Below are positions 1 to 62,043 of a stretch of 62,043 nucleotides of DNA, in pieces (within the stretch, counting starts at the first letter, position 1; each line of letters begins with the position of its first letter). The position numbers were made by a program, and so were the translations under genes. A model generated the notes under the pieces. The model was given only the letters and a program-made list of their open reading frames with translations, ran no database searches and was not told the origin of the DNA. This stretch comes from an uncultured Flavobacteriales bacterium. GTDB taxonomy: Bacteria > Bacteroidota > Bacteroidia > Flavobacteriales_D > Parvicellaceae. The stretch is taken from positions 1 to 62,043 of the forward strand of contig CAJQPO010000019.1 of NCBI GenBank assembly GCA_905480225.1, given 5' to 3'.

Positions 1-299
1 AGATCAAGATTTAAAATATCTCCTGCTTTAAACTCAATATTACTCTGGCGGTTTACTTTTTCGTTCAGTTCTAGGCTCTTCGGACTAATATCATTCACCA
101 CAATTGGGCCTTGTGAGACCGTTTTTCTAATCAAGCTGGTAATCATTCCAATTCCAGCACCAATTTCGAGTAAAGATGAATGTTTGTTCATCCCAATTTC
201 GATTAGTTTCTCATGCATTAAATAGTGCCTTTCATGAAGTCCGGAGTTTAATTGAAACTCAGAAAAATCGTCATAAAAGTTTTCAACTTTATCTGTCAT
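1..299 (-). CDS. SAM-dependent methyltransferase, N-terminal part
   Basis: The first 99 codons of a class I methyltransferase are present; the gene continues beyond the left edge. The ATG is at 299 and the frame is open to base 1. The glycine-rich SAM-binding motif I (LLEIGAGIG) lies near residues 43-51 and an acidic residue after the second strand (VVNDIS) follows, as in the Rossmann fold of this family. Its start overlaps the stop of the flippase gene by 11 bases, so the two are probably translated together. Within a glycan operon it could methylate a sugar or lipid carrier, but the substrate cannot be read from this fragment. It could also be a general methyltransferase unrelated to glycans. 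Confidence 0.8.
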   Translation of the reverse strand, partial: MTDKVENFYDDFSEFQLNSGLHERHYLMHEKLIEIGMNKHSSLLEIGAGIGMITSLIRKTVSQGPIVVNDISPKSLELNEKVNRQSNIEFKAGDILNLD

Positions 300-1635
300 G
301 TTTTATTCTAGTAGTTGTAATGTTAGGAACAAAAATGCGCCATACTTGATTACCAATTCCGTCTTTTTTTCCTTTGTGCCAAAGGAATATGAAACATACG
401 GCAAAGATACCAAAATACGTAATGTTTGTTGCCCAGGCGGCACCAATTATTCCATATCTAGGTATTAATGTGAAGTCGAGAATCAAGGTGATAATTATAC
501 CAACAACGGTTGCTAATAAGTTTATCTTAACTTTTCCAACTGCAAAAATATAAGAGGATAGTGTCTTGGTAAGCGAGCTGAAGAACATGCCCCCTAGAAG
601 AATTTGAAAAGGTATTACGGATGCCTGGAATTCATGAGTATAAAGAAAGGGAATCACAAATGGCGAAATGATTACCCCAATAACCAAAACAATCAATACT
701 AGAAAATTATTGAACCGGGTTACTTTGATGGTTAGGTTAACGGATGGCTCCTTGCATAATATCGGGAAATAAACCAGATTAATTGCTTGTGGTATCATCC
801 AAATCATTTGAGATAAACTTACAGCAACTAAATAGTGACCTAATAAATCTAGCCTATCGTTAAAAAAGAAAGTAATAAACCAAATGTCGATTCGATAATT
901 GAGAAAATTAACAAGGTTTGATAAATGACCAATAAAAGAGAATTTCACAAAAGGATAAAGGTGATTTTTCCACCCAAACTTTTCAATTTTTATATTTTTT
1001 TGAATAATAACTTTTCGGCAGAAGTACAGTATCGGTAATGTGGTTACAATACTTATTACTGTTAATAACACGACCGCCATTTCAAAATTCTGAGCAGAAC
1101 CTTCTGCATGGGTAAAGAAAATCAAGGGAATAATGAACAGAGGAGATGCGATGGCCGTAAATAGAGAGCATCTGTTAATCCAGTCAATTTTTTGATAGCC
1201 TTGTAAAAAAGCAATTGCCATTTGCTTAAAAACAGTTAAGAAATAAAGCGTAAAAAAGTATGTGATAACGGTAGCACTAAAGTACTTTTTTGAGTGTATA
1301 ATTATGTTTTGATTGAATTGGTCTGCTATAAAATAGAAGGCAACAACAATCGCTGAACCCAGAAGAAGTATCGTAAGTGACATACTATATATTTTACCTG
1401 CACTAATTTTCTCATTAGCTATAAAATAAGTGATTGCGGTACCTATGCTTAAACCAAGAATTAAGACAAATAATTCAATGTTAAAACTGATTAATCCTAG
1501 TGCGCCCTTTGCTTCATCTCCCAAAAACCTAGCAATGCATACACTAATGAAAAATCCTGAGACTAAGTTTGGGATGCTAACAAGCAGGGTTTGAAAAACC
1601 TTATTTTTAAAAATATGTTTGACCTTACTCACCAA
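289..1635 (-). CDS. Wzx/MATE-like polysaccharide flippase
   Basis: This 448-residue protein is almost entirely hydrophobic, with about twelve to fourteen membrane segments spread over its whole length. The N-terminal pattern, an amphipathic start followed by LVSGFFISVCIARFLG, is typical of oligosaccharide flippases of the MOP superfamily (Wzx/RfbX), which move lipid-linked glycan units across the inner membrane. The ATG at 1635 overlaps the end of the aminotransferase gene by 11 bases and its stop overlaps the methyltransferase start, so this is one co-translated operon. The specific glycan is unknown. The family assignment is firm; a role in O-antigen or capsule export is inferred from the family and the neighbours. 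Confidence 0.85.
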   Translation of the reverse strand: MVSKVKHIFKNKVFQTLLVSIPNLVSGFFISVCIARFLGDEAKGALGLISFNIELFVLILGLSIGTAITYFIANEKISAGKIYSMSLTILLLGSAIVVAFYFIADQFNQNIIIHSKKYFSATVITYFFTLYFLTVFKQMAIAFLQGYQKIDWINRCSLFTAIASPLFIIPLIFFTHAEGSAQNFEMAVVLLTVISIVTTLPILYFCRKVIIQKNIKIEKFGWKNHLYPFVKFSFIGHLSNLVNFLNYRIDIWFITFFFNDRLDLLGHYLVAVSLSQMIWMIPQAINLVYFPILCKEPSVNLTIKVTRFNNFLVLIVLVIGVIISPFVIPFLYTHEFQASVIPFQILLGGMFFSSLTKTLSSYIFAVGKVKINLLATVVGIIITLILDFTLIPRYGIIGAAWATNITYFGIFAVCFIFLWHKGKKDGIGNQVWRIFVPNITTTRIKHDR

Positions 1636-2674
1636 ACTTCATTTTCAATTCCTTTAAAACGATCTGTACGTTCTGCGTCTCAAGAGACAATCGCATTAAA
1701 TTTTTTGTCGCATGAGCAACAACCCAGTTTTTAGATTGCTCTAAAAGTTGATAATGCCCTAAGAAGGCATCTTTGGATTTCAAGTTTTCTTTTCTGCCGA
1801 TTACCCAAAAAATGTGCGCATTGTGTCCGACCCTTCCTTGTGAAAAGGAGATGTTTTCGATAGCAGTTGAATTGAAGAAATCAAAATATAGATTCCAATT
1901 TGTAAGTCGATGCTGTGTTACCTTTTTTAAATCTTGCAATTGTGCCCATAAGAAAGCAGCATTAAGTTCACTTAATAGATAGCTTGATCCAATATCAACT
2001 TTTTGATAAAAAGAAATCTCGCCACGCAGGAACCTACTTCGGTTCGTACCTTTCTCTCTAATAATTTCAGCTCTCTCAAGTAGTTGTTTATTATTAATCA
2101 GAATTGCTCCTCCTTCACCGCAATGAATGTTTTTCGTTTCATGGAAGCTAATGCAACCAATGTCACCAAAAGTTCCAAGGTGCTTTTTGTTTTGATAGGC
2201 ATCTATGCATTGTGCAGCATCTTCAATCACGAATAAATGATGTTCTTTGGCAATGGCGCAGATCGTTTCCATGTCGCAACCAACTCCAGCATAGTGCATA
2301 GCTACAATTGCCTTCGTTTTGGTCGTTAGGAGTTGTTGGATTAGTCGTTCATCAATGTTTAGGGTATCTTCTCGGATATCGCAATAAACAACCTTGGCAC
2401 CGCGCAGCTCGAATGCATTTGCAGTACTGGGAAAAGTGTAAGGCGACATGATGATTTCATCACCGGGTTGGACGTCAATTAATATCGCTGCCATTTCTAA
2501 TGCATGTGTACAAGAGGGGGTCAAAAGAACGCGAGATTTTGTCAGCTCTTCGAGAAATTCCGTGCATTTCTTTGTAAATACTCCATCGCCTGAGAAATGC
2601 GTTCCAGTATCAATTAATTGCTGAATATATTTATTTTCGTTACCGGATAAGTAAGGAACGTGAAATGATGTCAT
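1625..2674 (-). CDS. WecE-like sugar aminotransferase (DegT/DnrJ/EryC1/StrS family), shortened C-terminus
   Basis: This is a PLP-dependent aminotransferase closest in motif to WecE, which makes dTDP-4-amino-4,6-dideoxygalactose. Visible signatures are LLTPSCTHALEMAA and PGDEIIMSPYTFPSTANAF in the cofactor domain, the PLP-contacting aspartate in VIEDAAQ, the Schiff-base lysine in SFHETKN and the substrate-side IREKGTNRSRF and DIGSSYLLSE segments. At 349 residues it is about 25 residues shorter than WecE (roughly 376). The missing part lies in the C-terminal domain between NAHIFW and the final RLSLE stretch. It is the first gene of the minus-strand glycan operon. The catalytic core is intact, so it may be active, but the shortening is unusual. 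Confidence 0.88.
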   Translation of the reverse strand: MTSFHVPYLSGNENKYIQQLIDTGTHFSGDGVFTKKCTEFLEELTKSRVLLTPSCTHALEMAAILIDVQPGDEIIMSPYTFPSTANAFELRGAKVVYCDIREDTLNIDERLIQQLLTTKTKAIVAMHYAGVGCDMETICAIAKEHHLFVIEDAAQCIDAYQNKKHLGTFGDIGCISFHETKNIHCGEGGAILINNKQLLERAEIIREKGTNRSRFLRGEISFYQKVDIGSSYLLSELNAAFLWAQLQDLKKVTQHRLTNWNLYFDFFNSTAIENISFSQGRVGHNAHIFWVIGRKENLKSKDAFLGHYQLLEQSKNWVVAHATKNLMRLSLETQNVQIVLKELKMKFGE

Positions 2675-2676
2675 TT

Positions 2677-3273
2677 ATGAAACTTGTTTTTGCAACGAAT
2701 AACAAAAATAAAATAAAAGAGATTCAATCGGCCATTTTGGGGAAAATGGAAATTTTAAGTCTAGCTGAAATTGGCTTCAGTGGCGAAATACCTGAAGATT
2801 ACGATACATTAGAAGAAAATGCTTTGCAGAAAGCCACGCACATAGCTACTAGATTCAATGTAAATTGTTTTGCGGATGACACCGGTTTAGAAATTGAAGC
2901 GCTTCAAGGAAGACCAGGTGTCTATTCCGCAAGGTATGCAGGGAGTCAAGCATCTGCTGAAAATAATATGGAAAAAGTACTAAGGGAACTGAAAGGAGAG
3001 TCTAATCGCAAGGCCTTATTTAGAACGGTAATTAGCTTAAAATATAATCAGCAAGATTATTTCTTTGAAGGAATTGTTCAGGGACAAATTTTGGAATCCA
3101 AGACTGGAGATGAAGGATTTGGTTATGACCCCATTTTTCAACCAGATGGTTTTTGTCAGTCATTTGCTGAAATGAGTATTGCTCAAAAAAACAAGATTTC
3201 TCATCGCGGTTTGGCGGTGAAACGGCTGGTTCAGTTTTTGGAAGACGAGATTACCGGATCGCCTGTTCAATAA
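2677..3273 (+). CDS. rdgB: XTP/dITP diphosphatase (RdgB/HAM1 family)
   Basis: This enzyme hydrolyses non-canonical purine nucleoside triphosphates such as dITP, ITP and XTP to the monophosphate and pyrophosphate, keeping them out of nucleic acids. The 198-residue protein begins MKLVFATNNKNK, the conserved nucleotide-binding start of the family, and contains FADDTGLEIEAL, GRPGVYSARYAG and GFGYDPIF. The ATG at 2677 is preferred over the in-frame ATG pair at 2665 because it gives the family start and does not overlap the divergent aminotransferase gene, although AAGGAACG just before 2665 could serve as a ribosome site. Its last 23 bases overlap the convergent ddl gene. Confidence 0.93.
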   Translation: MKLVFATNNKNKIKEIQSAILGKMEILSLAEIGFSGEIPEDYDTLEENALQKATHIATRFNVNCFADDTGLEIEALQGRPGVYSARYAGSQASAENNMEKVLRELKGESNRKALFRTVISLKYNQQDYFFEGIVQGQILESKTGDEGFGYDPIFQPDGFCQSFAEMSIAQKNKISHRGLAVKRLVQFLEDEITGSPVQ

Positions 3274-4216
3274 GGGTAGAATACAGGGCTTCAAGACTAA
3301 TCCCTTCAATTGCTGCCATTTTGGGTGTAATGCTTTCTGCTGATTGACCAGGAACCGTGTTGATTTCGATTACACAAGGTACATTTTCACGAATAATATA
3401 ATCTACTCTGCAAACACCTGCGAGTCCTAGCTTTTCGTATATCTCTTTTGTAATTGATTTGATTTTTTCAGTAAGTTGATCTGAAATTCGAGCGGGAGTA
3501 ATTTCGGTAGATTCACCATTGTATTTGGCATTGTAGTCAAAAAACGCATTGGATGTTACAATTTCCGTAATTGGAAGAGGACAGACTTGCTTGCCATTAA
3601 AATATACTCCGTTAGTTACTTCTGTTCCTGCGAGAAATTCTTCAACAATTACTTCTTCCCCATGTGCAAATGCATTTTTGATTGCTTCGCTGAGCGTATT
3701 TTCTGTGGTTACTTTGGAAGCTCCAAAACTAGAACCTCCGTCATTAGGTTTTACAAAACAGGGCAATTTTAAATAGTCAATGATTTCTTTGTCGGAATAG
3801 TCATCTTGCGACTTCAATAATAGTGCCTTGGCACATGAAAAACCAAGAGAATCCAGCACCCGATTGCAGTAATATTTATTAAAAGTTAATGTTGATGTTA
3901 AGTGATTGCATGTAGTATAGGGAATGTCTATTAAGTCAAAATAAGCTTGTAATTTACCATCTTCACCTGGCGTGCCGTGGATCACAATCAGCGCACAATC
4001 AAATCGAATTATTTTATCTTCAAGCAATACGCTGAAATCGTTTTTATCTACAGGTAATTGCTTACCGTTAGGATCGTAAACCCAATTCTTATCTATTATG
4101 CGTATTCTATGTGCGCGATAATCTGTGTTGTTGAGGTTATTCATTATTGTATCTGCACTTTTAAATGAAATCTGTGCTTCTTCAGAAAACCCCCCATCAA
4201 TAACGGCTATGTTCAT
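3251..4216 (-). CDS. ddl: D-alanine--D-alanine ligase
   Basis: This ATP-grasp ligase joins two D-alanines for the peptidoglycan stem peptide in the cytoplasm. The 321-residue protein has the N-terminal loop HGTPGEDGKLQ, the ATP-grasp segments FVKPNDGGSSFGASKV and VIVEEFLAGTEVT, and the metal and substrate motifs CRVDYI, EINTVPGQ and S-x-x-P. The ATG at 4216 gives the standard MNIAVIDGG start. An ATG at 4237 lies only one base below the -7 box at 4239-4246 and is less likely. The gene runs away from the PASTA, T9SS and rluD operon and shares the short divergent promoter region with it. The 3' end overlaps rdgB convergently by 23 bases. Confidence 0.93.
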   Translation of the reverse strand: MNIAVIDGGFSEEAQISFKSADTIMNNLNNTDYRAHRIRIIDKNWVYDPNGKQLPVDKNDFSVLLEDKIIRFDCALIVIHGTPGEDGKLQAYFDLIDIPYTTCNHLTSTLTFNKYYCNRVLDSLGFSCAKALLLKSQDDYSDKEIIDYLKLPCFVKPNDGGSSFGASKVTTENTLSEAIKNAFAHGEEVIVEEFLAGTEVTNGVYFNGKQVCPLPITEIVTSNAFFDYNAKYNGESTEITPARISDQLTEKIKSITKEIYEKLGLAGVCRVDYIIRENVPCVIEINTVPGQSAESITPKMAAIEGISLEALYSTLIEQAIR

Positions 4217-4238
4217 TTTTAAACGTTTATAGTACATA

Positions 4239-4246
4239 CAAAATTA
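4239..4246 (-). promoter_or_regulatory. Predicted -7 box for ddl (TAATTTTG)
   Basis: Read on the minus strand this is TAATTTTG, matching the Bacteroidota -7 consensus TAnnTTTG, 22 bases before the ddl ATG. No clear -33 TTG was found at the usual distance, so confidence is moderate. Confidence 0.45.
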
Positions 4247-4319
4247 AGGAGGGAATTATAAATTTATTATTTGCTCTTCACTACTTATTAACAGAGATTA
4301 TTTAGCACATCAATATTTT

Positions 4320-4327
4320 TATCTTTG
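4320..4327 (+). promoter_or_regulatory. Predicted -7 box for the PASTA/T9SS/rluD operon (TATCTTTG)
   Basis: TATCTTTG fits TAnnTTTG exactly and lies 14 bases before the ATG at 4342. It points away from the ddl box, so the gap of about 125 bases is a divergent promoter region. The -33 element is not obvious. Confidence 0.5.
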
Positions 4328-4341
4328 TTTCGAAGAATACG

Positions 4342-5250
4342 ATGAAAGTATATATACTTATAGCCCTAGGAACAATCTTACTCTGTGTTGTTCTTTTTAG
4401 AAAAAGACTGAAGCCCTATTTTAGGTTTTTGTTTTCCAAACTGTTTTTACTGAATTTAATAGCGGCTCTTACGGTTGCGGGATTCGCCTTTTGGGGTTTG
4501 CTCGTTTATTTAGACAATTATACATTGCATGATGAAAACATTGCGGTACCCAACTTTCACAGCTTGCACGTTGATGACCTAGATGCGTTTGCCAAAGAAC
4601 ATAATTTAAGGTATAAAATAAGTGATTCCATTTATTCAGAAAACGCACTCAGAGGTACAGTTGTAAAGCAGGATCCGATAGCACATACTGAAGAAACAGA
4701 ATCTTTTGTGAAGCCAGATAGGACCATTTATTTAACAGTGATTCGTTCAGGAGTTGAGTATAAGACTATGCCAAAGGTGATTGATTTATCGAAGGATTTT
4801 GCTATTTCAAGTCTAAAGATTAATGGTTTGCGGTACAGAATAAAACCAGTTGCTGGAGAATATCGGGATTTAGTATATGGCGCAGAATTTAATGGAACCC
4901 AAATCAAACAAGGGGAGCAGGTTCCAAGGAATTCAGAGATTCTTCTTTTAATTGGGAAGGGTGTCAATGGAGATCCTACAGGTGTTCCAAATTTGTATTG
5001 TCATACAATAGATGAAGCAAGATTAGCGTTAAACGGATATTCTCTGTTTTTAGACTTTCAATGTTCGGATTGTTTAACTGCAGCGGATTCTGTTAACGCA
5101 AAAATATTTAAGCAAGTGCCTGGAGCAGTTAGTGTAGGAAATAGTACCATTCGAGAAGGTTCGGACATCACTGTTTTTGCTTCAATTGGTAGCGATTGTG
5201 ATAACAATGCTGCGTCTGATACTTCTAAAGTTATGTCAACTAACCCATGA
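4342..5250 (+). CDS. Membrane-anchored PASTA-domain protein
   Basis: This 302-residue protein has two hydrophobic segments (about residues 3-20 and 33-57) followed by an extracytoplasmic region with three PASTA-like units, starting near IAVPNFHSLHVDDL, KTMPKVIDLSKDF and TGVPNLYCHTIDEA. PASTA domains bind peptidoglycan or muropeptides in Ser/Thr kinases and PBPs. Here there is no kinase or transpeptidase domain, so it is a stand-alone PASTA protein, a form often seen in Bacteroidota beside ddl and rluD. The stop overlaps the next start in an ATGA, so translation is coupled. A role as a wall-binding or wall-sensing protein is inferred. Confidence 0.88.
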   Translation: MKVYILIALGTILLCVVLFRKRLKPYFRFLFSKLFLLNLIAALTVAGFAFWGLLVYLDNYTLHDENIAVPNFHSLHVDDLDAFAKEHNLRYKISDSIYSENALRGTVVKQDPIAHTEETESFVKPDRTIYLTVIRSGVEYKTMPKVIDLSKDFAISSLKINGLRYRIKPVAGEYRDLVYGAEFNGTQIKQGEQVPRNSEILLLIGKGVNGDPTGVPNLYCHTIDEARLALNGYSLFLDFQCSDCLTAADSVNAKIFKQVPGAVSVGNSTIREGSDITVFASIGSDCDNNAASDTSKVMSTNP

Positions 5251-7505
5251 GGCTAATATTAACCATTACTATAATTATTATTTATTCCAAAGCCTACAAT
5301 CAAAAAGAAGGAGGAAATGAATTGTTGTCGCCTTTGGGTTTCAATCATGTGCTAAGTGGCATGGAGAATGGCGGACCAACTAAAAACGTTGATGGTTTAT
5401 TTTACTATGAATACGATACCTTAAAATTGCCGGAGGGAAAAGGTTTAATTGATGATTTTACTACCAACAAATTCAAACCAATAAATGCCCAACCAGGCGA
5501 CCCATTAGTTAATGATACCAGTTGGTTTCACCTTTATCGATTGGGAGTGCCAGATGCCATGGGTAGTGAATACATGTTTGATACTACCTATTACACACTG
5601 ATTGATACGGTAGTGGGATTTGGATTTGATTCATTAGTTTATACCAATGTGGCTTTTGGAAGTATTGAGGTTTTGGTCTATGATCTATGTTCTTATCCTC
5701 CGACATCTTATTTAGACACCGTTTGGCCAAATAGTGCATACATCGACTCGGTGTGGCCAACTTCGACTATTGTTGTTCCGTTTACTGATCCAAGCCCTGA
5801 TTTAGAACAAGATTCGGTTATTGTGTACAAGGTTGCTACGTCTGTGCTGGATACCGGCTACTTGTGGGTAGATAAATTCGCCTATTTAAACAATACATAC
5901 GCTATTGATCCGCCGTCTTATGGAGTGGTTACATTTGATGGCCTTAATGAGGTTGGGTATCCATACAATTTTATCAGTACAAGTGCAGGAAAAGGAGACT
6001 ACCTGACCTCTGTGCCCATAGATTTGGCTTTGCGCACAGATGGTACACCTTGGGGCGTATCTGATTCTTTAGAACTAAGCTTTTGGTACCAGCCTCAAGG
6101 ACTTGGCAATGAGCCCGAACTAAATGACTCGTTGGTCTTGCAGTTTTGGTCTCCTTCTGATCAAGTTTGGGCATCGGTATGGTTTGCACAGGGCGCACCA
6201 TTAGACACCTTTAAAAGGGCCAGTATTAAAATCCGAACGGTCAATTATTTATTAAGTGGATTTCAATTTAGGTTTATTAATTACGGGGCACTTAATGGCA
6301 GTTTAGATCATTGGCACATCGATTTTGTTCAGTTAAAATCTAATGCCATTAATGATGAAACTTTGCAAGAGGTTGCAATTCAATACCCGGTAAATACTAT
6401 GCTTAAGGAATATACATCGATGCCATGGAAACACTTTAAAGAAAGCCCGGAGTCTAATATGCTAGATTCTGTTAATTTAAGGTTAGCTAATTCTTGGACA
6501 TTGAGTGTCGCAGCAAACACCACAAAATACGACGTGTCAGAAAGTGGAACGATGTTGACAACTGTATTTGCAGATAATGCAACGAGCAGCGTGGCTGCAA
6601 GAGGCAAGCTTTCGATCCCTATTGATGTGTACCAAGATGCTGCTTGGTTTTATTACGATACTGCAGTATCAGATACCAGTGCGTTTTTTGAGGTAGATTT
6701 TAACTTTACAGGAGGCGTATTCTTGACTAAAAGTAACGAGACGTTTTCATTGAAGCAGACCTTTACCAACTTTTATGCTTATGACGACGGTACTGCTGAA
6801 GCTGCTTATGGTATAACAGGAACTCAACCAAAACTTGCATATCGATTTACAACGACTTTAAGTGATTCATTATTTGCGGTTAAGATTCATTTTGAGCCAT
6901 CTGTGAATGATGTTAGTCTTGACCCATTTATCTTGATGATATGGGATAATGATGGTCCAGGGGGCACCCCGGGAAATGTAATTTATGAAGAGCCGTTATT
7001 GAAAACTCCAAAGTATAACTTGGGTGTGAATGGCTATTACGTTTATGAATTAAGTGAAAAAGTACTCTTGAATGGCACTTTTTATGTTGGTTGGAAACAA
7101 ACAACAAGCAGTCGTTTAAACGTTGGTTTTGACAAAAACATAGATAATCAAGATAAGATTTATTACAATGTTTCAGGTACTTGGGCGAATACTTCGTATC
7201 AAGGTTCGTTAATGTTGCGACCCATGTTTGATGGTGCTCAACCCACGGGCTGGGTTTCTAATGAAGACGTTAGATTATTAGCGAGAGCATACCCAAACCC
7301 TTCGTCTTCCTATCTTTATCTTGAGATGGCAGAGACGGGAAGTTTTGAGTATCAATTCATGGATTTAAATGGGCGGGTATTGGATCAAAATAAGTTTGTA
7401 AACGGAACTCAGATTCCAGTTCAGGGATACGCTGCGGGCATTTATATGTTGAAAGTGTTAGATAAAATGGGGAACTTCACCATTTTAAAGGTGATAAAAG
7501 AATAA
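5247..7505 (+). CDS. Secreted protein with MAM-like domain and T9SS type A sorting domain
   Basis: This 752-residue secreted protein has an N-terminal signal peptide (about residues 1-18). A region near 226-375 has the alternating jelly-roll look of MAM/laminin-G-type domains, including LELSFWYQPQGL and DHWHIDFVQL. The last 80 residues form a T9SS type A sorting domain: YPNPSS, a strand pair ending FMDLNGRVL, then AAGIYMLKVLD and IKE. Proteins of this kind cross the outer membrane through the T9SS and are attached to or released from the cell surface. It is coupled to the PASTA gene by ATGA and to rluD by TAATG, an odd place for a surface protein. Its specific function is unknown. Confidence 0.85.
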   Translation: MRLILTITIIIIYSKAYNQKEGGNELLSPLGFNHVLSGMENGGPTKNVDGLFYYEYDTLKLPEGKGLIDDFTTNKFKPINAQPGDPLVNDTSWFHLYRLGVPDAMGSEYMFDTTYYTLIDTVVGFGFDSLVYTNVAFGSIEVLVYDLCSYPPTSYLDTVWPNSAYIDSVWPTSTIVVPFTDPSPDLEQDSVIVYKVATSVLDTGYLWVDKFAYLNNTYAIDPPSYGVVTFDGLNEVGYPYNFISTSAGKGDYLTSVPIDLALRTDGTPWGVSDSLELSFWYQPQGLGNEPELNDSLVLQFWSPSDQVWASVWFAQGAPLDTFKRASIKIRTVNYLLSGFQFRFINYGALNGSLDHWHIDFVQLKSNAINDETLQEVAIQYPVNTMLKEYTSMPWKHFKESPESNMLDSVNLRLANSWTLSVAANTTKYDVSESGTMLTTVFADNATSSVAARGKLSIPIDVYQDAAWFYYDTAVSDTSAFFEVDFNFTGGVFLTKSNETFSLKQTFTNFYAYDDGTAEAAYGITGTQPKLAYRFTTTLSDSLFAVKIHFEPSVNDVSLDPFILMIWDNDGPGGTPGNVIYEEPLLKTPKYNLGVNGYYVYELSEKVLLNGTFYVGWKQTTSSRLNVGFDKNIDNQDKIYYNVSGTWANTSYQGSLMLRPMFDGAQPTGWVSNEDVRLLARAYPNPSSSYLYLEMAETGSFEYQFMDLNGRVLDQNKFVNGTQIPVQGYAAGIYMLKVLDKMGNFTILKVIKE

Positions 7506-8533
7506 TGGAAGAAGGGCAACCTCAAGAATCGGAGGAATTATTTGAACATCATAGTTTTGTTGCTGATAAAGGGCAGGAACCGTTAAGAATTGACAAATTT
7601 TTAATTGATCGTGTACCGAATACATCTCGGAATCGTTTGCAGATTGCAGCTAAAAATGGAAATATATTAGTTAATAACACTCCAGTAAAATCAAATTACA
7701 AGATTAGACCGAACGATAAAGTCTCTATCGTTTTGCCTTATCCAATTCGAGAAATTGAGTTAATTCCTGAGAATATACCTATAGATATTGTTTACGAAGA
7801 CGAAGATGTACTGGTATTGAATAAGCAAGCTGGAATCGTGGTTCATCCTGGGTATGGTAATTACAGTGGTACATTAGTTAATGCATTGGTTTATCATTTT
7901 GAAAACCTCCCTAGTAGTAGCGAATACGATAGTAGACCTGGTTTGGTGCATCGTTTGGATAAAAATACTACCGGAATAATGGTTGTTGCAAAATCTGAAA
8001 ATGCACTGACTCACTTAGCGAAACAATTTTTTAATCGCACTTCTGATAGGCGATACTTTGCTTTGGTTTGGGGGGATGTGAAAGAAGATATTGGCAAGGT
8101 AGAAGGTAAAGTGGGTAGGTCTGTTAAAAATCGGAAAATAATGGATGTTTTTGATGATGATTCTGAATATGGTAAACCAGCAGTTACGCATTATGAAGTG
8201 ATGCAACGATTTGGCTACGTAACATTGGTTAAATGTAAATTGGAAACGGGTAGAACACATCAAATTCGCATACATATGAAACACATTGGGCATCCTCTTT
8301 TTGGCGATCCTGAGTATGGTGGTAATAAAATTTTGAAGGGCACTACTTTCAGTAAGTACAAGCAGTTTATTGAAAACTGTTTTTCTATCCTCCCTCGGCA
8401 GGCGCTTCATGCAAAAACACTTGGATTCGAGCATCCTGTAACTAATGAATGGATGAGTTACGAGTCGGATTTGCCAGAGGATATGAAATTAGTATTGGAA
8501 AAATGGAGCCGATATTCAACCGGCTCCAATTAA
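7505..8533 (+). CDS. rluD: RluD-family 23S rRNA pseudouridine synthase
   Basis: This 342-residue enzyme isomerises uridines to pseudouridine in 23S rRNA (positions 1911/1915/1917 in the E. coli enzyme). An N-terminal S4 RNA-binding domain (about 17-80, with RIDKFLIDRVP) precedes the RluA-type catalytic domain, with the catalytic aspartate in VHRLDKNTTG near residue 150 and TGRTHQIRIHMKHIGHP downstream. The start shares the last base of the upstream stop (TAATG), so it is the third cistron of the PASTA operon. The last bases of the gene form the stem of a hairpin that appears to terminate the opposing gene. Confidence 0.92.
   Translation: MEEGQPQESEELFEHHSFVADKGQEPLRIDKFLIDRVPNTSRNRLQIAAKNGNILVNNTPVKSNYKIRPNDKVSIVLPYPIREIELIPENIPIDIVYEDEDVLVLNKQAGIVVHPGYGNYSGTLVNALVYHFENLPSSSEYDSRPGLVHRLDKNTTGIMVVAKSENALTHLAKQFFNRTSDRRYFALVWGDVKEDIGKVEGKVGRSVKNRKIMDVFDDDSEYGKPAVTHYEVMQRFGYVTLVKCKLETGRTHQIRIHMKHIGHPLFGDPEYGGNKILKGTTFSKYKQFIENCFSILPRQALHAKTLGFEHPVTNEWMSYESDLPEDMKLVLEKWSRYSTGSN
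8494..8527 (-). terminator. Intrinsic terminator for the CsgG/LpoB-like gene, inside the 3' end of rluD
   Basis: A perfect 7-bp stem (GGAGCCG at 8505-8511, CGGCTCC at 8521-8527) encloses a 9-base loop. On the minus strand it is followed by ATTTTT, giving a rho-independent terminator shape 17 bases past the minus-strand stop at 8545. It lies wholly within the rluD coding region. Confidence 0.6.
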
Positions 8534-8544
8534 AATCAAGTTGT

Positions 8545-9672
8545 TTAATTTGACTTTTTCAAGTTGAACCCCAAACTTAACCCGGTTTGCCAACCATATT
8601 TATTGAAAGATGCATATAAATTAACAGGGATGTTTAAGTAGCCTGAGTTAAACGTCTTTCCGACTGCCATGACCCATCCAGCGGATGGTTTAATGCGTCC
8701 TCGACTGTCCATTCGAGCAACGATTTCATAGGGGTTCGCTTGGTATAAGCTATCTTCAACTGTGCCAATCCATTCTGATTGAAGTTGCCATTTTCCTATT
8801 CCTTCATGGTAAAAACTATTGGCTTCTCTTTCTAATCCAAACGATGGCCCAAAGGCAAACTCTAATCCTGTTTTACCGCTTCTAAATCCATTCATGATTA
8901 CCATTTTTGGGTTGAATAATTGTTGTTCTGGGCCACTAAGCATAAATAAGAATTCAATGAGTGCATGAAAATCTCCTGCGCTGAGGTATTCTTTCTCTAT
9001 TTGATAACCAAATTGAGAAACAACAGGTGCTGCATCCCAACCTCCTTCACTAACAGGTGCTTGCATTCGGCTTGCCATTTCTCCCAATACTAATGCTACT
9101 CCTACTCGTGGACCATTATTTGTAATGTCTGTTTTAGGGGTTTCGGGAGGTTGTTGGTAATAAATTAGGCTGTTTAGTGTTTCCATTTTATTTTTTATGC
9201 CAAGCATGTCATTTAGTGTTAGCTGTATCATAGCTTGAATTTCGATAGGTGCATCTACGAATTCCATTATGGTCGTTTTATCGTATTTGCCTGATTGAAT
9301 ATCGAGCACTTTTAAACTGACCACTATTTTTTTTCCTAAGGCATCAATACTACCTGAAAACATTTTGTCTACCTGAATGTTTTTGCCTATTTCTTGTAAA
9401 CAATCTTTTCCGTAGCATTCATTGATTTCGAGCTTATTCTTTGCGCCCATTTCCAATATATCGTGTTTATCCAATACTTTGAATTTTTTGCTTTTTACTA
9501 ATTCAATTCTAAGTAGGCTACCTGCAATTTCTGGAGAAATAGCGTTGATATTAGAATGAATGTTTAATACAGCAGCTGTAACGATTGGTTCTGTCCCTGT
9601 TTCTTCTTGACATTGAACAATTGATATCGAGGTGCATAATAATAGGGTTAGTATCTTGTTTTTTATTTTCAT
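8545..9672 (-). CDS. Secreted protein with CsgG/LpoB (TolB-like) N-terminal domain
   Basis: This 375-residue protein has a signal peptide (about 1-21). Residues 30-150 carry the pattern of the CsgG/LpoB/FlgT anticodon-binding-like fold: AAVLNI, a helix ending KFKVLDKHDI, CLQEIGKNIQVDKMFSGSI and VSLKVLDIQSG. The rest (about 185-375) is rich in alternating aromatic strands with short turns, as in an outer-membrane or periplasmic beta domain, and has no motif I recognise. In other bacteria such N-terminal domains regulate wall synthases or assemble secretion pores. It is single, convergent with rluD, and preceded by about 200 bases of AT-rich noncoding DNA. The function is not known. Confidence 0.65.
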   Translation of the reverse strand: MKIKNKILTLLLCTSISIVQCQEETGTEPIVTAAVLNIHSNINAISPEIAGSLLRIELVKSKKFKVLDKHDILEMGAKNKLEINECYGKDCLQEIGKNIQVDKMFSGSIDALGKKIVVSLKVLDIQSGKYDKTTIMEFVDAPIEIQAMIQLTLNDMLGIKNKMETLNSLIYYQQPPETPKTDITNNGPRVGVALVLGEMASRMQAPVSEGGWDAAPVVSQFGYQIEKEYLSAGDFHALIEFLFMLSGPEQQLFNPKMVIMNGFRSGKTGLEFAFGPSFGLEREANSFYHEGIGKWQLQSEWIGTVEDSLYQANPYEIVARMDSRGRIKPSAGWVMAVGKTFNSGYLNIPVNLYASFNKYGWQTGLSLGFNLKKSN

Positions 9673-9835
9673 GAGTTCTGTTTTTTTCTTGTGCTAAATA
9701 ACAGTTAAGTTGTATAATTGAAAAGTTGTAAATTTTTTTATACGTACATTGTCCTATTTGATTTAAATGATATTTTCATATTAATTTTTGAAATAAAAGT
9801 TTCATTATACGTACTTAATAAAAAGATATTTTGAA

Positions 9836-9869
9836 TTTGTGAGATGATAATAATGATTGCTTAAATTTG
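9836..9869 (+). promoter_or_regulatory. Predicted promoter of the PaaY-like gene, close to the ATG
   Basis: TTTG at 9836-9839 and TAAATTTG at 9862-9869 match the Bacteroidota -33 and -7 elements with a 22-base gap. The -7 box ends only four bases before the ATG at 9874, so transcription would begin at or next to the start codon. Confidence 0.5.
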
Positions 9870-9873
9870 TTTT

Positions 9874-10473
9874 ATGATATACGAATTCAAGGGATTTAAA
9901 CCGGTAATTCATGAGTCCGCATTTATTCATCCACAGGCTAGTGTAACCGGCAATGTTTTCATTGGAGCAAATGTTTACATAGGTCCCGGTGCTGCCATTA
10001 GGGGAGACTGGGGAAAAATCGAAATCGAAAACGGTTGTAATGTTCAGGAAAATTGCACCCTACATATGTTCCCAGGCACGACAGTAACATTGAAGGAGGG
10101 AGCTCATATTGGCCATGGAGCAATTATTCATGGAGCAACCATCGGTAGGAATTCATTGATTGGAATGAACGCTGTTATTATGGATGATGTTATTGTTGGT
10201 GACGAGTGCATTGTTGGTGCACTATCCTTCGTTGGCCCAAAAATGACAATAGAAAATAGGAAACTAGTTGTGGGTAATCCAGCGAAAATAATCAAAGAGG
10301 TTTCGGATGAAATGATCCATTGGAAAACAAAAGGAACTGAGCTTTATCAGGGATTACCACAAGAATGTGAAACGTCATTAAAAGTTTGTCAACCACTCCG
10401 TGAAGCAGAAAAAAATCGACCAAGTCAAAAAGCGATTCTTGAAACTTGGGAAACAATTAAAACTAGAAAGTAG
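9874..10473 (+). CDS. PaaY/CaiE-type hexapeptide-repeat protein (gamma-carbonic-anhydrase-like)
   Basis: This 199-residue left-handed beta-helix protein is built from hexapeptide turns (ASVTGNVFIGANVYIGPGA and onward to about residue 150), followed by a helical tail. Three histidines in LHMFPG, HIGHGAIIHG match the zinc ligands of gamma-carbonic anhydrases. The tail GTELYQ...CQPLREAE resembles PaaY (phenylacetate degradation) and CaiE rather than plain acetyltransferases. PaaY is a thioesterase that clears dead-end CoA esters. No paa or cai genes are nearby, so the physiological role here is open; thioesterase or carbonic anhydrase activity is inferred from the family. Confidence 0.82.
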   Translation: MIYEFKGFKPVIHESAFIHPQASVTGNVFIGANVYIGPGAAIRGDWGKIEIENGCNVQENCTLHMFPGTTVTLKEGAHIGHGAIIHGATIGRNSLIGMNAVIMDDVIVGDECIVGALSFVGPKMTIENRKLVVGNPAKIIKEVSDEMIHWKTKGTELYQGLPQECETSLKVCQPLREAEKNRPSQKAILETWETIKTRK

Positions 10474-10526
10474 GTATACTGTTGCCAAATGAAACCGGTA
10501 TATTTAAGTTCAAAATCAATACGTAA

Positions 10527-11468
10527 ATGAGCATTTTTTTAGAAGAACAAGAGGAAGCAAAAGGCGTTCTTAACTTTTTGTTCAAACATGGTGCTAGGAT
10601 TATTATTGCATTCATAATTGGTTCTGTCATATCAATTTGTCTAACTTTTTTTATCCCTGAGAAGTTCAGGTCAATTGGAATTATTTATCCACCAAATTCG
10701 TTTGCAAGAGAGCAATTAATTAGTAATCCACAATTTGGTCACGAGACGGAAACAGAGCACTTATTGCAATTGTTGGAATCAACAACTTTACGCGATCAGG
10801 TAATCCATAAATTTGATTTATATAATTACTATAAATTGGACAGTACTGTCCTTGGATGGAGACAGGATCTGCAACTTAAATTTATTGGAGATATTAATTT
10901 TCTGCGGTCTAAATATTTATCTGTAGTGATTTCAGCCGAATTGACGAGTCCGGAATTAGCAGCAGACATTGTCAATTATATTATTGACGAGGTAAACCAT
11001 TACAAAAAGAAAGTATTTAACGAAAATCGGGCATCCGAGATTGCATTTTATAAAAATAGAGTAGAACGAAGCGAAGGAGAGCGTGATTCTGTTGTTTCGT
11101 TGATTTACATTTTGAAAGATACCACGGATGCAGAAAACTTAATTGAAAATTTCAAACTAAGATTAAATAAAGAGAACTACATCGAAAATGAATATATCGA
11201 TAGTCGGTCGATGGAAGTTTTGATAAAAAAATACAATTTACTTGAAGCTCAAACTTTATCTTTTCAACAGGACTTTGAACGTGCAAAGGATGAATTAAGT
11301 AAACCACTGTTGAAGAACTATATAGTTGATCGGGCGGTTCCGGCTGATAAGAAAGTATCACCTTCATTCATCATCAATGCCTTGATTGGAGGTATTTTGT
11401 TCACGTTAACCATACTGCTGCTGGTGATTCTTCGAACAAATTATAAATCGTTTAAATCAGCCTTGTAA
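10527..11468 (+). CDS. Wzz-like polysaccharide chain-length protein
   Basis: This 313-residue protein has a short cytoplasmic N-terminus, a membrane helix near residues 25-45, a large extracytoplasmic helical and coiled region, and a second membrane helix near 286-306. This is the two-helix layout of Wzz/FepE/Etk chain-length determinants. The segment FFIPEKFRSIGIIYPP just after the first helix is characteristic. The tyrosine-kinase (Wzc) half is absent. It is followed three bases later by a Wzy/WaaL-type gene, consistent with polymer-length control in exopolysaccharide assembly. Confidence 0.78.
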   Translation: MSIFLEEQEEAKGVLNFLFKHGARIIIAFIIGSVISICLTFFIPEKFRSIGIIYPPNSFAREQLISNPQFGHETETEHLLQLLESTTLRDQVIHKFDLYNYYKLDSTVLGWRQDLQLKFIGDINFLRSKYLSVVISAELTSPELAADIVNYIIDEVNHYKKKVFNENRASEIAFYKNRVERSEGERDSVVSLIYILKDTTDAENLIENFKLRLNKENYIENEYIDSRSMEVLIKKYNLLEAQTLSFQQDFERAKDELSKPLLKNYIVDRAVPADKKVSPSFIINALIGGILFTLTILLLVILRTNYKSFKSAL

Positions 11469-11471
11469 GTA

Positions 11472-12959
11472 TTGAATATTAGTCGGAGTTATACCGTCAT
11501 AATGGTTCTCCTCATAGGAGTAATAGTGCTAACCACGTTTTTTATTTTTCCAGATAGTAGAGTTACTTTGGTTTTCGAAATATTAGGAACGCTAACGGTT
11601 TTTAGTTTATTTTTTTTATTCAAGAAAAAATGGCTTTTGTTCATTGCCATATCAGCCATCCCCATATCAACAGGCGTAATTCTACCGCAAACAGGAATGA
11701 GTATATCATTTCCGTCAGAGTTATTAACTGCTGCTTTAGCTCTATTTGTATCGATACAAATTTTAAGAAATAAGATAGAGTTAAGCTTATTAAAACATCC
11801 TTTAACCGTATTACTTTTAATTGACTTGGGTTGGATTGGAATATCAACCATATTTAGCACGAGTTCTGACATATCTGCCAAGCGTATGATGATGAAGTGT
11901 GCTTTTTTTCTGGTGTTCTATTTGTTGGTAGGTTCATTTTCTTTTAGAGATAGGTCAAAGGTGTTAAAGTTGCTCTTATTGTATGTGTTCGGGCTGATTC
12001 CAGTAATGTATTTCACCTTTGTTAAGCACATGTCTTATGATTTTGATTTGAGGACAGTATCTGAAATTTGCAGACCGTATTTTAATGAACATACTATATA
12101 TGCAGCGTGTTTAGCTTTTGTTATTCCAATCGTACTGATCGTATTATGGAATTCAAAAATTTTCAAACTCTCTTTGTCTTGGAAACTACTGTTGGGAGCG
12201 ACATTTTTATTTCTTTTGTCTCAAGAGGTTTTAGCGTTGTCTAGGGCCGCCTTAATAAGTCTTGTGGCAGCATTTTTCTTTTACTTATTTCTTAAAACGA
12301 AGTGGAAAACAACGGTTTTGTTTGGTTTTATGGCGCTGCTATTAACAGTGGGAACAATTTATGAAAATCAGATTTTTGATTCTTTTCAAAAAACAGAGGC
12401 TGTAAGTAACGATGGCAACTTATCTAATCATATTTCTTCCGTTACTAATGTGAAAACAGATGCATCTAATCTAGAACGAATTAATCGTTGGATTTGTGCG
12501 ATTGAAATGTTTAAAGAAAAACCGCTTACTGGTTTTGGCCCTGGGACATACCAGTTTGAATACGGTCAATTCCAAACTTCTGAATTCAAAACCTACATTA
12601 GTACCAATCATGGTGACCAAGGCAATGCGCATTCTGAATACTTAACGTATCTTTCTGAAACAGGATTGCCGGGATTTTTAATCTATCTTGTTTTGGTATT
12701 CTATACCATTCAATTAGGCATTCAAAATTACCATCGAATAATTGATAAAAAAGAGAAAGTCATGTTATTGGCAATACTACTTGGACTAATCACCTTCTTT
12801 GTTCATGGATTAGTCAATGCTTTTATTGATCAGGATAAAATGGCCTTTTTAGTCTATGCTTCTATGGCAGCAATTGCTTTATTTGATATTCAAAATCGTA
12901 AAAATAAAACAATAGATAACGAAGATCACCTCCAAGCAATCGGTCAAACAGGTGATTAA
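11472..12959 (+). CDS. O-antigen ligase/polymerase family protein (Wzy_C)
   Basis: This 495-residue membrane protein has about ten to twelve transmembrane segments and a large loop near residues 300-390. The loop contains RINRWICAIEMFKEKP, LTGFGPGTYQFEY and GNAHSEYLTYLSETGLPG, the Wzy_C/WaaL signature with the glycan-contacting arginine and histidine. These proteins polymerise or ligate undecaprenyl-linked glycans on the periplasmic side. The start is a TTG three bases after the upstream stop; an ATG at 11502 is possible but would cut into the first membrane helix. It forms an operon with the Wzz-like gene. Confidence 0.83.
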   Translation: MNISRSYTVIMVLLIGVIVLTTFFIFPDSRVTLVFEILGTLTVFSLFFLFKKKWLLFIAISAIPISTGVILPQTGMSISFPSELLTAALALFVSIQILRNKIELSLLKHPLTVLLLIDLGWIGISTIFSTSSDISAKRMMMKCAFFLVFYLLVGSFSFRDRSKVLKLLLLYVFGLIPVMYFTFVKHMSYDFDLRTVSEICRPYFNEHTIYAACLAFVIPIVLIVLWNSKIFKLSLSWKLLLGATFLFLLSQEVLALSRAALISLVAAFFFYLFLKTKWKTTVLFGFMALLLTVGTIYENQIFDSFQKTEAVSNDGNLSNHISSVTNVKTDASNLERINRWICAIEMFKEKPLTGFGPGTYQFEYGQFQTSEFKTYISTNHGDQGNAHSEYLTYLSETGLPGFLIYLVLVFYTIQLGIQNYHRIIDKKEKVMLLAILLGLITFFVHGLVNAFIDQDKMAFLVYASMAAIALFDIQNRKNKTIDNEDHLQAIGQTGD

Positions 12960-13155
12960 GTGATTGTTTGATTGGAGTTATGCTGTACTTTTCAACTTTA
13001 CTCTTCGATTAGACCATTTTAATTAGCTTCGTGTATAAGGCTGTTTCAATTACAGGTTTTCTATAATCAGAACAGCAAAAAGATTGTAGTATATTTCAAA
13101 AAGGATAAGCGTATAAAGCTAAATAAGCATGCAGTTTTATTCAGGTTGACGATTC

Positions 13156-14157
13156 ATGAAATTGAGTGTTGGTATTAAAAATATTATTTCTAAAGTGAGC
13201 AAAAATCTTAAATGGATTGGGAATGACCTTTTATTTTCTACTGGAATCGTTAATCCCAAATTACCAAAATCGGGTAATTGCATACTAGTGTACCATGGGA
13301 TAGATGATGGCAACACCAAAAGAGTCAATGCAAAATTCATTTCAGAAAAGGATCTGAAATCTCAATTATACTGGCTTAAAACCAGGGCTAATATTCTTTC
13401 AACAGAACAGATTTTTAATGAGTCGAATCACGATAATGGATTTAATATAGCGATTACGTTCGATGATGGTTTTGCAAATAACCATAAGTACTTGTTGCCC
13501 ATTGTTGAAGAATTAGAAATACCAATTACTGTTTTTGTAACGACCATCCAATTAAAAAATGAAAACTACCTATGGCCAGATGCAGTTGATTTATTTTCAA
13601 TTAGTGGTCCAGAAACAATTAAATTTAAAGGGGAAAATTACCATAAAAGGAAGAACGAGTATGTAAATAAACATCATGGGCGCTTAAAATCAGTCATCAC
13701 TTCAGGCGGCTATAAATCAGCGAAAGAAGCCCTAGTGCTCATGGGTTTTGACGAAGAAGCATTACAGAATTTCCCGAGTGTTCTTTGGCGGATGATGGAC
13801 GCTTCTGAGCTTCAAAAACTGGCTCAATCTCCATTCATAACGATAGGTTCGCATGGAGTTTGTCACGATTCTTTTGTAAAACTGTCTGCAGACGAACTGC
13901 AAGTAGAGATAGTAAATTCGAAAAAGTATTTAGAAGATGTTACTGGTAATACAATTGATCAAATTGCCTATCCCTATGGTCATTACAACGATCAAATTAT
14001 CGATGCCATTGAAGCTACTGGATATAAATTTCAGTTTAGAGTTGATTTACAAAAGCAACACAATGCATTAGATAAAAGAGTGATGACTAGGTTAGGAATT
14101 AATCCTTTTATTTCCTGGGGTAATCAAGTAAAGGCAATAGGGAATGGCAAATACTGA
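13156..14157 (+). CDS. Polysaccharide deacetylase (NodB homology)
   Basis: This 333-residue carbohydrate esterase 4 family protein carries the catalytic and metal motifs ITFDDGFANNH (motif 1, double aspartate), GSHGVCHDSF (motif 2, the two metal histidines) and IAYPYGHYND (motif 3). CE4 enzymes remove N- or O-acetyl groups from glycans. No signal peptide is evident, so it may act on a cytoplasmic precursor or be secreted in another way. About 195 bases of noncoding DNA separate it from the ligase gene. The stop overlaps the downstream acetyltransferase by 14 bases, suggesting paired acetyl removal and addition during glycan tailoring. Confidence 0.85.
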   Translation: MKLSVGIKNIISKVSKNLKWIGNDLLFSTGIVNPKLPKSGNCILVYHGIDDGNTKRVNAKFISEKDLKSQLYWLKTRANILSTEQIFNESNHDNGFNIAITFDDGFANNHKYLLPIVEELEIPITVFVTTIQLKNENYLWPDAVDLFSISGPETIKFKGENYHKRKNEYVNKHHGRLKSVITSGGYKSAKEALVLMGFDEEALQNFPSVLWRMMDASELQKLAQSPFITIGSHGVCHDSFVKLSADELQVEIVNSKKYLEDVTGNTIDQIAYPYGHYNDQIIDAIEATGYKFQFRVDLQKQHNALDKRVMTRLGINPFISWGNQVKAIGNGKY

Positions 14158-15055
14158 ATTCACTTTTCATCCACTGAATGAATCCCATTTGCTGGGCTTG
14201 GTAAAACTGTTTCGTACCGTATTTGGCAAAAAGAGAACAACTGAATACTTTAAATTGAAGTACCTAAGTGGAAATGTACTTGATGGTAGCTTCAGTTTTG
14301 TCGCGATGAAAGGACAAAAAATTGTTGGTTTTGTTGGTGCTATTCCACAAGTATACCACGGAGAAGACGCTACTTATATCATTGCTCATTCTTGCGAATA
14401 TCAAACGCATCCAGATTTTCAGAGACAGGGGATTCACAAGCAATTAATTGCGCGATCGAATAATTTGTTAAAAAAGAATGGAGTTCACCTTATTTATGGA
14501 TATTTAAGCGATGTCAGCGAAGCAAGTATTAATAGCTCAGGATGGGAATATTTAAGATACCTGCATTATTCTGTGGTGCGAACCGGAGGTTTTCCGATTC
14601 AAAAGGTGAAATATAAAATAACTGGTAAATCAAAATGGGGTAAATTTCAAGAGGGGCTACAACCTGGAAAATTTGAAGCAGATTCCAAGGGCATTATAAT
14701 GGAGTTAATAAACCATGATTTATTAAAATATCGATCTTTTACAGATAATGGAATTTTTAAATTTGGTGCTTGTACATTTTGGGTGAAGCTTTCAGAGGTA
14801 CTGCATATTGGGAAATTTAGTTGTCAGCATTTCGCTAGTTTCGAAACGGGATTGAACTTGTTAATAGCGCATTGTAAGAAACACGGCATCGATAAAATTG
14901 TTTTTCAGGTTGATCCAGCTTCGAAAGAATTTGAATTTCTAACAGAATACGGCACTGACGTTCTTCCCGGTTCAAGAATTGGAATATGCTTTTTAGCGGA
15001 AAGGTTTGATGTGAGTCAGTTTAGATTCTCGTATTCTAATTTTGATGATTTCTAA
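14144..15055 (+). CDS. GNAT-type N-acetyltransferase
   Basis: This 303-residue protein has an N-terminal GNAT domain (about 1-150) with the acetyl-CoA-binding segment YQTHPDFQRQGIHKQLI, in which RQGIHK stands for the Q/RxxGxG/A motif. The second half (about 155-303) is less clear and may be a second, degenerate acyltransferase lobe, as in two-domain glycan acyltransferases. It overlaps the deacetylase gene by 14 bases, so the two are almost certainly co-expressed. Modification of the exopolysaccharide or its precursor is inferred from context only. Confidence 0.75.
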   Translation: MANTEFTFHPLNESHLLGLVKLFRTVFGKKRTTEYFKLKYLSGNVLDGSFSFVAMKGQKIVGFVGAIPQVYHGEDATYIIAHSCEYQTHPDFQRQGIHKQLIARSNNLLKKNGVHLIYGYLSDVSEASINSSGWEYLRYLHYSVVRTGGFPIQKVKYKITGKSKWGKFQEGLQPGKFEADSKGIIMELINHDLLKYRSFTDNGIFKFGACTFWVKLSEVLHIGKFSCQHFASFETGLNLLIAHCKKHGIDKIVFQVDPASKEFEFLTEYGTDVLPGSRIGICFLAERFDVSQFRFSYSNFDDF

Positions 15056-15723
15056 TTTTGATTTTGACGGATTTCAAATAAGTAATTTTCCTCAGAAATG
15101 CTTTTTGTGGTCTTAATGAGGTAAAATGAGTATTTGAATTCAAGTGCTATGTTTTTAATTTTTTCCAGTTCGCAATCACTAGACAATGTCATGTAAATAC
15201 ACTTCTTAATCCCTCGTTCATTCAACTGTAGAAATAGCTTTTTAAAGAATTCGAAATCCTGACCGCAATACCATGCATGTTCTTTTTCAAGTATTGGATT
15301 TTTTGCATAAAAGGGTGGGTTAACAAGGATATAATCGAAATGAATTAATGGGATGTCATCAAACAAGTCTGAGCAAATACTTTGAAATACCGTCTCATTA
15401 TTTTTCTGATTTAAAACTAAATTATTTATTACCTGATGGCTGATGTCACTTGCAGTTACGTATGCGCCCTTCTTGCTTGCGACAAATGAAGTAATGGCAC
15501 TTCCACAACCTAATTCAAGAATGGATTTGCTCTTTACATGATTGTTTTCGATAAATTGGGTCAAAAGTTTAGAACTGGTAAAGTAGTGCGGATGGAAAAC
15601 TCCCGGGGGAATAGTTAACGTAATTTGATCATAAGTATAGGTGTTGTCTGCTTCTATAATCTTCAAGAGGCGATTGCCAAATAAATAGTGGATTGCCGAT
15701 TTAATTCTTTTTTTCATACCCAA
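15052..15723 (-). CDS. N6-type methyltransferase (small MTS domain)
   Basis: This 223-residue SAM-dependent methyltransferase has motif I at ILELGCGSAITSF and motif IV at ILVNPPFYAK. The N/DPPY-F form is typical of enzymes that methylate an amide or exocyclic nitrogen (PrmC, RsmC, TrmN6 relatives). The substrate is not defined by sequence; it could be a protein, an rRNA base or a small molecule. It converges on the GNAT gene with a 4-base overlap and sits 19 bases downstream of the arylsulfotransferase gene, so it is probably the second gene of that minus-strand unit. Confidence 0.75.
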   Translation of the reverse strand: MGMKKRIKSAIHYLFGNRLLKIIEADNTYTYDQITLTIPPGVFHPHYFTSSKLLTQFIENNHVKSKSILELGCGSAITSFVASKKGAYVTASDISHQVINNLVLNQKNNETVFQSICSDLFDDIPLIHFDYILVNPPFYAKNPILEKEHAWYCGQDFEFFKKLFLQLNERGIKKCIYMTLSSDCELEKIKNIALEFKYSFYLIKTTKSISEENYLFEIRQNQN

Positions 15724-15742
15724 TCTATTCAGTACTATCCAT

Positions 15743-17266
15743 TTAGTCTTTTAAGTAGCAGATTTTTTTTGTGGTTCCGTCACTATAGATTTCAAGATAT
15801 ATCTGTCCATTTTTATAGGTTTCAATTGCTCTTCCTAATAGGTCAATGGTACGTATTAAGTGTGGCGGCACACCTTCAACCTCTATTGCATTTACCGTTG
15901 AGCAATATGAAGCGGTGTAAAAAACAGGTTTTGAGCTGATTTTACCTATTCCCTGAGGAACCCAAACTTGATATGTTGAATCTGCAATAGGTTCGATAAG
16001 CTGCACAGTTTCGCCAGATGACCATAAGTAATCCGAATACCCAGCTTCTGCTGCTAAAAAGACAGTTCCTGCAGAATCCAAACAAGTAATTTCGGGCCTA
16101 TTAAAAGAAAATTGTGGTTGAAAAGGGTGAACGCGGTAGCTCATCACTGAATCTTGAAAAAAGGCCAGTGCTTGCAATTGATTGATTCCATTCGAAGTTA
16201 CAATTGATGGAGCAGGTCTAAAAACTCTTCCAAAATTGATTATTTTACTGTTGTTCCATCTGTAATAACTACCTGTAGATCGACCATAAACGGATGGTGA
16301 ATGTGTATACTCATCTTGCAATATTGCTTCCCATAACATTGTGTCCAATTCGTATTCTACAGCCCTTGATTCTAATGGTGAAGCTGACATATTTCCGTTA
16401 TCAAGTAAAAAGATGTATCCGGATGGTCTTCTCTCAGCACTATGTTGACCAGAAAAACCAGTATCGTTAGCGAATGTGAAGTCATTTAATTTTCCGCCTA
16501 GTCTCCAGACAATTTCGCCTGATGTGCTGTTAATTTTCACAATCGCATTCAAGTGTCGAAATGAAACTAAATAATGTCCATCGTAATCTTCATCAAAAGA
16601 ATTAAAATGGGCGTAGTCATAATTTCCAGCATTATAACCGTAATGATCATATCCTTCAGAAGGATGCAGGTAATTACAACTGTTCCATTCCCATAGCAGG
16701 TTGTTGTTTGGATCAACAATTTCTATCAGATTACATTTGCAATTGGTCGAAGCGCTGCCAGGATTACCGTTAAAAGTGAATGCACTCAAGTCAAAAATGC
16801 TATCCATAGTTCCTAAAATAGCATAGTTTCCGTTAGCTAATCGCTTAAAATCATGACTGTCCACTGATGTAGCATTTACAGCTGTGAGTTGTTGCTCAAT
16901 ATTAAAATTGGTATCCATTATTGTTGGCTGTGATAGCCACAATGCTCTGTCAGATACAAAAAAATGATTGCTGGCCGAGTCGTATTTGAAATCTGTCATC
17001 ATCGTGGAGTTCGGATTTGACCCGTACCATACGTTGTAGCCTTTCGAGTCTAAAATCATTGCTTTTGGTTGTATATATAAGGGGTCTGATGGCCCGCTAG
17101 ATAGCTTATACATTCCTAAAGCGTAATAGAAATTAAGAGTGCTATCTAATAATTGGAATTCATAAGGGAATATTTCTGAGGTAATGGGCCGATTAAAATT
17201 TTGCGCGATAGAATTGATAGAGAGGGTGGTGCATAAAAAGGCAACAAATGAAAATAGATATTTCAT
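15743..17266 (-). CDS. Secreted arylsulfotransferase (ASST type 2) with T9SS-like C-terminus
   Basis: This 507-residue protein has a signal peptide (about 1-21) and a six-bladed propeller of the Arylsulfotrans_2 family. The conserved histidine motifs are SVDSHDFKRL, YAHFNSFDEDYDG, SFRHLNAI and FSGQHSAERRPSGY. These enzymes move sulfate from phenolic sulfate donors to phenolic or glycan acceptors through a sulfo-histidine intermediate. The last 75 or so residues (TIDLLGRAIETYKNGQIYLEIY) resemble a T9SS type A sorting domain, so it is probably surface-exposed. Its location between glycan genes suggests a surface acceptor, which is inferred. Confidence 0.85.
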   Translation of the reverse strand: MKYLFSFVAFLCTTLSINSIAQNFNRPITSEIFPYEFQLLDSTLNFYYALGMYKLSSGPSDPLYIQPKAMILDSKGYNVWYGSNPNSTMMTDFKYDSASNHFFVSDRALWLSQPTIMDTNFNIEQQLTAVNATSVDSHDFKRLANGNYAILGTMDSIFDLSAFTFNGNPGSASTNCKCNLIEIVDPNNNLLWEWNSCNYLHPSEGYDHYGYNAGNYDYAHFNSFDEDYDGHYLVSFRHLNAIVKINSTSGEIVWRLGGKLNDFTFANDTGFSGQHSAERRPSGYIFLLDNGNMSASPLESRAVEYELDTMLWEAILQDEYTHSPSVYGRSTGSYYRWNNSKIINFGRVFRPAPSIVTSNGINQLQALAFFQDSVMSYRVHPFQPQFSFNRPEITCLDSAGTVFLAAEAGYSDYLWSSGETVQLIEPIADSTYQVWVPQGIGKISSKPVFYTASYCSTVNAIEVEGVPPHLIRTIDLLGRAIETYKNGQIYLEIYSDGTTKKICYLKD

Positions 17267-17270
17267 ACCA

Positions 17271-17278
17271 CAAATATA
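17271..17278 (-). promoter_or_regulatory. Predicted -7 box of the arylsulfotransferase gene (TATATTTG)
   Basis: On the minus strand this is TATATTTG, an exact TAnnTTTG match, four bases from the ATG at 17266. A TTTTG lies 16 bases further upstream. The position predicts a leaderless transcript. Confidence 0.5.
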
Positions 17279-17362
17279 TTTAAGAATTCAATTGCAAAAC
17301 AGCAGTTGTGTTTGAGCAAGTGAAATAGAATAGATTGCCAGGTTTTAAATAATTTATCGGTA

Positions 17363-18874
17363 TCATTCGTTGTAAAATCCTTGTTCTTCAGGCTGTCTAT
17401 ATTTCCAGATTTTATGAAATGCTTTTATTTCATAGGGAAATGTATAAATGCCACTTCCGTAACGAGCAATGGATATGGTTTTTAGCAGGGCTTTTTTCCA
17501 ACCTTTTATTCGGAAATCGGAAACAGTTGGGTAATATCCGTTCAGTACTGTTTCAAAATTTTTGATTTTATTAATCATATTAGGAGTGAGCCACGGCGTT
17601 AGTGGGTTTTTCCTTAGGTCAAAGTTTTCCCAAGAAGGTGAAATCCAATCTTCTAGATTTTCTGGAAACTTAAATCCTTGTTTGGTAATTGTTTCATACA
17701 ATTCTGACCCCTCTGTCGGAACAGGGCTATATAGGTATATGATAATTTCAGTGTCGGAATTTATTTTCTTGATGTCTTTAATAAATTGAATATCTTGATC
17801 AATTTGATGTTGAACTTTTGTTTTAGAATCCGCAGGCATACCAAGTACAAAGGAGTATTCGGGAATGATATCTAACGTTTTTAATCTTCCTGCAAATGCC
17901 TTTATCTGCTCACTCGTTTGTGTACCTCCCTTATCCATTTGAGCAAGAATTTCATCATTTCCTGTTTCAGCACCAAGGAATATCATTTTTAAACCTGATT
18001 TACGCAAAAGTTTTAAGTCGTCATCGGTATATAAATTAATCGTATCTATTCTTCCTTCTCCCCACCAACTAATTCCTTGTCCTATCATCAGTTTCGCAAA
18101 TGCTACAGTTCTTTTTCGTGAAGTAAAGAAGTTATTGTCGTGGAATTCTATGGCGTCAATGTTATAGTTTTCTTTAAACCAAGTGATGTCTTTAAAAATT
18201 CGATTGGCTGACATTCCTTTCCAACGGGCATTATAAATCGGTACGACTGCACAAAATGAACACGTAAATGGGCATCCAAAACTAGAGTGATATGCCAGGG
18301 TTTTGTTCCCAAGAAATGTTTTGGCTAAATAATTTTCTAATGGGTAGCTTTCATGAAGCTTGGAGTAGGGAAATGGAGGTAAATTATCCATATTTGGCAA
18401 CGTTTCTTTGGCCGAGATTTTAAATTCACCATCACGTTTATAAATGAGGTTTTTTATTTGGCTGTAATCGAGCTTATTTTCCAAGGCATTTAATAATGCT
18501 GGAAACGCAGTATCTCCCGGTCCATTTATTACAAAATCAACGGCACCACTATTAATACAAACTGGATATTGATTGCTGGCAAAATATCCTCCCCAAATTA
18601 TGGTCACTTCTGGGAACATTTTTCGCACCTTTTTGGATATTGGAATGGCCTGTTTCAATTGTGGTCCAGGCATTACGGTTACACCTAAATATTTAATGCC
18701 TTTATCCCTGATGAGCGCTAAGATTTTTTTTTCTGGATTATCTTCTAAATTCCCATCGATGAATTCATAATGATAGGTTCCATGGATTGATGCTCCAATT
18801 TGTAATATACTATTAGGTATTCGATGCTTTGCGTCTGCACTTCTCGGGTTGAAGATAATTATTAGAGGATTCAC
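17363..18874 (-). CDS. B12-binding-domain radical SAM protein
   Basis: This 503-residue protein has an N-terminal cobalamin-binding-like domain (about 1-140, with VTVMPGPQLKQAIPI and IIWGGYFASNQYP) and a radical SAM core with the iron-sulfur motif CPFTCSFC near residues 201-208, then EFHDNNFF and FLGAETG. Such class B enzymes perform methylations or rearrangements on unactivated carbons, often in lipid, cofactor or natural-product pathways. The start is GTG at 18874. It sits between glycan-related genes, so modification of a surface glycan or lipid carrier is possible, but the substrate is unknown. Confidence 0.85.
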   Translation of the reverse strand: MNPLIIIFNPRSADAKHRIPNSILQIGASIHGTYHYEFIDGNLEDNPEKKILALIRDKGIKYLGVTVMPGPQLKQAIPISKKVRKMFPEVTIIWGGYFASNQYPVCINSGAVDFVINGPGDTAFPALLNALENKLDYSQIKNLIYKRDGEFKISAKETLPNMDNLPPFPYSKLHESYPLENYLAKTFLGNKTLAYHSSFGCPFTCSFCAVVPIYNARWKGMSANRIFKDITWFKENYNIDAIEFHDNNFFTSRKRTVAFAKLMIGQGISWWGEGRIDTINLYTDDDLKLLRKSGLKMIFLGAETGNDEILAQMDKGGTQTSEQIKAFAGRLKTLDIIPEYSFVLGMPADSKTKVQHQIDQDIQFIKDIKKINSDTEIIIYLYSPVPTEGSELYETITKQGFKFPENLEDWISPSWENFDLRKNPLTPWLTPNMINKIKNFETVLNGYYPTVSDFRIKGWKKALLKTISIARYGSGIYTFPYEIKAFHKIWKYRQPEEQGFYNE

Positions 18875-19074
18875 GAATCGAAGATATTAAGTTTCTTGTT
18901 ATTCATGAAGATAATCACAATTGAGCCATGAATATGTATAAGATTAGCGCGGTTTGATTGTATGTACCGTTCTTTTTATCTTTTTTTATTTCTATCGTTC
19001 TTCTTCCATTATGATGTAAATACGTTTAATGTAGCTTTATACTGTGCAATGAATGTTTAAATTTTACTTGCTAA

Positions 19075-20487
19075 TTGTCAATTCTCAAAAAATACTACCT
19101 GTATATTTTATCCTTAATCGGCTTTCTTATCGTGCGATTGGTTTTAGAATTTGATGGGTTTTATGGACAAGATAGTTATGAGTATTTACGATATACGCAG
19201 GCGCTTAAAGATTATTATTTAAGTGGTACTAACCCTGGAGATTATTTCTGGCCAGTAATGTATCCACTTATTTCGTCTTTATTTAGCTTGGTAATTGATG
19301 CGAAATGGGTTTTGGTTCTGATTTCGTTCGGATCTTTTCTTGGAATAATTGGTTTGATTCCTAAAATAATTGGTGAGTTATACCCTGCTAAGAAATCAGC
19401 TGCGATGATTAACTTATATGTGCTGATTAGTTTTTGCTTCAGTCCCTATTTTTTTAGGTCTTCACTCATTGGAATGAGTGATATGTTGGCGTGCTTTTTT
19501 GCTGTATGTTCCTTGTATACGCTTTTAAAATACATTAAATTTTTTCAATTAAAATGGGCTATTTTGTTTGTTGCCTTGGCCGCGGCGGCTGTTATGACTC
19601 GGTATGCATGTGTTGTGCTAATTCTACCCATGGGGTGCTATTTTGTTTACCTACTATTAGTAGGAAGACGATGGTTGTCCATTGGGACTGCAACGGTAAT
19701 AACATGCTTAGTTTTGATGCCTCATTTCTTAATTCGTGGGGGAGGTAGTTTCAATTTCCTTAACCACAGCTGGTTAGTTAATTGGAATTTAATGAATTTT
19801 TTCTCAAATTCTTTTGCTACTCATGATGGGTTTCAAGAGCATTCTTTTTCTAATTTAATTTATGTATTATCTCCGTTCTGTCACCCAGGATATTTATTGA
19901 TTGGAGCCGGATTACTCATCTTTTCCAAATTCAAATTAAAAAATGGTGCCCCCTGGTATTTAGTAGCTGGAGTCTTTTTGTATTTGTTGTTTCTAGCTGG
20001 TGTTGAAATGCAAAATATGCGCTTTTTTGTAATTGTATTTCCATTTTGTGTGTTGTTATTTTATCCAGCATTTGTACGTGGTAGAAATAAACTCCCTAGA
20101 ACGCTTTTTTCAGCTGGAGTTGTAGTTGCCATTTTGCTGCAAACGTTTTATTTTACGTACAGTTTTTCTAAATTTTATAAGCGGCAGGTATTTGAAAAAT
20201 CAGTTGCCAAGAAAATAATTGAGATGAATGTTGAAGGATCGATATATGCCTTTTCTTTAGATGTTGCGTTAATAAATAGGGGAGTTACTAATGAATTTAA
20301 GAATTTGTGGTCTACTAAATACGATAAATTTGAAATGGGTTCGCATGTGCTTTTCAATGCTGAAAGCACTTTAAAACAATGGAAAGGGAGGGCTCCTATA
20401 CTCAATTGGAATAAATTGGTAGCAGAATATCAACTCACACTTGTAATGGATTTTGGTGAGGGATGGAAACTGTATAAAATTGAATAA
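19075..20487 (+). CDS. GT-C-fold membrane glycosyltransferase-like protein
   Basis: This 470-residue protein has about ten membrane helices and the N-terminal luminal motif FDGFYGQDSYEYLRY. Its paired acidic residues after the first helix are typical of GT-C glycosyltransferases (ArnT/PMT, GT39 and relatives), which use lipid-phosphate sugars on the outer face of the membrane. The only start that fits is TTG at 19075, directly after an in-frame stop; no ATG occurs before residue 60. About 200 bases of AT-rich DNA precede it. It overlaps the GT4 gene downstream, so the two are co-expressed. Confidence 0.7.
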   Translation: MSILKKYYLYILSLIGFLIVRLVLEFDGFYGQDSYEYLRYTQALKDYYLSGTNPGDYFWPVMYPLISSLFSLVIDAKWVLVLISFGSFLGIIGLIPKIIGELYPAKKSAAMINLYVLISFCFSPYFFRSSLIGMSDMLACFFAVCSLYTLLKYIKFFQLKWAILFVALAAAAVMTRYACVVLILPMGCYFVYLLLVGRRWLSIGTATVITCLVLMPHFLIRGGGSFNFLNHSWLVNWNLMNFFSNSFATHDGFQEHSFSNLIYVLSPFCHPGYLLIGAGLLIFSKFKLKNGAPWYLVAGVFLYLLFLAGVEMQNMRFFVIVFPFCVLLFYPAFVRGRNKLPRTLFSAGVVVAILLQTFYFTYSFSKFYKRQVFEKSVAKKIIEMNVEGSIYAFSLDVALINRGVTNEFKNLWSTKYDKFEMGSHVLFNAESTLKQWKGRAPILNWNKLVAEYQLTLVMDFGEGWKLYKIE

Positions 20488-21511
20488 GCGAATCTTATAT
20501 ATAACACCTGGTTTTCCAGTAGATGAATCAGATTCAACTTGCATTCCGGCATTGCAAGAATTCTTGTTAGAGATTAGCAAGAACCTTGGAGGGCAGCAAA
20601 TAATTAGCTTGAATTACCCAGGTGCTGGAGTCTATAATTGGTTTGGTCATTCTGTGATCTCATTGGGTTGGAATAATCCTGTTAAGATTCAAAAAGTATT
20701 TTTACTAAAATTGGCATTAACTGCCTTAAAAAAAATTGTTGATGAAAATTCCTTTGATTTAATTCATTCGTTTTGGATGACAGATGCTAGCTTAATTGGC
20801 ACACAACTCGCAAGTTATGCTCAGATCCCCCATGTAGTTACGATCATGGGGCAAGACGTTAAGCCCACGCATACATTCAAACGCATTATGAGGTCTAAAC
20901 CGAAATTAATTACGGTGTCTGATTTTCAAGATAGCTTAGTATGTTCATACGGGCAAACAGCGGTGATTCCATGGGGTTTATCGGATCATTGGTTTCCAAG
21001 AGAAATGAATAGGGACGAATTTGATATGGTTACAGTAGGTTCTTTGATTGACGTCAAGCAACCCGAGCAACTGATTACGATCGTGGCTCTATTGAAAAAT
21101 GACTTCCCAGCTATTCGTGCAGCATTCATTGGCGATGGGCCTCATCGTAAATTTTTAGAAAATAAAATTATGGCACTAGGCCTTCAAGATAACATTGAGG
21201 TTTTAGGTGAGCTGAATAGATCAGATACGCTTGGTCAAATTGCAAAAGCAAAATTGTTATTTCACCCTTCGAGGTATGAAGGTTTTGGTATGGTGCTTAT
21301 AGAGGCGTTGGCCCTAGGTACTCAGCCGATAGCTTATGCTACGGGAGTGGCTGGTGAAATTGATCAAGTTATCATTATCAAAAGTGCAAAGGAAGCTGTT
21401 CAAGTTGCTGCCAGTTATTTAGCTGGAAAACTCCCTGTACTTCCATACGACCCGAATTATGCCATTAGCAAGACGGTTGAAAAATACAAGAAGCTTTATA
21501 ATCAGTTGTAA
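20480..21511 (+). CDS. Glycosyltransferase family 4 protein
   Basis: This 343-residue GT-B enzyme has the family 4 signature in the C-terminal Rossmann lobe: VTVGSLIDVKQPEQLI, FIGDGPHRKFLE, and the donor-binding HPSRYEGFGMVLIEALALGTQPIAY with the two glutamates of the EX7E motif. It is cytoplasmic and transfers a sugar from a nucleotide donor to a lipid-linked or soluble acceptor. The TTG at 20480, which overlaps the upstream stop, gives the clean start MNKRILYITPGFP. TTG/GTG codons at 20453/20456 would add nine or eight residues. Confidence 0.85.
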   Translation: MNKRILYITPGFPVDESDSTCIPALQEFLLEISKNLGGQQIISLNYPGAGVYNWFGHSVISLGWNNPVKIQKVFLLKLALTALKKIVDENSFDLIHSFWMTDASLIGTQLASYAQIPHVVTIMGQDVKPTHTFKRIMRSKPKLITVSDFQDSLVCSYGQTAVIPWGLSDHWFPREMNRDEFDMVTVGSLIDVKQPEQLITIVALLKNDFPAIRAAFIGDGPHRKFLENKIMALGLQDNIEVLGELNRSDTLGQIAKAKLLFHPSRYEGFGMVLIEALALGTQPIAYATGVAGEIDQVIIIKSAKEAVQVAASYLAGKLPVLPYDPNYAISKTVEKYKKLYNQL

Positions 21512-21561
21512 GAAATATACATAGTCTCAAGGTACAGAGGAATGTAAAACTGCATGTTTGC

Positions 21562-22872
21562 TTATTTATTAAAGGATGAATGGTTTTTAATTTTTAAAGA
21601 CAACCATTGTTCCATGGTAGTAATTAATTTGATTTTTTGGACCGCTGTCATCTGCATAATTCTAGCATTTCCATGGTGTTTCCCGTCCATAAAAAACCAA
21701 ATAGAATGGTCTTTTTTCTGAGGAGGAACTGCCGTAGCGGACCAGGTGTCTAAACTTCCATATATATAAATGAACGTATTATCTTCTTTAAGTAGCCAGC
21801 TATTTACGTTTTTTAAAAGTTTTCCGTTAAAGGGTGGTGTCATCTTGTTTGGCAAAAAAGTAGCATGTGGATTACTTGTAACGGGCAATGTGGTCAACAA
21901 TTTTTCAAATCCTTTTGTTTGGTAGCCATAATAACCCATCTCTGTTGCTGATTGATAATAATGTGGGCCATAAAGTTCTATGATTTCGTCACTAAAAAAA
22001 GTGATACTAGAAACTTGCTCCAGATACTTGGCCAGCACTTCAAGAGAATCCTTTGAATTAGGTATGTCGTTACAACTATGTCCATATTGCCAAAATGAAA
22101 ATGGATATTCTAATACAGCATATTCAAAAGCCTGGTTAATGGTCAGATAGGTATAACTGACATCCGATTCTTTATTGTTTAATTCTAGTAGGCGCAAAAT
22201 TTCTTCTCGATTTTCAAGAAGCCGGACCTGCAAAGCCTTTTGGTTTTTGCGGCATTCATCTGATCCCATTGTGTCGAGAAATGTATAAATTCTTTGATCT
22301 TCGTATGCATTGTTAATTGGTGCCACATAGGGAACACTTAAGTCAACGTCATTGGGATAAAAATATCGATAGAAAATAGTAGTAGCACCGCCTTTACTGA
22401 TGCCTGTGCTTATCCATTTTTTCGAATAAATTTGATGAAAGAGTTGATTGATGTAATGCAAGTCAGCGGTGGACTGATCTAAATTAAGGTAGTTGTAATT
22501 AAGTGAGTCGGGCAGGCTTTCTCCAAAATAACGATGTTCAATAGTAATTTGATTTGCGTTTAACAATTCAGCCAGTTCGCTAATGGTGTTTTGGCTTATG
22601 TTGTAACCTTCGGTAACCATAATTGTTGGCCTTTCGAATCCTTTATGGTTAAGAAAAACCTTTTGATAGAAATAGCCCGCTAATGAATCGTTGTGATTTA
22701 GAAGTTGTTTTATTTTTATTTCATACGAAGCTTCGAAATGCGTTAGATTTTCAATTTTTGTAAAGCGAATATCAGGAAGTTGCAACAATAGCTTTTCTAG
22801 CTCTTTTGTCTGTGCTGTTGCAAAAGAAAAGAAACCAAAAAGGACAATAATAAACAGAATGAGTTTCTTCAA
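21562..22872 (-). CDS. Secreted S37-family serine peptidase (PS-10 type)
   Basis: This 436-residue protein has a signal peptide (about 1-21) and an alpha/beta-hydrolase-type peptidase domain of MEROPS family S37 (tripeptidyl aminopeptidase). The nucleophile serine lies in GISKGG near residue 157, preceded by IEHRYFGESLP, a segment typical of S28/S37 peptidases. The later GSLDTWSA and DGKHHGNA segments are candidates for the acid and histidine. It probably trims peptides in the periplasm or outside the cell. It is monocistronic and convergent with the GT4 gene. Confidence 0.85.
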   Translation of the reverse strand: MKKLILFIIVLFGFFSFATAQTKELEKLLLQLPDIRFTKIENLTHFEASYEIKIKQLLNHNDSLAGYFYQKVFLNHKGFERPTIMVTEGYNISQNTISELAELLNANQITIEHRYFGESLPDSLNYNYLNLDQSTADLHYINQLFHQIYSKKWISTGISKGGATTIFYRYFYPNDVDLSVPYVAPINNAYEDQRIYTFLDTMGSDECRKNQKALQVRLLENREEILRLLELNNKESDVSYTYLTINQAFEYAVLEYPFSFWQYGHSCNDIPNSKDSLEVLAKYLEQVSSITFFSDEIIELYGPHYYQSATEMGYYGYQTKGFEKLLTTLPVTSNPHATFLPNKMTPPFNGKLLKNVNSWLLKEDNTFIYIYGSLDTWSATAVPPQKKDHSIWFFMDGKHHGNARIMQMTAVQKIKLITTMEQWLSLKIKNHSSFNK

Positions 22873-22952
22873 TTTTATTTTTTTGACAGGTGCCGAGTAA
22901 TAATTAAACGACAGATTAAATGTACGGTGCTATTCGTTTTTCAATGTACGAA

Positions 22953-23819
22953 TTAGGTGAATGTTTCAACCAACTTGCCCATTGCTCCGTTTTGAAAATC
23001 GAAAATGGCTTGTTTAACTTCTTGCTCTGAGTTCATTACAAACGGGCCATATGTAGCCACTTTTTCGCCAATTGGTTCTCCAGATAATAAAATGAATCGG
23101 CATTTTTTGGTTATCGTAATACTTATCTCATTACCGTCGTTGTTAAACCACACCATATCTTTATCCTTGATTATTTTTCCATCAATTTTCAAACCACCAT
23201 TCAGGACATAAATAATTGCGTTAAAGTTTTGAGGTATTGCGATTGGGAAAGTTGATTTTTCTTCTCCTGCAACTCTTAATAAAGTCTGAGGGCTGTAGGT
23301 TTTTGCAGGTCCTTCAATACCATCAAAAGTGCCAGCAATTACACTAATCGTTGAATTGTCTTTCACTATTTTTGGTGTTGTACTAGCAGAAATAGGCAGG
23401 TAATAGGGTTCCTCCATTTTATACTTGGAAGGCGTATTCACCCAAAATTGGATGAATTCGTTTTCACCACCATTTTCTGCCAGCTCTTTCCCAGGCCTTT
23501 CGCTGTGCACAATGCCTTTTCCTGAATGCATCCATTGTGTTCCCCCTGCAGTAACTACTTCGTTATTTCCAATCGAATCCTGGTGGTGTAAACTGCCCTT
23601 GAATACAAAAGTTACCGGCGAGAAACCACGGTGAGGGTGAGGACCGACACCCACCTCACTTTGTTTGCCTCCAGCTTTCAAGGGCTGATTCCAATGGTGA
23701 ATGAGTAAGAAAGGATCAATTTGATCCACTTCTTTTGTCGGTAAGGGTTGGTCAAGTAGATTACCTCCCATATTGACTACTTGAGATGCAATTATTTGTT
23801 TTATTGTGCGAATGCTCAT
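22953..23819 (-). CDS. Pirin family protein
   Basis: This 288-residue bicupin carries the pirin metal site in the N-terminal cupin: GPHPHRGF supplies two histidines, and the later MHSGKGIVHSE supplies the third histidine and the glutamate. Bacterial pirins include quercetin 2,3-dioxygenases and proteins that modulate central enzymes; the substrate here is unknown. The second cupin (about 180-285) is present but lacks an obvious metal site, as is usual. The start is ATG at 23819, followed upstream by a 485-base gene-free stretch. Confidence 0.9.
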   Translation of the reverse strand: MSIRTIKQIIASQVVNMGGNLLDQPLPTKEVDQIDPFLLIHHWNQPLKAGGKQSEVGVGPHPHRGFSPVTFVFKGSLHHQDSIGNNEVVTAGGTQWMHSGKGIVHSERPGKELAENGGENEFIQFWVNTPSKYKMEEPYYLPISASTTPKIVKDNSTISVIAGTFDGIEGPAKTYSPQTLLRVAGEEKSTFPIAIPQNFNAIIYVLNGGLKIDGKIIKDKDMVWFNNDGNEISITITKKCRFILLSGEPIGEKVATYGPFVMNSEQEVKQAIFDFQNGAMGKLVETFT

Positions 23820-24260
23820 ATTTAAAAACGCTTTTATTATCTAAAATCTCAAAGTAGGTAGAAAACAAGAATTAGCCTCCATGTAAGCCGGCTTTATTGT
23901 GATAAAAACTAATAGATGACTCTTTTGGTCAAAAACGATTAAATAAGGTCATTATTAATTAGTTTGCATAAAGACATCAATATCCCCATTCACATATTTG
24001 CTTCAAGATTCCTCGCTTTAGCGAAGAATTAGTCGATATCCTTGAAATCTTTCAGAGAAAAAAAATATTGAGAGCATACTTGTTTCCCCTTGAAAGACTT
24101 GATTTGTTGAGGGGAATGATTGAATGGAGTTAGATATAAGTAGTGAAAATTTATGTAAATCATTGTGCGCTATTCCTTGATGTTTAAACAGTTAGGATAG
24201 GTTAAGTAGAAATTATATTTGGCATTCGATATGGAACTGCTGATACAGTTTAAAATTTTA
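23820..24260. other. Gene-free intergenic stretch with one hairpin
   Basis: No convincing reading frame or RNA gene was found here. The stretch is AT-rich and holds one nested inverted repeat at 24002-24046. A pirin promoter presumably lies at the left end, although no exact TAnnTTTG box was found. Confidence 0.6.
24002..24046. repeat. Nested inverted repeat (hairpin)
   Basis: An inner stem TTCCTCGCT/AGCGAAGAA (24009-24017 with 24020-24028, one mismatch or wobble, 2-base loop) lies within an outer pair TTCAAG/CTTGAA (24002-24007 with 24041-24046). No T-run follows on the plus strand, so it is not a standard terminator. It could be a small structured RNA or a repeat relic. Confidence 0.4.
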
Positions 24261-24300
24261 GATTAAATAAAATAGCGAGTACTTAAAAAGTCTCGCTATT
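24261..24300 (-). terminator. Intrinsic terminator of the tRNA-Pro gene
   Basis: A perfect 9-bp stem AATAGCGAG/CTCGCTATT (24271-24279 with 24292-24300), extended by ACTT/AAGT inside the loop, is followed on the minus strand by TTATTTAATC. It begins five bases after the encoded CCA of the tRNA. Confidence 0.75.
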
Positions 24301-24304
24301 CGAT

Positions 24305-24382
24305 TGGTCGGGGTGAGAGGATTCGAACCTCCGATCTCGCGCCCCCCAGACGCGCACTTTAACCGGACTAAGCTACACCCCG
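24305..24382 (-). tRNA. tRNA-Pro (anticodon GGG)
   Basis: On the minus strand the acceptor CGGGGTG pairs with CACCCCG. The D stem is GCTT/AAGT, the anticodon stem CGCGT/GCGCG holds the loop CTGGGGG with anticodon GGG, and the T arm contains GGTTCGAATCC. Discriminator A and an encoded CCA end the gene at 24305. It reads the proline codons CCC and CCU. It is a single tRNA gene with its own promoter and terminator. Confidence 0.95.
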
Positions 24383-24401
24383 AAAAGTCAGCTACACGCG
24401 G

Positions 24402-24409
24402 CAAAAATA
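24402..24409 (-). promoter_or_regulatory. Predicted -7 box for tRNA-Pro (TATTTTTG)
   Basis: TATTTTTG on the minus strand matches TAnnTTTG and ends 19 bases before the first base of the tRNA, a sensible distance for a short 5' leader. Confidence 0.5.
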
Positions 24410-24438
24410 CACGTTTAATTAATTTAATGTAATTATTC

Positions 24439-24462
24439 AAAGTAATTAATTGGAATTACTTT
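24439..24462 (-). terminator. Possible AT-rich terminator after the chalcone-isomerase-like gene
   Basis: AAAGTAATT and AATTACTTT form a 9-bp stem with a 6-base loop, 43 bases past the stop at 24505. The stem is AT-rich and no strong T-run follows on the minus strand, so this is tentative. Confidence 0.3.
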
Positions 24463-24504
24463 TTAGACCTACTTTCAGTAATTTTCAATCCAATTGATGG
24501 GGTA

Positions 24505-25071
24505 CTAGACTTTCCCAAGCATATCATCTTTCAGACTACTATCGGCTGGATTATTTCCTAACCAAATTCCAAATAGTGCTTGCTTAAATGGAAGACCCTT
24601 AATTGTTCCTCTTAACTTTCCATTTTTTGAAAATAAAACCCCTTTTCCAGGTTCGTATTTGATTGTAATAAGGTCACCTTCTTTGAATGCATCTGTATAA
24701 AACTGCATGAAATCTGCAATGTTTTCTTCAGTTGCCTTACCTCGATCAGATTTTTCAAAGCCTTCTTTTACAGATTCCACAAACTTGTCTCTTGTTACTT
24801 TTGCAGAAACTAAAACAATTCGAATGGCCATTTCAACATCTTGATCAATCACTTTGCTAGCATCCATTGAGGGCCTTCTAAGATAAAGCGCTCCTGCGTA
24901 GAGGTCTATGGTATATTTTTCTCTAAGACCGCCACCGTTGTAGATAACTGTTTTTTCGTTTACACTTAATTTAGCTGGAAAGTCGACTCCTGCAATTGTT
25001 CGTTTTTGCGCATTGCCTGTAATCGTTGTTGCGATTAAGGCGATGAATAGAATACTTATCTTCATTTTCAT
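24505..25071 (-). CDS. Chalcone-isomerase-like periplasmic protein
   Basis: This 188-residue protein has a signal peptide (about 1-21) followed by a chalcone-isomerase-like domain. The family pattern is seen in TIAGVDFPAKL, YNGGGLREKYTIDLYAGALYL, the central helix region and KGVLFSKNGKLRGTIKGLPFKQALFGIWLG near the end. Bacterial members of this family lack flavonoid substrates and have no proven reaction; some may bind fatty acids, as plant FAP proteins do. It is divergently transcribed from a small lipoprotein gene across a 68-base promoter region. Confidence 0.85.
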   Translation of the reverse strand: MKMKISILFIALIATTITGNAQKRTIAGVDFPAKLSVNEKTVIYNGGGLREKYTIDLYAGALYLRRPSMDASKVIDQDVEMAIRIVLVSAKVTRDKFVESVKEGFEKSDRGKATEENIADFMQFYTDAFKEGDLITIKYEPGKGVLFSKNGKLRGTIKGLPFKQALFGIWLGNNPADSSLKDDMLGKV

Positions 25072-25087
25072 CTGGTTAATTTATAGT

Positions 25088-25110
25088 TATATTTGATTGA
25101 TACAAAAATA
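25088..25110. promoter_or_regulatory. Pair of divergent -7 boxes
   Basis: TATATTTG at 25088-25095 (plus strand) faces the small lipoprotein gene (ATG 25140). CAAAAATA at 25103-25110 reads TATTTTTG on the minus strand towards the gene starting at 25071. Both match TAnnTTTG, and the two promoters would overlap almost completely. Confidence 0.45.
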
Positions 25111-25139
25111 ATTCCAAAAAAATCAAATCAATTCTTTAA

Positions 25140-25397
25140 ATGAAAATCTTTAATTCCATAATAATTGTCCTGTCAATTGCACTCATGTCATGCGGTGGTT
25201 GGACCGACGCGAGAAAACAAAAAGTATTGGATAAATGTCAAGACGATACTTTCGATTGTGATTGCTTTTTAACTACAACCGTTACTACTTTTCAAGATCC
25301 TGACGACTATACACGCACGATGGAAAATGAATCAGTTAATCAAGATGCTGTTGACGCTTATTGGGATAACATATACGAAAGCTGCTTAAAAGATTAA
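25140..25397 (+). CDS. Small predicted lipoprotein
   Basis: This 85-residue protein has a type II signal peptide (lipobox LMSC, cysteine near residue 18) and a short mature domain containing further cysteines (DKCQDD, DCDCF and ESCLK). The mature part is acidic. I do not recognise the family. The spaced cysteines could form disulfides in the periplasm. It is expressed from its own promoter, divergent from the chalcone-isomerase-like gene. Confidence 0.7.
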   Translation: MKIFNSIIIVLSIALMSCGGWTDARKQKVLDKCQDDTFDCDCFLTTTVTTFQDPDDYTRTMENESVNQDAVDAYWDNIYESCLKD

Positions 25398-25485
25398 GTT
25401 TTAGTGGTATTAAACCAGAGTTTGTTCTATGGTCTACTTCATGGTAATCACCGTGCGTGTATTTATTAATCCGCTTGTCAGAAAT

Positions 25486-25518
25486 TTTGGATAGCCATTG
25501 AAGTTAAATATAAATTTG
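25486..25518 (+). promoter_or_regulatory. Predicted promoter of the TonB receptor/DUF4249 operon
   Basis: TTTG at 25486-25489 and TAAATTTG at 25511-25518 fit the Bacteroidota -33/-7 consensus with a 21-base gap. They leave a leader of about 70 bases before the ATG at 25596. Confidence 0.55.
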
Positions 25519-25595
25519 CGCCAGCGCTTAAATTTTAGAAAGTCCTGAACAAGGCAACTCTAAAAGTGTTATTGTATAAAATTGTATTTTCTATA

Positions 25596-28007
25596 ATGAA
25601 ACAGAATATTCTTGTTTTCTTATTGGTTGTCTTTTTCTTGCCGAGTTACGCGCAACAAAAGTTTACGGTGAGTGGGTATGTTAAGGACGCCAAATCCGGA
25701 GAGCTTTTAATAGGTGCTGAGGTTTACATTAAAGAACTAATGAAAGGCCAGTCTACCAATAACTACGGATTTTATTCGATTACAGTACCAGAAGGCTCAT
25801 ATACTTTGGTTAGTCAGTATTTTGGTTTCGAAGATTTCAATCAATCGATAGAATTAAATAAAGACCAACGGGTTAATATTGAACTTGGCTTTTACCTAGA
25901 TACACTTGGTGAAGTGGTGGTTGAATCAGAGAGAAAAGACCAAAATACCACCGGTACCCAGATGGGCACTATAGAGCTCGATATGACTAAGATAAAAACC
26001 TTGCCCGCGTTCATGGGTGAAGTGGATATTTTAAAAACCATTCAATTATTACCAGGAGTGCAATCCGGAGGAGAGGGCAATACTGGATTTTACGTAAGAG
26101 GAGGCGGGCCGGACCAGAACCTGATTTTATTAGATGAGGCCACGGTCTACAACGCATCACATTTATTTGGTTTTTTCTCTGTTTTTAACGCGGATGCAAT
26201 TAAGAAAGTGAACCTGATCAAGGGAGGTATGCCTGCTAACTATGGTGGTCGACTTTCGTCCGTTTTGGATATTACCATGAATGATGGGAATTATAAAGAA
26301 TACCATGCGAATGGTGGGATAGGTGTAATCGCGTCAAGATTGACAGTGGAAGGTCCGATTAAAAAAGATACAGCTTCTTTTATCGTTTCTGGGAGAAGAA
26401 CATATATTGATGTGCTTACTAAACCTTTTGTTAACGACAGTGCCTCTGCGGCGGGTTCTGGCTATTATTTTTACGACTTAACGGCTAAAGCAAACTGGAG
26501 AATCTCAGATAAGGATCGTTTGTTCTTATCTGGATATTTTGGGCGTGATGTCTTTACATTTAACAATGATAATTTAGGCTTAAACTTTCGGGTTCCTTGG
26601 GGAAATGCAACAGCTTCTTTGAGATGGAATCACCTCTTTAACGACCGACTCTTTTTGAACACCACGGCTATATTCAGTGATTATAAATTTGCGTTCGAAG
26701 CAGAACAGAGTCAATTCAAGTTTAAATTAAGCTCCGGAATACGAGATTACAATTTAAAAACAGATTTCACTTGGTTTGCTGGAACCAATCACAAAGTAAA
26801 ATTTGGAGTTAATTACATCTATCACACCTTTACCCCAAGCTCTTTTTCTGGAAGTTCGGGTGACCAAGAGTTTGGTTCTTCAGAAATCACAAGAATTAAA
26901 GCGAATGAAGGAGCAGTTTATATTCTAGATGAATTTGAGATTGGAGAGAGAATAAAAGTAAATACTGGAGCGAGACTTTCAGCATTTCAGCACATTGGCC
27001 CTTTTACACGTTATTACAAAAACGAAACGTCTCAATTAACGGATAGCACGAGAACCTGGGGAAAAGGAGAGTCTATCATTGTCTATCCAGGTTTTGAACC
27101 TAGATTCAGCGCAAGGTATTTATTTGCCGACCAATCTTCTTTTAAACTTGGGTTCACGCACAATTATCAGTACGTGCATCTGGCATCTATTTCGGCCATT
27201 TCATTGCCAACAGATTTATGGTTTCCTAGCTCGGAATTAGTTAAGCCACAAATAGGTACGCAATATAGTATAGGGTATTTTAAGAATTTCAAAGAGAATA
27301 CTTTTGAAACATCGGTAGAATTGTATTACAAAAAGTTGAGAAATTTAATAGAGTACAAACAAAATGCGCAACCAGAGGATAATGTAGCCGACAACGTAGA
27401 CAACCAGTTGACATTTGGTGATGGATATTCTTATGGGGCTGAATTTTTTATAAAAAAGAAAATGGGAGACTGGACTGGATGGATTGGTTATACTTGGTCA
27501 CGAACGATGAGGCAGTTTGATGCTATTGATCAGGGCAATGAGTTTTCAGCCAAATATGATCGTCGGCACGATTTGTCAGTTGTTTTGAGTTATGACATAA
27601 GCAAAAGAGTGAATGTGGGTGCTGCATTTGTTTATGCAAGTGGTAATACCATTACATTGCCTTATTCCAGGTATTTTGATTTTACTGAAAGCGCGCTTGT
27701 GACAGTTTGGGGTCCTAGGAATGGAGATCGGATGCCGGCCTATCACCGGGCTGATATTTCTTGTACCATAAAGGGTAAGCATGAAAAGAAATACATTGAT
27801 GCCGTAACTGGCGAAACAAAAATGAAACCGAAGAGAATAAAATCGAATTGGAATATTTCGGTTTACAATTTATACAATAGAGCCAATCCGTATTTTATTT
27901 ATTTTGACAATGAAGGTGATTTGAATTCGGGTACCTTGGATCTTGGTGCATACCAGGTGTCCTTGTTTCCTATTTTACCTTCTGTAACCTGGAATTTTGA
28001 ATTCTAA
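25596..28007 (+). CDS. TonB-dependent receptor with carboxypeptidase-like N-terminal domain
   Basis: This is an outer-membrane transporter of 803 residues. After a signal peptide (about 1-19) comes a CarboxypepD_reg-like domain (about 22-105, FTVSGYVKDAKSGELLIGAEV), then the plug domain (about 130-235, with LPGVQSGGEGNTGFYVRGGG and LLDEATVYNASHLFG), then a 22-stranded barrel ending in the aromatic FEF. Such receptors take up an unknown ligand with energy from TonB. The ATG at 25596 gives a proper signal peptide; a GTG ten codons earlier is less likely. The stop overlaps the next start (TAATG). Confidence 0.92.
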   Translation: MKQNILVFLLVVFFLPSYAQQKFTVSGYVKDAKSGELLIGAEVYIKELMKGQSTNNYGFYSITVPEGSYTLVSQYFGFEDFNQSIELNKDQRVNIELGFYLDTLGEVVVESERKDQNTTGTQMGTIELDMTKIKTLPAFMGEVDILKTIQLLPGVQSGGEGNTGFYVRGGGPDQNLILLDEATVYNASHLFGFFSVFNADAIKKVNLIKGGMPANYGGRLSSVLDITMNDGNYKEYHANGGIGVIASRLTVEGPIKKDTASFIVSGRRTYIDVLTKPFVNDSASAAGSGYYFYDLTAKANWRISDKDRLFLSGYFGRDVFTFNNDNLGLNFRVPWGNATASLRWNHLFNDRLFLNTTAIFSDYKFAFEAEQSQFKFKLSSGIRDYNLKTDFTWFAGTNHKVKFGVNYIYHTFTPSSFSGSSGDQEFGSSEITRIKANEGAVYILDEFEIGERIKVNTGARLSAFQHIGPFTRYYKNETSQLTDSTRTWGKGESIIVYPGFEPRFSARYLFADQSSFKLGFTHNYQYVHLASISAISLPTDLWFPSSELVKPQIGTQYSIGYFKNFKENTFETSVELYYKKLRNLIEYKQNAQPEDNVADNVDNQLTFGDGYSYGAEFFIKKKMGDWTGWIGYTWSRTMRQFDAIDQGNEFSAKYDRRHDLSVVLSYDISKRVNVGAAFVYASGNTITLPYSRYFDFTESALVTVWGPRNGDRMPAYHRADISCTIKGKHEKKYIDAVTGETKMKPKRIKSNWNISVYNLYNRANPYFIYFDNEGDLNSGTLDLGAYQVSLFPILPSVTWNFEF

Positions 28008-28972
28008 TGAAAAGACTTTTACAATTATCTTTATTGGCATTATTCTTTGTCGCTTGCGAAAAAGAAATACAAATTGAATTGCCGGATGTGCCTGTTGAAT
28101 TAGTTGTTGAGGGAATAGTTGACATTAACCGACCGCCATTAGTAATATTAACCCGAACGCAAGGATATTTTGATCCCATTGATAACAATACGATTAATGG
28201 ATTGTTTGTGAATGGCGCAGTCGTCTCATTGAATAACGGAACCCAAACACACGACTTGATTGAGATATGTACGAGTTCAATTCCAGATTCAATTCTAGTG
28301 GCTATTTCTGGAACTGTTGGCATTTCTGCGGAGGATTTACAAGCATTCAATTATTGTGTTTATACTTCGCTGGATCCAACGTCTTTTGGAGAGGCAGGAA
28401 AAACCTACCAATTGAACGTTCAAGCTGATGGGAAAACATTAACAGCGGTAACAAAAATACCTGAACCGGTTTATTTTGATTCAATCTGGTACGAATTGGG
28501 AACAAATCAGGATTCATTGGGTTTTGTATGGGTTGATATGAAAGATCCGGATACGATTGGAAACAGTTATCGTTGGTTTGCTCAAAGAATTAATCATTAT
28601 ACCTATGGACCTCAGGTGGGAGAGATGAAAGATAAACAGATGATCGCACCGTTAGGTTCTATTTTTGATGACAAATTTTTTAATGGTCAAAAATTTGAGT
28701 TCGCATATAACAGAGGAGAACTGGGGAATAATGAAAATCAGGATGACGAAGGACCAGAAGAGCGGTTTTTTAAAAACGGTGATACTGTTGTCGTTCAGTT
28801 TGTTTCTATCGACCGTCCGAACTTTTTTTATTTTAGGTCTTTAGAAGATCAGATTGCGACCAATGGAAGTCCGTTTGCATCACCAGGTAACTTAGAATCC
28901 AACATAAATGGTGGGTATGGAGTATTTAGTGGGTATGGTAGTGCATACGATACCGTAGTTTGTACTCCTTAG
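28007..28972 (+). CDS. DUF4249 family lipoprotein
   Basis: This 321-residue lipoprotein (lipobox FVAC near residue 17) belongs to the DUF4249 family: ELVVEGIVDINRPPLVILTRTQGYFDP at the front, a central NGAVVSLNNG strand and a long C-terminal beta region. Members are regularly encoded directly after TonB-dependent receptors of the CarboxypepD_reg type in Bacteroidota. By analogy to SusD-type partners they may act as surface ligand-capture subunits, but this is unproven. Start and stop overlap with the receptor gene (TAATG), so the pair is co-translated. Confidence 0.85.
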   Translation: MKRLLQLSLLALFFVACEKEIQIELPDVPVELVVEGIVDINRPPLVILTRTQGYFDPIDNNTINGLFVNGAVVSLNNGTQTHDLIEICTSSIPDSILVAISGTVGISAEDLQAFNYCVYTSLDPTSFGEAGKTYQLNVQADGKTLTAVTKIPEPVYFDSIWYELGTNQDSLGFVWVDMKDPDTIGNSYRWFAQRINHYTYGPQVGEMKDKQMIAPLGSIFDDKFFNGQKFEFAYNRGELGNNENQDDEGPEERFFKNGDTVVVQFVSIDRPNFFYFRSLEDQIATNGSPFASPGNLESNINGGYGVFSGYGSAYDTVVCTP

Positions 28973-28994
28973 GATTTATATTTTTATCGGAACG

Positions 28995-29030
28995 TTGACA
29001 CTCTTCGACTGAAGAAAATTTTTACTTTTG
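28995..29030 (+). promoter_or_regulatory. Predicted trxB promoter
   Basis: TTGACA at 28995-29000 and TACTTTTG at 29023-29030 form a good -33/-7 pair, 53 bases before the ATG at 29084. Confidence 0.6.
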
Positions 29031-29083
29031 TTTTTCAAGATTTAAGAAGAAGTTCAAGTTAATTGAACAACAATAACAAGTAC

Positions 29084-30037
29084 ATGAGCGAAGAAATTGA
29101 ACAATTAGATTGCCTGATAATTGGTTCGGGCCCTGCAGGATATACAGCGGCGATTTATGCAGCAAGAGCAAGTATGAACCCAGTAATGTATATGGGGTTG
29201 CAACCCGGAGGACAATTGACAACAACTAATGAGGTTGAAAATTTTCCTGGATATCCTGAAGGTGTAACAGGACCTCAAATGATGGTTGAATTACAGCAGC
29301 AGGCAGAACGATTTGATACGGATGTTAGGCACGGCTGGGTAACGAAAGTAGATTTTTCTGGTACTGTACATAAAGTTTGGGTGGATGAAAAGAAAGAGAT
29401 TCATGCGAAAACAGTCATAATTGCAACAGGCGCATCTGCAAAATACCTCGGTTTAGAATCAGAACAAAAGTATCTGGAGTTGGGTGGTGGTGTTTCTGCT
29501 TGCGCGGTCTGTGATGGGTTTTTCTATAAAGGCCAAGAGGTTGTCGTTGTTGGGGCAGGGGATTCAGCATGTGAAGAAGCACATTATTTATCGAAGCTTT
29601 GCACCAAGGTGACTATGTTGGTTAGAAGAGATCAATTTAGAGCATCTAAAATAATGGAGGCACGTGTACGAAACACAGAAAATATTGAAATTCTCACCAA
29701 CACAAGTACGCAAGAAGTATTGGGTGATGGAAATGTGGTAACAGGTGTTTCGGCTAAAAATACGGAAACCGGAGAGGTAAAAGAAATTCCTGCAACTGGA
29801 TTTTTTGTAGCGATTGGACATCAACCGAATACACAGGTATTTAAACCCTATGTAGAATTAGATGAAGTTGGGTACATAATCAATCAACAACCTGGAACGT
29901 CAAAAACCAATGTGGCAGGTGTTTTTGTAGCAGGAGATGCTGCGGATAAGGATTATCGCCAAGCGGTTACTGCAGCAGGCACGGGTTGTATGGCTGCATT
30001 AGATGCAGAACGATATTTAGCTGCCCTTGGGCATTAA
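29084..30037 (+). CDS. trxB: Thioredoxin-disulfide reductase
   Basis: This 317-residue FAD/NADPH enzyme reduces thioredoxin. The FAD-binding motif GSGPAGYTAAIYAARA is at the N-terminus, the redox-active CAVC is near residues 139-142, the NADPH-binding GAGDSACEEAHYLSK follows, and GVFVAGDAADKDYRQAVTAAGTGCMAA closes the FAD site. Length and order match the low-molecular-weight bacterial TrxB. The ATG at 29084 is chosen; a TTG seven codons upstream would add a non-conserved extension. Confidence 0.95.
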   Translation: MSEEIEQLDCLIIGSGPAGYTAAIYAARASMNPVMYMGLQPGGQLTTTNEVENFPGYPEGVTGPQMMVELQQQAERFDTDVRHGWVTKVDFSGTVHKVWVDEKKEIHAKTVIIATGASAKYLGLESEQKYLELGGGVSACAVCDGFFYKGQEVVVVGAGDSACEEAHYLSKLCTKVTMLVRRDQFRASKIMEARVRNTENIEILTNTSTQEVLGDGNVVTGVSAKNTETGEVKEIPATGFFVAIGHQPNTQVFKPYVELDEVGYIINQQPGTSKTNVAGVFVAGDAADKDYRQAVTAAGTGCMAALDAERYLAALGH

Positions 30038-30099
30038 TATTATTACTAAATGTGATATCTTCAGATTCGATTCGCTTTTATAGGGTTTTAATCTAAATT

Positions 30100-31038
30100 A
30101 TGGCTAACAAGAGCTACAATGATTTCACGAGCTGGAAAGGTTTTCAGCAGTATTTTCCAGAAAAGTCACAAATTAAACAAGGTGAAGAGCCCGTTGAAGA
30201 ATACTGGGATTGGGACAACTATAAAGTTCACTTGGATAGATACATACCAGCTAATAATAATAAAAAAGTAAAAATCATTTTGGTTCATGGAGGGGGTGCT
30301 AACGGAAGGTTAATGTTCCCGCTTGGCGTTGTGCTCAGAGCCAATGGATTTGAATGCGTTTCACCAGACTTCCCTGGATTCGGATTAACTGAAATTAGAA
30401 AACCCAATAGTTATTACACCTGGATTGACTTGGTGGTTGCGTTAGTTGAACGTGAAAAAAAGAAGGATGGCAAAGAGATTGTATTATGTGGCATTAGTTT
30501 GGGTGGAATGTTATCGTATCAGGCAGCTTGTAAAAGTAACCATGTTAAAGGACTTATGGTAACGGCTCTTGCAGATACGAGAAAGAAAGCAATTCAACGA
30601 CAGCTTTCAAAAAACAAATTGATGGGTGTTTTAGGCGTAGCTTTTGCAAAAAAAATGGGTTGGGCCTTTGATGGATTGCGATTTCCAATAAAATTAACTA
30701 CAAAGATGTGGGCAATGGCCAACAACAAAGAATTTGTACAAAAATTACTGAATGACAAGGTAGGATCTGGCGGTAAAGTATACCTTAAATTTTTACGAAC
30801 ACTGTTTGAAGCAAGTCCTTCGATTGAACCAGAACTGTTTTCAACTATTCCTTTGTTATTTTTACAGCCAGAAAAGGATTACATCATTCCTTGGTGGGTT
30901 AGTGAACCATTTTACGACCGATTAAATTGCCCAAAAACACAAGTAGTATTGAAAGGTTGTGGACACATACCAATGGAAGAACCAGGCGCTACACAAATGG
31001 AAAGTGCAGCATTGAATTTTCTCAATGAACTAAGCTAA
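30100..31038 (+). CDS. Alpha/beta-fold hydrolase
   Basis: This 312-residue serine hydrolase has the oxyanion segment VHGGGANGRLM, the nucleophile elbow CGISLGGML, an acidic residue near LQPEKDYIIPW and the histidine in GCGHIPMEEPG, so the triad appears complete. No signal peptide is present; it is probably cytoplasmic. The substrate cannot be assigned. It overlaps the convergent LytTR gene by four bases. Confidence 0.82.
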   Translation: MANKSYNDFTSWKGFQQYFPEKSQIKQGEEPVEEYWDWDNYKVHLDRYIPANNNKKVKIILVHGGGANGRLMFPLGVVLRANGFECVSPDFPGFGLTEIRKPNSYYTWIDLVVALVEREKKKDGKEIVLCGISLGGMLSYQAACKSNHVKGLMVTALADTRKKAIQRQLSKNKLMGVLGVAFAKKMGWAFDGLRFPIKLTTKMWAMANNKEFVQKLLNDKVGSGGKVYLKFLRTLFEASPSIEPELFSTIPLLFLQPEKDYIIPWWVSEPFYDRLNCPKTQVVLKGCGHIPMEEPGATQMESAALNFLNELS

Positions 31039-31763
31039 AGTTTCGCAATCATTTCCATTACTACATTTTTTCTTCTGGTTGAAACCGGAACCGTACTGTT
31101 GTCTTTCAGTACCAGGTACCCGCCATCACTTTTGTTGTATTCTTTTACGAATTTACTATTTATCAAATGGCTCTGGTGAACACGTAAAAAGTCATATGGG
31201 CTCAAAAGATCATCGTAGTTCTTTAGTGTTTGTGTTACCAATAGCCTTGTACCATCAGAGAAATAAAACATGGTGTAATTAACGCTGCTTTCACACCTTA
31301 CTATTTCGCTAATCTCTTTAATTAATGTTTTTTCTTGTGTGTTTAACGCAATTCTTTTTGCGCTGCCATCACGCATTGTATTTTGTAAAATTTCAATACT
31401 TCCCTTGTGGCTGTTATTGATAGATTTATCAACAGCACTAATTAATTCATCGGGATCAATGGGCTTCATTAAATAATCTACTGCTGAGAATTTAAATGCC
31501 TTGATTGCATATTCGTCTGAAGCGGTTGTAAAAATTACTTTAAATCGATCTGTTCCCGTGATTTCAAGAAGGTCAAAACCAGTTCCGTCTGGCATTTGAA
31601 TGTCTAGAAAAACCAAATCAGGATTTACCTCTCGGATTAATTTAGCACCAGAAACGACGCCTTCTGCCTCACCTACGATGCTTATAGTCGGACAATAGGC
31701 TTCGACATCAGATTTTATCGCAAGGCGGGCATCAGATAAATCATCAATAATGATTGCTTTCAT
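31035..31763 (-). CDS. LytTR-type response regulator
   Basis: This 242-residue regulator has a receiver domain (about 1-120; phospho-acceptor aspartate in LVFLDIQMPDGTG, switch residues and the lysine in YLMKPID) and a C-terminal LytTR DNA-binding domain (about 140-240, with ALNTQEKTLIKEISEIVRCES and FLRVHQSHLINSKFVKEY). It follows the propeller kinase gene by 20 bases and is its likely phosphorylation partner. Targets may include genes of the same region, such as the divergent pbpC, but this is a guess. Confidence 0.9.
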   Translation of the reverse strand: MKAIIIDDLSDARLAIKSDVEAYCPTISIVGEAEGVVSGAKLIREVNPDLVFLDIQMPDGTGFDLLEITGTDRFKVIFTTASDEYAIKAFKFSAVDYLMKPIDPDELISAVDKSINNSHKGSIEILQNTMRDGSAKRIALNTQEKTLIKEISEIVRCESSVNYTMFYFSDGTRLLVTQTLKNYDDLLSPYDFLRVHQSHLINSKFVKEYNKSDGGYLVLKDNSTVPVSTRRKNVVMEMIAKL

Positions 31764-31783
31764 ATTGTAAAAGTAAGTATTAA

Positions 31784-34700
31784 TTAAAATTTTTCATTCA
31801 AGGGCATTCTTAAAATAACGGTTGTACCAAAAGCTACGTCATTTTTCATAATATCAACGATTTCAAATCCTTTTTGACTTCCATTATTATTTAAAATATT
31901 GAGCCTTTCTTGAGTCACCACAAGTGCAGCTGATTTATGCTGTTGTTCTATTTGCGCTTTTTGTTTTTTAGCTTCAGACCTGCCGATTCCATTGTCTGTT
32001 ATTTCACAGGTCAAGGTGTCATTTTCAGCTGAAAATTTGATATCAAGATTCCCGACTCGATCCAGTTTTTTGAACCCGTGTATGATGGCGTTTTCTGCAA
32101 AAGGTTGCAGAAGTATTGCTGGAATCAATACATTGTCTGGATCTATTTCCTTGCCTACTTCAATCGTGTATTTGAATGGAGTAGATCTTCCAAAATTTTC
32201 TAATTCTAAGTAATTTTTAAGGGAGCTGATTTCGTCACTTATTGTAATCGATTGATTCCGTGAGTTTTCAAGTGTTTGTCGCATGAGCTTCGAAAATTTT
32301 GCCAAGTAGTACCTCGCAGATTTTTGGTCATTTCTCAAAATGAATGCTTGAACGGAGTTGATTGAATTAAAAATGAAATGTGGATTCATTTGAAGTCGCA
32401 GTGCTTTTTGTTCTAATTCTAGCATTGTTCTCTCTATTTCTATTGCTTTTTGCTCCCGCCTAATTTTTTTCTTAATTACCCTTATCCTAATAGCAATAAG
32501 CAAGGTCAGTACAAGAGCGCCTAGACCAGTCGACCCGATTATAAAAAGTGAAGTTTTCCAAAAAGGAGGGGTGATGGTGAACGTAAATTCCATGGGTTCT
32601 GCTGTCCATACGTCATCTTCGTTTCCTGCTCGAACTTTAAAAGAAAATGCTCCTGGAGGTAGATTGGAATACGTGGCATCACTTTTCTCTGATTCGGGGC
32701 TCCAATCAATGTCAAACCCTTCTAACGTATATTGGTAATATACTTTCTCTGGGTTTTTCTGATTAATGCCTTTAAAGGTAAAAGAGATGTGATTTTCGTC
32801 GTGATTTAAAATTAAAGGATTAGCCAATTTGTGCCAGTCGGTAATGCTTGCTTTATACTTTTCAGTTTGTGCTAAATCTTCGTAAAATAAGGTAACATTG
32901 GATAAGCTTAGTTTTGGAGCACGTGTATTTTTAGTTTCATTTTTTGGATTGTATTTCATCAGCCCAGCTATTGTTCCGAACCAAATATTTCCATCCTTAT
33001 CAATACACGAAGCATTTCGATTGGTTTCAACGCCTTTGAATCCCTCATCTTGGCCGAAGTGCTTTATTTGTTCGATGTTATTCATTTCACCAAATTCTAT
33101 TCGATCAACGCCCTGCTCGGATCCTATCCAAGCATTGCCTTTCTGGTCAAACTCAATAAGAAAAGTAAGATCACTAGCTAAACCCAGGCCATCTGTTTTC
33201 TTATTGTATTTAGAAAAACTAATTAGTGGTTCATCAGTAGTTGCGACATATATGCCCATTCCAGCAGTACCAATCCAAAGTTTTCCTTCAGGACTCATTT
33301 TCATGGTTTTAATTTCTACAACTGGTAATCCATCTGCGGGTTGTAAATTGTTGATTTTTTCATCCAAAAAATAGCCCAAGCCCTGAAATTTGGAACTAAA
33401 CCAGATTCTGCCTAAATTATCTTCTTCTAGGTCTGTAATTGTCGGTCTGTTTCCTAAATTCAATTCTTTTGTCCAACTGGTTATCTTGTAATTGAATTCA
33501 TGGGGTGCTATTGGTTCAAGTTTAGCGATTCCACCTTTTGTTGAAACCCAAATATTCAATAATTTATCTTGAATAATGTCTTCAATGTATTCACCGGGTA
33601 TGCCATCATTTCGCGTAAATTGATGAAATTGAATTCCATCAAAACAGTAAATAGCGTTGATGTCTGTACCTATCCATATATTACCTAGATGATCTTCTGT
33701 TAATACTCTTGCCTTTCCTCCTTTATATCCGTTCATTCGGTTGTACACAACCGTAGTGTCTTTATTAGTTCTAACCAAGCTTTGACTGTGTGAAGTCCAA
33801 ATGTCGCTGTTCGAAGCTACGTGCACATCGTAGACATAATCTTCTGGTAACCAGTCAGATTTTGTAAAGTGTTCGAATTCTTGACCAAAATATTTATTGA
33901 CACCACCTCCAGAAGTTGAAAACCAAAAATTCCCCCAAGAATCCTTTATAATAGCTCTTGTGTGATTATTACTTAACCCATGGGTTTTATCAATTATTTG
34001 TGATTGACTTGAAGATAAATCCAGACGTAAAATTCCCTTATTTAAAGAGGTTAGCCAAATAATACCGTCCTCAAGAAACATATCATGAATATCCTCAAAT
34101 TTTCTTGTTACAATAGTAAAATTTTCTCCATCATACCTATTTAGGCCACCACCTAGTGTAGAAATATAAATGCCACTTGAATCCCCTGCAAAGTGCCGCG
34201 TTGCGGTATTCGATAAGCCATCTTCTTGGCCATAGAATACAGGTTTATCTTTTGTGATTTGTAAGATGCCATTTCCATTGCAGGCCCAAATACTACCGTC
34301 AATATGCTCGTACAAATCATAGATATACGTGTTAAATATGTTGTTTTTTAAAGACCAATTTTCGAAAGTCCCATCCTTGTATTGATAAATCCCTTTAGAA
34401 GTTCCCAACCACAATTGTCCACTTTTGTCTTCCACGAAGCAGCTTACTGCTATTTTTTCCTGTTTTGCTATTTTAAAATTTTCAAATGAGATACCATTGT
34501 AGATGCTTAGGCCATTTTTAGTCCCGATCCAGATATTTCCATTTTTTGATTCATGAATAGCAAGAATATAATTGTTAGTCAAACTATCTTCTGTTGAAAA
34601 ATTTTTGAATTTTTTCCCATCAAATTGACTAATTCCTCCACCGTATGTACCCATCCAAATAAAACCTCTGGAATCCTCCAACATGGCGTAAACTTGAGAT

Positions 34701-34798
34701 TGTGCAAGTCCGTCACCTACTGAGTAAGTAGTGATCTTAAGTTGGGCTAAAAAGAGTAGCGGCCCCAAGAAATGCACCAAAAGGATTAATCGCATCAT
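31784..34798 (-). CDS. Membrane sensor kinase with two-component-regulator propeller and LytS-type kinase domain
   Basis: This 1004-residue sensor begins with a signal peptide (about 1-20). Many propeller blades of the Reg_prop type follow (about 20-620; repeated W.GT..G and FE.....G patterns), then a Y_Y_Y domain (about 680-740), a membrane helix near 750-773, a short coiled coil, and a His_kinase domain with the histidine in QMNPHFIFNSINS near residue 807. The ATPase part is marked by NAIIHGFKK and ITDNGIGR. The layout resembles the sensors of hybrid two-component systems, but the receiver is in the separate LytTR gene downstream. ATG at 34798 is chosen over a TTG at 34807. Confidence 0.9.
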   Translation of the reverse strand: MMRLILLVHFLGPLLFLAQLKITTYSVGDGLAQSQVYAMLEDSRGFIWMGTYGGGISQFDGKKFKNFSTEDSLTNNYILAIHESKNGNIWIGTKNGLSIYNGISFENFKIAKQEKIAVSCFVEDKSGQLWLGTSKGIYQYKDGTFENWSLKNNIFNTYIYDLYEHIDGSIWACNGNGILQITKDKPVFYGQEDGLSNTATRHFAGDSSGIYISTLGGGLNRYDGENFTIVTRKFEDIHDMFLEDGIIWLTSLNKGILRLDLSSSQSQIIDKTHGLSNNHTRAIIKDSWGNFWFSTSGGGVNKYFGQEFEHFTKSDWLPEDYVYDVHVASNSDIWTSHSQSLVRTNKDTTVVYNRMNGYKGGKARVLTEDHLGNIWIGTDINAIYCFDGIQFHQFTRNDGIPGEYIEDIIQDKLLNIWVSTKGGIAKLEPIAPHEFNYKITSWTKELNLGNRPTITDLEEDNLGRIWFSSKFQGLGYFLDEKINNLQPADGLPVVEIKTMKMSPEGKLWIGTAGMGIYVATTDEPLISFSKYNKKTDGLGLASDLTFLIEFDQKGNAWIGSEQGVDRIEFGEMNNIEQIKHFGQDEGFKGVETNRNASCIDKDGNIWFGTIAGLMKYNPKNETKNTRAPKLSLSNVTLFYEDLAQTEKYKASITDWHKLANPLILNHDENHISFTFKGINQKNPEKVYYQYTLEGFDIDWSPESEKSDATYSNLPPGAFSFKVRAGNEDDVWTAEPMEFTFTITPPFWKTSLFIIGSTGLGALVLTLLIAIRIRVIKKKIRREQKAIEIERTMLELEQKALRLQMNPHFIFNSINSVQAFILRNDQKSARYYLAKFSKLMRQTLENSRNQSITISDEISSLKNYLELENFGRSTPFKYTIEVGKEIDPDNVLIPAILLQPFAENAIIHGFKKLDRVGNLDIKFSAENDTLTCEITDNGIGRSEAKKQKAQIEQQHKSAALVVTQERLNILNNNGSQKGFEIVDIMKNDVAFGTTVILRMPLNEKF

Positions 34799-34804
34799 TT
34801 GAGT

Positions 34805-34812
34805 CAAATATA
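34805..34812 (-). promoter_or_regulatory. Predicted -7 box of the sensor-kinase gene (TATATTTG)
   Basis: An exact TAnnTTTG match on the minus strand, ending six bases before the ATG at 34798, so the transcript would be nearly leaderless. It supports the ATG at 34798 over the TTG at 34807, which lies inside the box. Confidence 0.5.
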
Positions 34813-34894
34813 GGAACGGAAACAGTTAATCAGAATTTTATAACGCTTAATAAGCTACTTAAAGTATCCAGGCATTTGTTTTTAACTTTAATTA

Positions 34895-37267
34895 ATGATT
34901 CATAAATTTCCAAAGGTGTTGAGGAGACTTTTAAAATGGTTTTGGCGAAGAAAGTATTTCTTTACCCTACTATTTACAATCAATTTTTTGATTTGGATAT
35001 TTTGTTTGCCTGAACAATTATTCTCTGAACCCACTTGTACCGTTCTAAAAGACAAAACAGGAGCAATTCTTGGTGCGCGAATCGCAGATGATGGACAATG
35101 GAGATTTCCACCATCTCATAGTGTACCGGATAAATTTGAACGGGCAATTATTGAGTTCGAAGACCGAGACTTTAAAAGTCACTCTGGTATTAGCTTTAAG
35201 GCATTTGGTCGTGCTATTAAACAAAACATTTCGGAAGGTAAGGTGGTTAGTGGTGGGAGTACAATTACTATGCAAACGATTCGTCTATCTAGAAAGGGAA
35301 GAAGTAGATCGTATTGGGAAAAGCTCATAGAAGTATATATGTCGACAAGGTTAGAGTGGCGTTTAACCAAAGGTGAAATTCTGAGGCTTTACGCATCAAA
35401 TGCGCCAATGGGGGGCAATGTTGTTGGCGTTGAAGCTGCTTCTTGGCGCTATTTTGGCCGATCTGCGCACGAGCTTAGTTGGGCTGAAGCCTGTCTCTTG
35501 GCTGTTCTCCCTAATGCACCCAGTTTGATGCATCCAGGCAAAAATCGAGCAAAGCTTAAAGCGAAAAGAAACCGTCTCTTAAAGAGATTGCATAATCAGA
35601 ATGTGATTGATGAGGTGGATTATGAATTGGCTTTAATGGAGTCTCTACCAGAGAAACCACCGCATTTACCACAACTGGCGCCTCATTTATTGAACCGACT
35701 CATTGCGAATGGCTATAAAGGTAAAGAGGTCATTTCGACTTTAGATAAGAATGTACAAAAACATGTACTCAAAACGGTTGATATTCATCATAAGCGACTA
35801 TCTGAAAATGGAATTCACAACGCAGCTGTTTTGATTCTAGATATAGAAAATGGAACAGTAGTTACTTATGTTGGGAATGTTAAAAATAAGAATCCAGAAC
35901 ACGGTGGTGACGTAGATGTGATTAAGGCACCAAGAAGTACAGGGAGTATATTGAAACCATTTTTATACGCAGGGCTTATTAATGAGGGGGCAATTACACC
36001 AAAGATGCTTATCGAAGACGTTCCCATAGTTTTATCAGGGTACGCACCGAAAAACTACAATGAAAAATTTGATGGTGCAGTACCTGCCGAAAGAGCCTTG
36101 TCGAGGTCTTTAAATGTTCCCATTGTTAAAATGCTAAAAGACTACGGCGTTCAAAAATTCCATAATCAATTAAATAAAATGGGAATGACGACAATTAATA
36201 GACCTTCAACGGATTACGGTCTTTCCTTAATATTGGGTGGTGCTGAAGCTAAATTATGGGATTTATGTGGTGTGTATGGAAACATGGGTGTAATATTGAA
36301 TCAATACGCTGCGGGTAATGAATTTAAACCCACTGGTTTTTCTTTCGTTCAAAATCAATCCGTAAAGAGCCAATTTAATTACCACATTCAGCCTGCTGCT
36401 GTTTGGGAAACTTTTAATGCAATGTTAGCCGTATCTCGTCCCGATGATGATGTTAACTGGCAAGCTTTTGAAACAAGTCAGAAAATAGCTTGGAAAACGG
36501 GAACAAGTTTTGGGTTTAGAGATGCCTGGGCAATTGGAGTGTCTAGAAAATATGTTGTTGGTGTTTGGGTAGGCAATGCCGATGGAGAGGGTCGGCCTGG
36601 TTTAGTAGGTGTAAAGGCTGCAGCACCCTTACTTTTTGATGTGTTTGATCGATTGCCAAAATCAGATTGGTATGAACTGCCTTACGATAATATGGCATTG
36701 GCTGAAATCTGCAGACAGAGTGGTCATCGAGCCTCTTCGATTTGTGAAACCATAGATACCACCTGGATTCCTTCAACTGCGCTTAGATCAACAATATGTC
36801 CTTATCACCAAACCGTTTTCTTTGACCATACGGGCGAATACAGAGTACACAGTGATTGTGAATTGGTTCATAATATGACTACAGCGACAAGATTGGTTTT
36901 GCCCCCAATAATAGAATCTTATTACAAGTCTAAGCATCCTAAATTTGAATCTTTACCACCTTTCAGAAATGATTGTGATGCTGAAGAGGACAACCCTATT
37001 GCGTTAATTTATCCTAAAAAACAAAGCTCAATATATGTACCGATGACATTTGATGAGGAAAAAGGCAACACCATTTTTGAAGCAAGTCACAGAGAAGATA
37101 ATGCAGTACTTTATTGGCACTTGGATGAGTATTATTTAGGAGAGACTACAGGAATTCATCAGCAGGTTTGTCAGCCTGCAGAAGGCAATCATGAGCTAAC
37201 TGTAATTGACCATACGGGAAGATCAATTACCAGAAAATTTAAAGTTATTGGGAAGGGGGTAGATTAA
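34895..37267 (+). CDS. pbpC: Penicillin-binding protein 1C
   Basis: This bifunctional peptidoglycan synthase of 790 residues has an N-terminal membrane anchor (about 20-42) and a glycosyltransferase 51 domain with the catalytic glutamate in IEFEDRDFKSHSG near residue 87 and GGSTITMQTIRL. The transpeptidase domain has SxxK (SILK, serine near residue 350), SLN (in SRSLNVP) and KTGTS (about 534-538). A C-terminal BiPBP_C domain follows (about 700-785). In many Bacteroidota pbpC sits beside an alpha-2-macroglobulin gene; none is present here. It is divergent from the sensor kinase and overlaps the next gene convergently by 23 bases. Confidence 0.92.
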   Translation: MIHKFPKVLRRLLKWFWRRKYFFTLLFTINFLIWIFCLPEQLFSEPTCTVLKDKTGAILGARIADDGQWRFPPSHSVPDKFERAIIEFEDRDFKSHSGISFKAFGRAIKQNISEGKVVSGGSTITMQTIRLSRKGRSRSYWEKLIEVYMSTRLEWRLTKGEILRLYASNAPMGGNVVGVEAASWRYFGRSAHELSWAEACLLAVLPNAPSLMHPGKNRAKLKAKRNRLLKRLHNQNVIDEVDYELALMESLPEKPPHLPQLAPHLLNRLIANGYKGKEVISTLDKNVQKHVLKTVDIHHKRLSENGIHNAAVLILDIENGTVVTYVGNVKNKNPEHGGDVDVIKAPRSTGSILKPFLYAGLINEGAITPKMLIEDVPIVLSGYAPKNYNEKFDGAVPAERALSRSLNVPIVKMLKDYGVQKFHNQLNKMGMTTINRPSTDYGLSLILGGAEAKLWDLCGVYGNMGVILNQYAAGNEFKPTGFSFVQNQSVKSQFNYHIQPAAVWETFNAMLAVSRPDDDVNWQAFETSQKIAWKTGTSFGFRDAWAIGVSRKYVVGVWVGNADGEGRPGLVGVKAAAPLLFDVFDRLPKSDWYELPYDNMALAEICRQSGHRASSICETIDTTWIPSTALRSTICPYHQTVFFDHTGEYRVHSDCELVHNMTTATRLVLPPIIESYYKSKHPKFESLPPFRNDCDAEEDNPIALIYPKKQSSIYVPMTFDEEKGNTIFEASHREDNAVLYWHLDEYYLGETTGIHQQVCQPAEGNHELTVIDHTGRSITRKFKVIGKGVD

Positions 37268-38099
37268 TCGATTTTCGATGCTCAATCCAAAGGATTATGG
37301 GGATAAGAAAATGGGGCACTCTTATCATAAAGGCAAATAGATATTGGCCAATCCAGTTATCTAAAAAATCAACATTAAAACTGGTTGTTATCCTTGCTAT
37401 TGCTGTAATAAATCCCCACAGAATGCCATAGACAAGTGCAGCACTTAAGAATTTTGGAATGAAAATAGAAATGGCAAAAATAAAATCGAAGACACCAAAT
37501 ACTATCAAGGCATTTCGTGCAATTGTTTCATGTACGTCAAAACCTTTTATCATCATGTCAATGAAATACCCTGGTTGTGGATAATAACCTACGGCAAACA
37601 AGCCATGGCCAACAAAGGTAAATCCGATAGCCCATTTCATTAGGGCTACTACCCAATTGTTATTTCTATTATGTGTAATAGAAATCAAAAGAATAGGGGT
37701 AAGTATTTGAGCGGCATTTTCAAGCAGTATTCCGATATAGAAATTCTTCGAGTAGAATGAAGAAAAAACAAGAATGGTTAAGCAGAATGTGGCCAGGTAC
37801 AGTGGCCACCTTAAAAGTTTTCTATGCTGTTTTAAGAATAATGCCGAAATGGCAGCAATAATGAAGATAATTCCAAAATAGTAGTCAATGCTAAGAATAA
37901 AATTTTCTGCTAAACGATTGGTATACAATTGGTGTAAACTGGTGTCGAAGTACCATGCCAGCACCTTGCCAAAGCCTTGCGGATCTAAAAGTACATTACC
38001 CAGATTCGTTTTCCACCTAAGGCATTCCCAGGCGTGACCAAGAAGCATTACAGAACAAGTAATTCTAATTAGCAATAATATAATGTTGCGTTGTTGCAA
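37245..38099 (-). CDS. DoxX-like integral membrane protein
   Basis: This 284-residue protein has about eight membrane helices and an internal similarity: LLGHAWECLRW near the N-terminus and FVGHGLFAVGYYPQ in the middle suggest two DoxX-type four-helix units. Members of this superfamily are linked to redox or quinone chemistry, but no function can be assigned here. Its last 23 bases overlap the 3' end of pbpC on the other strand. Confidence 0.6.
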   Translation of the reverse strand: MQQRNIILLLIRITCSVMLLGHAWECLRWKTNLGNVLLDPQGFGKVLAWYFDTSLHQLYTNRLAENFILSIDYYFGIIFIIAAISALFLKQHRKLLRWPLYLATFCLTILVFSSFYSKNFYIGILLENAAQILTPILLISITHNRNNNWVVALMKWAIGFTFVGHGLFAVGYYPQPGYFIDMMIKGFDVHETIARNALIVFGVFDFIFAISIFIPKFLSAALVYGILWGFITAIARITTSFNVDFLDNWIGQYLFAFMIRVPHFLIPIILWIEHRKSINLPPSQ

Positions 38100-38165
38100 T
38101 TGAGCTTGTGAAGTCTTAATTTTACTTTTTTAGTGTAAATAGTTTAAAATCATATTAACAAATTT

Positions 38166-40505
38166 ATGAAACGTTACTGGATTATAGTTTGTATTGTCTT
38201 TTTGTCCTTAGAAGTATGTTCTGCGACCAGAAGGTATAGACTATCCGTAAACGAAGATCCTGCTATTTCAATGACCATTGGTTGGGAACAAGTTTCTGGA
38301 ACCGGGGCAACGGTTTATTATGGCCCAGTTGATTATGGTACTGCCTATCTTTCTTATCCCATGAATCAATCAATTGATAGACAAGTAAGTGCCAAAGGGA
38401 TGTCTAATTGTTTTGTTCGATTGATTTCTTTGCTGCCAAATACAGAATACTATTTCGTAATTCATGATTCAGAGGGGACGAGCCAGAGAATGTGGTTTAA
38501 AACGCTTCCTCAATTTAGCAATGAGCCAATTTCTCTTATTGCTGGCGGTGATTCCCGAATATACCTGGATAACGCTGCAAGAGTAAATGCCAATTCTCTC
38601 GTAGCCAAATTAAAACCTGACGCGATTCTGTTCGCAGGGGACTTTACGTGGTTAGATCTGGATTTAGAATGGCAAGACTGGTTTGACGACTGGCAACAGA
38701 CTATAGCGTCTGATGGACGAATGAGTCCTGTAATTGTAGCTCGGGGAAATCATGAGTACATTACTCAGGAAGTACATGACTTGTTTGATACGCCATCTAT
38801 TGATGAGTATTTTGCATTAACCCTTGGTGGTGACCTTCTTCGTCTGTATACGTTAAACACAGAAATAGCTATTGGAGGTGTGCAAACGACATGGTTGGAA
38901 AACGATTTGATTGCTACAGGAGACAACGTTGAATGGAAATTTGCCCAATATCACAAGCCAATGCGTCCTCATGTATCTACCGAGCCGGAGGGCAATGATC
39001 AATACAACTATTGGTCTCAATTTTTTTATGACTATGGTGTAAGGCTTGTTTTGGATTGCGATAGCCATGATACGAAAATTACTTGGCCCGTAGAACCTTC
39101 TACCAGTGCTTTAAGTGAAGAAGGTTTTGAAAGAGAGGACATTAATGGTACTGTATACATTGGCGAAGGTGGTTGGGGAGTTCCATTAAGAACCAATGAT
39201 GATAATAAAGTCTGGACCAGGGATGCGGGAAGCTACAATTCCTTTCAATGGATTATTGTAGAACGTGATACGGTTCAAATTCGAACAATTATCACCGATA
39301 ATGCCTCGGTCGTATCAGAGGTACTCAATTCAGATCGCTTCACACCTCCTGCTAATTTAGATATTTGGAATCCTTCCAATGGTTCTGTTGCCTATTTGTT
39401 AAACAATAAGTATCTAGGAAGGCCAATGGTGGATGTAACCTATCCTTATCATCATCAATATTTTGGTACTCCACAACTTGCTACAATTGAAGTTAATGCA
39501 GCTGATACCAATGGAACTGTTGAATACGTAGAATTTTTTATCAATGACACACCCATCGGAACAGATTCTATATTTCCGTATACATTTGATTGGACTATGC
39601 CGATGGATGGTTCTTATTACATTACGGCTTGGGCTTTTGATGACGATGGAATACATAATATTTCAGATGACATTCAAATATTTGTTGGTAATATTAATAT
39701 TACAGTTCAAATTCAGGCGTCTGATGATGATGCAGAAGAGTATAAGAGTGATGGGTCCGTTGACTTGACAAGTGCAGATTTAGAATTCTGTGTAGAAGAA
39801 TGGATTTGGCCTATTTCTGATGAAGATCAATGGCTTGGTTTGCGTTTTCAAGGTATTGACATTCCAGAAGGTGCTATTGTGAGCAGTGCCTATATAGAAT
39901 TGACGTCCGATGAGTCGCAAACAAGTGGTGCTAGCATCATTATCTATGGCCAGAATGAAGACAGCCCTCTGCCTTTTACCAATTCAAATAATGACATTTC
40001 TACAAGATCTAGAACAACTTCCAATGTAGTTTGGACACCTAATGGATGGAGCGCCGAAGAGGTAGGTGCAGATACACAATCGGACGACTTATCTGCTATT
40101 GTTCAGGAAATTATAGATAGGCCAGGTTGGACTCCGGGTAACAACATGGCATTTATATTTGAAGGTAGTGGAACAAGATCGGCTTATTCATTTGATGAGT
40201 CAGTTTCGAAGTCCGCAAAGTTATACATTACAGTTTCTGGCCCATTAGCGGTAGCTGAGCAAGAACATTTGAATTTTCATGTTTATCCAAATCCGGCAAG
40301 AGACTTATTACATTTTAATCTGCCTAAAGACAGTAAAAATGTGGAAGTGAATATATTTTCTATGAATGGCAGCCTGGTGCAAAGAGAAATCATTGCCAGT
40401 GGATTAAGTACGTTTGTTCTCGATCCATCGGTGCGTCCTGGGATGTATGTAGTCGAAATAATTAATAATAATCAACGGAAAAGTGAACGTGTCATCATTC
40501 AATAA
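38166..40505 (+). CDS. Secreted purple-acid-phosphatase-like metallophosphoesterase with T9SS domain
   Basis: This 779-residue protein has a signal peptide (about 1-20), a fibronectin-like purple acid phosphatase N-domain (about 24-112) and a metallophosphoesterase domain (about 125-305) with GGDSR, FAGDFTW, RGNHEY and YHKP. An Ig-like domain follows (about 420-512, VEFFINDTPIG), then a DNRLRE-like beta domain (about 515-695) and a T9SS type A sorting domain from VYPNPARD (about 700). The usual final GHxH metal motif is replaced by CDSHDT. It probably releases phosphate from organic esters at the cell surface. Its 3' end overlaps the PhoD-like gene by 23 bases. Confidence 0.85.
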   Translation: MKRYWIIVCIVFLSLEVCSATRRYRLSVNEDPAISMTIGWEQVSGTGATVYYGPVDYGTAYLSYPMNQSIDRQVSAKGMSNCFVRLISLLPNTEYYFVIHDSEGTSQRMWFKTLPQFSNEPISLIAGGDSRIYLDNAARVNANSLVAKLKPDAILFAGDFTWLDLDLEWQDWFDDWQQTIASDGRMSPVIVARGNHEYITQEVHDLFDTPSIDEYFALTLGGDLLRLYTLNTEIAIGGVQTTWLENDLIATGDNVEWKFAQYHKPMRPHVSTEPEGNDQYNYWSQFFYDYGVRLVLDCDSHDTKITWPVEPSTSALSEEGFEREDINGTVYIGEGGWGVPLRTNDDNKVWTRDAGSYNSFQWIIVERDTVQIRTIITDNASVVSEVLNSDRFTPPANLDIWNPSNGSVAYLLNNKYLGRPMVDVTYPYHHQYFGTPQLATIEVNAADTNGTVEYVEFFINDTPIGTDSIFPYTFDWTMPMDGSYYITAWAFDDDGIHNISDDIQIFVGNINITVQIQASDDDAEEYKSDGSVDLTSADLEFCVEEWIWPISDEDQWLGLRFQGIDIPEGAIVSSAYIELTSDESQTSGASIIIYGQNEDSPLPFTNSNNDISTRSRTTSNVVWTPNGWSAEEVGADTQSDDLSAIVQEIIDRPGWTPGNNMAFIFEGSGTRSAYSFDESVSKSAKLYITVSGPLAVAEQEHLNFHVYPNPARDLLHFNLPKDSKNVEVNIFSMNGSLVQREIIASGLSTFVLDPSVRPGMYVVEIINNNQRKSERVIIQ

Positions 40506-42336
40506 ATTTAAATTAATACTGCTGTTTTTAGTCTCGGCTTGGAATGCAGAAAGTCAAGAAAAGCATGATCGGACTTCGCTCATTCCGGCCTTAGCTCCGT
40601 TTTATCATGGAGTAGCATCAGGTGATCCTTTGCCTAATCAAGTGATTTTATGGACGAGAGTAACTCCTGATTCCACCGTATTGATAACAGATTCGATAGA
40701 AGTATCGTGGAGAGTTGCTACTGACACAGCAATGATGTCAGTTGTTACGAGTGGCTCAGCATTTACGAATGCAGAGAAGGATTGGACATTTAAAGTTGAT
40801 GTTGCAGGTCTTGCCGCTGACGCCTGTTATTATTATGATTTTTATGCATTAAATACACCATCTATGACTGGCAGAACATTTACTGCACCTGTCGGTGATG
40901 TGGACAGTTTGAGGTTTGCTGTAGTTTCTTGTTCCAATTACGAGCATGGATATTTTAACGCTTATGCACGATTGCTACAACGGAATGATTTTAGTGCCGT
41001 ACTGCATTTAGGCGATTACATTTATGAGTATGAAACTGGGGGCTATTCCGCTAACATCGCTGGACGAGATAACGAACCAATCAATGAAATCATTACACTT
41101 ACAGATTACCGAGTAAGGCATTCACATTACAAGTTAGACAATGACTTGAGAGCACTGCACCAGCAATACCCATTCATCACTGTTTGGGATGATCATGAGT
41201 CAGCCAATGATTCTTACAAAGATGGTGCTGAAAATCATACGGAGGGACCAGAAGGATTATGGGTTGATAGAAAAGCCTATTCTATGCAGGCCTATCATGA
41301 ATGGATGCCAATTAGAACGGCTCCAGGAAGCGGTAGCATATACAGGTCAATAGAATATGGAGATTTATTAAAGTTTTACATGTGCGACACGAGGTTGGAA
41401 GGACGAACGGAGCAGGCTACAGGTAGTAATGACTCTACCAGATCTATGCTGGGACCCGTACAATACGATTGGTTAATTAACGAATTGGATAATTCTTCTA
41501 ATCAATGGAATATTTTGGGGCAACAGGTAATGATGGCTCCATTAGAATTGTTTGGCAGCCCATTAAATAATGATCAATGGGATGGCTACGCATGGGAACG
41601 TGGGAAAATTTATGACCACATTTTAGCTAATAATATAGAGAATTTTGTTGTTCTTACTGGTGACATTCATACTTCCTGGGCGAACGACCTTCCAGGATCT
41701 GGATATGATGCAAGCACCGGAGCCGGTTCTATTGGAGTAGAATTCGTTGTTACTTCGGTTACCAGTCCGGGATTACCGCTTTCGGTTCCGAGTTCTACCA
41801 TTCAATTAGAAAATGATCATATGCAATTTATTAATCTTACAGATCATGGATATATGATTTTGGATGTTAACAAACAACGTGCTCAGGCAGATTGGTTTTA
41901 CTTCACGGATATAACAGTACCATCTACCAGTGATTATTTTGGGGATGGCTGGTATGTAAATGATGGTGAAAGAAATTTAAATCAGGCTTCTGGCTTAAGT
42001 ACTGCTGCCAGTGATTACAATTGCCAATATGCACCAGTGGTATCGACAAGTACCAGGATTACTGAACCTTCCAAAGATTTGGCCATTTTTGGTGTTTATC
42101 CCAATCCTTTTAATCATGCGTTTACGGTGCAGTATTACTTATTTAATGATGTTCCAATCTCTCTGAAAATAATCAATATAGCTGGACAAACGGTTTATCA
42201 AGATGATTTGTACGATGCTTCTCCAGGGTTAAATTACATGAAGCTTTCAGCGTCTGGATTAGCCCCAGGATCTTACCAGCTAATTATTTCTTCGGATCAC
42301 CAAAGAATTTCAAAGCGGTTAATAAAATTGAATTGA
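40483..42336 (+). CDS. Secreted PhoD-like alkaline phosphatase with T9SS domain
   Basis: This 617-residue PhoD-family phosphatase/phosphodiesterase has a signal peptide (about 1-24), a PhoD N-domain (about 38-130, HGVASGDPLPNQVILWTRV) and the catalytic domain with VSCSNYEHGYFNAY, HLGDYIYEYE, VWDDHESAND and TGDIHTSW. A T9SS type A sorting domain starts at VYPNPFNH (about 537). PhoD enzymes use calcium and iron and act on phosphodiesters and monoesters outside the cell. The start is GTG at 40483 inside the previous gene; no ATG fits before the signal peptide. With the upstream gene it forms a phosphate-scavenging pair. Confidence 0.9.
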   Translation: MNVSSFNKFKLILLFLVSAWNAESQEKHDRTSLIPALAPFYHGVASGDPLPNQVILWTRVTPDSTVLITDSIEVSWRVATDTAMMSVVTSGSAFTNAEKDWTFKVDVAGLAADACYYYDFYALNTPSMTGRTFTAPVGDVDSLRFAVVSCSNYEHGYFNAYARLLQRNDFSAVLHLGDYIYEYETGGYSANIAGRDNEPINEIITLTDYRVRHSHYKLDNDLRALHQQYPFITVWDDHESANDSYKDGAENHTEGPEGLWVDRKAYSMQAYHEWMPIRTAPGSGSIYRSIEYGDLLKFYMCDTRLEGRTEQATGSNDSTRSMLGPVQYDWLINELDNSSNQWNILGQQVMMAPLELFGSPLNNDQWDGYAWERGKIYDHILANNIENFVVLTGDIHTSWANDLPGSGYDASTGAGSIGVEFVVTSVTSPGLPLSVPSSTIQLENDHMQFINLTDHGYMILDVNKQRAQADWFYFTDITVPSTSDYFGDGWYVNDGERNLNQASGLSTAASDYNCQYAPVVSTSTRITEPSKDLAIFGVYPNPFNHAFTVQYYLFNDVPISLKIINIAGQTVYQDDLYDASPGLNYMKLSASGLAPGSYQLIISSDHQRISKRLIKLN

Positions 42337-42475
42337 CTACTTTGAAAAAGAAGTTTGTATGTTGTGACCTTAACCATTAGAGCAATTTCGCTATGGTAGA
42401 ATTGGCCTAATTTTTGAGAAGTCGTAGCCAGTTGTTTATCGAAATACTATATTTATTAATTGTAATATTTTAACA

Positions 42476-44785
42476 ATGAAAATTGGTTTAAGACTTACCA
42501 TATTATTTTTCACTATTGGATTTTCGTCGATTACAGTAATCGGATACTTGTCTTATGATCAAGCCAAAACCGCATTAGAAAGAGAGTCATTTAATCGGCT
42601 TACTGCAGTCCGGGAAATGAAGGCGACACAAATAGAGGATTACTTTAAAGAAATTAGAAGTCAAGTAGAAACTTTTTCTGAGAACCATTCGGTAATTCAG
42701 GCAATGGTGGATTTTAAGGAAGGTTTTAGGGAAATACAAAATGAAGTAGTTGCGACACCTGAAAATGAAGAATTGCTCAAGCTATATTACAAAGATCAGT
42801 TTTTACCCGAACTAAATCCGAATCTCAAAACGGTTGCGATTATGGAAGATTTTTATCCTCAAGAAGAAAGGGTGAAATTATTGCAAGAGCTTTATATTTC
42901 TGCTAATCCTAATCCAGCTGGAAGCAAGCGTTTTCTTACGTCAACAAATGACAGTTCTACCTACGACCTAGCGCATGTTCAATATCATCCGATATTGCGC
43001 AACTTTTTGGAAAAATTTGAATTTCATGATTTGTTCTTAGTAGATGACCAAACCGGCGATATTGTTTATTCTGTTTTCAAGGAAGTAGATTTTGCGACCT
43101 CTTTGTTAAACGGCCCATTCAACAATACAAATTTTGCTCGAACGTTTCGTTCTGCTGTTGCTTCTGATAAGAAAAATTTTATTTCTATTGTTGATTTTGA
43201 GCCTTATAAGCCTTCTTATAATCAGCACGCTTCATTTATATCATGCCCCATTTATGATAAAAATGAAAGAATAGGTATTTTGATTTTTCAAATGCCGATT
43301 GACAAGATTAATAACATAATGACTAATCGACAGCAGTGGTCGAAAGTAGGCCTAGGAGTAAGTGGTGAAACTTACATTGTTGGGCATGATTTTACATTAC
43401 GTAATCAATCTAGATTTTTAATTGAAGATCGGGCACATTACTTTGAAATGATACAAGACATTGGGATATCTCAAGACACCATCGAGATGATTAAAAATTT
43501 CGGGAGTACTGTTGGACTGCAAAAAGTAGAAACGGAAGGCACATTCTTAGCTCAAAGTGGGGAAACGGATACCAAAATATTTTCAGATTATAGGGGGGTA
43601 GACGTATTATCTGCCTATAGACCACTTCATATTGAAGGATTGGATTGGTCCATTCTAAGCGAGATTGATGAGTCGGAGGCTTTTCAGGCTGTAGATTCAT
43701 TAAAACAGTCTATTGTATTGGTCTTTTTAGTGCTTATTTTATTAATAATTCTTACTTCATTACTTTTTGCTAGAGGCATTACTAAGCCAATTAAGGCACT
43801 GACTAGAAGTTCAAAAGAATTGGCAAGGGGTAATCTGGATGCAAAAATACATGTTAAAAGAGCAGATGAGATAGGCATTTTGGCGTTGAGCTTTAAAAGC
43901 ATGCGCGATTCAATTCATAAGTTGGTTCAAGATTTAAAAGACATTAATTCAAATCTTGAGAATAAGGTGGCTGATAGAACAAAGGAGCTTCAATTGCAGA
44001 AAGATTTAATGGAAGAAAAGAATTTAGAAATTCTTGATTCAATTACGTATGCTGAAAGACTACAACAGGCTATTTTGCCTCCTTTGAAACAGGTAGTAGA
44101 TAAAGTTGAAGATATTTTCATTCTCTATAAGCCTAAAGACATTGTATCTGGTGACTTTTATTGGATGGCAAGTACAGATGATAGAATTTTAATTGCGGCG
44201 GTAGATTGCACTGGTCATGGAGTTCCAGGTGCTATGGTGAGTGTTGTAGGGTCAAATGGACTTTATAGATGCATTAAAGAATACGGATTGTCTAAACCTT
44301 CGGAAATATTAGATCAATTAACAGATATCGTTATTGAAACATTCGAAGCGGATGGTACACAGGTAAAGGACGGGATGGACATTTCACTGTGTTCCATTGA
44401 TAGGGAATCAAGATTAGTGGAATTTGCCGGTGCCAACAATCCACTATGGATTTCTAAGGGCGAATCCACATCAGCTGAAAGTATTATTGAAATAAAGGGA
44501 AACAAACAACCCATTGGTGCATTTGAACACAGAAAACCGTTTACAAATCATTCCATACAATTAGAAAAGGGAGATTCGATTTACATGTTTACGGATGGCT
44601 TTGCAGATCAGTTTGGCGGTGAAAAAGGAAAAAAATTTAAATACAAACCCTTTAGGAATCTTATAGCAGAAAACAGTAATTTGCCAATGGAGCAACAAAG
44701 AACACATCTCGACTATTCTTTCGAGAAATGGAGGGGTGAGTTTGAACAAGTTGATGATATTTGTCTAATTGGAATAAGACTCTAA
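42476..44785 (+). CDS. Membrane SpoIIE/PP2C-type protein phosphatase with sensor and HAMP domains
   Basis: This 769-residue protein has an N-terminal membrane helix (about 7-27), an extracytoplasmic Cache/CHASE-like sensor (about 35-405), a second helix (about 410-433), a HAMP domain (about 433-485), a coiled coil (about 490-530) and a SpoIIE PP2C domain (about 540-769). The metal aspartates are in VSGDFYW, AAVDCTGHGVPGA, KDGMDIS, TDGFADQFGG and VDDICL. Such proteins dephosphorylate STAS-domain or related anti-anti-sigma-like partners in response to an external signal. It precedes the AsmA-like gene by 12 bases. Confidence 0.9.
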   Translation: MKIGLRLTILFFTIGFSSITVIGYLSYDQAKTALERESFNRLTAVREMKATQIEDYFKEIRSQVETFSENHSVIQAMVDFKEGFREIQNEVVATPENEELLKLYYKDQFLPELNPNLKTVAIMEDFYPQEERVKLLQELYISANPNPAGSKRFLTSTNDSSTYDLAHVQYHPILRNFLEKFEFHDLFLVDDQTGDIVYSVFKEVDFATSLLNGPFNNTNFARTFRSAVASDKKNFISIVDFEPYKPSYNQHASFISCPIYDKNERIGILIFQMPIDKINNIMTNRQQWSKVGLGVSGETYIVGHDFTLRNQSRFLIEDRAHYFEMIQDIGISQDTIEMIKNFGSTVGLQKVETEGTFLAQSGETDTKIFSDYRGVDVLSAYRPLHIEGLDWSILSEIDESEAFQAVDSLKQSIVLVFLVLILLIILTSLLFARGITKPIKALTRSSKELARGNLDAKIHVKRADEIGILALSFKSMRDSIHKLVQDLKDINSNLENKVADRTKELQLQKDLMEEKNLEILDSITYAERLQQAILPPLKQVVDKVEDIFILYKPKDIVSGDFYWMASTDDRILIAAVDCTGHGVPGAMVSVVGSNGLYRCIKEYGLSKPSEILDQLTDIVIETFEADGTQVKDGMDISLCSIDRESRLVEFAGANNPLWISKGESTSAESIIEIKGNKQPIGAFEHRKPFTNHSIQLEKGDSIYMFTDGFADQFGGEKGKKFKYKPFRNLIAENSNLPMEQQRTHLDYSFEKWRGEFEQVDDICLIGIRL

Positions 44786-44797
44786 TAAATTCATATA

Positions 44798-47719
44798 ATG
44801 TCTAAGGAAAAGAAAAAATCAGTCTTTAAAAGACTACTCAAGTGGTCGTTCATCAGTTTTATTTTGCTACTAGGCGCAGTGATTGTTCTTCCGTATCTGT
44901 TTAAAGATGAGATCATTGATTTTATTGAAAATGAAGTAGAAAAAACACTAAACGCTAAGTTGGAGCTTGGTGAAGTCGAACTTTCTTTCTTATCTACATT
45001 TCCAAATTTCACGTTAGAAACAAGTAATACCCATCTTATAGGTGTAGAACAATTTGAAGGTGTTCAACTTTTTGGTTCGAAGCAATTAGAAGTAACATTG
45101 GATTTAAATAGTGTGCTCTTTGGTGACACTTATGAAGTGAAGCAAATCCATTTAATAGAACCCGAAATTAATGTGGTCGTGACTAAGACAGGAAATGCGA
45201 ATTACGACATTGTTAAATTGGACACTAACGCAGCTGAAGGAAAGGAAGATTCTACTGAAGGGGCGCCATTTAAATTAGCATTGCAAGACTATCAGATTGA
45301 AAATGCCAATATATCGTATGTTGATTCGTCTATGGATTTTGGTATTGTATTGGAAGAATTTTATCACAGCGGCCAGGGCGATTTTACATTAGACGAACTA
45401 ATTTTACAGACTAAAACAACCAGCTCAAAAGTGTCATTACAATATGATGGTATTACTTATCTGCGTGAAGTAGTAGCTGACATTGACTGTGCTTTAAAAA
45501 TGAATTTAACGACCATGAGATTTGAGTTTGACGAGAATAATGTTCAACTAAATGATTTAGTACTTGGATTTAGTGGCTGGTTCGAAATGGCTGAAGATTT
45601 CTATGATATGGACATTGAATTGGCTTCCAAAGACACGAAGTTCAAGCAATTATTATCGATGGTTCCAGGTATTTATAGTCCTGATTTTGGCGCAATTAAA
45701 ACAGATGGTACAATTGGGTTTTCCGCAAGAATTTTTGACAAATATTCAGAAAAGTCTATACCAGGATTCGATGTTAATCTAGATGTTAATAATGCCTTCT
45801 TTAAATACCCAGAATTACCTGGTCGAGTTAGTAATATTGATGTGCATACTAATTTACAGCGAGCTCCAGGTGAAGATTTAGATAACCTAGTAATCAATAT
45901 GGAAAAAGCACATGCTGAATGGGCAGATAATTTTATTGATGCTAAACTGCGATTAAGTCAGCCCGTTTCTGATCCTAAATTTTCTTCTGCGGTGAATAGT
46001 TTCATTGATTTTGCTAGCATACAACAAGTGATTCCAATGGAAGACGACGAATCTTATTCTGGGGTACTGGAAACGAATATTCTGGTAAGTGGTTTAATGT
46101 CTGATGTTCTTGAAGAGCGCTACACTGAAGTAAATGCATCTGGGAAGGCAAGTTTAAGCCAAATGATTATCAAGACAATGGCAGTGCCGTATTCGGTTGA
46201 AGTAAATGATGCTGTCTTATTATTTAATCCTCAAAACATTAGTTTAGTTCAATTGGATGCAAAATTGGGGCAATCAGACCTAACTGCGCGTGGTACTTTT
46301 ACAAATTACTTAAGTTATGTTTTTAACGAAGAGGCACTGGCGGGAGAATTTGCAGTAAACTCGACTTTTATGAACCTAGATGAGTTAATGGCATTGCCTG
46401 TTGATGAAGAAGATGAAGAGGTTCAGGTCGTTGAAACGGAAATAACAGAAGCAGCAGAAGCAGCACCTTTTGCATTACCCATAAACATCAATTTTACATT
46501 AAGCTCTAACATCGATGAATTAAAATACGATGGCATTACGATAGAAGAGGTGAGAGGAAACGTGGTATTAGCCAATGGAATTGCGACACTAGAAGGTGTT
46601 GGAATGAACTTGCTTGGTGGTAGTTTGTTGATGGATGGAATTTACAATACCCAAAACCCGAATGAACCAAAAGTTTCTTTTGATTTTGATTTAAAGGAAA
46701 TGGATATTAATCAAAGGGCTCAATACTTCAATACAGTTGATAAATTGATGCCGATTGCCAGTAAATGTCAAGGAATATTTTCTTCAAAAATGAGTTTTAA
46801 TTCTGCTTTAGACCGGAACTATATGCCAATCTATGAGACAATTTTTGGAGATGGAAATTTTGCCACTAGTACAGTATTGGTTGAAGGATTTGAGCCCCTA
46901 AATAAATTAGCAAAAGCAATCAAAGTTCAAAAACTTGCAAAACAAACCATTAATGATGTTAGCTGTTATTTTAAAATCATTGATGGAAAAGTTCTTGTTG
47001 AGCCATTCGATATTCAATTGGGTGGCATAGCGACTAAAATTGAAGGAAGTACTTCTTTTGAACAAGATCTTGACTACGACATTCTGATGGAAATTCCGCG
47101 TAAGGAATTGGGAAGTCAGGCCAATACGCTGATCGATGGATTAATGTCACAAGCTGCAGGTAATGGCGTTAATCTGGATTTAAGTGAAGTGATTCCAGTT
47201 AAAATAAAAATGACTGGCACAGTGACAGATCCTGAAATCAGTACTGATTTTAAAGATCAGGGAAAACAAGTTGTAGCTGATATTAAGGGTCAGGTTACTG
47301 ATAAAATCAATGACGAATTGGAAAATATGGATGCTGAGTTAAAAGCGAAAGCGGAAGCACTGATGAGTGCGGCTAGAATGAGAGCAGAACAAATCAAGGC
47401 AGAGGCAAAAAAACAAGGAGATGCAATTCGTAATGAGGGAAAATCATTGGCCAATAGTACTCGGAATGAAGGTGACAAGCAAGCCCAAAACTTAATAAAA
47501 GAAGCTAAGAAAAAAGGAACCATAGCAGCGAAATTAGCGAAGCCGGCTGCTGAAAAAATACGTAAAGAAGCGAACCAGCAGGCCAGTAAAATCGAAATGG
47601 AAGCAGAAAACAAAGCGGTAGCAGTAGAAAAAGAGGCCAATAATAAAGCTGAAAAACTAATTGCTGAAGCGCAAAAGAAAGCAGATAAAATTAGATTAGA
47701 AAAAAGGGCAGGAGACTAG
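44798..47719 (+). CDS. AsmA-family protein with long charged C-terminal helix
   Basis: This 973-residue protein has an N-terminal membrane helix (about 13-33) and AsmA N-terminal features (VEKTLNAKLELGEVELSFLSTFPNFTLE), followed by a long repeating beta region and an AsmA_2-type C-domain (about 560-800). The family forms bridge-like proteins implicated in lipid transport to the outer membrane. Residues about 825-973 are an almost uninterrupted helix rich in Ala, Lys and Glu, with heptad-like EAKKQGDAIRNEGK patterns, not typical for AsmA. It is probably co-transcribed with the SpoIIE phosphatase gene. Confidence 0.85.
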   Translation: MSKEKKKSVFKRLLKWSFISFILLLGAVIVLPYLFKDEIIDFIENEVEKTLNAKLELGEVELSFLSTFPNFTLETSNTHLIGVEQFEGVQLFGSKQLEVTLDLNSVLFGDTYEVKQIHLIEPEINVVVTKTGNANYDIVKLDTNAAEGKEDSTEGAPFKLALQDYQIENANISYVDSSMDFGIVLEEFYHSGQGDFTLDELILQTKTTSSKVSLQYDGITYLREVVADIDCALKMNLTTMRFEFDENNVQLNDLVLGFSGWFEMAEDFYDMDIELASKDTKFKQLLSMVPGIYSPDFGAIKTDGTIGFSARIFDKYSEKSIPGFDVNLDVNNAFFKYPELPGRVSNIDVHTNLQRAPGEDLDNLVINMEKAHAEWADNFIDAKLRLSQPVSDPKFSSAVNSFIDFASIQQVIPMEDDESYSGVLETNILVSGLMSDVLEERYTEVNASGKASLSQMIIKTMAVPYSVEVNDAVLLFNPQNISLVQLDAKLGQSDLTARGTFTNYLSYVFNEEALAGEFAVNSTFMNLDELMALPVDEEDEEVQVVETEITEAAEAAPFALPININFTLSSNIDELKYDGITIEEVRGNVVLANGIATLEGVGMNLLGGSLLMDGIYNTQNPNEPKVSFDFDLKEMDINQRAQYFNTVDKLMPIASKCQGIFSSKMSFNSALDRNYMPIYETIFGDGNFATSTVLVEGFEPLNKLAKAIKVQKLAKQTINDVSCYFKIIDGKVLVEPFDIQLGGIATKIEGSTSFEQDLDYDILMEIPRKELGSQANTLIDGLMSQAAGNGVNLDLSEVIPVKIKMTGTVTDPEISTDFKDQGKQVVADIKGQVTDKINDELENMDAELKAKAEALMSAARMRAEQIKAEAKKQGDAIRNEGKSLANSTRNEGDKQAQNLIKEAKKKGTIAAKLAKPAAEKIRKEANQQASKIEMEAENKAVAVEKEANNKAEKLIAEAQKKADKIRLEKRAGD

Positions 47720-47749
47720 TCCAAATGATTAATAAAACCAAGTTTCGGC

Positions 47750-48145
47750 TTAATTTAAGCTCAAAAGCCATGTTTCGGCCTCTTTTTTTGTCGTAAAAAC
47801 TTTCATTGGTACGCTAGGTTTCTGCACATTTACGATGAAATTGGCAATAAGCTTTTGAGGGAGTGATTTGGTAAGTATTGCTAAAGCAATTATAGAATCA
47901 GAAACCTCTTTTGAAGTAGTCCATTTTCGAGACTCTTGGTCACAAAAATTCAACTTACTAGACTCGACAAGTATCTTGCGTGGAATGCCGTTGGAAATGG
48001 TTACTATTTGTTGGTTAATTTCTTTTGACTCTTTAATGGTAAAATAGATTCCTTTTTTTAGTTTAATTTCTATGATAGAATTGTTGCGCAGAATAAATTC
48101 CGAGTGCGTAGTAGAAGCAGCCTTAATTATTTCTTGTGGGTTCAT
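47750..48145 (-). CDS. Small STAS-like protein (DUF7793-type)
   Basis: This 131-residue cytoplasmic protein has a short N-terminal strand region (IIEIKLKKGIYFTIKESKEI), a glycine/proline turn before KILVESSKLNF, and a C-terminal VPMKVFTTKKEAETWLLSL segment. This matches the SpoIIAA/STAS-like proteins of Bacteroidota in which a nucleotide- or lipid-binding STAS fold ends in an EAxxWL helix. Function is unproven. It converges on the AsmA/SpoIIE operon, so a regulatory link to the SpoIIE phosphatase is possible. Confidence 0.6.
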   Translation of the reverse strand: MNPQEIIKAASTTHSEFILRNNSIIEIKLKKGIYFTIKESKEINQQIVTISNGIPRKILVESSKLNFCDQESRKWTTSKEVSDSIIALAILTKSLPQKLIANFIVNVQKPSVPMKVFTTKKEAETWLLSLN

Positions 48146-48169
48146 ATTTGGCTAAAATTAAGTGTGCTA

Positions 48170-48206
48170 AAAATATAAAAAAGGACTTTCTTTTGAAAGT
48201 CCTTTT
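48170..48206 (-). terminator. Intrinsic terminator after the small secreted-protein gene
   Basis: AAAAGGACTTTC (48179-48190) and GAAAGTCCTTTT (48195-48206) form a perfect 12-bp stem with a 4-base loop. On the minus strand it is followed by TTATATTTTT. It ends transcription of the gene at 48253-48735 before the STAS-like gene. Confidence 0.8.
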
Positions 48207-48252
48207 CGGCATTGACTATAGGAATAATTGAATCTATAGTTAGACGCAACTA

Positions 48253-48735
48253 TTAATCGGTAAGCACATCGTTATTTTCATCTAGAGGTGTAATGTTTTC
48301 TGTTATCTCCATTTCTATTTGATTTGTATTTATTTCGTTATTGGCTGCAGAAAAATTCCATTGGGCAATCAACTCAGAATTGGATCCTATCCGGTATAGT
48401 TCATAAACGACATTGTTATTAGAAATTGAGGTGTCTTTGAATGAGTATCTTAATGGAAGATTATTTAGATTTTTAAATCCGCTTTTTATTCCAATAGATT
48501 CCATAGTTCCATCCGGGTTGAGTTTTACAAGAGAATACATGCATTTTTCTGTTTCTAAATTGATGGTAACATTAAAATAAACAGCATCATTTTTAACGAC
48601 TATTGCTTTCTTGTTCTCGATGTTATAAGTTGGAGCTGACTTCTTGTGTTCAGAAGAATAAGTTAGGTTAGATGCGTAAAGCTGGCTTGTTAAAAGGCTT
48701 AAAGAAAGGATTGTGGTCGTAATTAACTGTTTCAT
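48253..48735 (-). CDS. Small secreted protein of unknown function
   Basis: This 160-residue protein has a clear signal peptide (about 1-21, ending LYAS). The mature part is a mix of strands and polar turns (for example VYFNVTINLETEKCMYSLVKLNPDG) and ends in an acidic tail. I do not recognise the family. The ATG at 48735 fits the signal peptide; a start nine codons earlier would spoil it. It lies downstream of the LytTR gene but has its own promoter and terminator. Confidence 0.65.
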   Translation of the reverse strand: MKQLITTTILSLSLLTSQLYASNLTYSSEHKKSAPTYNIENKKAIVVKNDAVYFNVTINLETEKCMYSLVKLNPDGTMESIGIKSGFKNLNNLPLRYSFKDTSISNNNVVYELYRIGSNSELIAQWNFSAANNEINTNQIEMEITENITPLDENNDVLTD

Positions 48736-48759
48736 TTTATTCGATTTAGATGTTACAGT

Positions 48760-48767
48760 CAAATTTA
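48760..48767 (-). promoter_or_regulatory. Predicted -7 box of the small secreted-protein gene (TAAATTTG)
   Basis: TAAATTTG on the minus strand, 24 bases before the ATG at 48735. No -33 TTG was found at the usual distance. Confidence 0.4.
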
Positions 48768-48869
48768 CGGGAAGGATAGGGTGATGGATTACGGTTCTTT
48801 CCCAATTGGTGAATTTAGTTTCCCAATTGTCTTCTAAAGCTATTTTATAAGTTTCTTAGAATTAACTAA

Positions 48870-49637
48870 TTATCGTGAAGAGCTTGCTAACACTTCCATT
48901 AATGCTTCCTTTCTCCGCACAGAGACATCAACATGAGAATCATCAGAAAGAATGATGTAACCGCCTTTGCCTTTTATGTATTTTTTAATTTGTCTAAGAT
49001 TAACCATGTTTGATTTGTGAACTCGAAAGAACATGCATTCTTCAAGTAGTTCTTCAAATTCTTTTAGTGGCTTAGATACCATTACTTTTCTTCCATCCAA
49101 CATATGAAATTTACAATAGGCTCTATCTGCTTCACATCGCAAAATTTCATTTATTTCGTAAAAGTCTATTCCATCTGAAGTCGGTAAGGCTATCTTTTCA
49201 AAATCGAAGCTTTCATTTTTCCTGTTTTCTCGTAATACTTCGTATTTCTTCTTGAGGAGAGAACCATTGCTGTTGTTATCAAGACTACTGATGGCTTTTT
49301 CAACTGCAGTCTTTAACTCATTAATATTGATGGGTTTAAGTAAATAATCCAGTGCTGCAAACTTGATTGCTTTAATTGCGTAATCTGCATGTGCGGTTGT
49401 GAAGATGACTTCGAAATTCGGATTTTGAATTCCTTCCAGCAAACTGAACCCATTACCACCAGGCATTTCTATGTCAAGAAAAACAATGTTTGGTTGGTGT
49501 TCTTCTATCGCTTTTTTAGCCAAAGCCACAGACGGTACAGTTGACACAACTTTAATGTCGTGGCAAAATTGGTCAATCATTTTAGCTAGACCTTCTCGGT
49601 TGTTTTCCTCGTCATCTACAATTATTGCTTTTAACAT
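48870..49637 (-). CDS. LytTR-type response regulator
   Basis: This 255-residue protein has a receiver domain (about 1-120; phospho-acceptor aspartate in IVFLDIEMPGGNG, lysine in YLLKPIN) and a C-terminal LytTR domain (about 150-250, with INEILRCEADRAYCKFHMLDG and FFRVHKSNMVNLRQIKKYIKG). It is the last gene of the minus-strand signalling array, 86 bases after the LytS-type kinase, and is that kinase's likely partner. It is the same type as the regulator at 31035-31763 but not identical. Confidence 0.9.
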   Translation of the reverse strand: MLKAIIVDDEENNREGLAKMIDQFCHDIKVVSTVPSVALAKKAIEEHQPNIVFLDIEMPGGNGFSLLEGIQNPNFEVIFTTAHADYAIKAIKFAALDYLLKPININELKTAVEKAISSLDNNSNGSLLKKKYEVLRENRKNESFDFEKIALPTSDGIDFYEINEILRCEADRAYCKFHMLDGRKVMVSKPLKEFEELLEECMFFRVHKSNMVNLRQIKKYIKGKGGYIILSDDSHVDVSVRRKEALMEVLASSSR

Positions 49638-49723
49638 ATTCAGTAGTATTTATGTTCAGTTTTTTTGGTCTTTCACTAAAAAATGCTTGGGCGTTAGCAA
49701 TCTTCAGTATTCATTTATAATCA

Positions 49724-50377
49724 TTAAAGAATCTCCCATTGAGAGATTAACGGCATTCTAACGATTACTTTGGTTCCATTTATTTCTCCATCAGCATGGA
49801 CTTGATCTTGCATTTCGGTTTCAAATCCTTTACCGATGGCATTGTTAAGCATTTCCATACGAACCTCGGTTAATGACATGCCTTTAGATTCGTAACCTCC
49901 TACCTTCATTTGCTTCAATTCATTCGCTTTTTTTCTACCTACACCATCGTCTGTTATAATACAATTCAAAAACGTATCGTTTCTACTAAAGGTCACCTGA
50001 ATATTTCCTTTACCTTCCTTATTTCCAATACCGTGAACTATGGCGTTTTCAACGAAGGGCTGGATTAACATTGGAGGTACCATAATGTCTTCAACGTCTA
50101 TGTTTTCGGAAACTTCAATATTAAAAAATAATTTCCCTCTAAACCTGTCCATCTCTAAGTTAAGATAAGTTGTTAAAAAATCAATTTCAGTTTGAAGAGA
50201 TATAAATTCTTTATCGGAATTATTAAGAGAGGTACGAACCAGTTTAGAGAACTGAGAAATACTTTCAATAGCCACTTCCTTATTTTCTTCCATCACATGA
50301 AATTGTATTGAATTGAGCACATTAAAGATGAAATGGGGATTCATTTGCGAAATCAAAGACCTTAGCTTGTATTGCAA
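49724..50377 (-). CDS. LytS-type histidine kinase without its own sensor
   Basis: This 217-residue protein contains only a His_kinase domain (histidine in QMNPHFIFNVLNS near residue 14) and an HATPase domain (FVENAIVHGIGNKEGKG, ITDDGVGRKKANE). No sensor or membrane helix is present. The TTG at 50377 is the best start (AAAGGA lies about ten bases upstream); no ATG exists in the open frame above it. The frame upstream encodes a coiled segment, INAELSLKEQEA, which continues the receiver protein at 50413-50784 with a one-base shift. It may have been one receiver-kinase protein; see findings. Confidence 0.75.
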   Translation of the reverse strand: MQYKLRSLISQMNPHFIFNVLNSIQFHVMEENKEVAIESISQFSKLVRTSLNNSDKEFISLQTEIDFLTTYLNLEMDRFRGKLFFNIEVSENIDVEDIMVPPMLIQPFVENAIVHGIGNKEGKGNIQVTFSRNDTFLNCIITDDGVGRKKANELKQMKVGGYESKGMSLTEVRMEMLNNAIGKGFETEMQDQVHADGEINGTKVIVRMPLISQWEIL

Positions 50378-50412
50378 GGCTTCTTGTTCCTTTAGGCTCA
50401 GTTCAGCGTTTA

Positions 50413-50784
50413 TTAATTCTTGAGATCGAATAGGGCATTCACTCGGGCTTTTAAAATGATGGCATTGATTGGCTTTTCAATAAAGTCATTGGCGCCATAT
50501 TCAAAACAGTCTGCTAATGTGTCATTGTCGCCTTCACCAGTCATCATAATTACAGGAATGGTTGACCAAGCATCATTTGCTTTAATTCTCTTCAATAGCT
50601 CAATGCCGTTTATTTCAGGCATATTTACGTCAATCAAAATCAAATTAAATGGGTCTTTCTCTAATCGTTGCAATGCAAAACTAGGTTTCGGTACAAAGGC
50701 GACCTCATGACCAAAACTGGAGATGAGTTCAGTCAATTGCTCAATAACTAAGCGGTCGTCGTCGATAATTAGTACACTGCTCAT
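50413..50784 (-). CDS. Stand-alone receiver (CheY-like) protein
   Basis: This 123-residue protein consists of a single receiver domain: acidic pair in IIDDDR, phospho-acceptor aspartate in LILIDVNMPEING, threonine in MMTGEGD and lysine in FIEKPIN. Its start overlaps the hybrid kinase stop by four bases (ATGA), so it is co-translated. It ends in NALFDLKN, the point where receiver-kinase fusion proteins normally run into a coiled linker. Confidence 0.88.
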   Translation of the reverse strand: MSSVLIIDDDRLVIEQLTELISSFGHEVAFVPKPSFALQRLEKDPFNLILIDVNMPEINGIELLKRIKANDAWSTIPVIMMTGEGDNDTLADCFEYGANDFIEKPINAIILKARVNALFDLKN

Positions 50785-53700
50785 TTGAGTTTTTCCAATT
50801 CTGAGATTAATACAGTTTCGTTCCCGTCATAAATAGCGTCTGAAATTAGTTTGAGGTTCGCATCAATTTCTATTTTATGCTGCTTACAATAGTTTTTTAA
50901 ATGATTTAAATTTTCTAGCAATTTTTCGGATTCAAATATGGGCGTTTCTAGTATTTGATCAATTTTTAATGAAAATTCAGCCGCATTTTTTTCGGGTACA
51001 TCTACTTTTGTATCTATCCTTTCATCATTGTTGCCAAAATCAAGTTGATCGGGCTTTACATGACTGAATTTTGATAAAGTGTAAAGTAATTTATTTAAGT
51101 CCAGTGGTTTTGTTAAGTAATCTACCACTCCTGCATCATAGGCCATTTTTCGCGTTTCAGCGAAGGCATCAGCCGAATATGCAATAATTGGTATCGCATG
51201 TAGCTCACTATTTGATTTGATTTGTTGAATGGTCTCGAGGCCGTCCATTCCGGGCATGTGCATATCCATTAAGATTGCATTTGGCCTATGCTCTTCCACT
51301 TTTTGAATGCCTTCTATTCCATTATTTGCAACAATCAAATCCACATTAACTCGTTCCATCAGGGCTTTAACGAGGTCCTGATTAAGCACATTGTCTTCTA
51401 CTAAAACAATTTTAAAATCATTTTCGAAAACGACAGAATCCAGATTTGTAAATTGATTTTCAGTTTTGGTATCTGTCGGGTTGGCTGCTATCAGAGGGAT
51501 GGTTACCTTAAAAGTGGAGCCTATTGATTTATCACTCTGGGCTGTAATGCTTCCATTCATTAAGTTTACAATACTTCTAGAGATGGCTAGGCCAAGTCCT
51601 GAACCCCCAAACTCACGGGTTACTGAGGTATCTTCTTGTTCAAAAGGATCAAAAATACTTTCCAATCGGTTAGCGTCGATGCCAATTCCCTCGTCAATAA
51701 TATGAAAAGCAAGGCGCTCGGACTGTTTTTGTGCATTGATCTTTACTTTTTTACCAGATGGAGTAAATTTGATCGCGTTAGCAGTCAAGTTCATTAAAAC
51801 TTGCATAATTTTTGTCCTGTCACCATAAATGTAATTAGGTAATTTTTCATCTATTTCGTAACTGAAATTGATTTTTTTGTCTTTGGCCGCAGATTTGTTA
51901 ATGTGATAGACATTTTTAATAATCTGTTCAAGTTTAAACTCCTCATTATCTAATTCCAGTTTGCCTGATTCGATTTTACTTAGGTCAAGAATGTCATTAA
52001 TGATTGCAGAAAGGTTTTTGCTGCTCATTTCAATATTATCCAAATAAGTCATTGATTTATCAGAAAAACCTTCTTTAGTAGAAATCCCTTTCATTATTTG
52101 ACTGAATCCTAATATTGCATTTAGTGGAGACCTTATTTCGTGACTCATGTTGGCTAAAAAGTTTGTTTTCGCATTACTCGCACTTTCAGCCAAGTTTTTA
52201 GATCTTTCAAGCTCTTTCTCAATAATTCGTCTTTCAAAGATCTCATGACGAAGCTCAGATGTTCTTCTTTCAACTGCAGCTTCAAGATTTTCGGTAAAAC
52301 GTTTGATTTCTTCTTTACTTTGATGATGCTCGATAGAGATTTTTAATATGTTATTGATGGCATTTATTGCATCCGTTTCTTCGTTCGTTACTTCTTTTTC
52401 AGTATCAAAGAAGATGATAATGACTCCTCGAATCCCTAAATGTCTCGATACAATTGGAAAAGCATAGCCCGTGTTTGAAAAATCAACTAATTCATTGTCG
52501 TCAACAGTAAACCTGGCATAATCTCCTTTTGTATTTTCTTTAATGACCGCTTCAGGATACATACCTGCGAATTTCAAATTGAGAAAAAATGGCTCATGCT
52601 TTTTTGAGTTGGCTCCAATCAGATTGAAACTTTGTTCAATTCGGTTGTAATTATAAACGGCCGCAAGCATTTCCCCAGAACGTACCTCTTCAAAAGAGCG
52701 AAGTGACTGCTGAACAATTCGCCTATAATCAACACTTTTCGCAACATTTTCAAGTAAAATTTGCTGGACGTGTTTGTTGCGTTCTTGTAGCTTTCGTACG
52801 GTTATGTCTCTAACAATTGCTCTCGAACCTAGGTAATTCTTTTGTTCATCAAAAATGGCTGAAGAGCTTATTTCAACGTATTTTGTTTCACCTTGTTTTG
52901 CAATGATTCTACCAATAAAATTTGAATGGAACTCACTAGTTTTTAGCTTCTGATAGAAAGCGTTTGAACGCTCACGATCAAGCGGATGAACAAGTTCTAT
53001 TAAGCTAACTTTAAGAATTTCTGTCTTAGAATATCCAAATAGTTTTTGTGCAGCATAATTGGCAAGTATTATCTGACCGTCCTTATTCAGAGAGATTACG
53101 GAATCCTTTAAATTGTCTATAAGGTCAGTATACTTATTGTTTAATACCTTCAGATCTTTCTCAAATCGAATTTTTTTCAACACATTATTAGCCTGCTTCA
53201 AGTACCTTATGATGGCTTCAATAGATTCATTTTTTGGTTTTTCACTTAAAGTGAATGAGACGATACTTTTTACTTCATCTCCATATAAAATAGGTAGAAG
53301 AATGATTATTTTTATGTTGAGTATTTTAACAATCTTAGGAGCCAATTTTTTAAGGAATTTTTGCTCGACATGTTGCTCAATAAATTCTTGAATCTGTTTT
53401 TCACTGCTTATTATATTCGGCTCTTGAGTGCTTAATAATTTCCGAACATAATCGTTGGTACCCGGATCTGGAACTATGCTCTTTATTTTTACTTTGGATA
53501 AAGCTTCAAACTTACTTCTGACAGAGGATTCCATTTTTTCCGATACCATGTATAGTTTCTGTGAAACTGTATCGTAATCGTACAACCTTGTTGCTGTCGG
53601 TTTAATTATTTCAGATAATCCGTCTGTTATTTTTTTTGTCAAGAATGGAAGATTATCTTCTTTTTCGGCTGCTTGAATCAAGTTTTGAGTAAATAGAATT

Positions 53701-54881
53701 TCTTTATAAGATCTTTGTATTTCTGCCTGAGCTTTTTTCCGGCTAGAGATATCCCTCACATGATATTGGATAACTTCATGGCCTTCATACTGAGCAATTT
53801 TAGAACTTATTTCTACGGGTACAATTTGACCATCTTTTCGAATGTGGCCATGTTCATAAACTACTTTGCCCGAAGTTTCTATTTCTTGTTGAATCCAATT
53901 TTTCTTGACCTTGTCAAATGGAATATTTATTAAATCGATTGATTTTCCTATTAGCTCTTTCTTTTTATACCCTAATGTTTCAACTGCTTTTTTATTGATT
54001 TGTTTGAAAATGCCCTCTTTTCGCGAAACGATGTAGATTCCGTCGTTAGCATTCTCAAAAAGTGTTCTGAATTTAAGTTCACTTTCTTTTACAGCAAGCT
54101 CGGCTTGCTTCATTGCCGTTATGTCACTAAGAACAGCCATTCCTCCAATTTTCCTTTCATTCTGATCATAAAGGGGAGTAGCATTAACCGACAGATACAT
54201 GCCTGTCTTTTTAATATACATTTCACAATTCCTTGTGGTAATACCAAATTTTACGGCCTTTGTTAGTGGAAGCTCGTCTTGATTGAAGGGGGTAATGGTA
54301 TCGATTTCGTATAATTCATATTCTTCATTCCAGTTCGCAGTTTTAGAAGATTTAGATCCTATACCGAGCAATTCGGTTGATTTCTCATTCCAAACGAGAA
54401 TTTTTAAATCATTGTCTGCAACTACCACTGCTTCGGTAGATTGTTGAATTACATTTTCAAGTAAATTGGAGTCATTGAATATCCCACTCACAGAATTTTT
54501 GTTGTCTGCTTTATGAGAATTTGAGTAAATACAAATTTGAACGAATGATTTTTGTTCAATACTGACGCAGTCAATGAATAATTCTACTTCACCTTGTTCT
54601 TTCAACGTCCAATTAAATGTTCGTTGGTCTTTTTCTTTGGACCGCAGGTATTTTTCGAGTTCTCCTATCTGTTTTTCAGTAACTGCGGAGGCAGTAGTTA
54701 TATAGGCGATAAAATTGATTTCTTGAATTTGGTCAGAAGAAGAGATTTGGAAATAACGCATTCCAGCTTCATTAATAAAGCTCATTCGCAAGTTATTATC
54801 AAGTAATAAAATGGGTATTGGAACCGTGTTTATTGTTGATAAACCGTCTGACTCTAAAGGTGTTGACTTTAATTTCTCCAA
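50781..54881 (-). CDS. Multi-PAS/GAF hybrid histidine kinase with receiver domain
   Basis: This 1366-residue cytoplasmic sensor has about four PAS domains (starting near 15, 138, 268 and 575), two GAF-like regions (about 395-570 and 705-860), a HisKA domain with the histidine in MSHEIRSPLNAILG near residue 913, an HATPase domain (DEGIGIDANRLESIFDPFEQ, GGSGLGLAI) and a receiver (about 1155-1270, aspartate in ILMDMHMPGMDG). The final 95 residues lack a phosphotransfer histidine. The start is TTG at 54881; an in-frame stop lies 19 codons upstream and no ATG is available. It heads the signalling array. Confidence 0.88.
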   Translation of the reverse strand: MEKLKSTPLESDGLSTINTVPIPILLLDNNLRMSFINEAGMRYFQISSSDQIQEINFIAYITTASAVTEKQIGELEKYLRSKEKDQRTFNWTLKEQGEVELFIDCVSIEQKSFVQICIYSNSHKADNKNSVSGIFNDSNLLENVIQQSTEAVVVADNDLKILVWNEKSTELLGIGSKSSKTANWNEEYELYEIDTITPFNQDELPLTKAVKFGITTRNCEMYIKKTGMYLSVNATPLYDQNERKIGGMAVLSDITAMKQAELAVKESELKFRTLFENANDGIYIVSRKEGIFKQINKKAVETLGYKKKELIGKSIDLINIPFDKVKKNWIQQEIETSGKVVYEHGHIRKDGQIVPVEISSKIAQYEGHEVIQYHVRDISSRKKAQAEIQRSYKEILFTQNLIQAAEKEDNLPFLTKKITDGLSEIIKPTATRLYDYDTVSQKLYMVSEKMESSVRSKFEALSKVKIKSIVPDPGTNDYVRKLLSTQEPNIISSEKQIQEFIEQHVEQKFLKKLAPKIVKILNIKIIILLPILYGDEVKSIVSFTLSEKPKNESIEAIIRYLKQANNVLKKIRFEKDLKVLNNKYTDLIDNLKDSVISLNKDGQIILANYAAQKLFGYSKTEILKVSLIELVHPLDRERSNAFYQKLKTSEFHSNFIGRIIAKQGETKYVEISSSAIFDEQKNYLGSRAIVRDITVRKLQERNKHVQQILLENVAKSVDYRRIVQQSLRSFEEVRSGEMLAAVYNYNRIEQSFNLIGANSKKHEPFFLNLKFAGMYPEAVIKENTKGDYARFTVDDNELVDFSNTGYAFPIVSRHLGIRGVIIIFFDTEKEVTNEETDAINAINNILKISIEHHQSKEEIKRFTENLEAAVERRTSELRHEIFERRIIEKELERSKNLAESASNAKTNFLANMSHEIRSPLNAILGFSQIMKGISTKEGFSDKSMTYLDNIEMSSKNLSAIINDILDLSKIESGKLELDNEEFKLEQIIKNVYHINKSAAKDKKINFSYEIDEKLPNYIYGDRTKIMQVLMNLTANAIKFTPSGKKVKINAQKQSERLAFHIIDEGIGIDANRLESIFDPFEQEDTSVTREFGGSGLGLAISRSIVNLMNGSITAQSDKSIGSTFKVTIPLIAANPTDTKTENQFTNLDSVVFENDFKIVLVEDNVLNQDLVKALMERVNVDLIVANNGIEGIQKVEEHRPNAILMDMHMPGMDGLETIQQIKSNSELHAIPIIAYSADAFAETRKMAYDAGVVDYLTKPLDLNKLLYTLSKFSHVKPDQLDFGNNDERIDTKVDVPEKNAAEFSLKIDQILETPIFESEKLLENLNHLKNYCKQHKIEIDANLKLISDAIYDGNETVLISELEKLK

Positions 54882-55172
54882 GGTAAATCTATGGTTAAAT
54901 GTTTTCCGGCTTTTGAATTCCGTTTTGGTAGTTTCAAACCTTTATACTGAATTTGTTGGAGTTTGTTCCAAAGTTTGCAATACATTATTCGTTTAAATGA
55001 AAATAAGCGTGACTATATTTTGTAGATTTAGGATGTGTATGGGCTGCATTTTATACTTGCTTTAATCCTGAAAGGGTTTGTTAGGAAACTATTATAGCTT
55101 GTTGGGAAGTTTTAAGATAACCGTTTCTTATTGATGCCGTATTCTTGCTGTAGAATTGATAAAGTGGATTTA

Positions 55173-58100
55173 ATGATTTTTAGAAAACTAGCCATTATCC
55201 TTATTGTAAGTTTGAACATTACTTCATTGGGTTGTTTTGGTCAAGCCCCAGTTTCGGCTTTTAGTGCTACTAATACGGAAGGATGCGCACCATTTAGCGT
55301 GACATTTATTAATTCTTCAGTAGGAGCATCCTCTTATTACTGGGAATTTGGCGATGGAACATCTTCTGTTAATTCGAGTCCGACTGTAACTTATTTAACG
55401 CAAGGGTTCTTCACGGTAACATTGATAGTCACAGATTCGGCAGGGGATCAAGATACGTTGGTAATAAACGATTTTATCCATGTGGTCGATGATCCAATTG
55501 CTGATTTCTCAGCGATTCAGCTTGGTAATTGTGAAAATGATAACGTTGTTAATTTCAACAATGAGTCTACGAATGCTACGGAATTTCTGTGGGATTTTGG
55601 AGATGGTTCAACGGTAGTTGCTGAAAACCCAACTCACACATATTCAGCTTCGGGTACGTATTCCATAACACTTATTGCTTCCAATAATGTAGGATGTTCC
55701 CATGTGAAGCAGATTATGAGTGCAATAACTATTCATCCATTGCCCGATGTTCAATTTTCAGTGGATCAATACGCTTCCTGTGACCCTAATCAAATTTATC
55801 AATTTACGAATTTAACGGCCAGTGCTGTTTCTAGTTTTTGGGATTTTGGGGCCGGTGCTAGTTCGATATCTAGTGCGCCAACTCATAATTTTTCTGCTAC
55901 AGGATTTTTTGATGTTTCGTTAATTTGTACGAATTCACATGGTTGCAACGATACGCTAATCAAAACCGATTTAGTTGAAAATTTTGAAGAACCTACAGTA
56001 GTTATTCATGCAAGTGATTTTGAAGTATGCGAGGGGGATTCTATTTTGTTTTCAGACTCAACCAATAATGCGGTATTTTATTATTGGGATTTAGGTAGTG
56101 GCATCGTAGATTCTAATAGTGTTGTATCTAAAGTGTATCTCGATAGCGGTAATTATGTTGTTGAACTCAGTGTAACGGACAATAATGGTTGTATTGGTTC
56201 AAATAGTATTCTTATTGCTGTAGAGTCGAGTCCCATAGTTGATATTCTGCCATCTGATTCAGTAATTTGTTCTGGTGAGGAAGTTGCATGGACGAATAAC
56301 AGTATTAATGCGTTACATCATTCATGGAATATTAGTGGAGTAGGTGGATCCGTGGCATCAGAGCCAACCAATACCTATCCTATTCCTGGAAGCTATGATG
56401 TAGAATATCGCGCTACTTCGATTAATGGTTGTAAGACCTTTGCCAATAAGATAATTCTCGTAAATGGTTCTCAAAGTGATTTCACATTCAATGAAAATAT
56501 GGGCTGTGCTCCACTCGATGTGCAATTTATTGATAATAGTATTGATGCGGCATCTTGGTATTGGAATTTTGGAGACGGCGATACATCTGTATTACCCAAC
56601 CCTTCTCACGTGTTTAATGGTGATTCTGCTTATACTGTTTCATTAATTACTTCAGGATCTTTTGGTTGTCTTGATACCCTTATTATGCATTCATTAATTC
56701 AGATAACTTCAGATACATTGAGTATTGCAATTGCTGATACTGTTTCCGGTTGTTTGCCGTTTCCGGTAGACTTATCCAATAATATTATCGGATCAAATTC
56801 ATGGTTTTGGGATTTTGGAGATGGTACTACCTCATCTCTAGCGCATCCAACTCATACTTACTTAACACCAGGGGTGTATACGGTCACTTTAACTACTCAA
56901 ACTGCTAATGGTTGCTATTTAGTAGTTGATAATTATGCTACGTTTAAATTTGAAGATTTTGTCAGTGGTTTCTCCGCTGTTGAGGTTAGTTGTGATGGTC
57001 TAATAGTTGAATTTATAGATACAACAAGTAACTCAGTAAGCTGGGCATGGGACTTTGGTGATGGTTCTTTTTCTAATTCCCAGAACCCGATACATATGTT
57101 TAGTGATTCTGGTAGTCAGGACATACAATTGACTGTGATATCCTCGTCCGGATGTATGAGTAGCGTTTTAATAAATAACTTCATAAATTTTACCAATTGT
57201 ACGATGAATGGTAGTAGTATCCCACCAGAATTAATTGGTACCCCAGTCCCTGGTGGTGGTATAACAACGGTTCCAGATTCTAACTATACAATGTACAGCT
57301 GTTCGCCTATGGCGGTCTATTACTACAGTCCATTTACAAATGCGACAAGTTGGTATTGGGATTTTGGCGATGGGACAACATCTACAACCGAAAATAATTA
57401 TCATATCTATACTACACCTGGAACCTATGATGTTAACCTAATCGTACAAACTTCATCAGGACAAGATACAATGGAACTTATAGATTACGTTGTCATTCAA
57501 GGACCGGTTGCAAGTTTCACGAGTACAATCGATTATTCTTGCACCAGCAACTCCATTCTCTTTTCAGATAATTCAATCAATGCGATTGATTGGTTTTGGG
57601 ATTTTGGCGACGGATCTACTTCTACTAGTTCATCACAGAGTCATACCTACCTTAATAGCGATATCATTATCCCTGTTAGTCTTGAAGTTACTGACACGAA
57701 TGGTTGTCGGTCTTCGTATAGCTCGATGATTAGCTTAATGAGTTTTAATCCAATCTTTGTTTTTGAGGATACGATTTGTTTAGGTGAATCAATTGATTTC
57801 ATGCCGGCAGACACTTCGTCTTATGTTTACTCTTGGGATTTTGGTGACGGATTTACGAGTACAGACCAGCTTCCTAGTCACATTTATCAAAGTCCAGGAA
57901 CCTACCAAGTATCTGTTCAAGCGACACACATTTTGGGTTGTACAGATATTTATTTATTGGATAGTATTCTTGTCATAGGATTGGATCAAGGCATTATTGT
58001 ATCGGATTCTACAGTTGGCTGTAAAGGCGATGTTTTTGTCTTGAGTCCGACAGATACTACAGCTGACTACTATTATTGGTATTTAGCACCATCAAACCCA

Positions 58101-61100
58101 GTAGTGTGGTATAAGTTTGATGGTGAAATGTATCCAGAGTTTCAAACTCCACATCCATTTACCTATGATGTTCTGCTTATAAGCTCCAAAGGATCTTGTA
58201 TTGATACTGTTTTTATGGATTCCCTCATTGAGGTAAGGGAAGTTAATTCTAACTTCAATATAAATCAACTGGATTATTGTGAACCTTTTTTGGTTGAGGT
58301 AACTAGCCTAGGATCGACTGTTGTGGATTGGGAATGGAGTTATCTAGGAAACACAATGAATGGTCCCGCTTCTTTTCAAACCAATATTCCAAGCGGAGAA
58401 ACTCAGTTTTTGTTGCAAGTAACCGACGACATTGGTTGTATATCGGAAGATTCACTGTCTATTATTCCAGATGCTATGATTGCTGCAATAGGCTCGTCTA
58501 ATCCAGCTGGTTGTGTGCCCCACTCTGTTGACTTTCTCAGTGAGTCGAACAATGCGAATTCATGGTTTTGGGATTTTGGAGATGGCGTCATTTCCAATGT
58601 AGAAGCTCCGACACATACTTATTTAAACGCGGGTTCTTACGATGTTACTCTAATTGTGGGTTCACCAACCGGAAATTGTTTTGATACCATTGTGTATCCT
58701 GCATATGCGAATGTTTCTTTTCCCAATGCTGATTTTTCATATATCGGCAACTTTTCTTGTGCGCCAATGATTGTCGAATTTACTGATCTGTCGTCGGACG
58801 ATACCGATTTAACATGGGATTTTGGTGATGGTGCTATTTCAAGTATGAGTAATCCGAATCATATTTATAATTTACCTGGGCATTACGATGTTTCATTAAC
58901 TGCAATTGATTCAAACGGTTGTTCTCATACCAAATCAATGCCGAACGCTGTTTTCGTTCCGGGCCCTATCGCTGAATTTACCGCGTCTCAAACAACAGTG
59001 TGTGACTCAGGTATGGTTCAATTTACCGATATGTCTTCTTCTGCAGTCAGTTGGTCTTGGACATTTGGTGACGGTAACTCCTCAAATGCCCAGCATCCAA
59101 ATCACATGTTTGATTCTCATGGATGGTACACAGTAGCGTTAATTGTTCAGGATTCTATGGGATGTGCCACTTCAGCCATTATGGATACCATGATTACAGT
59201 ACTTGAAAGTCCAAAGGCACTTTTTACAGTAAGTGATACACTTGGTTGTAATCCTTTTACCATGACTATGACCGATCAGACAGTAGGAGCTGATTCTTGG
59301 ATGTGGGATATGGGTGATGGAAGTCAGTTTGTATCTATGCCTTCAACGCATTATTTCTCTGATTCTGGTATTTTTAATGTCTCCGTAGTGGCCTCTATTC
59401 AAGGTGCATGTTTTGATACTTTCTCAGTGGCGATTCAAGTTGTAAATTTCGCTGACGCTTCAATTGATTCCGTCGCAGATTTGTGCCAACAAGATTTGGC
59501 AATTAATCTTACTTCAAACCAAATTGGTGGTATTTGGTCGGGAGTTGGTGTGGTTAATACAACAACGGGTATTTTTGACCCTAGTATAGCTGGCGCAGGC
59601 TTACATACCTTGTTTTATACCATGCCGGGCTCATGCGGAACAATGGATTCTACAGAAGTTTTAGTATTGTCTAATCAAGCTGCTACTATTAATGCCGTTA
59701 GTCAGGTGTGTGAAGGTCAGGCACCGATTACTATGTCTTCACTAAATCCTGGTGGTCTATGGTCCGGAATTGGAATCGTAGATTCTATATCGGGAGTTTT
59801 TGACCCTTCCGTGAGTGGTATTGGAAGTTATACGGTTTATTATGCGACTTCTAATGGAAGTTGTATGGACTTTGATAGTGCTCAGATAGATGTGGTTGTA
59901 GAGGCTAATGCATCTATTAATCCCGTTGATGGTCAATGTGAAACGGATAACCCAATTGTTATCTCTGCTGCTCAAAATGGTGGTACATGGTCAGGACCAG
60001 GAATACTGAATGCTTCCACCGGTGAGTTTGACCCCAGTATTGCGGGGGCGGGTACACATACAGTTATTTATGAGATAAGTGGAGATTGCGGAGATATTGA
60101 TTCTGTTGAAATAGAGGTTTTTGAATTTATCGAGGCAACATTTGCGGCACCTTCAGCTGTATGTAATGGTGCTGACTTATTTTTAATTTCAAGTGCAAAT
60201 TTGGGAGGGGTTTGGTCTGGAACAGGTATTGTTGATTCGATTCAGGGAGAATTTGATCCTAGTATTTCAGGCGTAGGTAATTTTTCAATTACTTATACAA
60301 TCAATAATGGTCTTTGCTCTGATCAATCCATGAATCAAATTACCGTGCTACCAGATGAAGATGCTTCGTTCAGTAGTATTGGTCCACTTTGCGATAATGA
60401 TGCTGCTCAAGCGCTAGTTGCAATGAATAGCGGGGGATTATTCGCAGGGATTGGAATTACAAGTGCTTCCGTAGGTTTATTTAATCCTGTTGTAGCGGGG
60501 CCTGGAGTTCACACAATTACTTATGCTATTGGTGGCTTATGCGGAGATACGGTATCTCATGACATCATTATTAACCCAACTCCAGAAATTGAAATTACAT
60601 CAAGTGGTGTGAATGGCTGCTCATCATTGGAGGTGTCTTTTATCAGTAATTCATCTATTGTTGGTGGTCTATACAACTGGGATTTTGGTAATGGGCTTAC
60701 ATCAGAGCTTCCAAATCCAGAGATTACTTTTGGGCCTGGGCAATTTGTAGTTACCCTCACGTTTACTTCTAATGAAGGTTGCACGGATTCCGTTGCTTTA
60801 CCTGGTTTGATTAATGTCTTAGATTCAATACCCGAAATCCCCGTAATTAAACGGGTTTCGGTTTTGTCAAACACAAGTGTCCTTGTTGACTGGGAAGAAT
60901 CTGTAGATCCTTCTTTTAGAAGCTATAATTTGTTTAGAAAAAATTTAACAACCGGTGTTTTTGAGGAAATAGAAATTGTGAATGTTCTTGGGGCAACTAG
61001 TTTTATAGATGAGGGACTAAATACATTGCAAAATGTTTATTGCTATAAATTAATAGAGACAGATATTTGTGATAATTACATTGATGTTTTGGAAGCTGTA

Positions 61101-61847
61101 GAGCACTGTACAATGAATATTTCTGCAGAAATATCCGGAATACATCATGCCAATATATCTTGGACTCCCTATTTAGGTTGTTCAATAGCTTCTTATGAAC
61201 TCTTCCGATACGATGGTGACGATACTACAGCAATTTTCATTGCTTCGCTGTCACCTTCGGTAACTGATTATGATGATTCAACGAATTATTGTAATGTGGC
61301 ATATAGTTATAAAGTGATGGCTACAGAGGTTTGTGGTGACGTATTGAATTCATGGAGTGACTCTGCAGGTATTGTTGCTCTTGGGATTTATGATAAACAA
61401 ATTTCCAATGTAATTAGAGCAACTGTGGTCAATGATGAGTCTGTTTGGGTGGAATGGTCTGTACCTGTAATTGCTTCAAGTTTTGTTGATTATTATCAAA
61501 TTTTGAGGTCAGACGATACGACTGATTTTGTACCGGTAGGAATGGTTCCAGATGGAGTGAATGGATTTAATGATGAAACAGTAGATGTGTTTAGTGAACG
61601 GTATTTTTACCGGATTCAGGTAGTTAATGGTTGCCCAGAGACTAATGTTGTCGGTGATTTGGGATCCTCAATTCTTTTAAAAGCCACTAAGCTAACAGAA
61701 ACTGAAGGAAGTCTAGATTGGACACCATATAAAGGTTGGAGTAGTGGAGTAGATTACTACGAAATACAAGTGCTCAACGAGTTCAACCAGTGGGAAACGG
61801 TTAAAATTGTAAATGGCTCAATTTTACAAACTATTGTACATTTTTAA
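55173..61847 (+). CDS. Giant secreted PKD-repeat protein, apparently truncated at the C-terminus
   Basis: This protein of about 2,224 residues begins with a signal peptide (ATG at 55173, ending CFGQA; ATG at 55134 would add 13 residues). About seventeen PKD or PKD-like domains follow, most with W.FGDG, then five copies of a 75/76-residue repeat with GG.WSG.GI and FDPS..G.G.HT (DNA about 59,460-60,570), one more PKD-like unit (WDFGNG), and fibronectin-like domains from about 60,830. Such proteins are surface adhesins secreted by the T9SS. It stops within a fibronectin-like domain (ILQTIVHF) and has no CHU_C or type A sorting domain. It could be a broken gene. Confidence 0.85.
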   Translation: MIFRKLAIILIVSLNITSLGCFGQAPVSAFSATNTEGCAPFSVTFINSSVGASSYYWEFGDGTSSVNSSPTVTYLTQGFFTVTLIVTDSAGDQDTLVINDFIHVVDDPIADFSAIQLGNCENDNVVNFNNESTNATEFLWDFGDGSTVVAENPTHTYSASGTYSITLIASNNVGCSHVKQIMSAITIHPLPDVQFSVDQYASCDPNQIYQFTNLTASAVSSFWDFGAGASSISSAPTHNFSATGFFDVSLICTNSHGCNDTLIKTDLVENFEEPTVVIHASDFEVCEGDSILFSDSTNNAVFYYWDLGSGIVDSNSVVSKVYLDSGNYVVELSVTDNNGCIGSNSILIAVESSPIVDILPSDSVICSGEEVAWTNNSINALHHSWNISGVGGSVASEPTNTYPIPGSYDVEYRATSINGCKTFANKIILVNGSQSDFTFNENMGCAPLDVQFIDNSIDAASWYWNFGDGDTSVLPNPSHVFNGDSAYTVSLITSGSFGCLDTLIMHSLIQITSDTLSIAIADTVSGCLPFPVDLSNNIIGSNSWFWDFGDGTTSSLAHPTHTYLTPGVYTVTLTTQTANGCYLVVDNYATFKFEDFVSGFSAVEVSCDGLIVEFIDTTSNSVSWAWDFGDGSFSNSQNPIHMFSDSGSQDIQLTVISSSGCMSSVLINNFINFTNCTMNGSSIPPELIGTPVPGGGITTVPDSNYTMYSCSPMAVYYYSPFTNATSWYWDFGDGTTSTTENNYHIYTTPGTYDVNLIVQTSSGQDTMELIDYVVIQGPVASFTSTIDYSCTSNSILFSDNSINAIDWFWDFGDGSTSTSSSQSHTYLNSDIIIPVSLEVTDTNGCRSSYSSMISLMSFNPIFVFEDTICLGESIDFMPADTSSYVYSWDFGDGFTSTDQLPSHIYQSPGTYQVSVQATHILGCTDIYLLDSILVIGLDQGIIVSDSTVGCKGDVFVLSPTDTTADYYYWYLAPSNPVVWYKFDGEMYPEFQTPHPFTYDVLLISSKGSCIDTVFMDSLIEVREVNSNFNINQLDYCEPFLVEVTSLGSTVVDWEWSYLGNTMNGPASFQTNIPSGETQFLLQVTDDIGCISEDSLSIIPDAMIAAIGSSNPAGCVPHSVDFLSESNNANSWFWDFGDGVISNVEAPTHTYLNAGSYDVTLIVGSPTGNCFDTIVYPAYANVSFPNADFSYIGNFSCAPMIVEFTDLSSDDTDLTWDFGDGAISSMSNPNHIYNLPGHYDVSLTAIDSNGCSHTKSMPNAVFVPGPIAEFTASQTTVCDSGMVQFTDMSSSAVSWSWTFGDGNSSNAQHPNHMFDSHGWYTVALIVQDSMGCATSAIMDTMITVLESPKALFTVSDTLGCNPFTMTMTDQTVGADSWMWDMGDGSQFVSMPSTHYFSDSGIFNVSVVASIQGACFDTFSVAIQVVNFADASIDSVADLCQQDLAINLTSNQIGGIWSGVGVVNTTTGIFDPSIAGAGLHTLFYTMPGSCGTMDSTEVLVLSNQAATINAVSQVCEGQAPITMSSLNPGGLWSGIGIVDSISGVFDPSVSGIGSYTVYYATSNGSCMDFDSAQIDVVVEANASINPVDGQCETDNPIVISAAQNGGTWSGPGILNASTGEFDPSIAGAGTHTVIYEISGDCGDIDSVEIEVFEFIEATFAAPSAVCNGADLFLISSANLGGVWSGTGIVDSIQGEFDPSISGVGNFSITYTINNGLCSDQSMNQITVLPDEDASFSSIGPLCDNDAAQALVAMNSGGLFAGIGITSASVGLFNPVVAGPGVHTITYAIGGLCGDTVSHDIIINPTPEIEITSSGVNGCSSLEVSFISNSSIVGGLYNWDFGNGLTSELPNPEITFGPGQFVVTLTFTSNEGCTDSVALPGLINVLDSIPEIPVIKRVSVLSNTSVLVDWEESVDPSFRSYNLFRKNLTTGVFEEIEIVNVLGATSFIDEGLNTLQNVYCYKLIETDICDNYIDVLEAVEHCTMNISAEISGIHHANISWTPYLGCSIASYELFRYDGDDTTAIFIASLSPSVTDYDDSTNYCNVAYSYKVMATEVCGDVLNSWSDSAGIVALGIYDKQISNVIRATVVNDESVWVEWSVPVIASSFVDYYQILRSDDTTDFVPVGMVPDGVNGFNDETVDVFSERYFYRIQVVNGCPETNVVGDLGSSILLKATKLTETEGSLDWTPYKGWSSGVDYYEIQVLNEFNQWETVKIVNGSILQTIVHF
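59460..60570 (+). repeat. Five tandem GGxWSG repeats in the PKD protein
   Basis: The GG of each copy starts at 59526, 59751, 59979, 60204 and 60432, giving spacings of 225, 228, 225 and 228 bases (75 or 76 residues). Each copy has a cysteine before the GG, then WSG.GI (FAG.GI in copy five), an S/T..G.F.P turn and a second cysteine after the HT/YT strand. Confidence 0.85.
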
Positions 61848-62043
61848 GCGTAAAATAGGTTATTCCAAGAGCACGATCCGGTAAGTTTCACGGTTAATTC
61901 TACTCCTGTAAGGTTCATTTTATTGTTTTTCTGTGTCTTTTGAGTTTCCGAACGTATCGTTTTAAATCTGGCGCACTTGGAAATCAGATAACCCCATTTA
62001 GAAAATGCTTTTCTTCATTTGGAAGTTCGGACTTAACTAGGGT
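61848..62043. other. Right-edge segment with no supported gene
   Basis: No frame on either strand has a start and continuous open length to support a gene. Two short minus-strand frames are open (61844-62014 without an early ATG, and the last 60 bases up to the edge). The continuation of the PKD protein is not found in any frame. Confidence 0.5.

Follow-up and report, generated by a model that had tools for sequence, protein, structure and literature searches.

A giant adhesin of an uncultured Flavobacteriales bacterium may borrow its type IX sorting signal from a small partner protein

To our knowledge, substrates of the type IX secretion system (T9SS) are taken to need a sorting domain on the same chain. 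The locus described here resembles two known systems: SprB-SprF of Flavobacterium johnsoniae, in which a giant repetitive surface adhesin with a type B (CHU_C) domain has an adjacent PorP/SprF gene, and, so far as can be told from genes, PorE-PorP-PG1035 of Porphyromonas gingivalis, which joins a protein with a type B C-terminal domain (CTD) to a PorP-like barrel. Type B domains are recognized by dedicated PorP/SprF carriers, which take the substrate from SprA and anchor it at the surface (PMC9143113, PMC12618676), and in F. johnsoniae the tail cysteines of SprF (Cys-x-Cys) are disulfide-bonded to GldK on the gliding track (PMC12635249). We posit a T9SS substrate made in two pieces, of which the adhesin considered here is one; its sorting signal would be supplied in trans. 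To this reading we assign a probability of roughly 0.6.

The window analyzed is an entire contig of 62,043 nucleotides (C19); position 62043 is its physical end, with nothing to the right. The source genome (2.76 Mb in 129 contigs, 96% complete) contains genes for both SprA and GldK. On the plus strand, an ATG at 55173 opens a complete gene, closed by a TAA at 61845-61847, for a PKD/FN3 adhesin of 2,224 residues. The initial annotation had described a protein with an N-terminal signal peptide and dozens of extracellular domains that stops within an FN3-like domain and lacks a sorting signal, and most of this description stands. The signal peptide is present, as judged by eye; "dozens" is slightly overstated, but the many repeats are real, with 15 PKD_4 stretches recognized by Pfam. 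No sorting domain was found with Pfam on the protein or with NCBIfam on its last 335 residues, where Pfam gives a weak partial fn3 match only; with neither CHU_C nor TIGR04131 on its own chain, the adhesin taken alone does not qualify as a type B substrate. Its conserved C-terminus (61677-61844, ending in YEIQVLNEFNQWETVKIVNGSILQTIVHF) comprises only strands A-E, the first part of an FN3 domain, as indicated by its match to the corresponding portion of FN3 in one-chain paralogues and by structural models. Beyond the stop codon, as had also been stated, no plus-strand frame resumes the domain and 61848-62043 holds no gene; nor does the tail contain a known RNA element at gathering threshold. 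Next to the adhesin, on the minus strand at 49724-54881, lie a hybrid PAS histidine kinase, a response regulator and a LytS-type histidine kinase. In two related genomes (G008 and G021), the adhesin is flanked by a gene fusing a response regulator to His_kinase, and their module includes a LytTR regulator; the regulation of the adhesin may therefore be conserved.

When bacterial genomes were scanned with the last 335 adhesin residues, a single relative was recovered, the Flavobacteriales MAG L025, whose 1,930-residue homologue, 40% identical to the query, ends at the equivalent residue (YEIQRLNEFNQWETIQIVPPEQREIIINF followed by the stop codon, against YEIQVLNEFNQWETVKIVNGSILQTIVHF in the adhesin). 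Searches at the level of family and order added 13 homologues from the same family and three from other families (in G045, G057 and G046), so that 17 Flavobacteriales homologues from at least four families stop at the same residue as the adhesin; some are cut at the N-terminus by contig ends or assembly frameshifts, but their C-termini are intact. Judged from these sequences, the C-terminus of the adhesin is natural, its TAA lying at a conserved end point, and the protein is whole rather than broken.

The initial annotation had allowed that the missing part might lie elsewhere, and in the relatives it does: in 17 of 17, the adhesin gene adjoins a gene for a small protein of 142-162 residues. 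This protein consists of a signal peptide (by eye), a YR(V/I/L)(V/I)A...SxSN stretch and a CHU_C/TIGR04131 sorting domain at its C-terminus, and thus supplies FN3 strands F and G, which the adhesin lacks, together with the features of a type B substrate. Its scores are well above cut-off for PF13585 (65-74 bits against 27, in all eight proteins tested) and for TIGR04131 (51-57 bits against 35, four tested). In 16 of the 17, the small gene follows the adhesin gene in the same orientation at a distance of 9-520 nt; the exception is G057, where it is found upstream, on the other strand. In 15 of the 17 loci, the next gene or the one after it encodes PorP/SprF, the other two being without an adjacent carrier gene, and both carriers tested exceed the cut-offs for PF11751 and TIGR03519. 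All 15 carrier tails examined end in CPxF, with a single cysteine in place of the Cys-x-Cys of SprF; CPxF tails also occur on carriers of other modules in the same genus, and no cysteine is present in the tails of three carriers encoded next to one-chain paralogues.

Several further arrangements were seen. In G001 and G002, where contig ends interrupt the adhesins, a copy of the module formed by the small gene and PorP/SprF is located apart from the adhesin and follows an FG-GAP/ASPIC gene or a phosphoesterase gene; the small protein may have several partners. At L081:1717-3063 and L082:5212-6599, another pair of small CHU_C-like genes with signal peptides (166-188 residues) precedes a PorP/SprF-like protein with an OmpA-like end, with no large adhesin beside them. 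In G022 (L079:1-6469), a small CHU_C gene and PorP/SprF are oriented divergently to a further large PKD protein, the C-terminus of which is off the contig.

The fit between the two halves was examined with a profile of 239 positions, built from 11 one-chain paralogues in which the last FN3 domain runs straight into CHU_C. Across 13 adhesins and 15 small proteins, adhesin C-termini cover profile positions 6-102, and the main matches of the small proteins extend from about 104 to 239; some small proteins match only from 136 on, and one match has its edge at position 93, reaching back over the signal peptide. In two relatives, G017 and G006, the adhesin and small genes are in the same frame, and AlphaFold models were made of these in-frame read-throughs as single chains, the signal peptide serving as linker. 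In the model for G017 (mean pLDDT 85.5), the adhesin contributes strands at 95-149 and the small protein strands at 189-212, separated by a helix and a low-confidence stretch that correspond to the signal peptide and linker. Alignment of tandem FN3 structures to this model covers 165-177 residues, spread across 1-215, with a high overall rmsd because the hinge differs. When the split domain of G006 was modeled in isolation (pLDDT 80.8), single FN3 domains matched over 76-89 residues that extend through both pieces, and fibronectin FN3-10 (1fna) aligned over 84 of 91 residues with a Z of 9.8 and an rmsd of 2.7 A. Pfam did not report fn3 on the joined read-through sequence, possibly owing to the interruption by the signal peptide. 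Completion of the fold by adhesin strands A-E and small-protein strands F-G is thus seen both in the single-chain models and in the complementary profile coverage. The models speak to the compatibility of the halves and not to their binding, as the covalent join itself favors assembly.

Two genes encode complementary parts of one domain; we infer that their products assemble non-covalently and are exported together. In the mechanism that we propose as the simplest, the adhesin and the small protein would each enter the periplasm by Sec, where the two FN3 halves would join into a complete domain and thereby fasten the sorting domain to the adhesin non-covalently. The sorting domain would then take the pair through SprA to the dedicated PorP/SprF carrier, which would hold the adhesin at the surface. 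Less certain is a final step, in which the conserved C-terminal Cys-Pro-x-Phe tail of the carrier would link it to GldK and the adhesin could ride the gliding track. Because the SprF tail cysteines bond GldK in F. johnsoniae, the adhesin may, by analogy, be a gliding adhesin; this is a lead, limited by the presence of one cysteine against the two of SprF and by the occurrence of CPxF on carriers of other modules.

Counting against a two-piece substrate are the module copies away from the adhesin in G001 and G002, the two of 17 loci without an adjacent PorP/SprF gene, the absence of the small gene from the binned sequence of the source genome and the single-cysteine carrier tail, whose CPxF recurs on carriers of other modules. 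The most serious competing explanation is that an ancestral gene was split into proteins that no longer cooperate. The small CHU_C protein would then either be a type B substrate in its own right or cap PorP/SprF, a role that has been proposed for PG1035 (PMC9143113), and the adhesin would be exported otherwise or left in the periplasm. Module copies without an adjacent adhesin are what such a split would allow, but the FN3 halves retain their core residues and their break point in 17 species, and the genes are adjacent in every one of the 17 loci, the inverted order included. We consider the loss of cooperation unlikely, though the strongest of the alternatives. The wider generalization, that T9SS sorting signals can be supplied in trans by a small adaptor completing the half FN3 domain of a giant adhesin, with modules that are separable, duplicated and homogenized between loci, seems to us evenly poised between true and false.

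At the adhesin stop codon, the window enters the left end of an apparent two-copy repeat of about 2 kb that, judged from its ends and from relatives, carries a small CHU_C gene and PorP/SprF (61845-62043, plus strand, 97% identical to the end of contig C125). Its last 141 bp (61903-62043) are identical to the C125 end, and its first 58 bp contain five differences. One frame over, 61846-61884 on the plus strand encodes KRKIGYSKSTIR followed by a stop codon, which is the end of the type A sorting domain of another gene. Comparison with C125 and with G002, a genome of the same genus, identifies this segment with the 3' end of a T9SS type A phosphoesterase gene, of which it is a relic lying out of frame: in both, the matching sequence comprises the last 13 codons of the phosphoesterase, in its type A sorting domain, and the region downstream, which in G002 leads into the small CHU_C gene and PorP/SprF. 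A conserved neighbor, an M48-type peptidase, led to the opposite end of the repeat. Contig C20 ends in an SprF tail (KKKKFRTLHCPVF and a stop codon) with a terminator that forms the right boundary of the repeat, and C122 and C20 share exactly 141 bp. The ends of the module are thus found on both sides of a gap, and they alone are present; the interior is missing from the bin, and a search of the binned source genome for the small CHU_C gene found other CHU_C proteins only. Judged from the repeat ends and the relatives, the source genome appears to have two module copies of about 2 kb that were collapsed and lost from the bin, and the end of C19 is an assembly break at this repeat. C125 and C122 match the gene order of G002 and C20 matches that of G001; by elimination, the adhesin locus would read C19-module-C20, C19-C122 being also formally allowed, and the predicted start of the small gene is about 40 bp past 62043. 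Since the phosphoesterase relic lies at the start of the module copy behind the adhesin, that copy was probably copied or gene-converted from the phosphoesterase locus. The two loci that share the collapsed module repeat (C19, C125, C20 and C122) suggest gene conversion between the two. In G057, the contig (L124) likewise breaks about 130 bp past the adhesin stop codon, and a repeat may follow the adhesin there as well.

An exact overlap of 141 bp presumably marks a fork in a k=141 de Bruijn graph, and since both contig pairs share exactly this length at their ends, the junction at 61845 could be a chimeric assembly join with no repeat behind the adhesin, or the forks could reflect two strains instead of two copies. 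The five differences from C125 in the first 58 bp, however, indicate a distinct copy, relatives have the same order of adhesin and then module, and each flank is syntenic with a region of G001 or G002, all of which makes an assembly artifact improbable. Far less probable still is the proposal of the initial annotation that an insertion, deletion or rearrangement truncated the adhesin. The protein does end mid-domain, and the foreign-looking phosphoesterase tail begins at the stop codon, but the junction follows a complete, conserved C-terminus. The refuting case that had been put forward was a close relative that shares the C-terminus and secretes the protein normally. At the gene level such relatives exist, and they refute truncation: the 17 homologues, drawn from at least four families, all stop where the adhesin does. 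What survives of the proposal is that recombination happened: it brought in or overwrote the module of sorting-domain protein and PorP/SprF and did not cut the adhesin. An insertion element as the cause was rejected, the tail and C125 showing no insertion-sequence feature and the relatives having the same C-terminus, and an integron-type attC core (ACTTAAC, 62032-62038) is expected by chance. Synthesis of a single polypeptide, with ribosomes reading through the stop or shifting frame into the small gene, which the shared frame in G017 and G006 might suggest, is scarcely conceivable because the genes at other loci are out of frame, the gaps range over 9-520 nt, a signal peptide intervenes and the divergent genes of G057 refute it for the family.

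Type B substrates, their carriers and FN3 domains are already known; new relative to the open literature that we searched is a putative type B substrate that is conserved in the form of two chains, with the split falling within a domain. We found no description of split, standalone or trans CTDs in the open literature (preprints and most subscription journals aside), which is weak evidence of absence. If the two-piece reading is true, a sorting signal can act through non-covalent contact and a folded pair can be exported, and the lack of a CTD in a large adhesin need not mean that the protein is broken or stays unexported, as its partner can be the next gene. Also closely comparable are one-chain FN3-CHU_C proteins of about 700 or 1,100 residues from the same order (for example L127 and G006:C4), which have the same terminal FN3 domains followed by CHU_C and usually a PorP/SprF gene nearby; here, FN3 and CHU_C are on two chains. 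The only solved structure that matches the small-protein profile, at its C-terminal end (E 3.4e-12), is grappling hook protein A (GhpA) of Aureispira (PDB 9flp), which is a single chain of 5,898 residues, unlike the two-piece adhesin. PG1035 differs in being one chain of about 50 kDa with no known CTD-less partner. Finally, SprB bears the sorting domain on its own chain, whereas the adhesin described here would acquire it from a second protein through a split FN3 domain.
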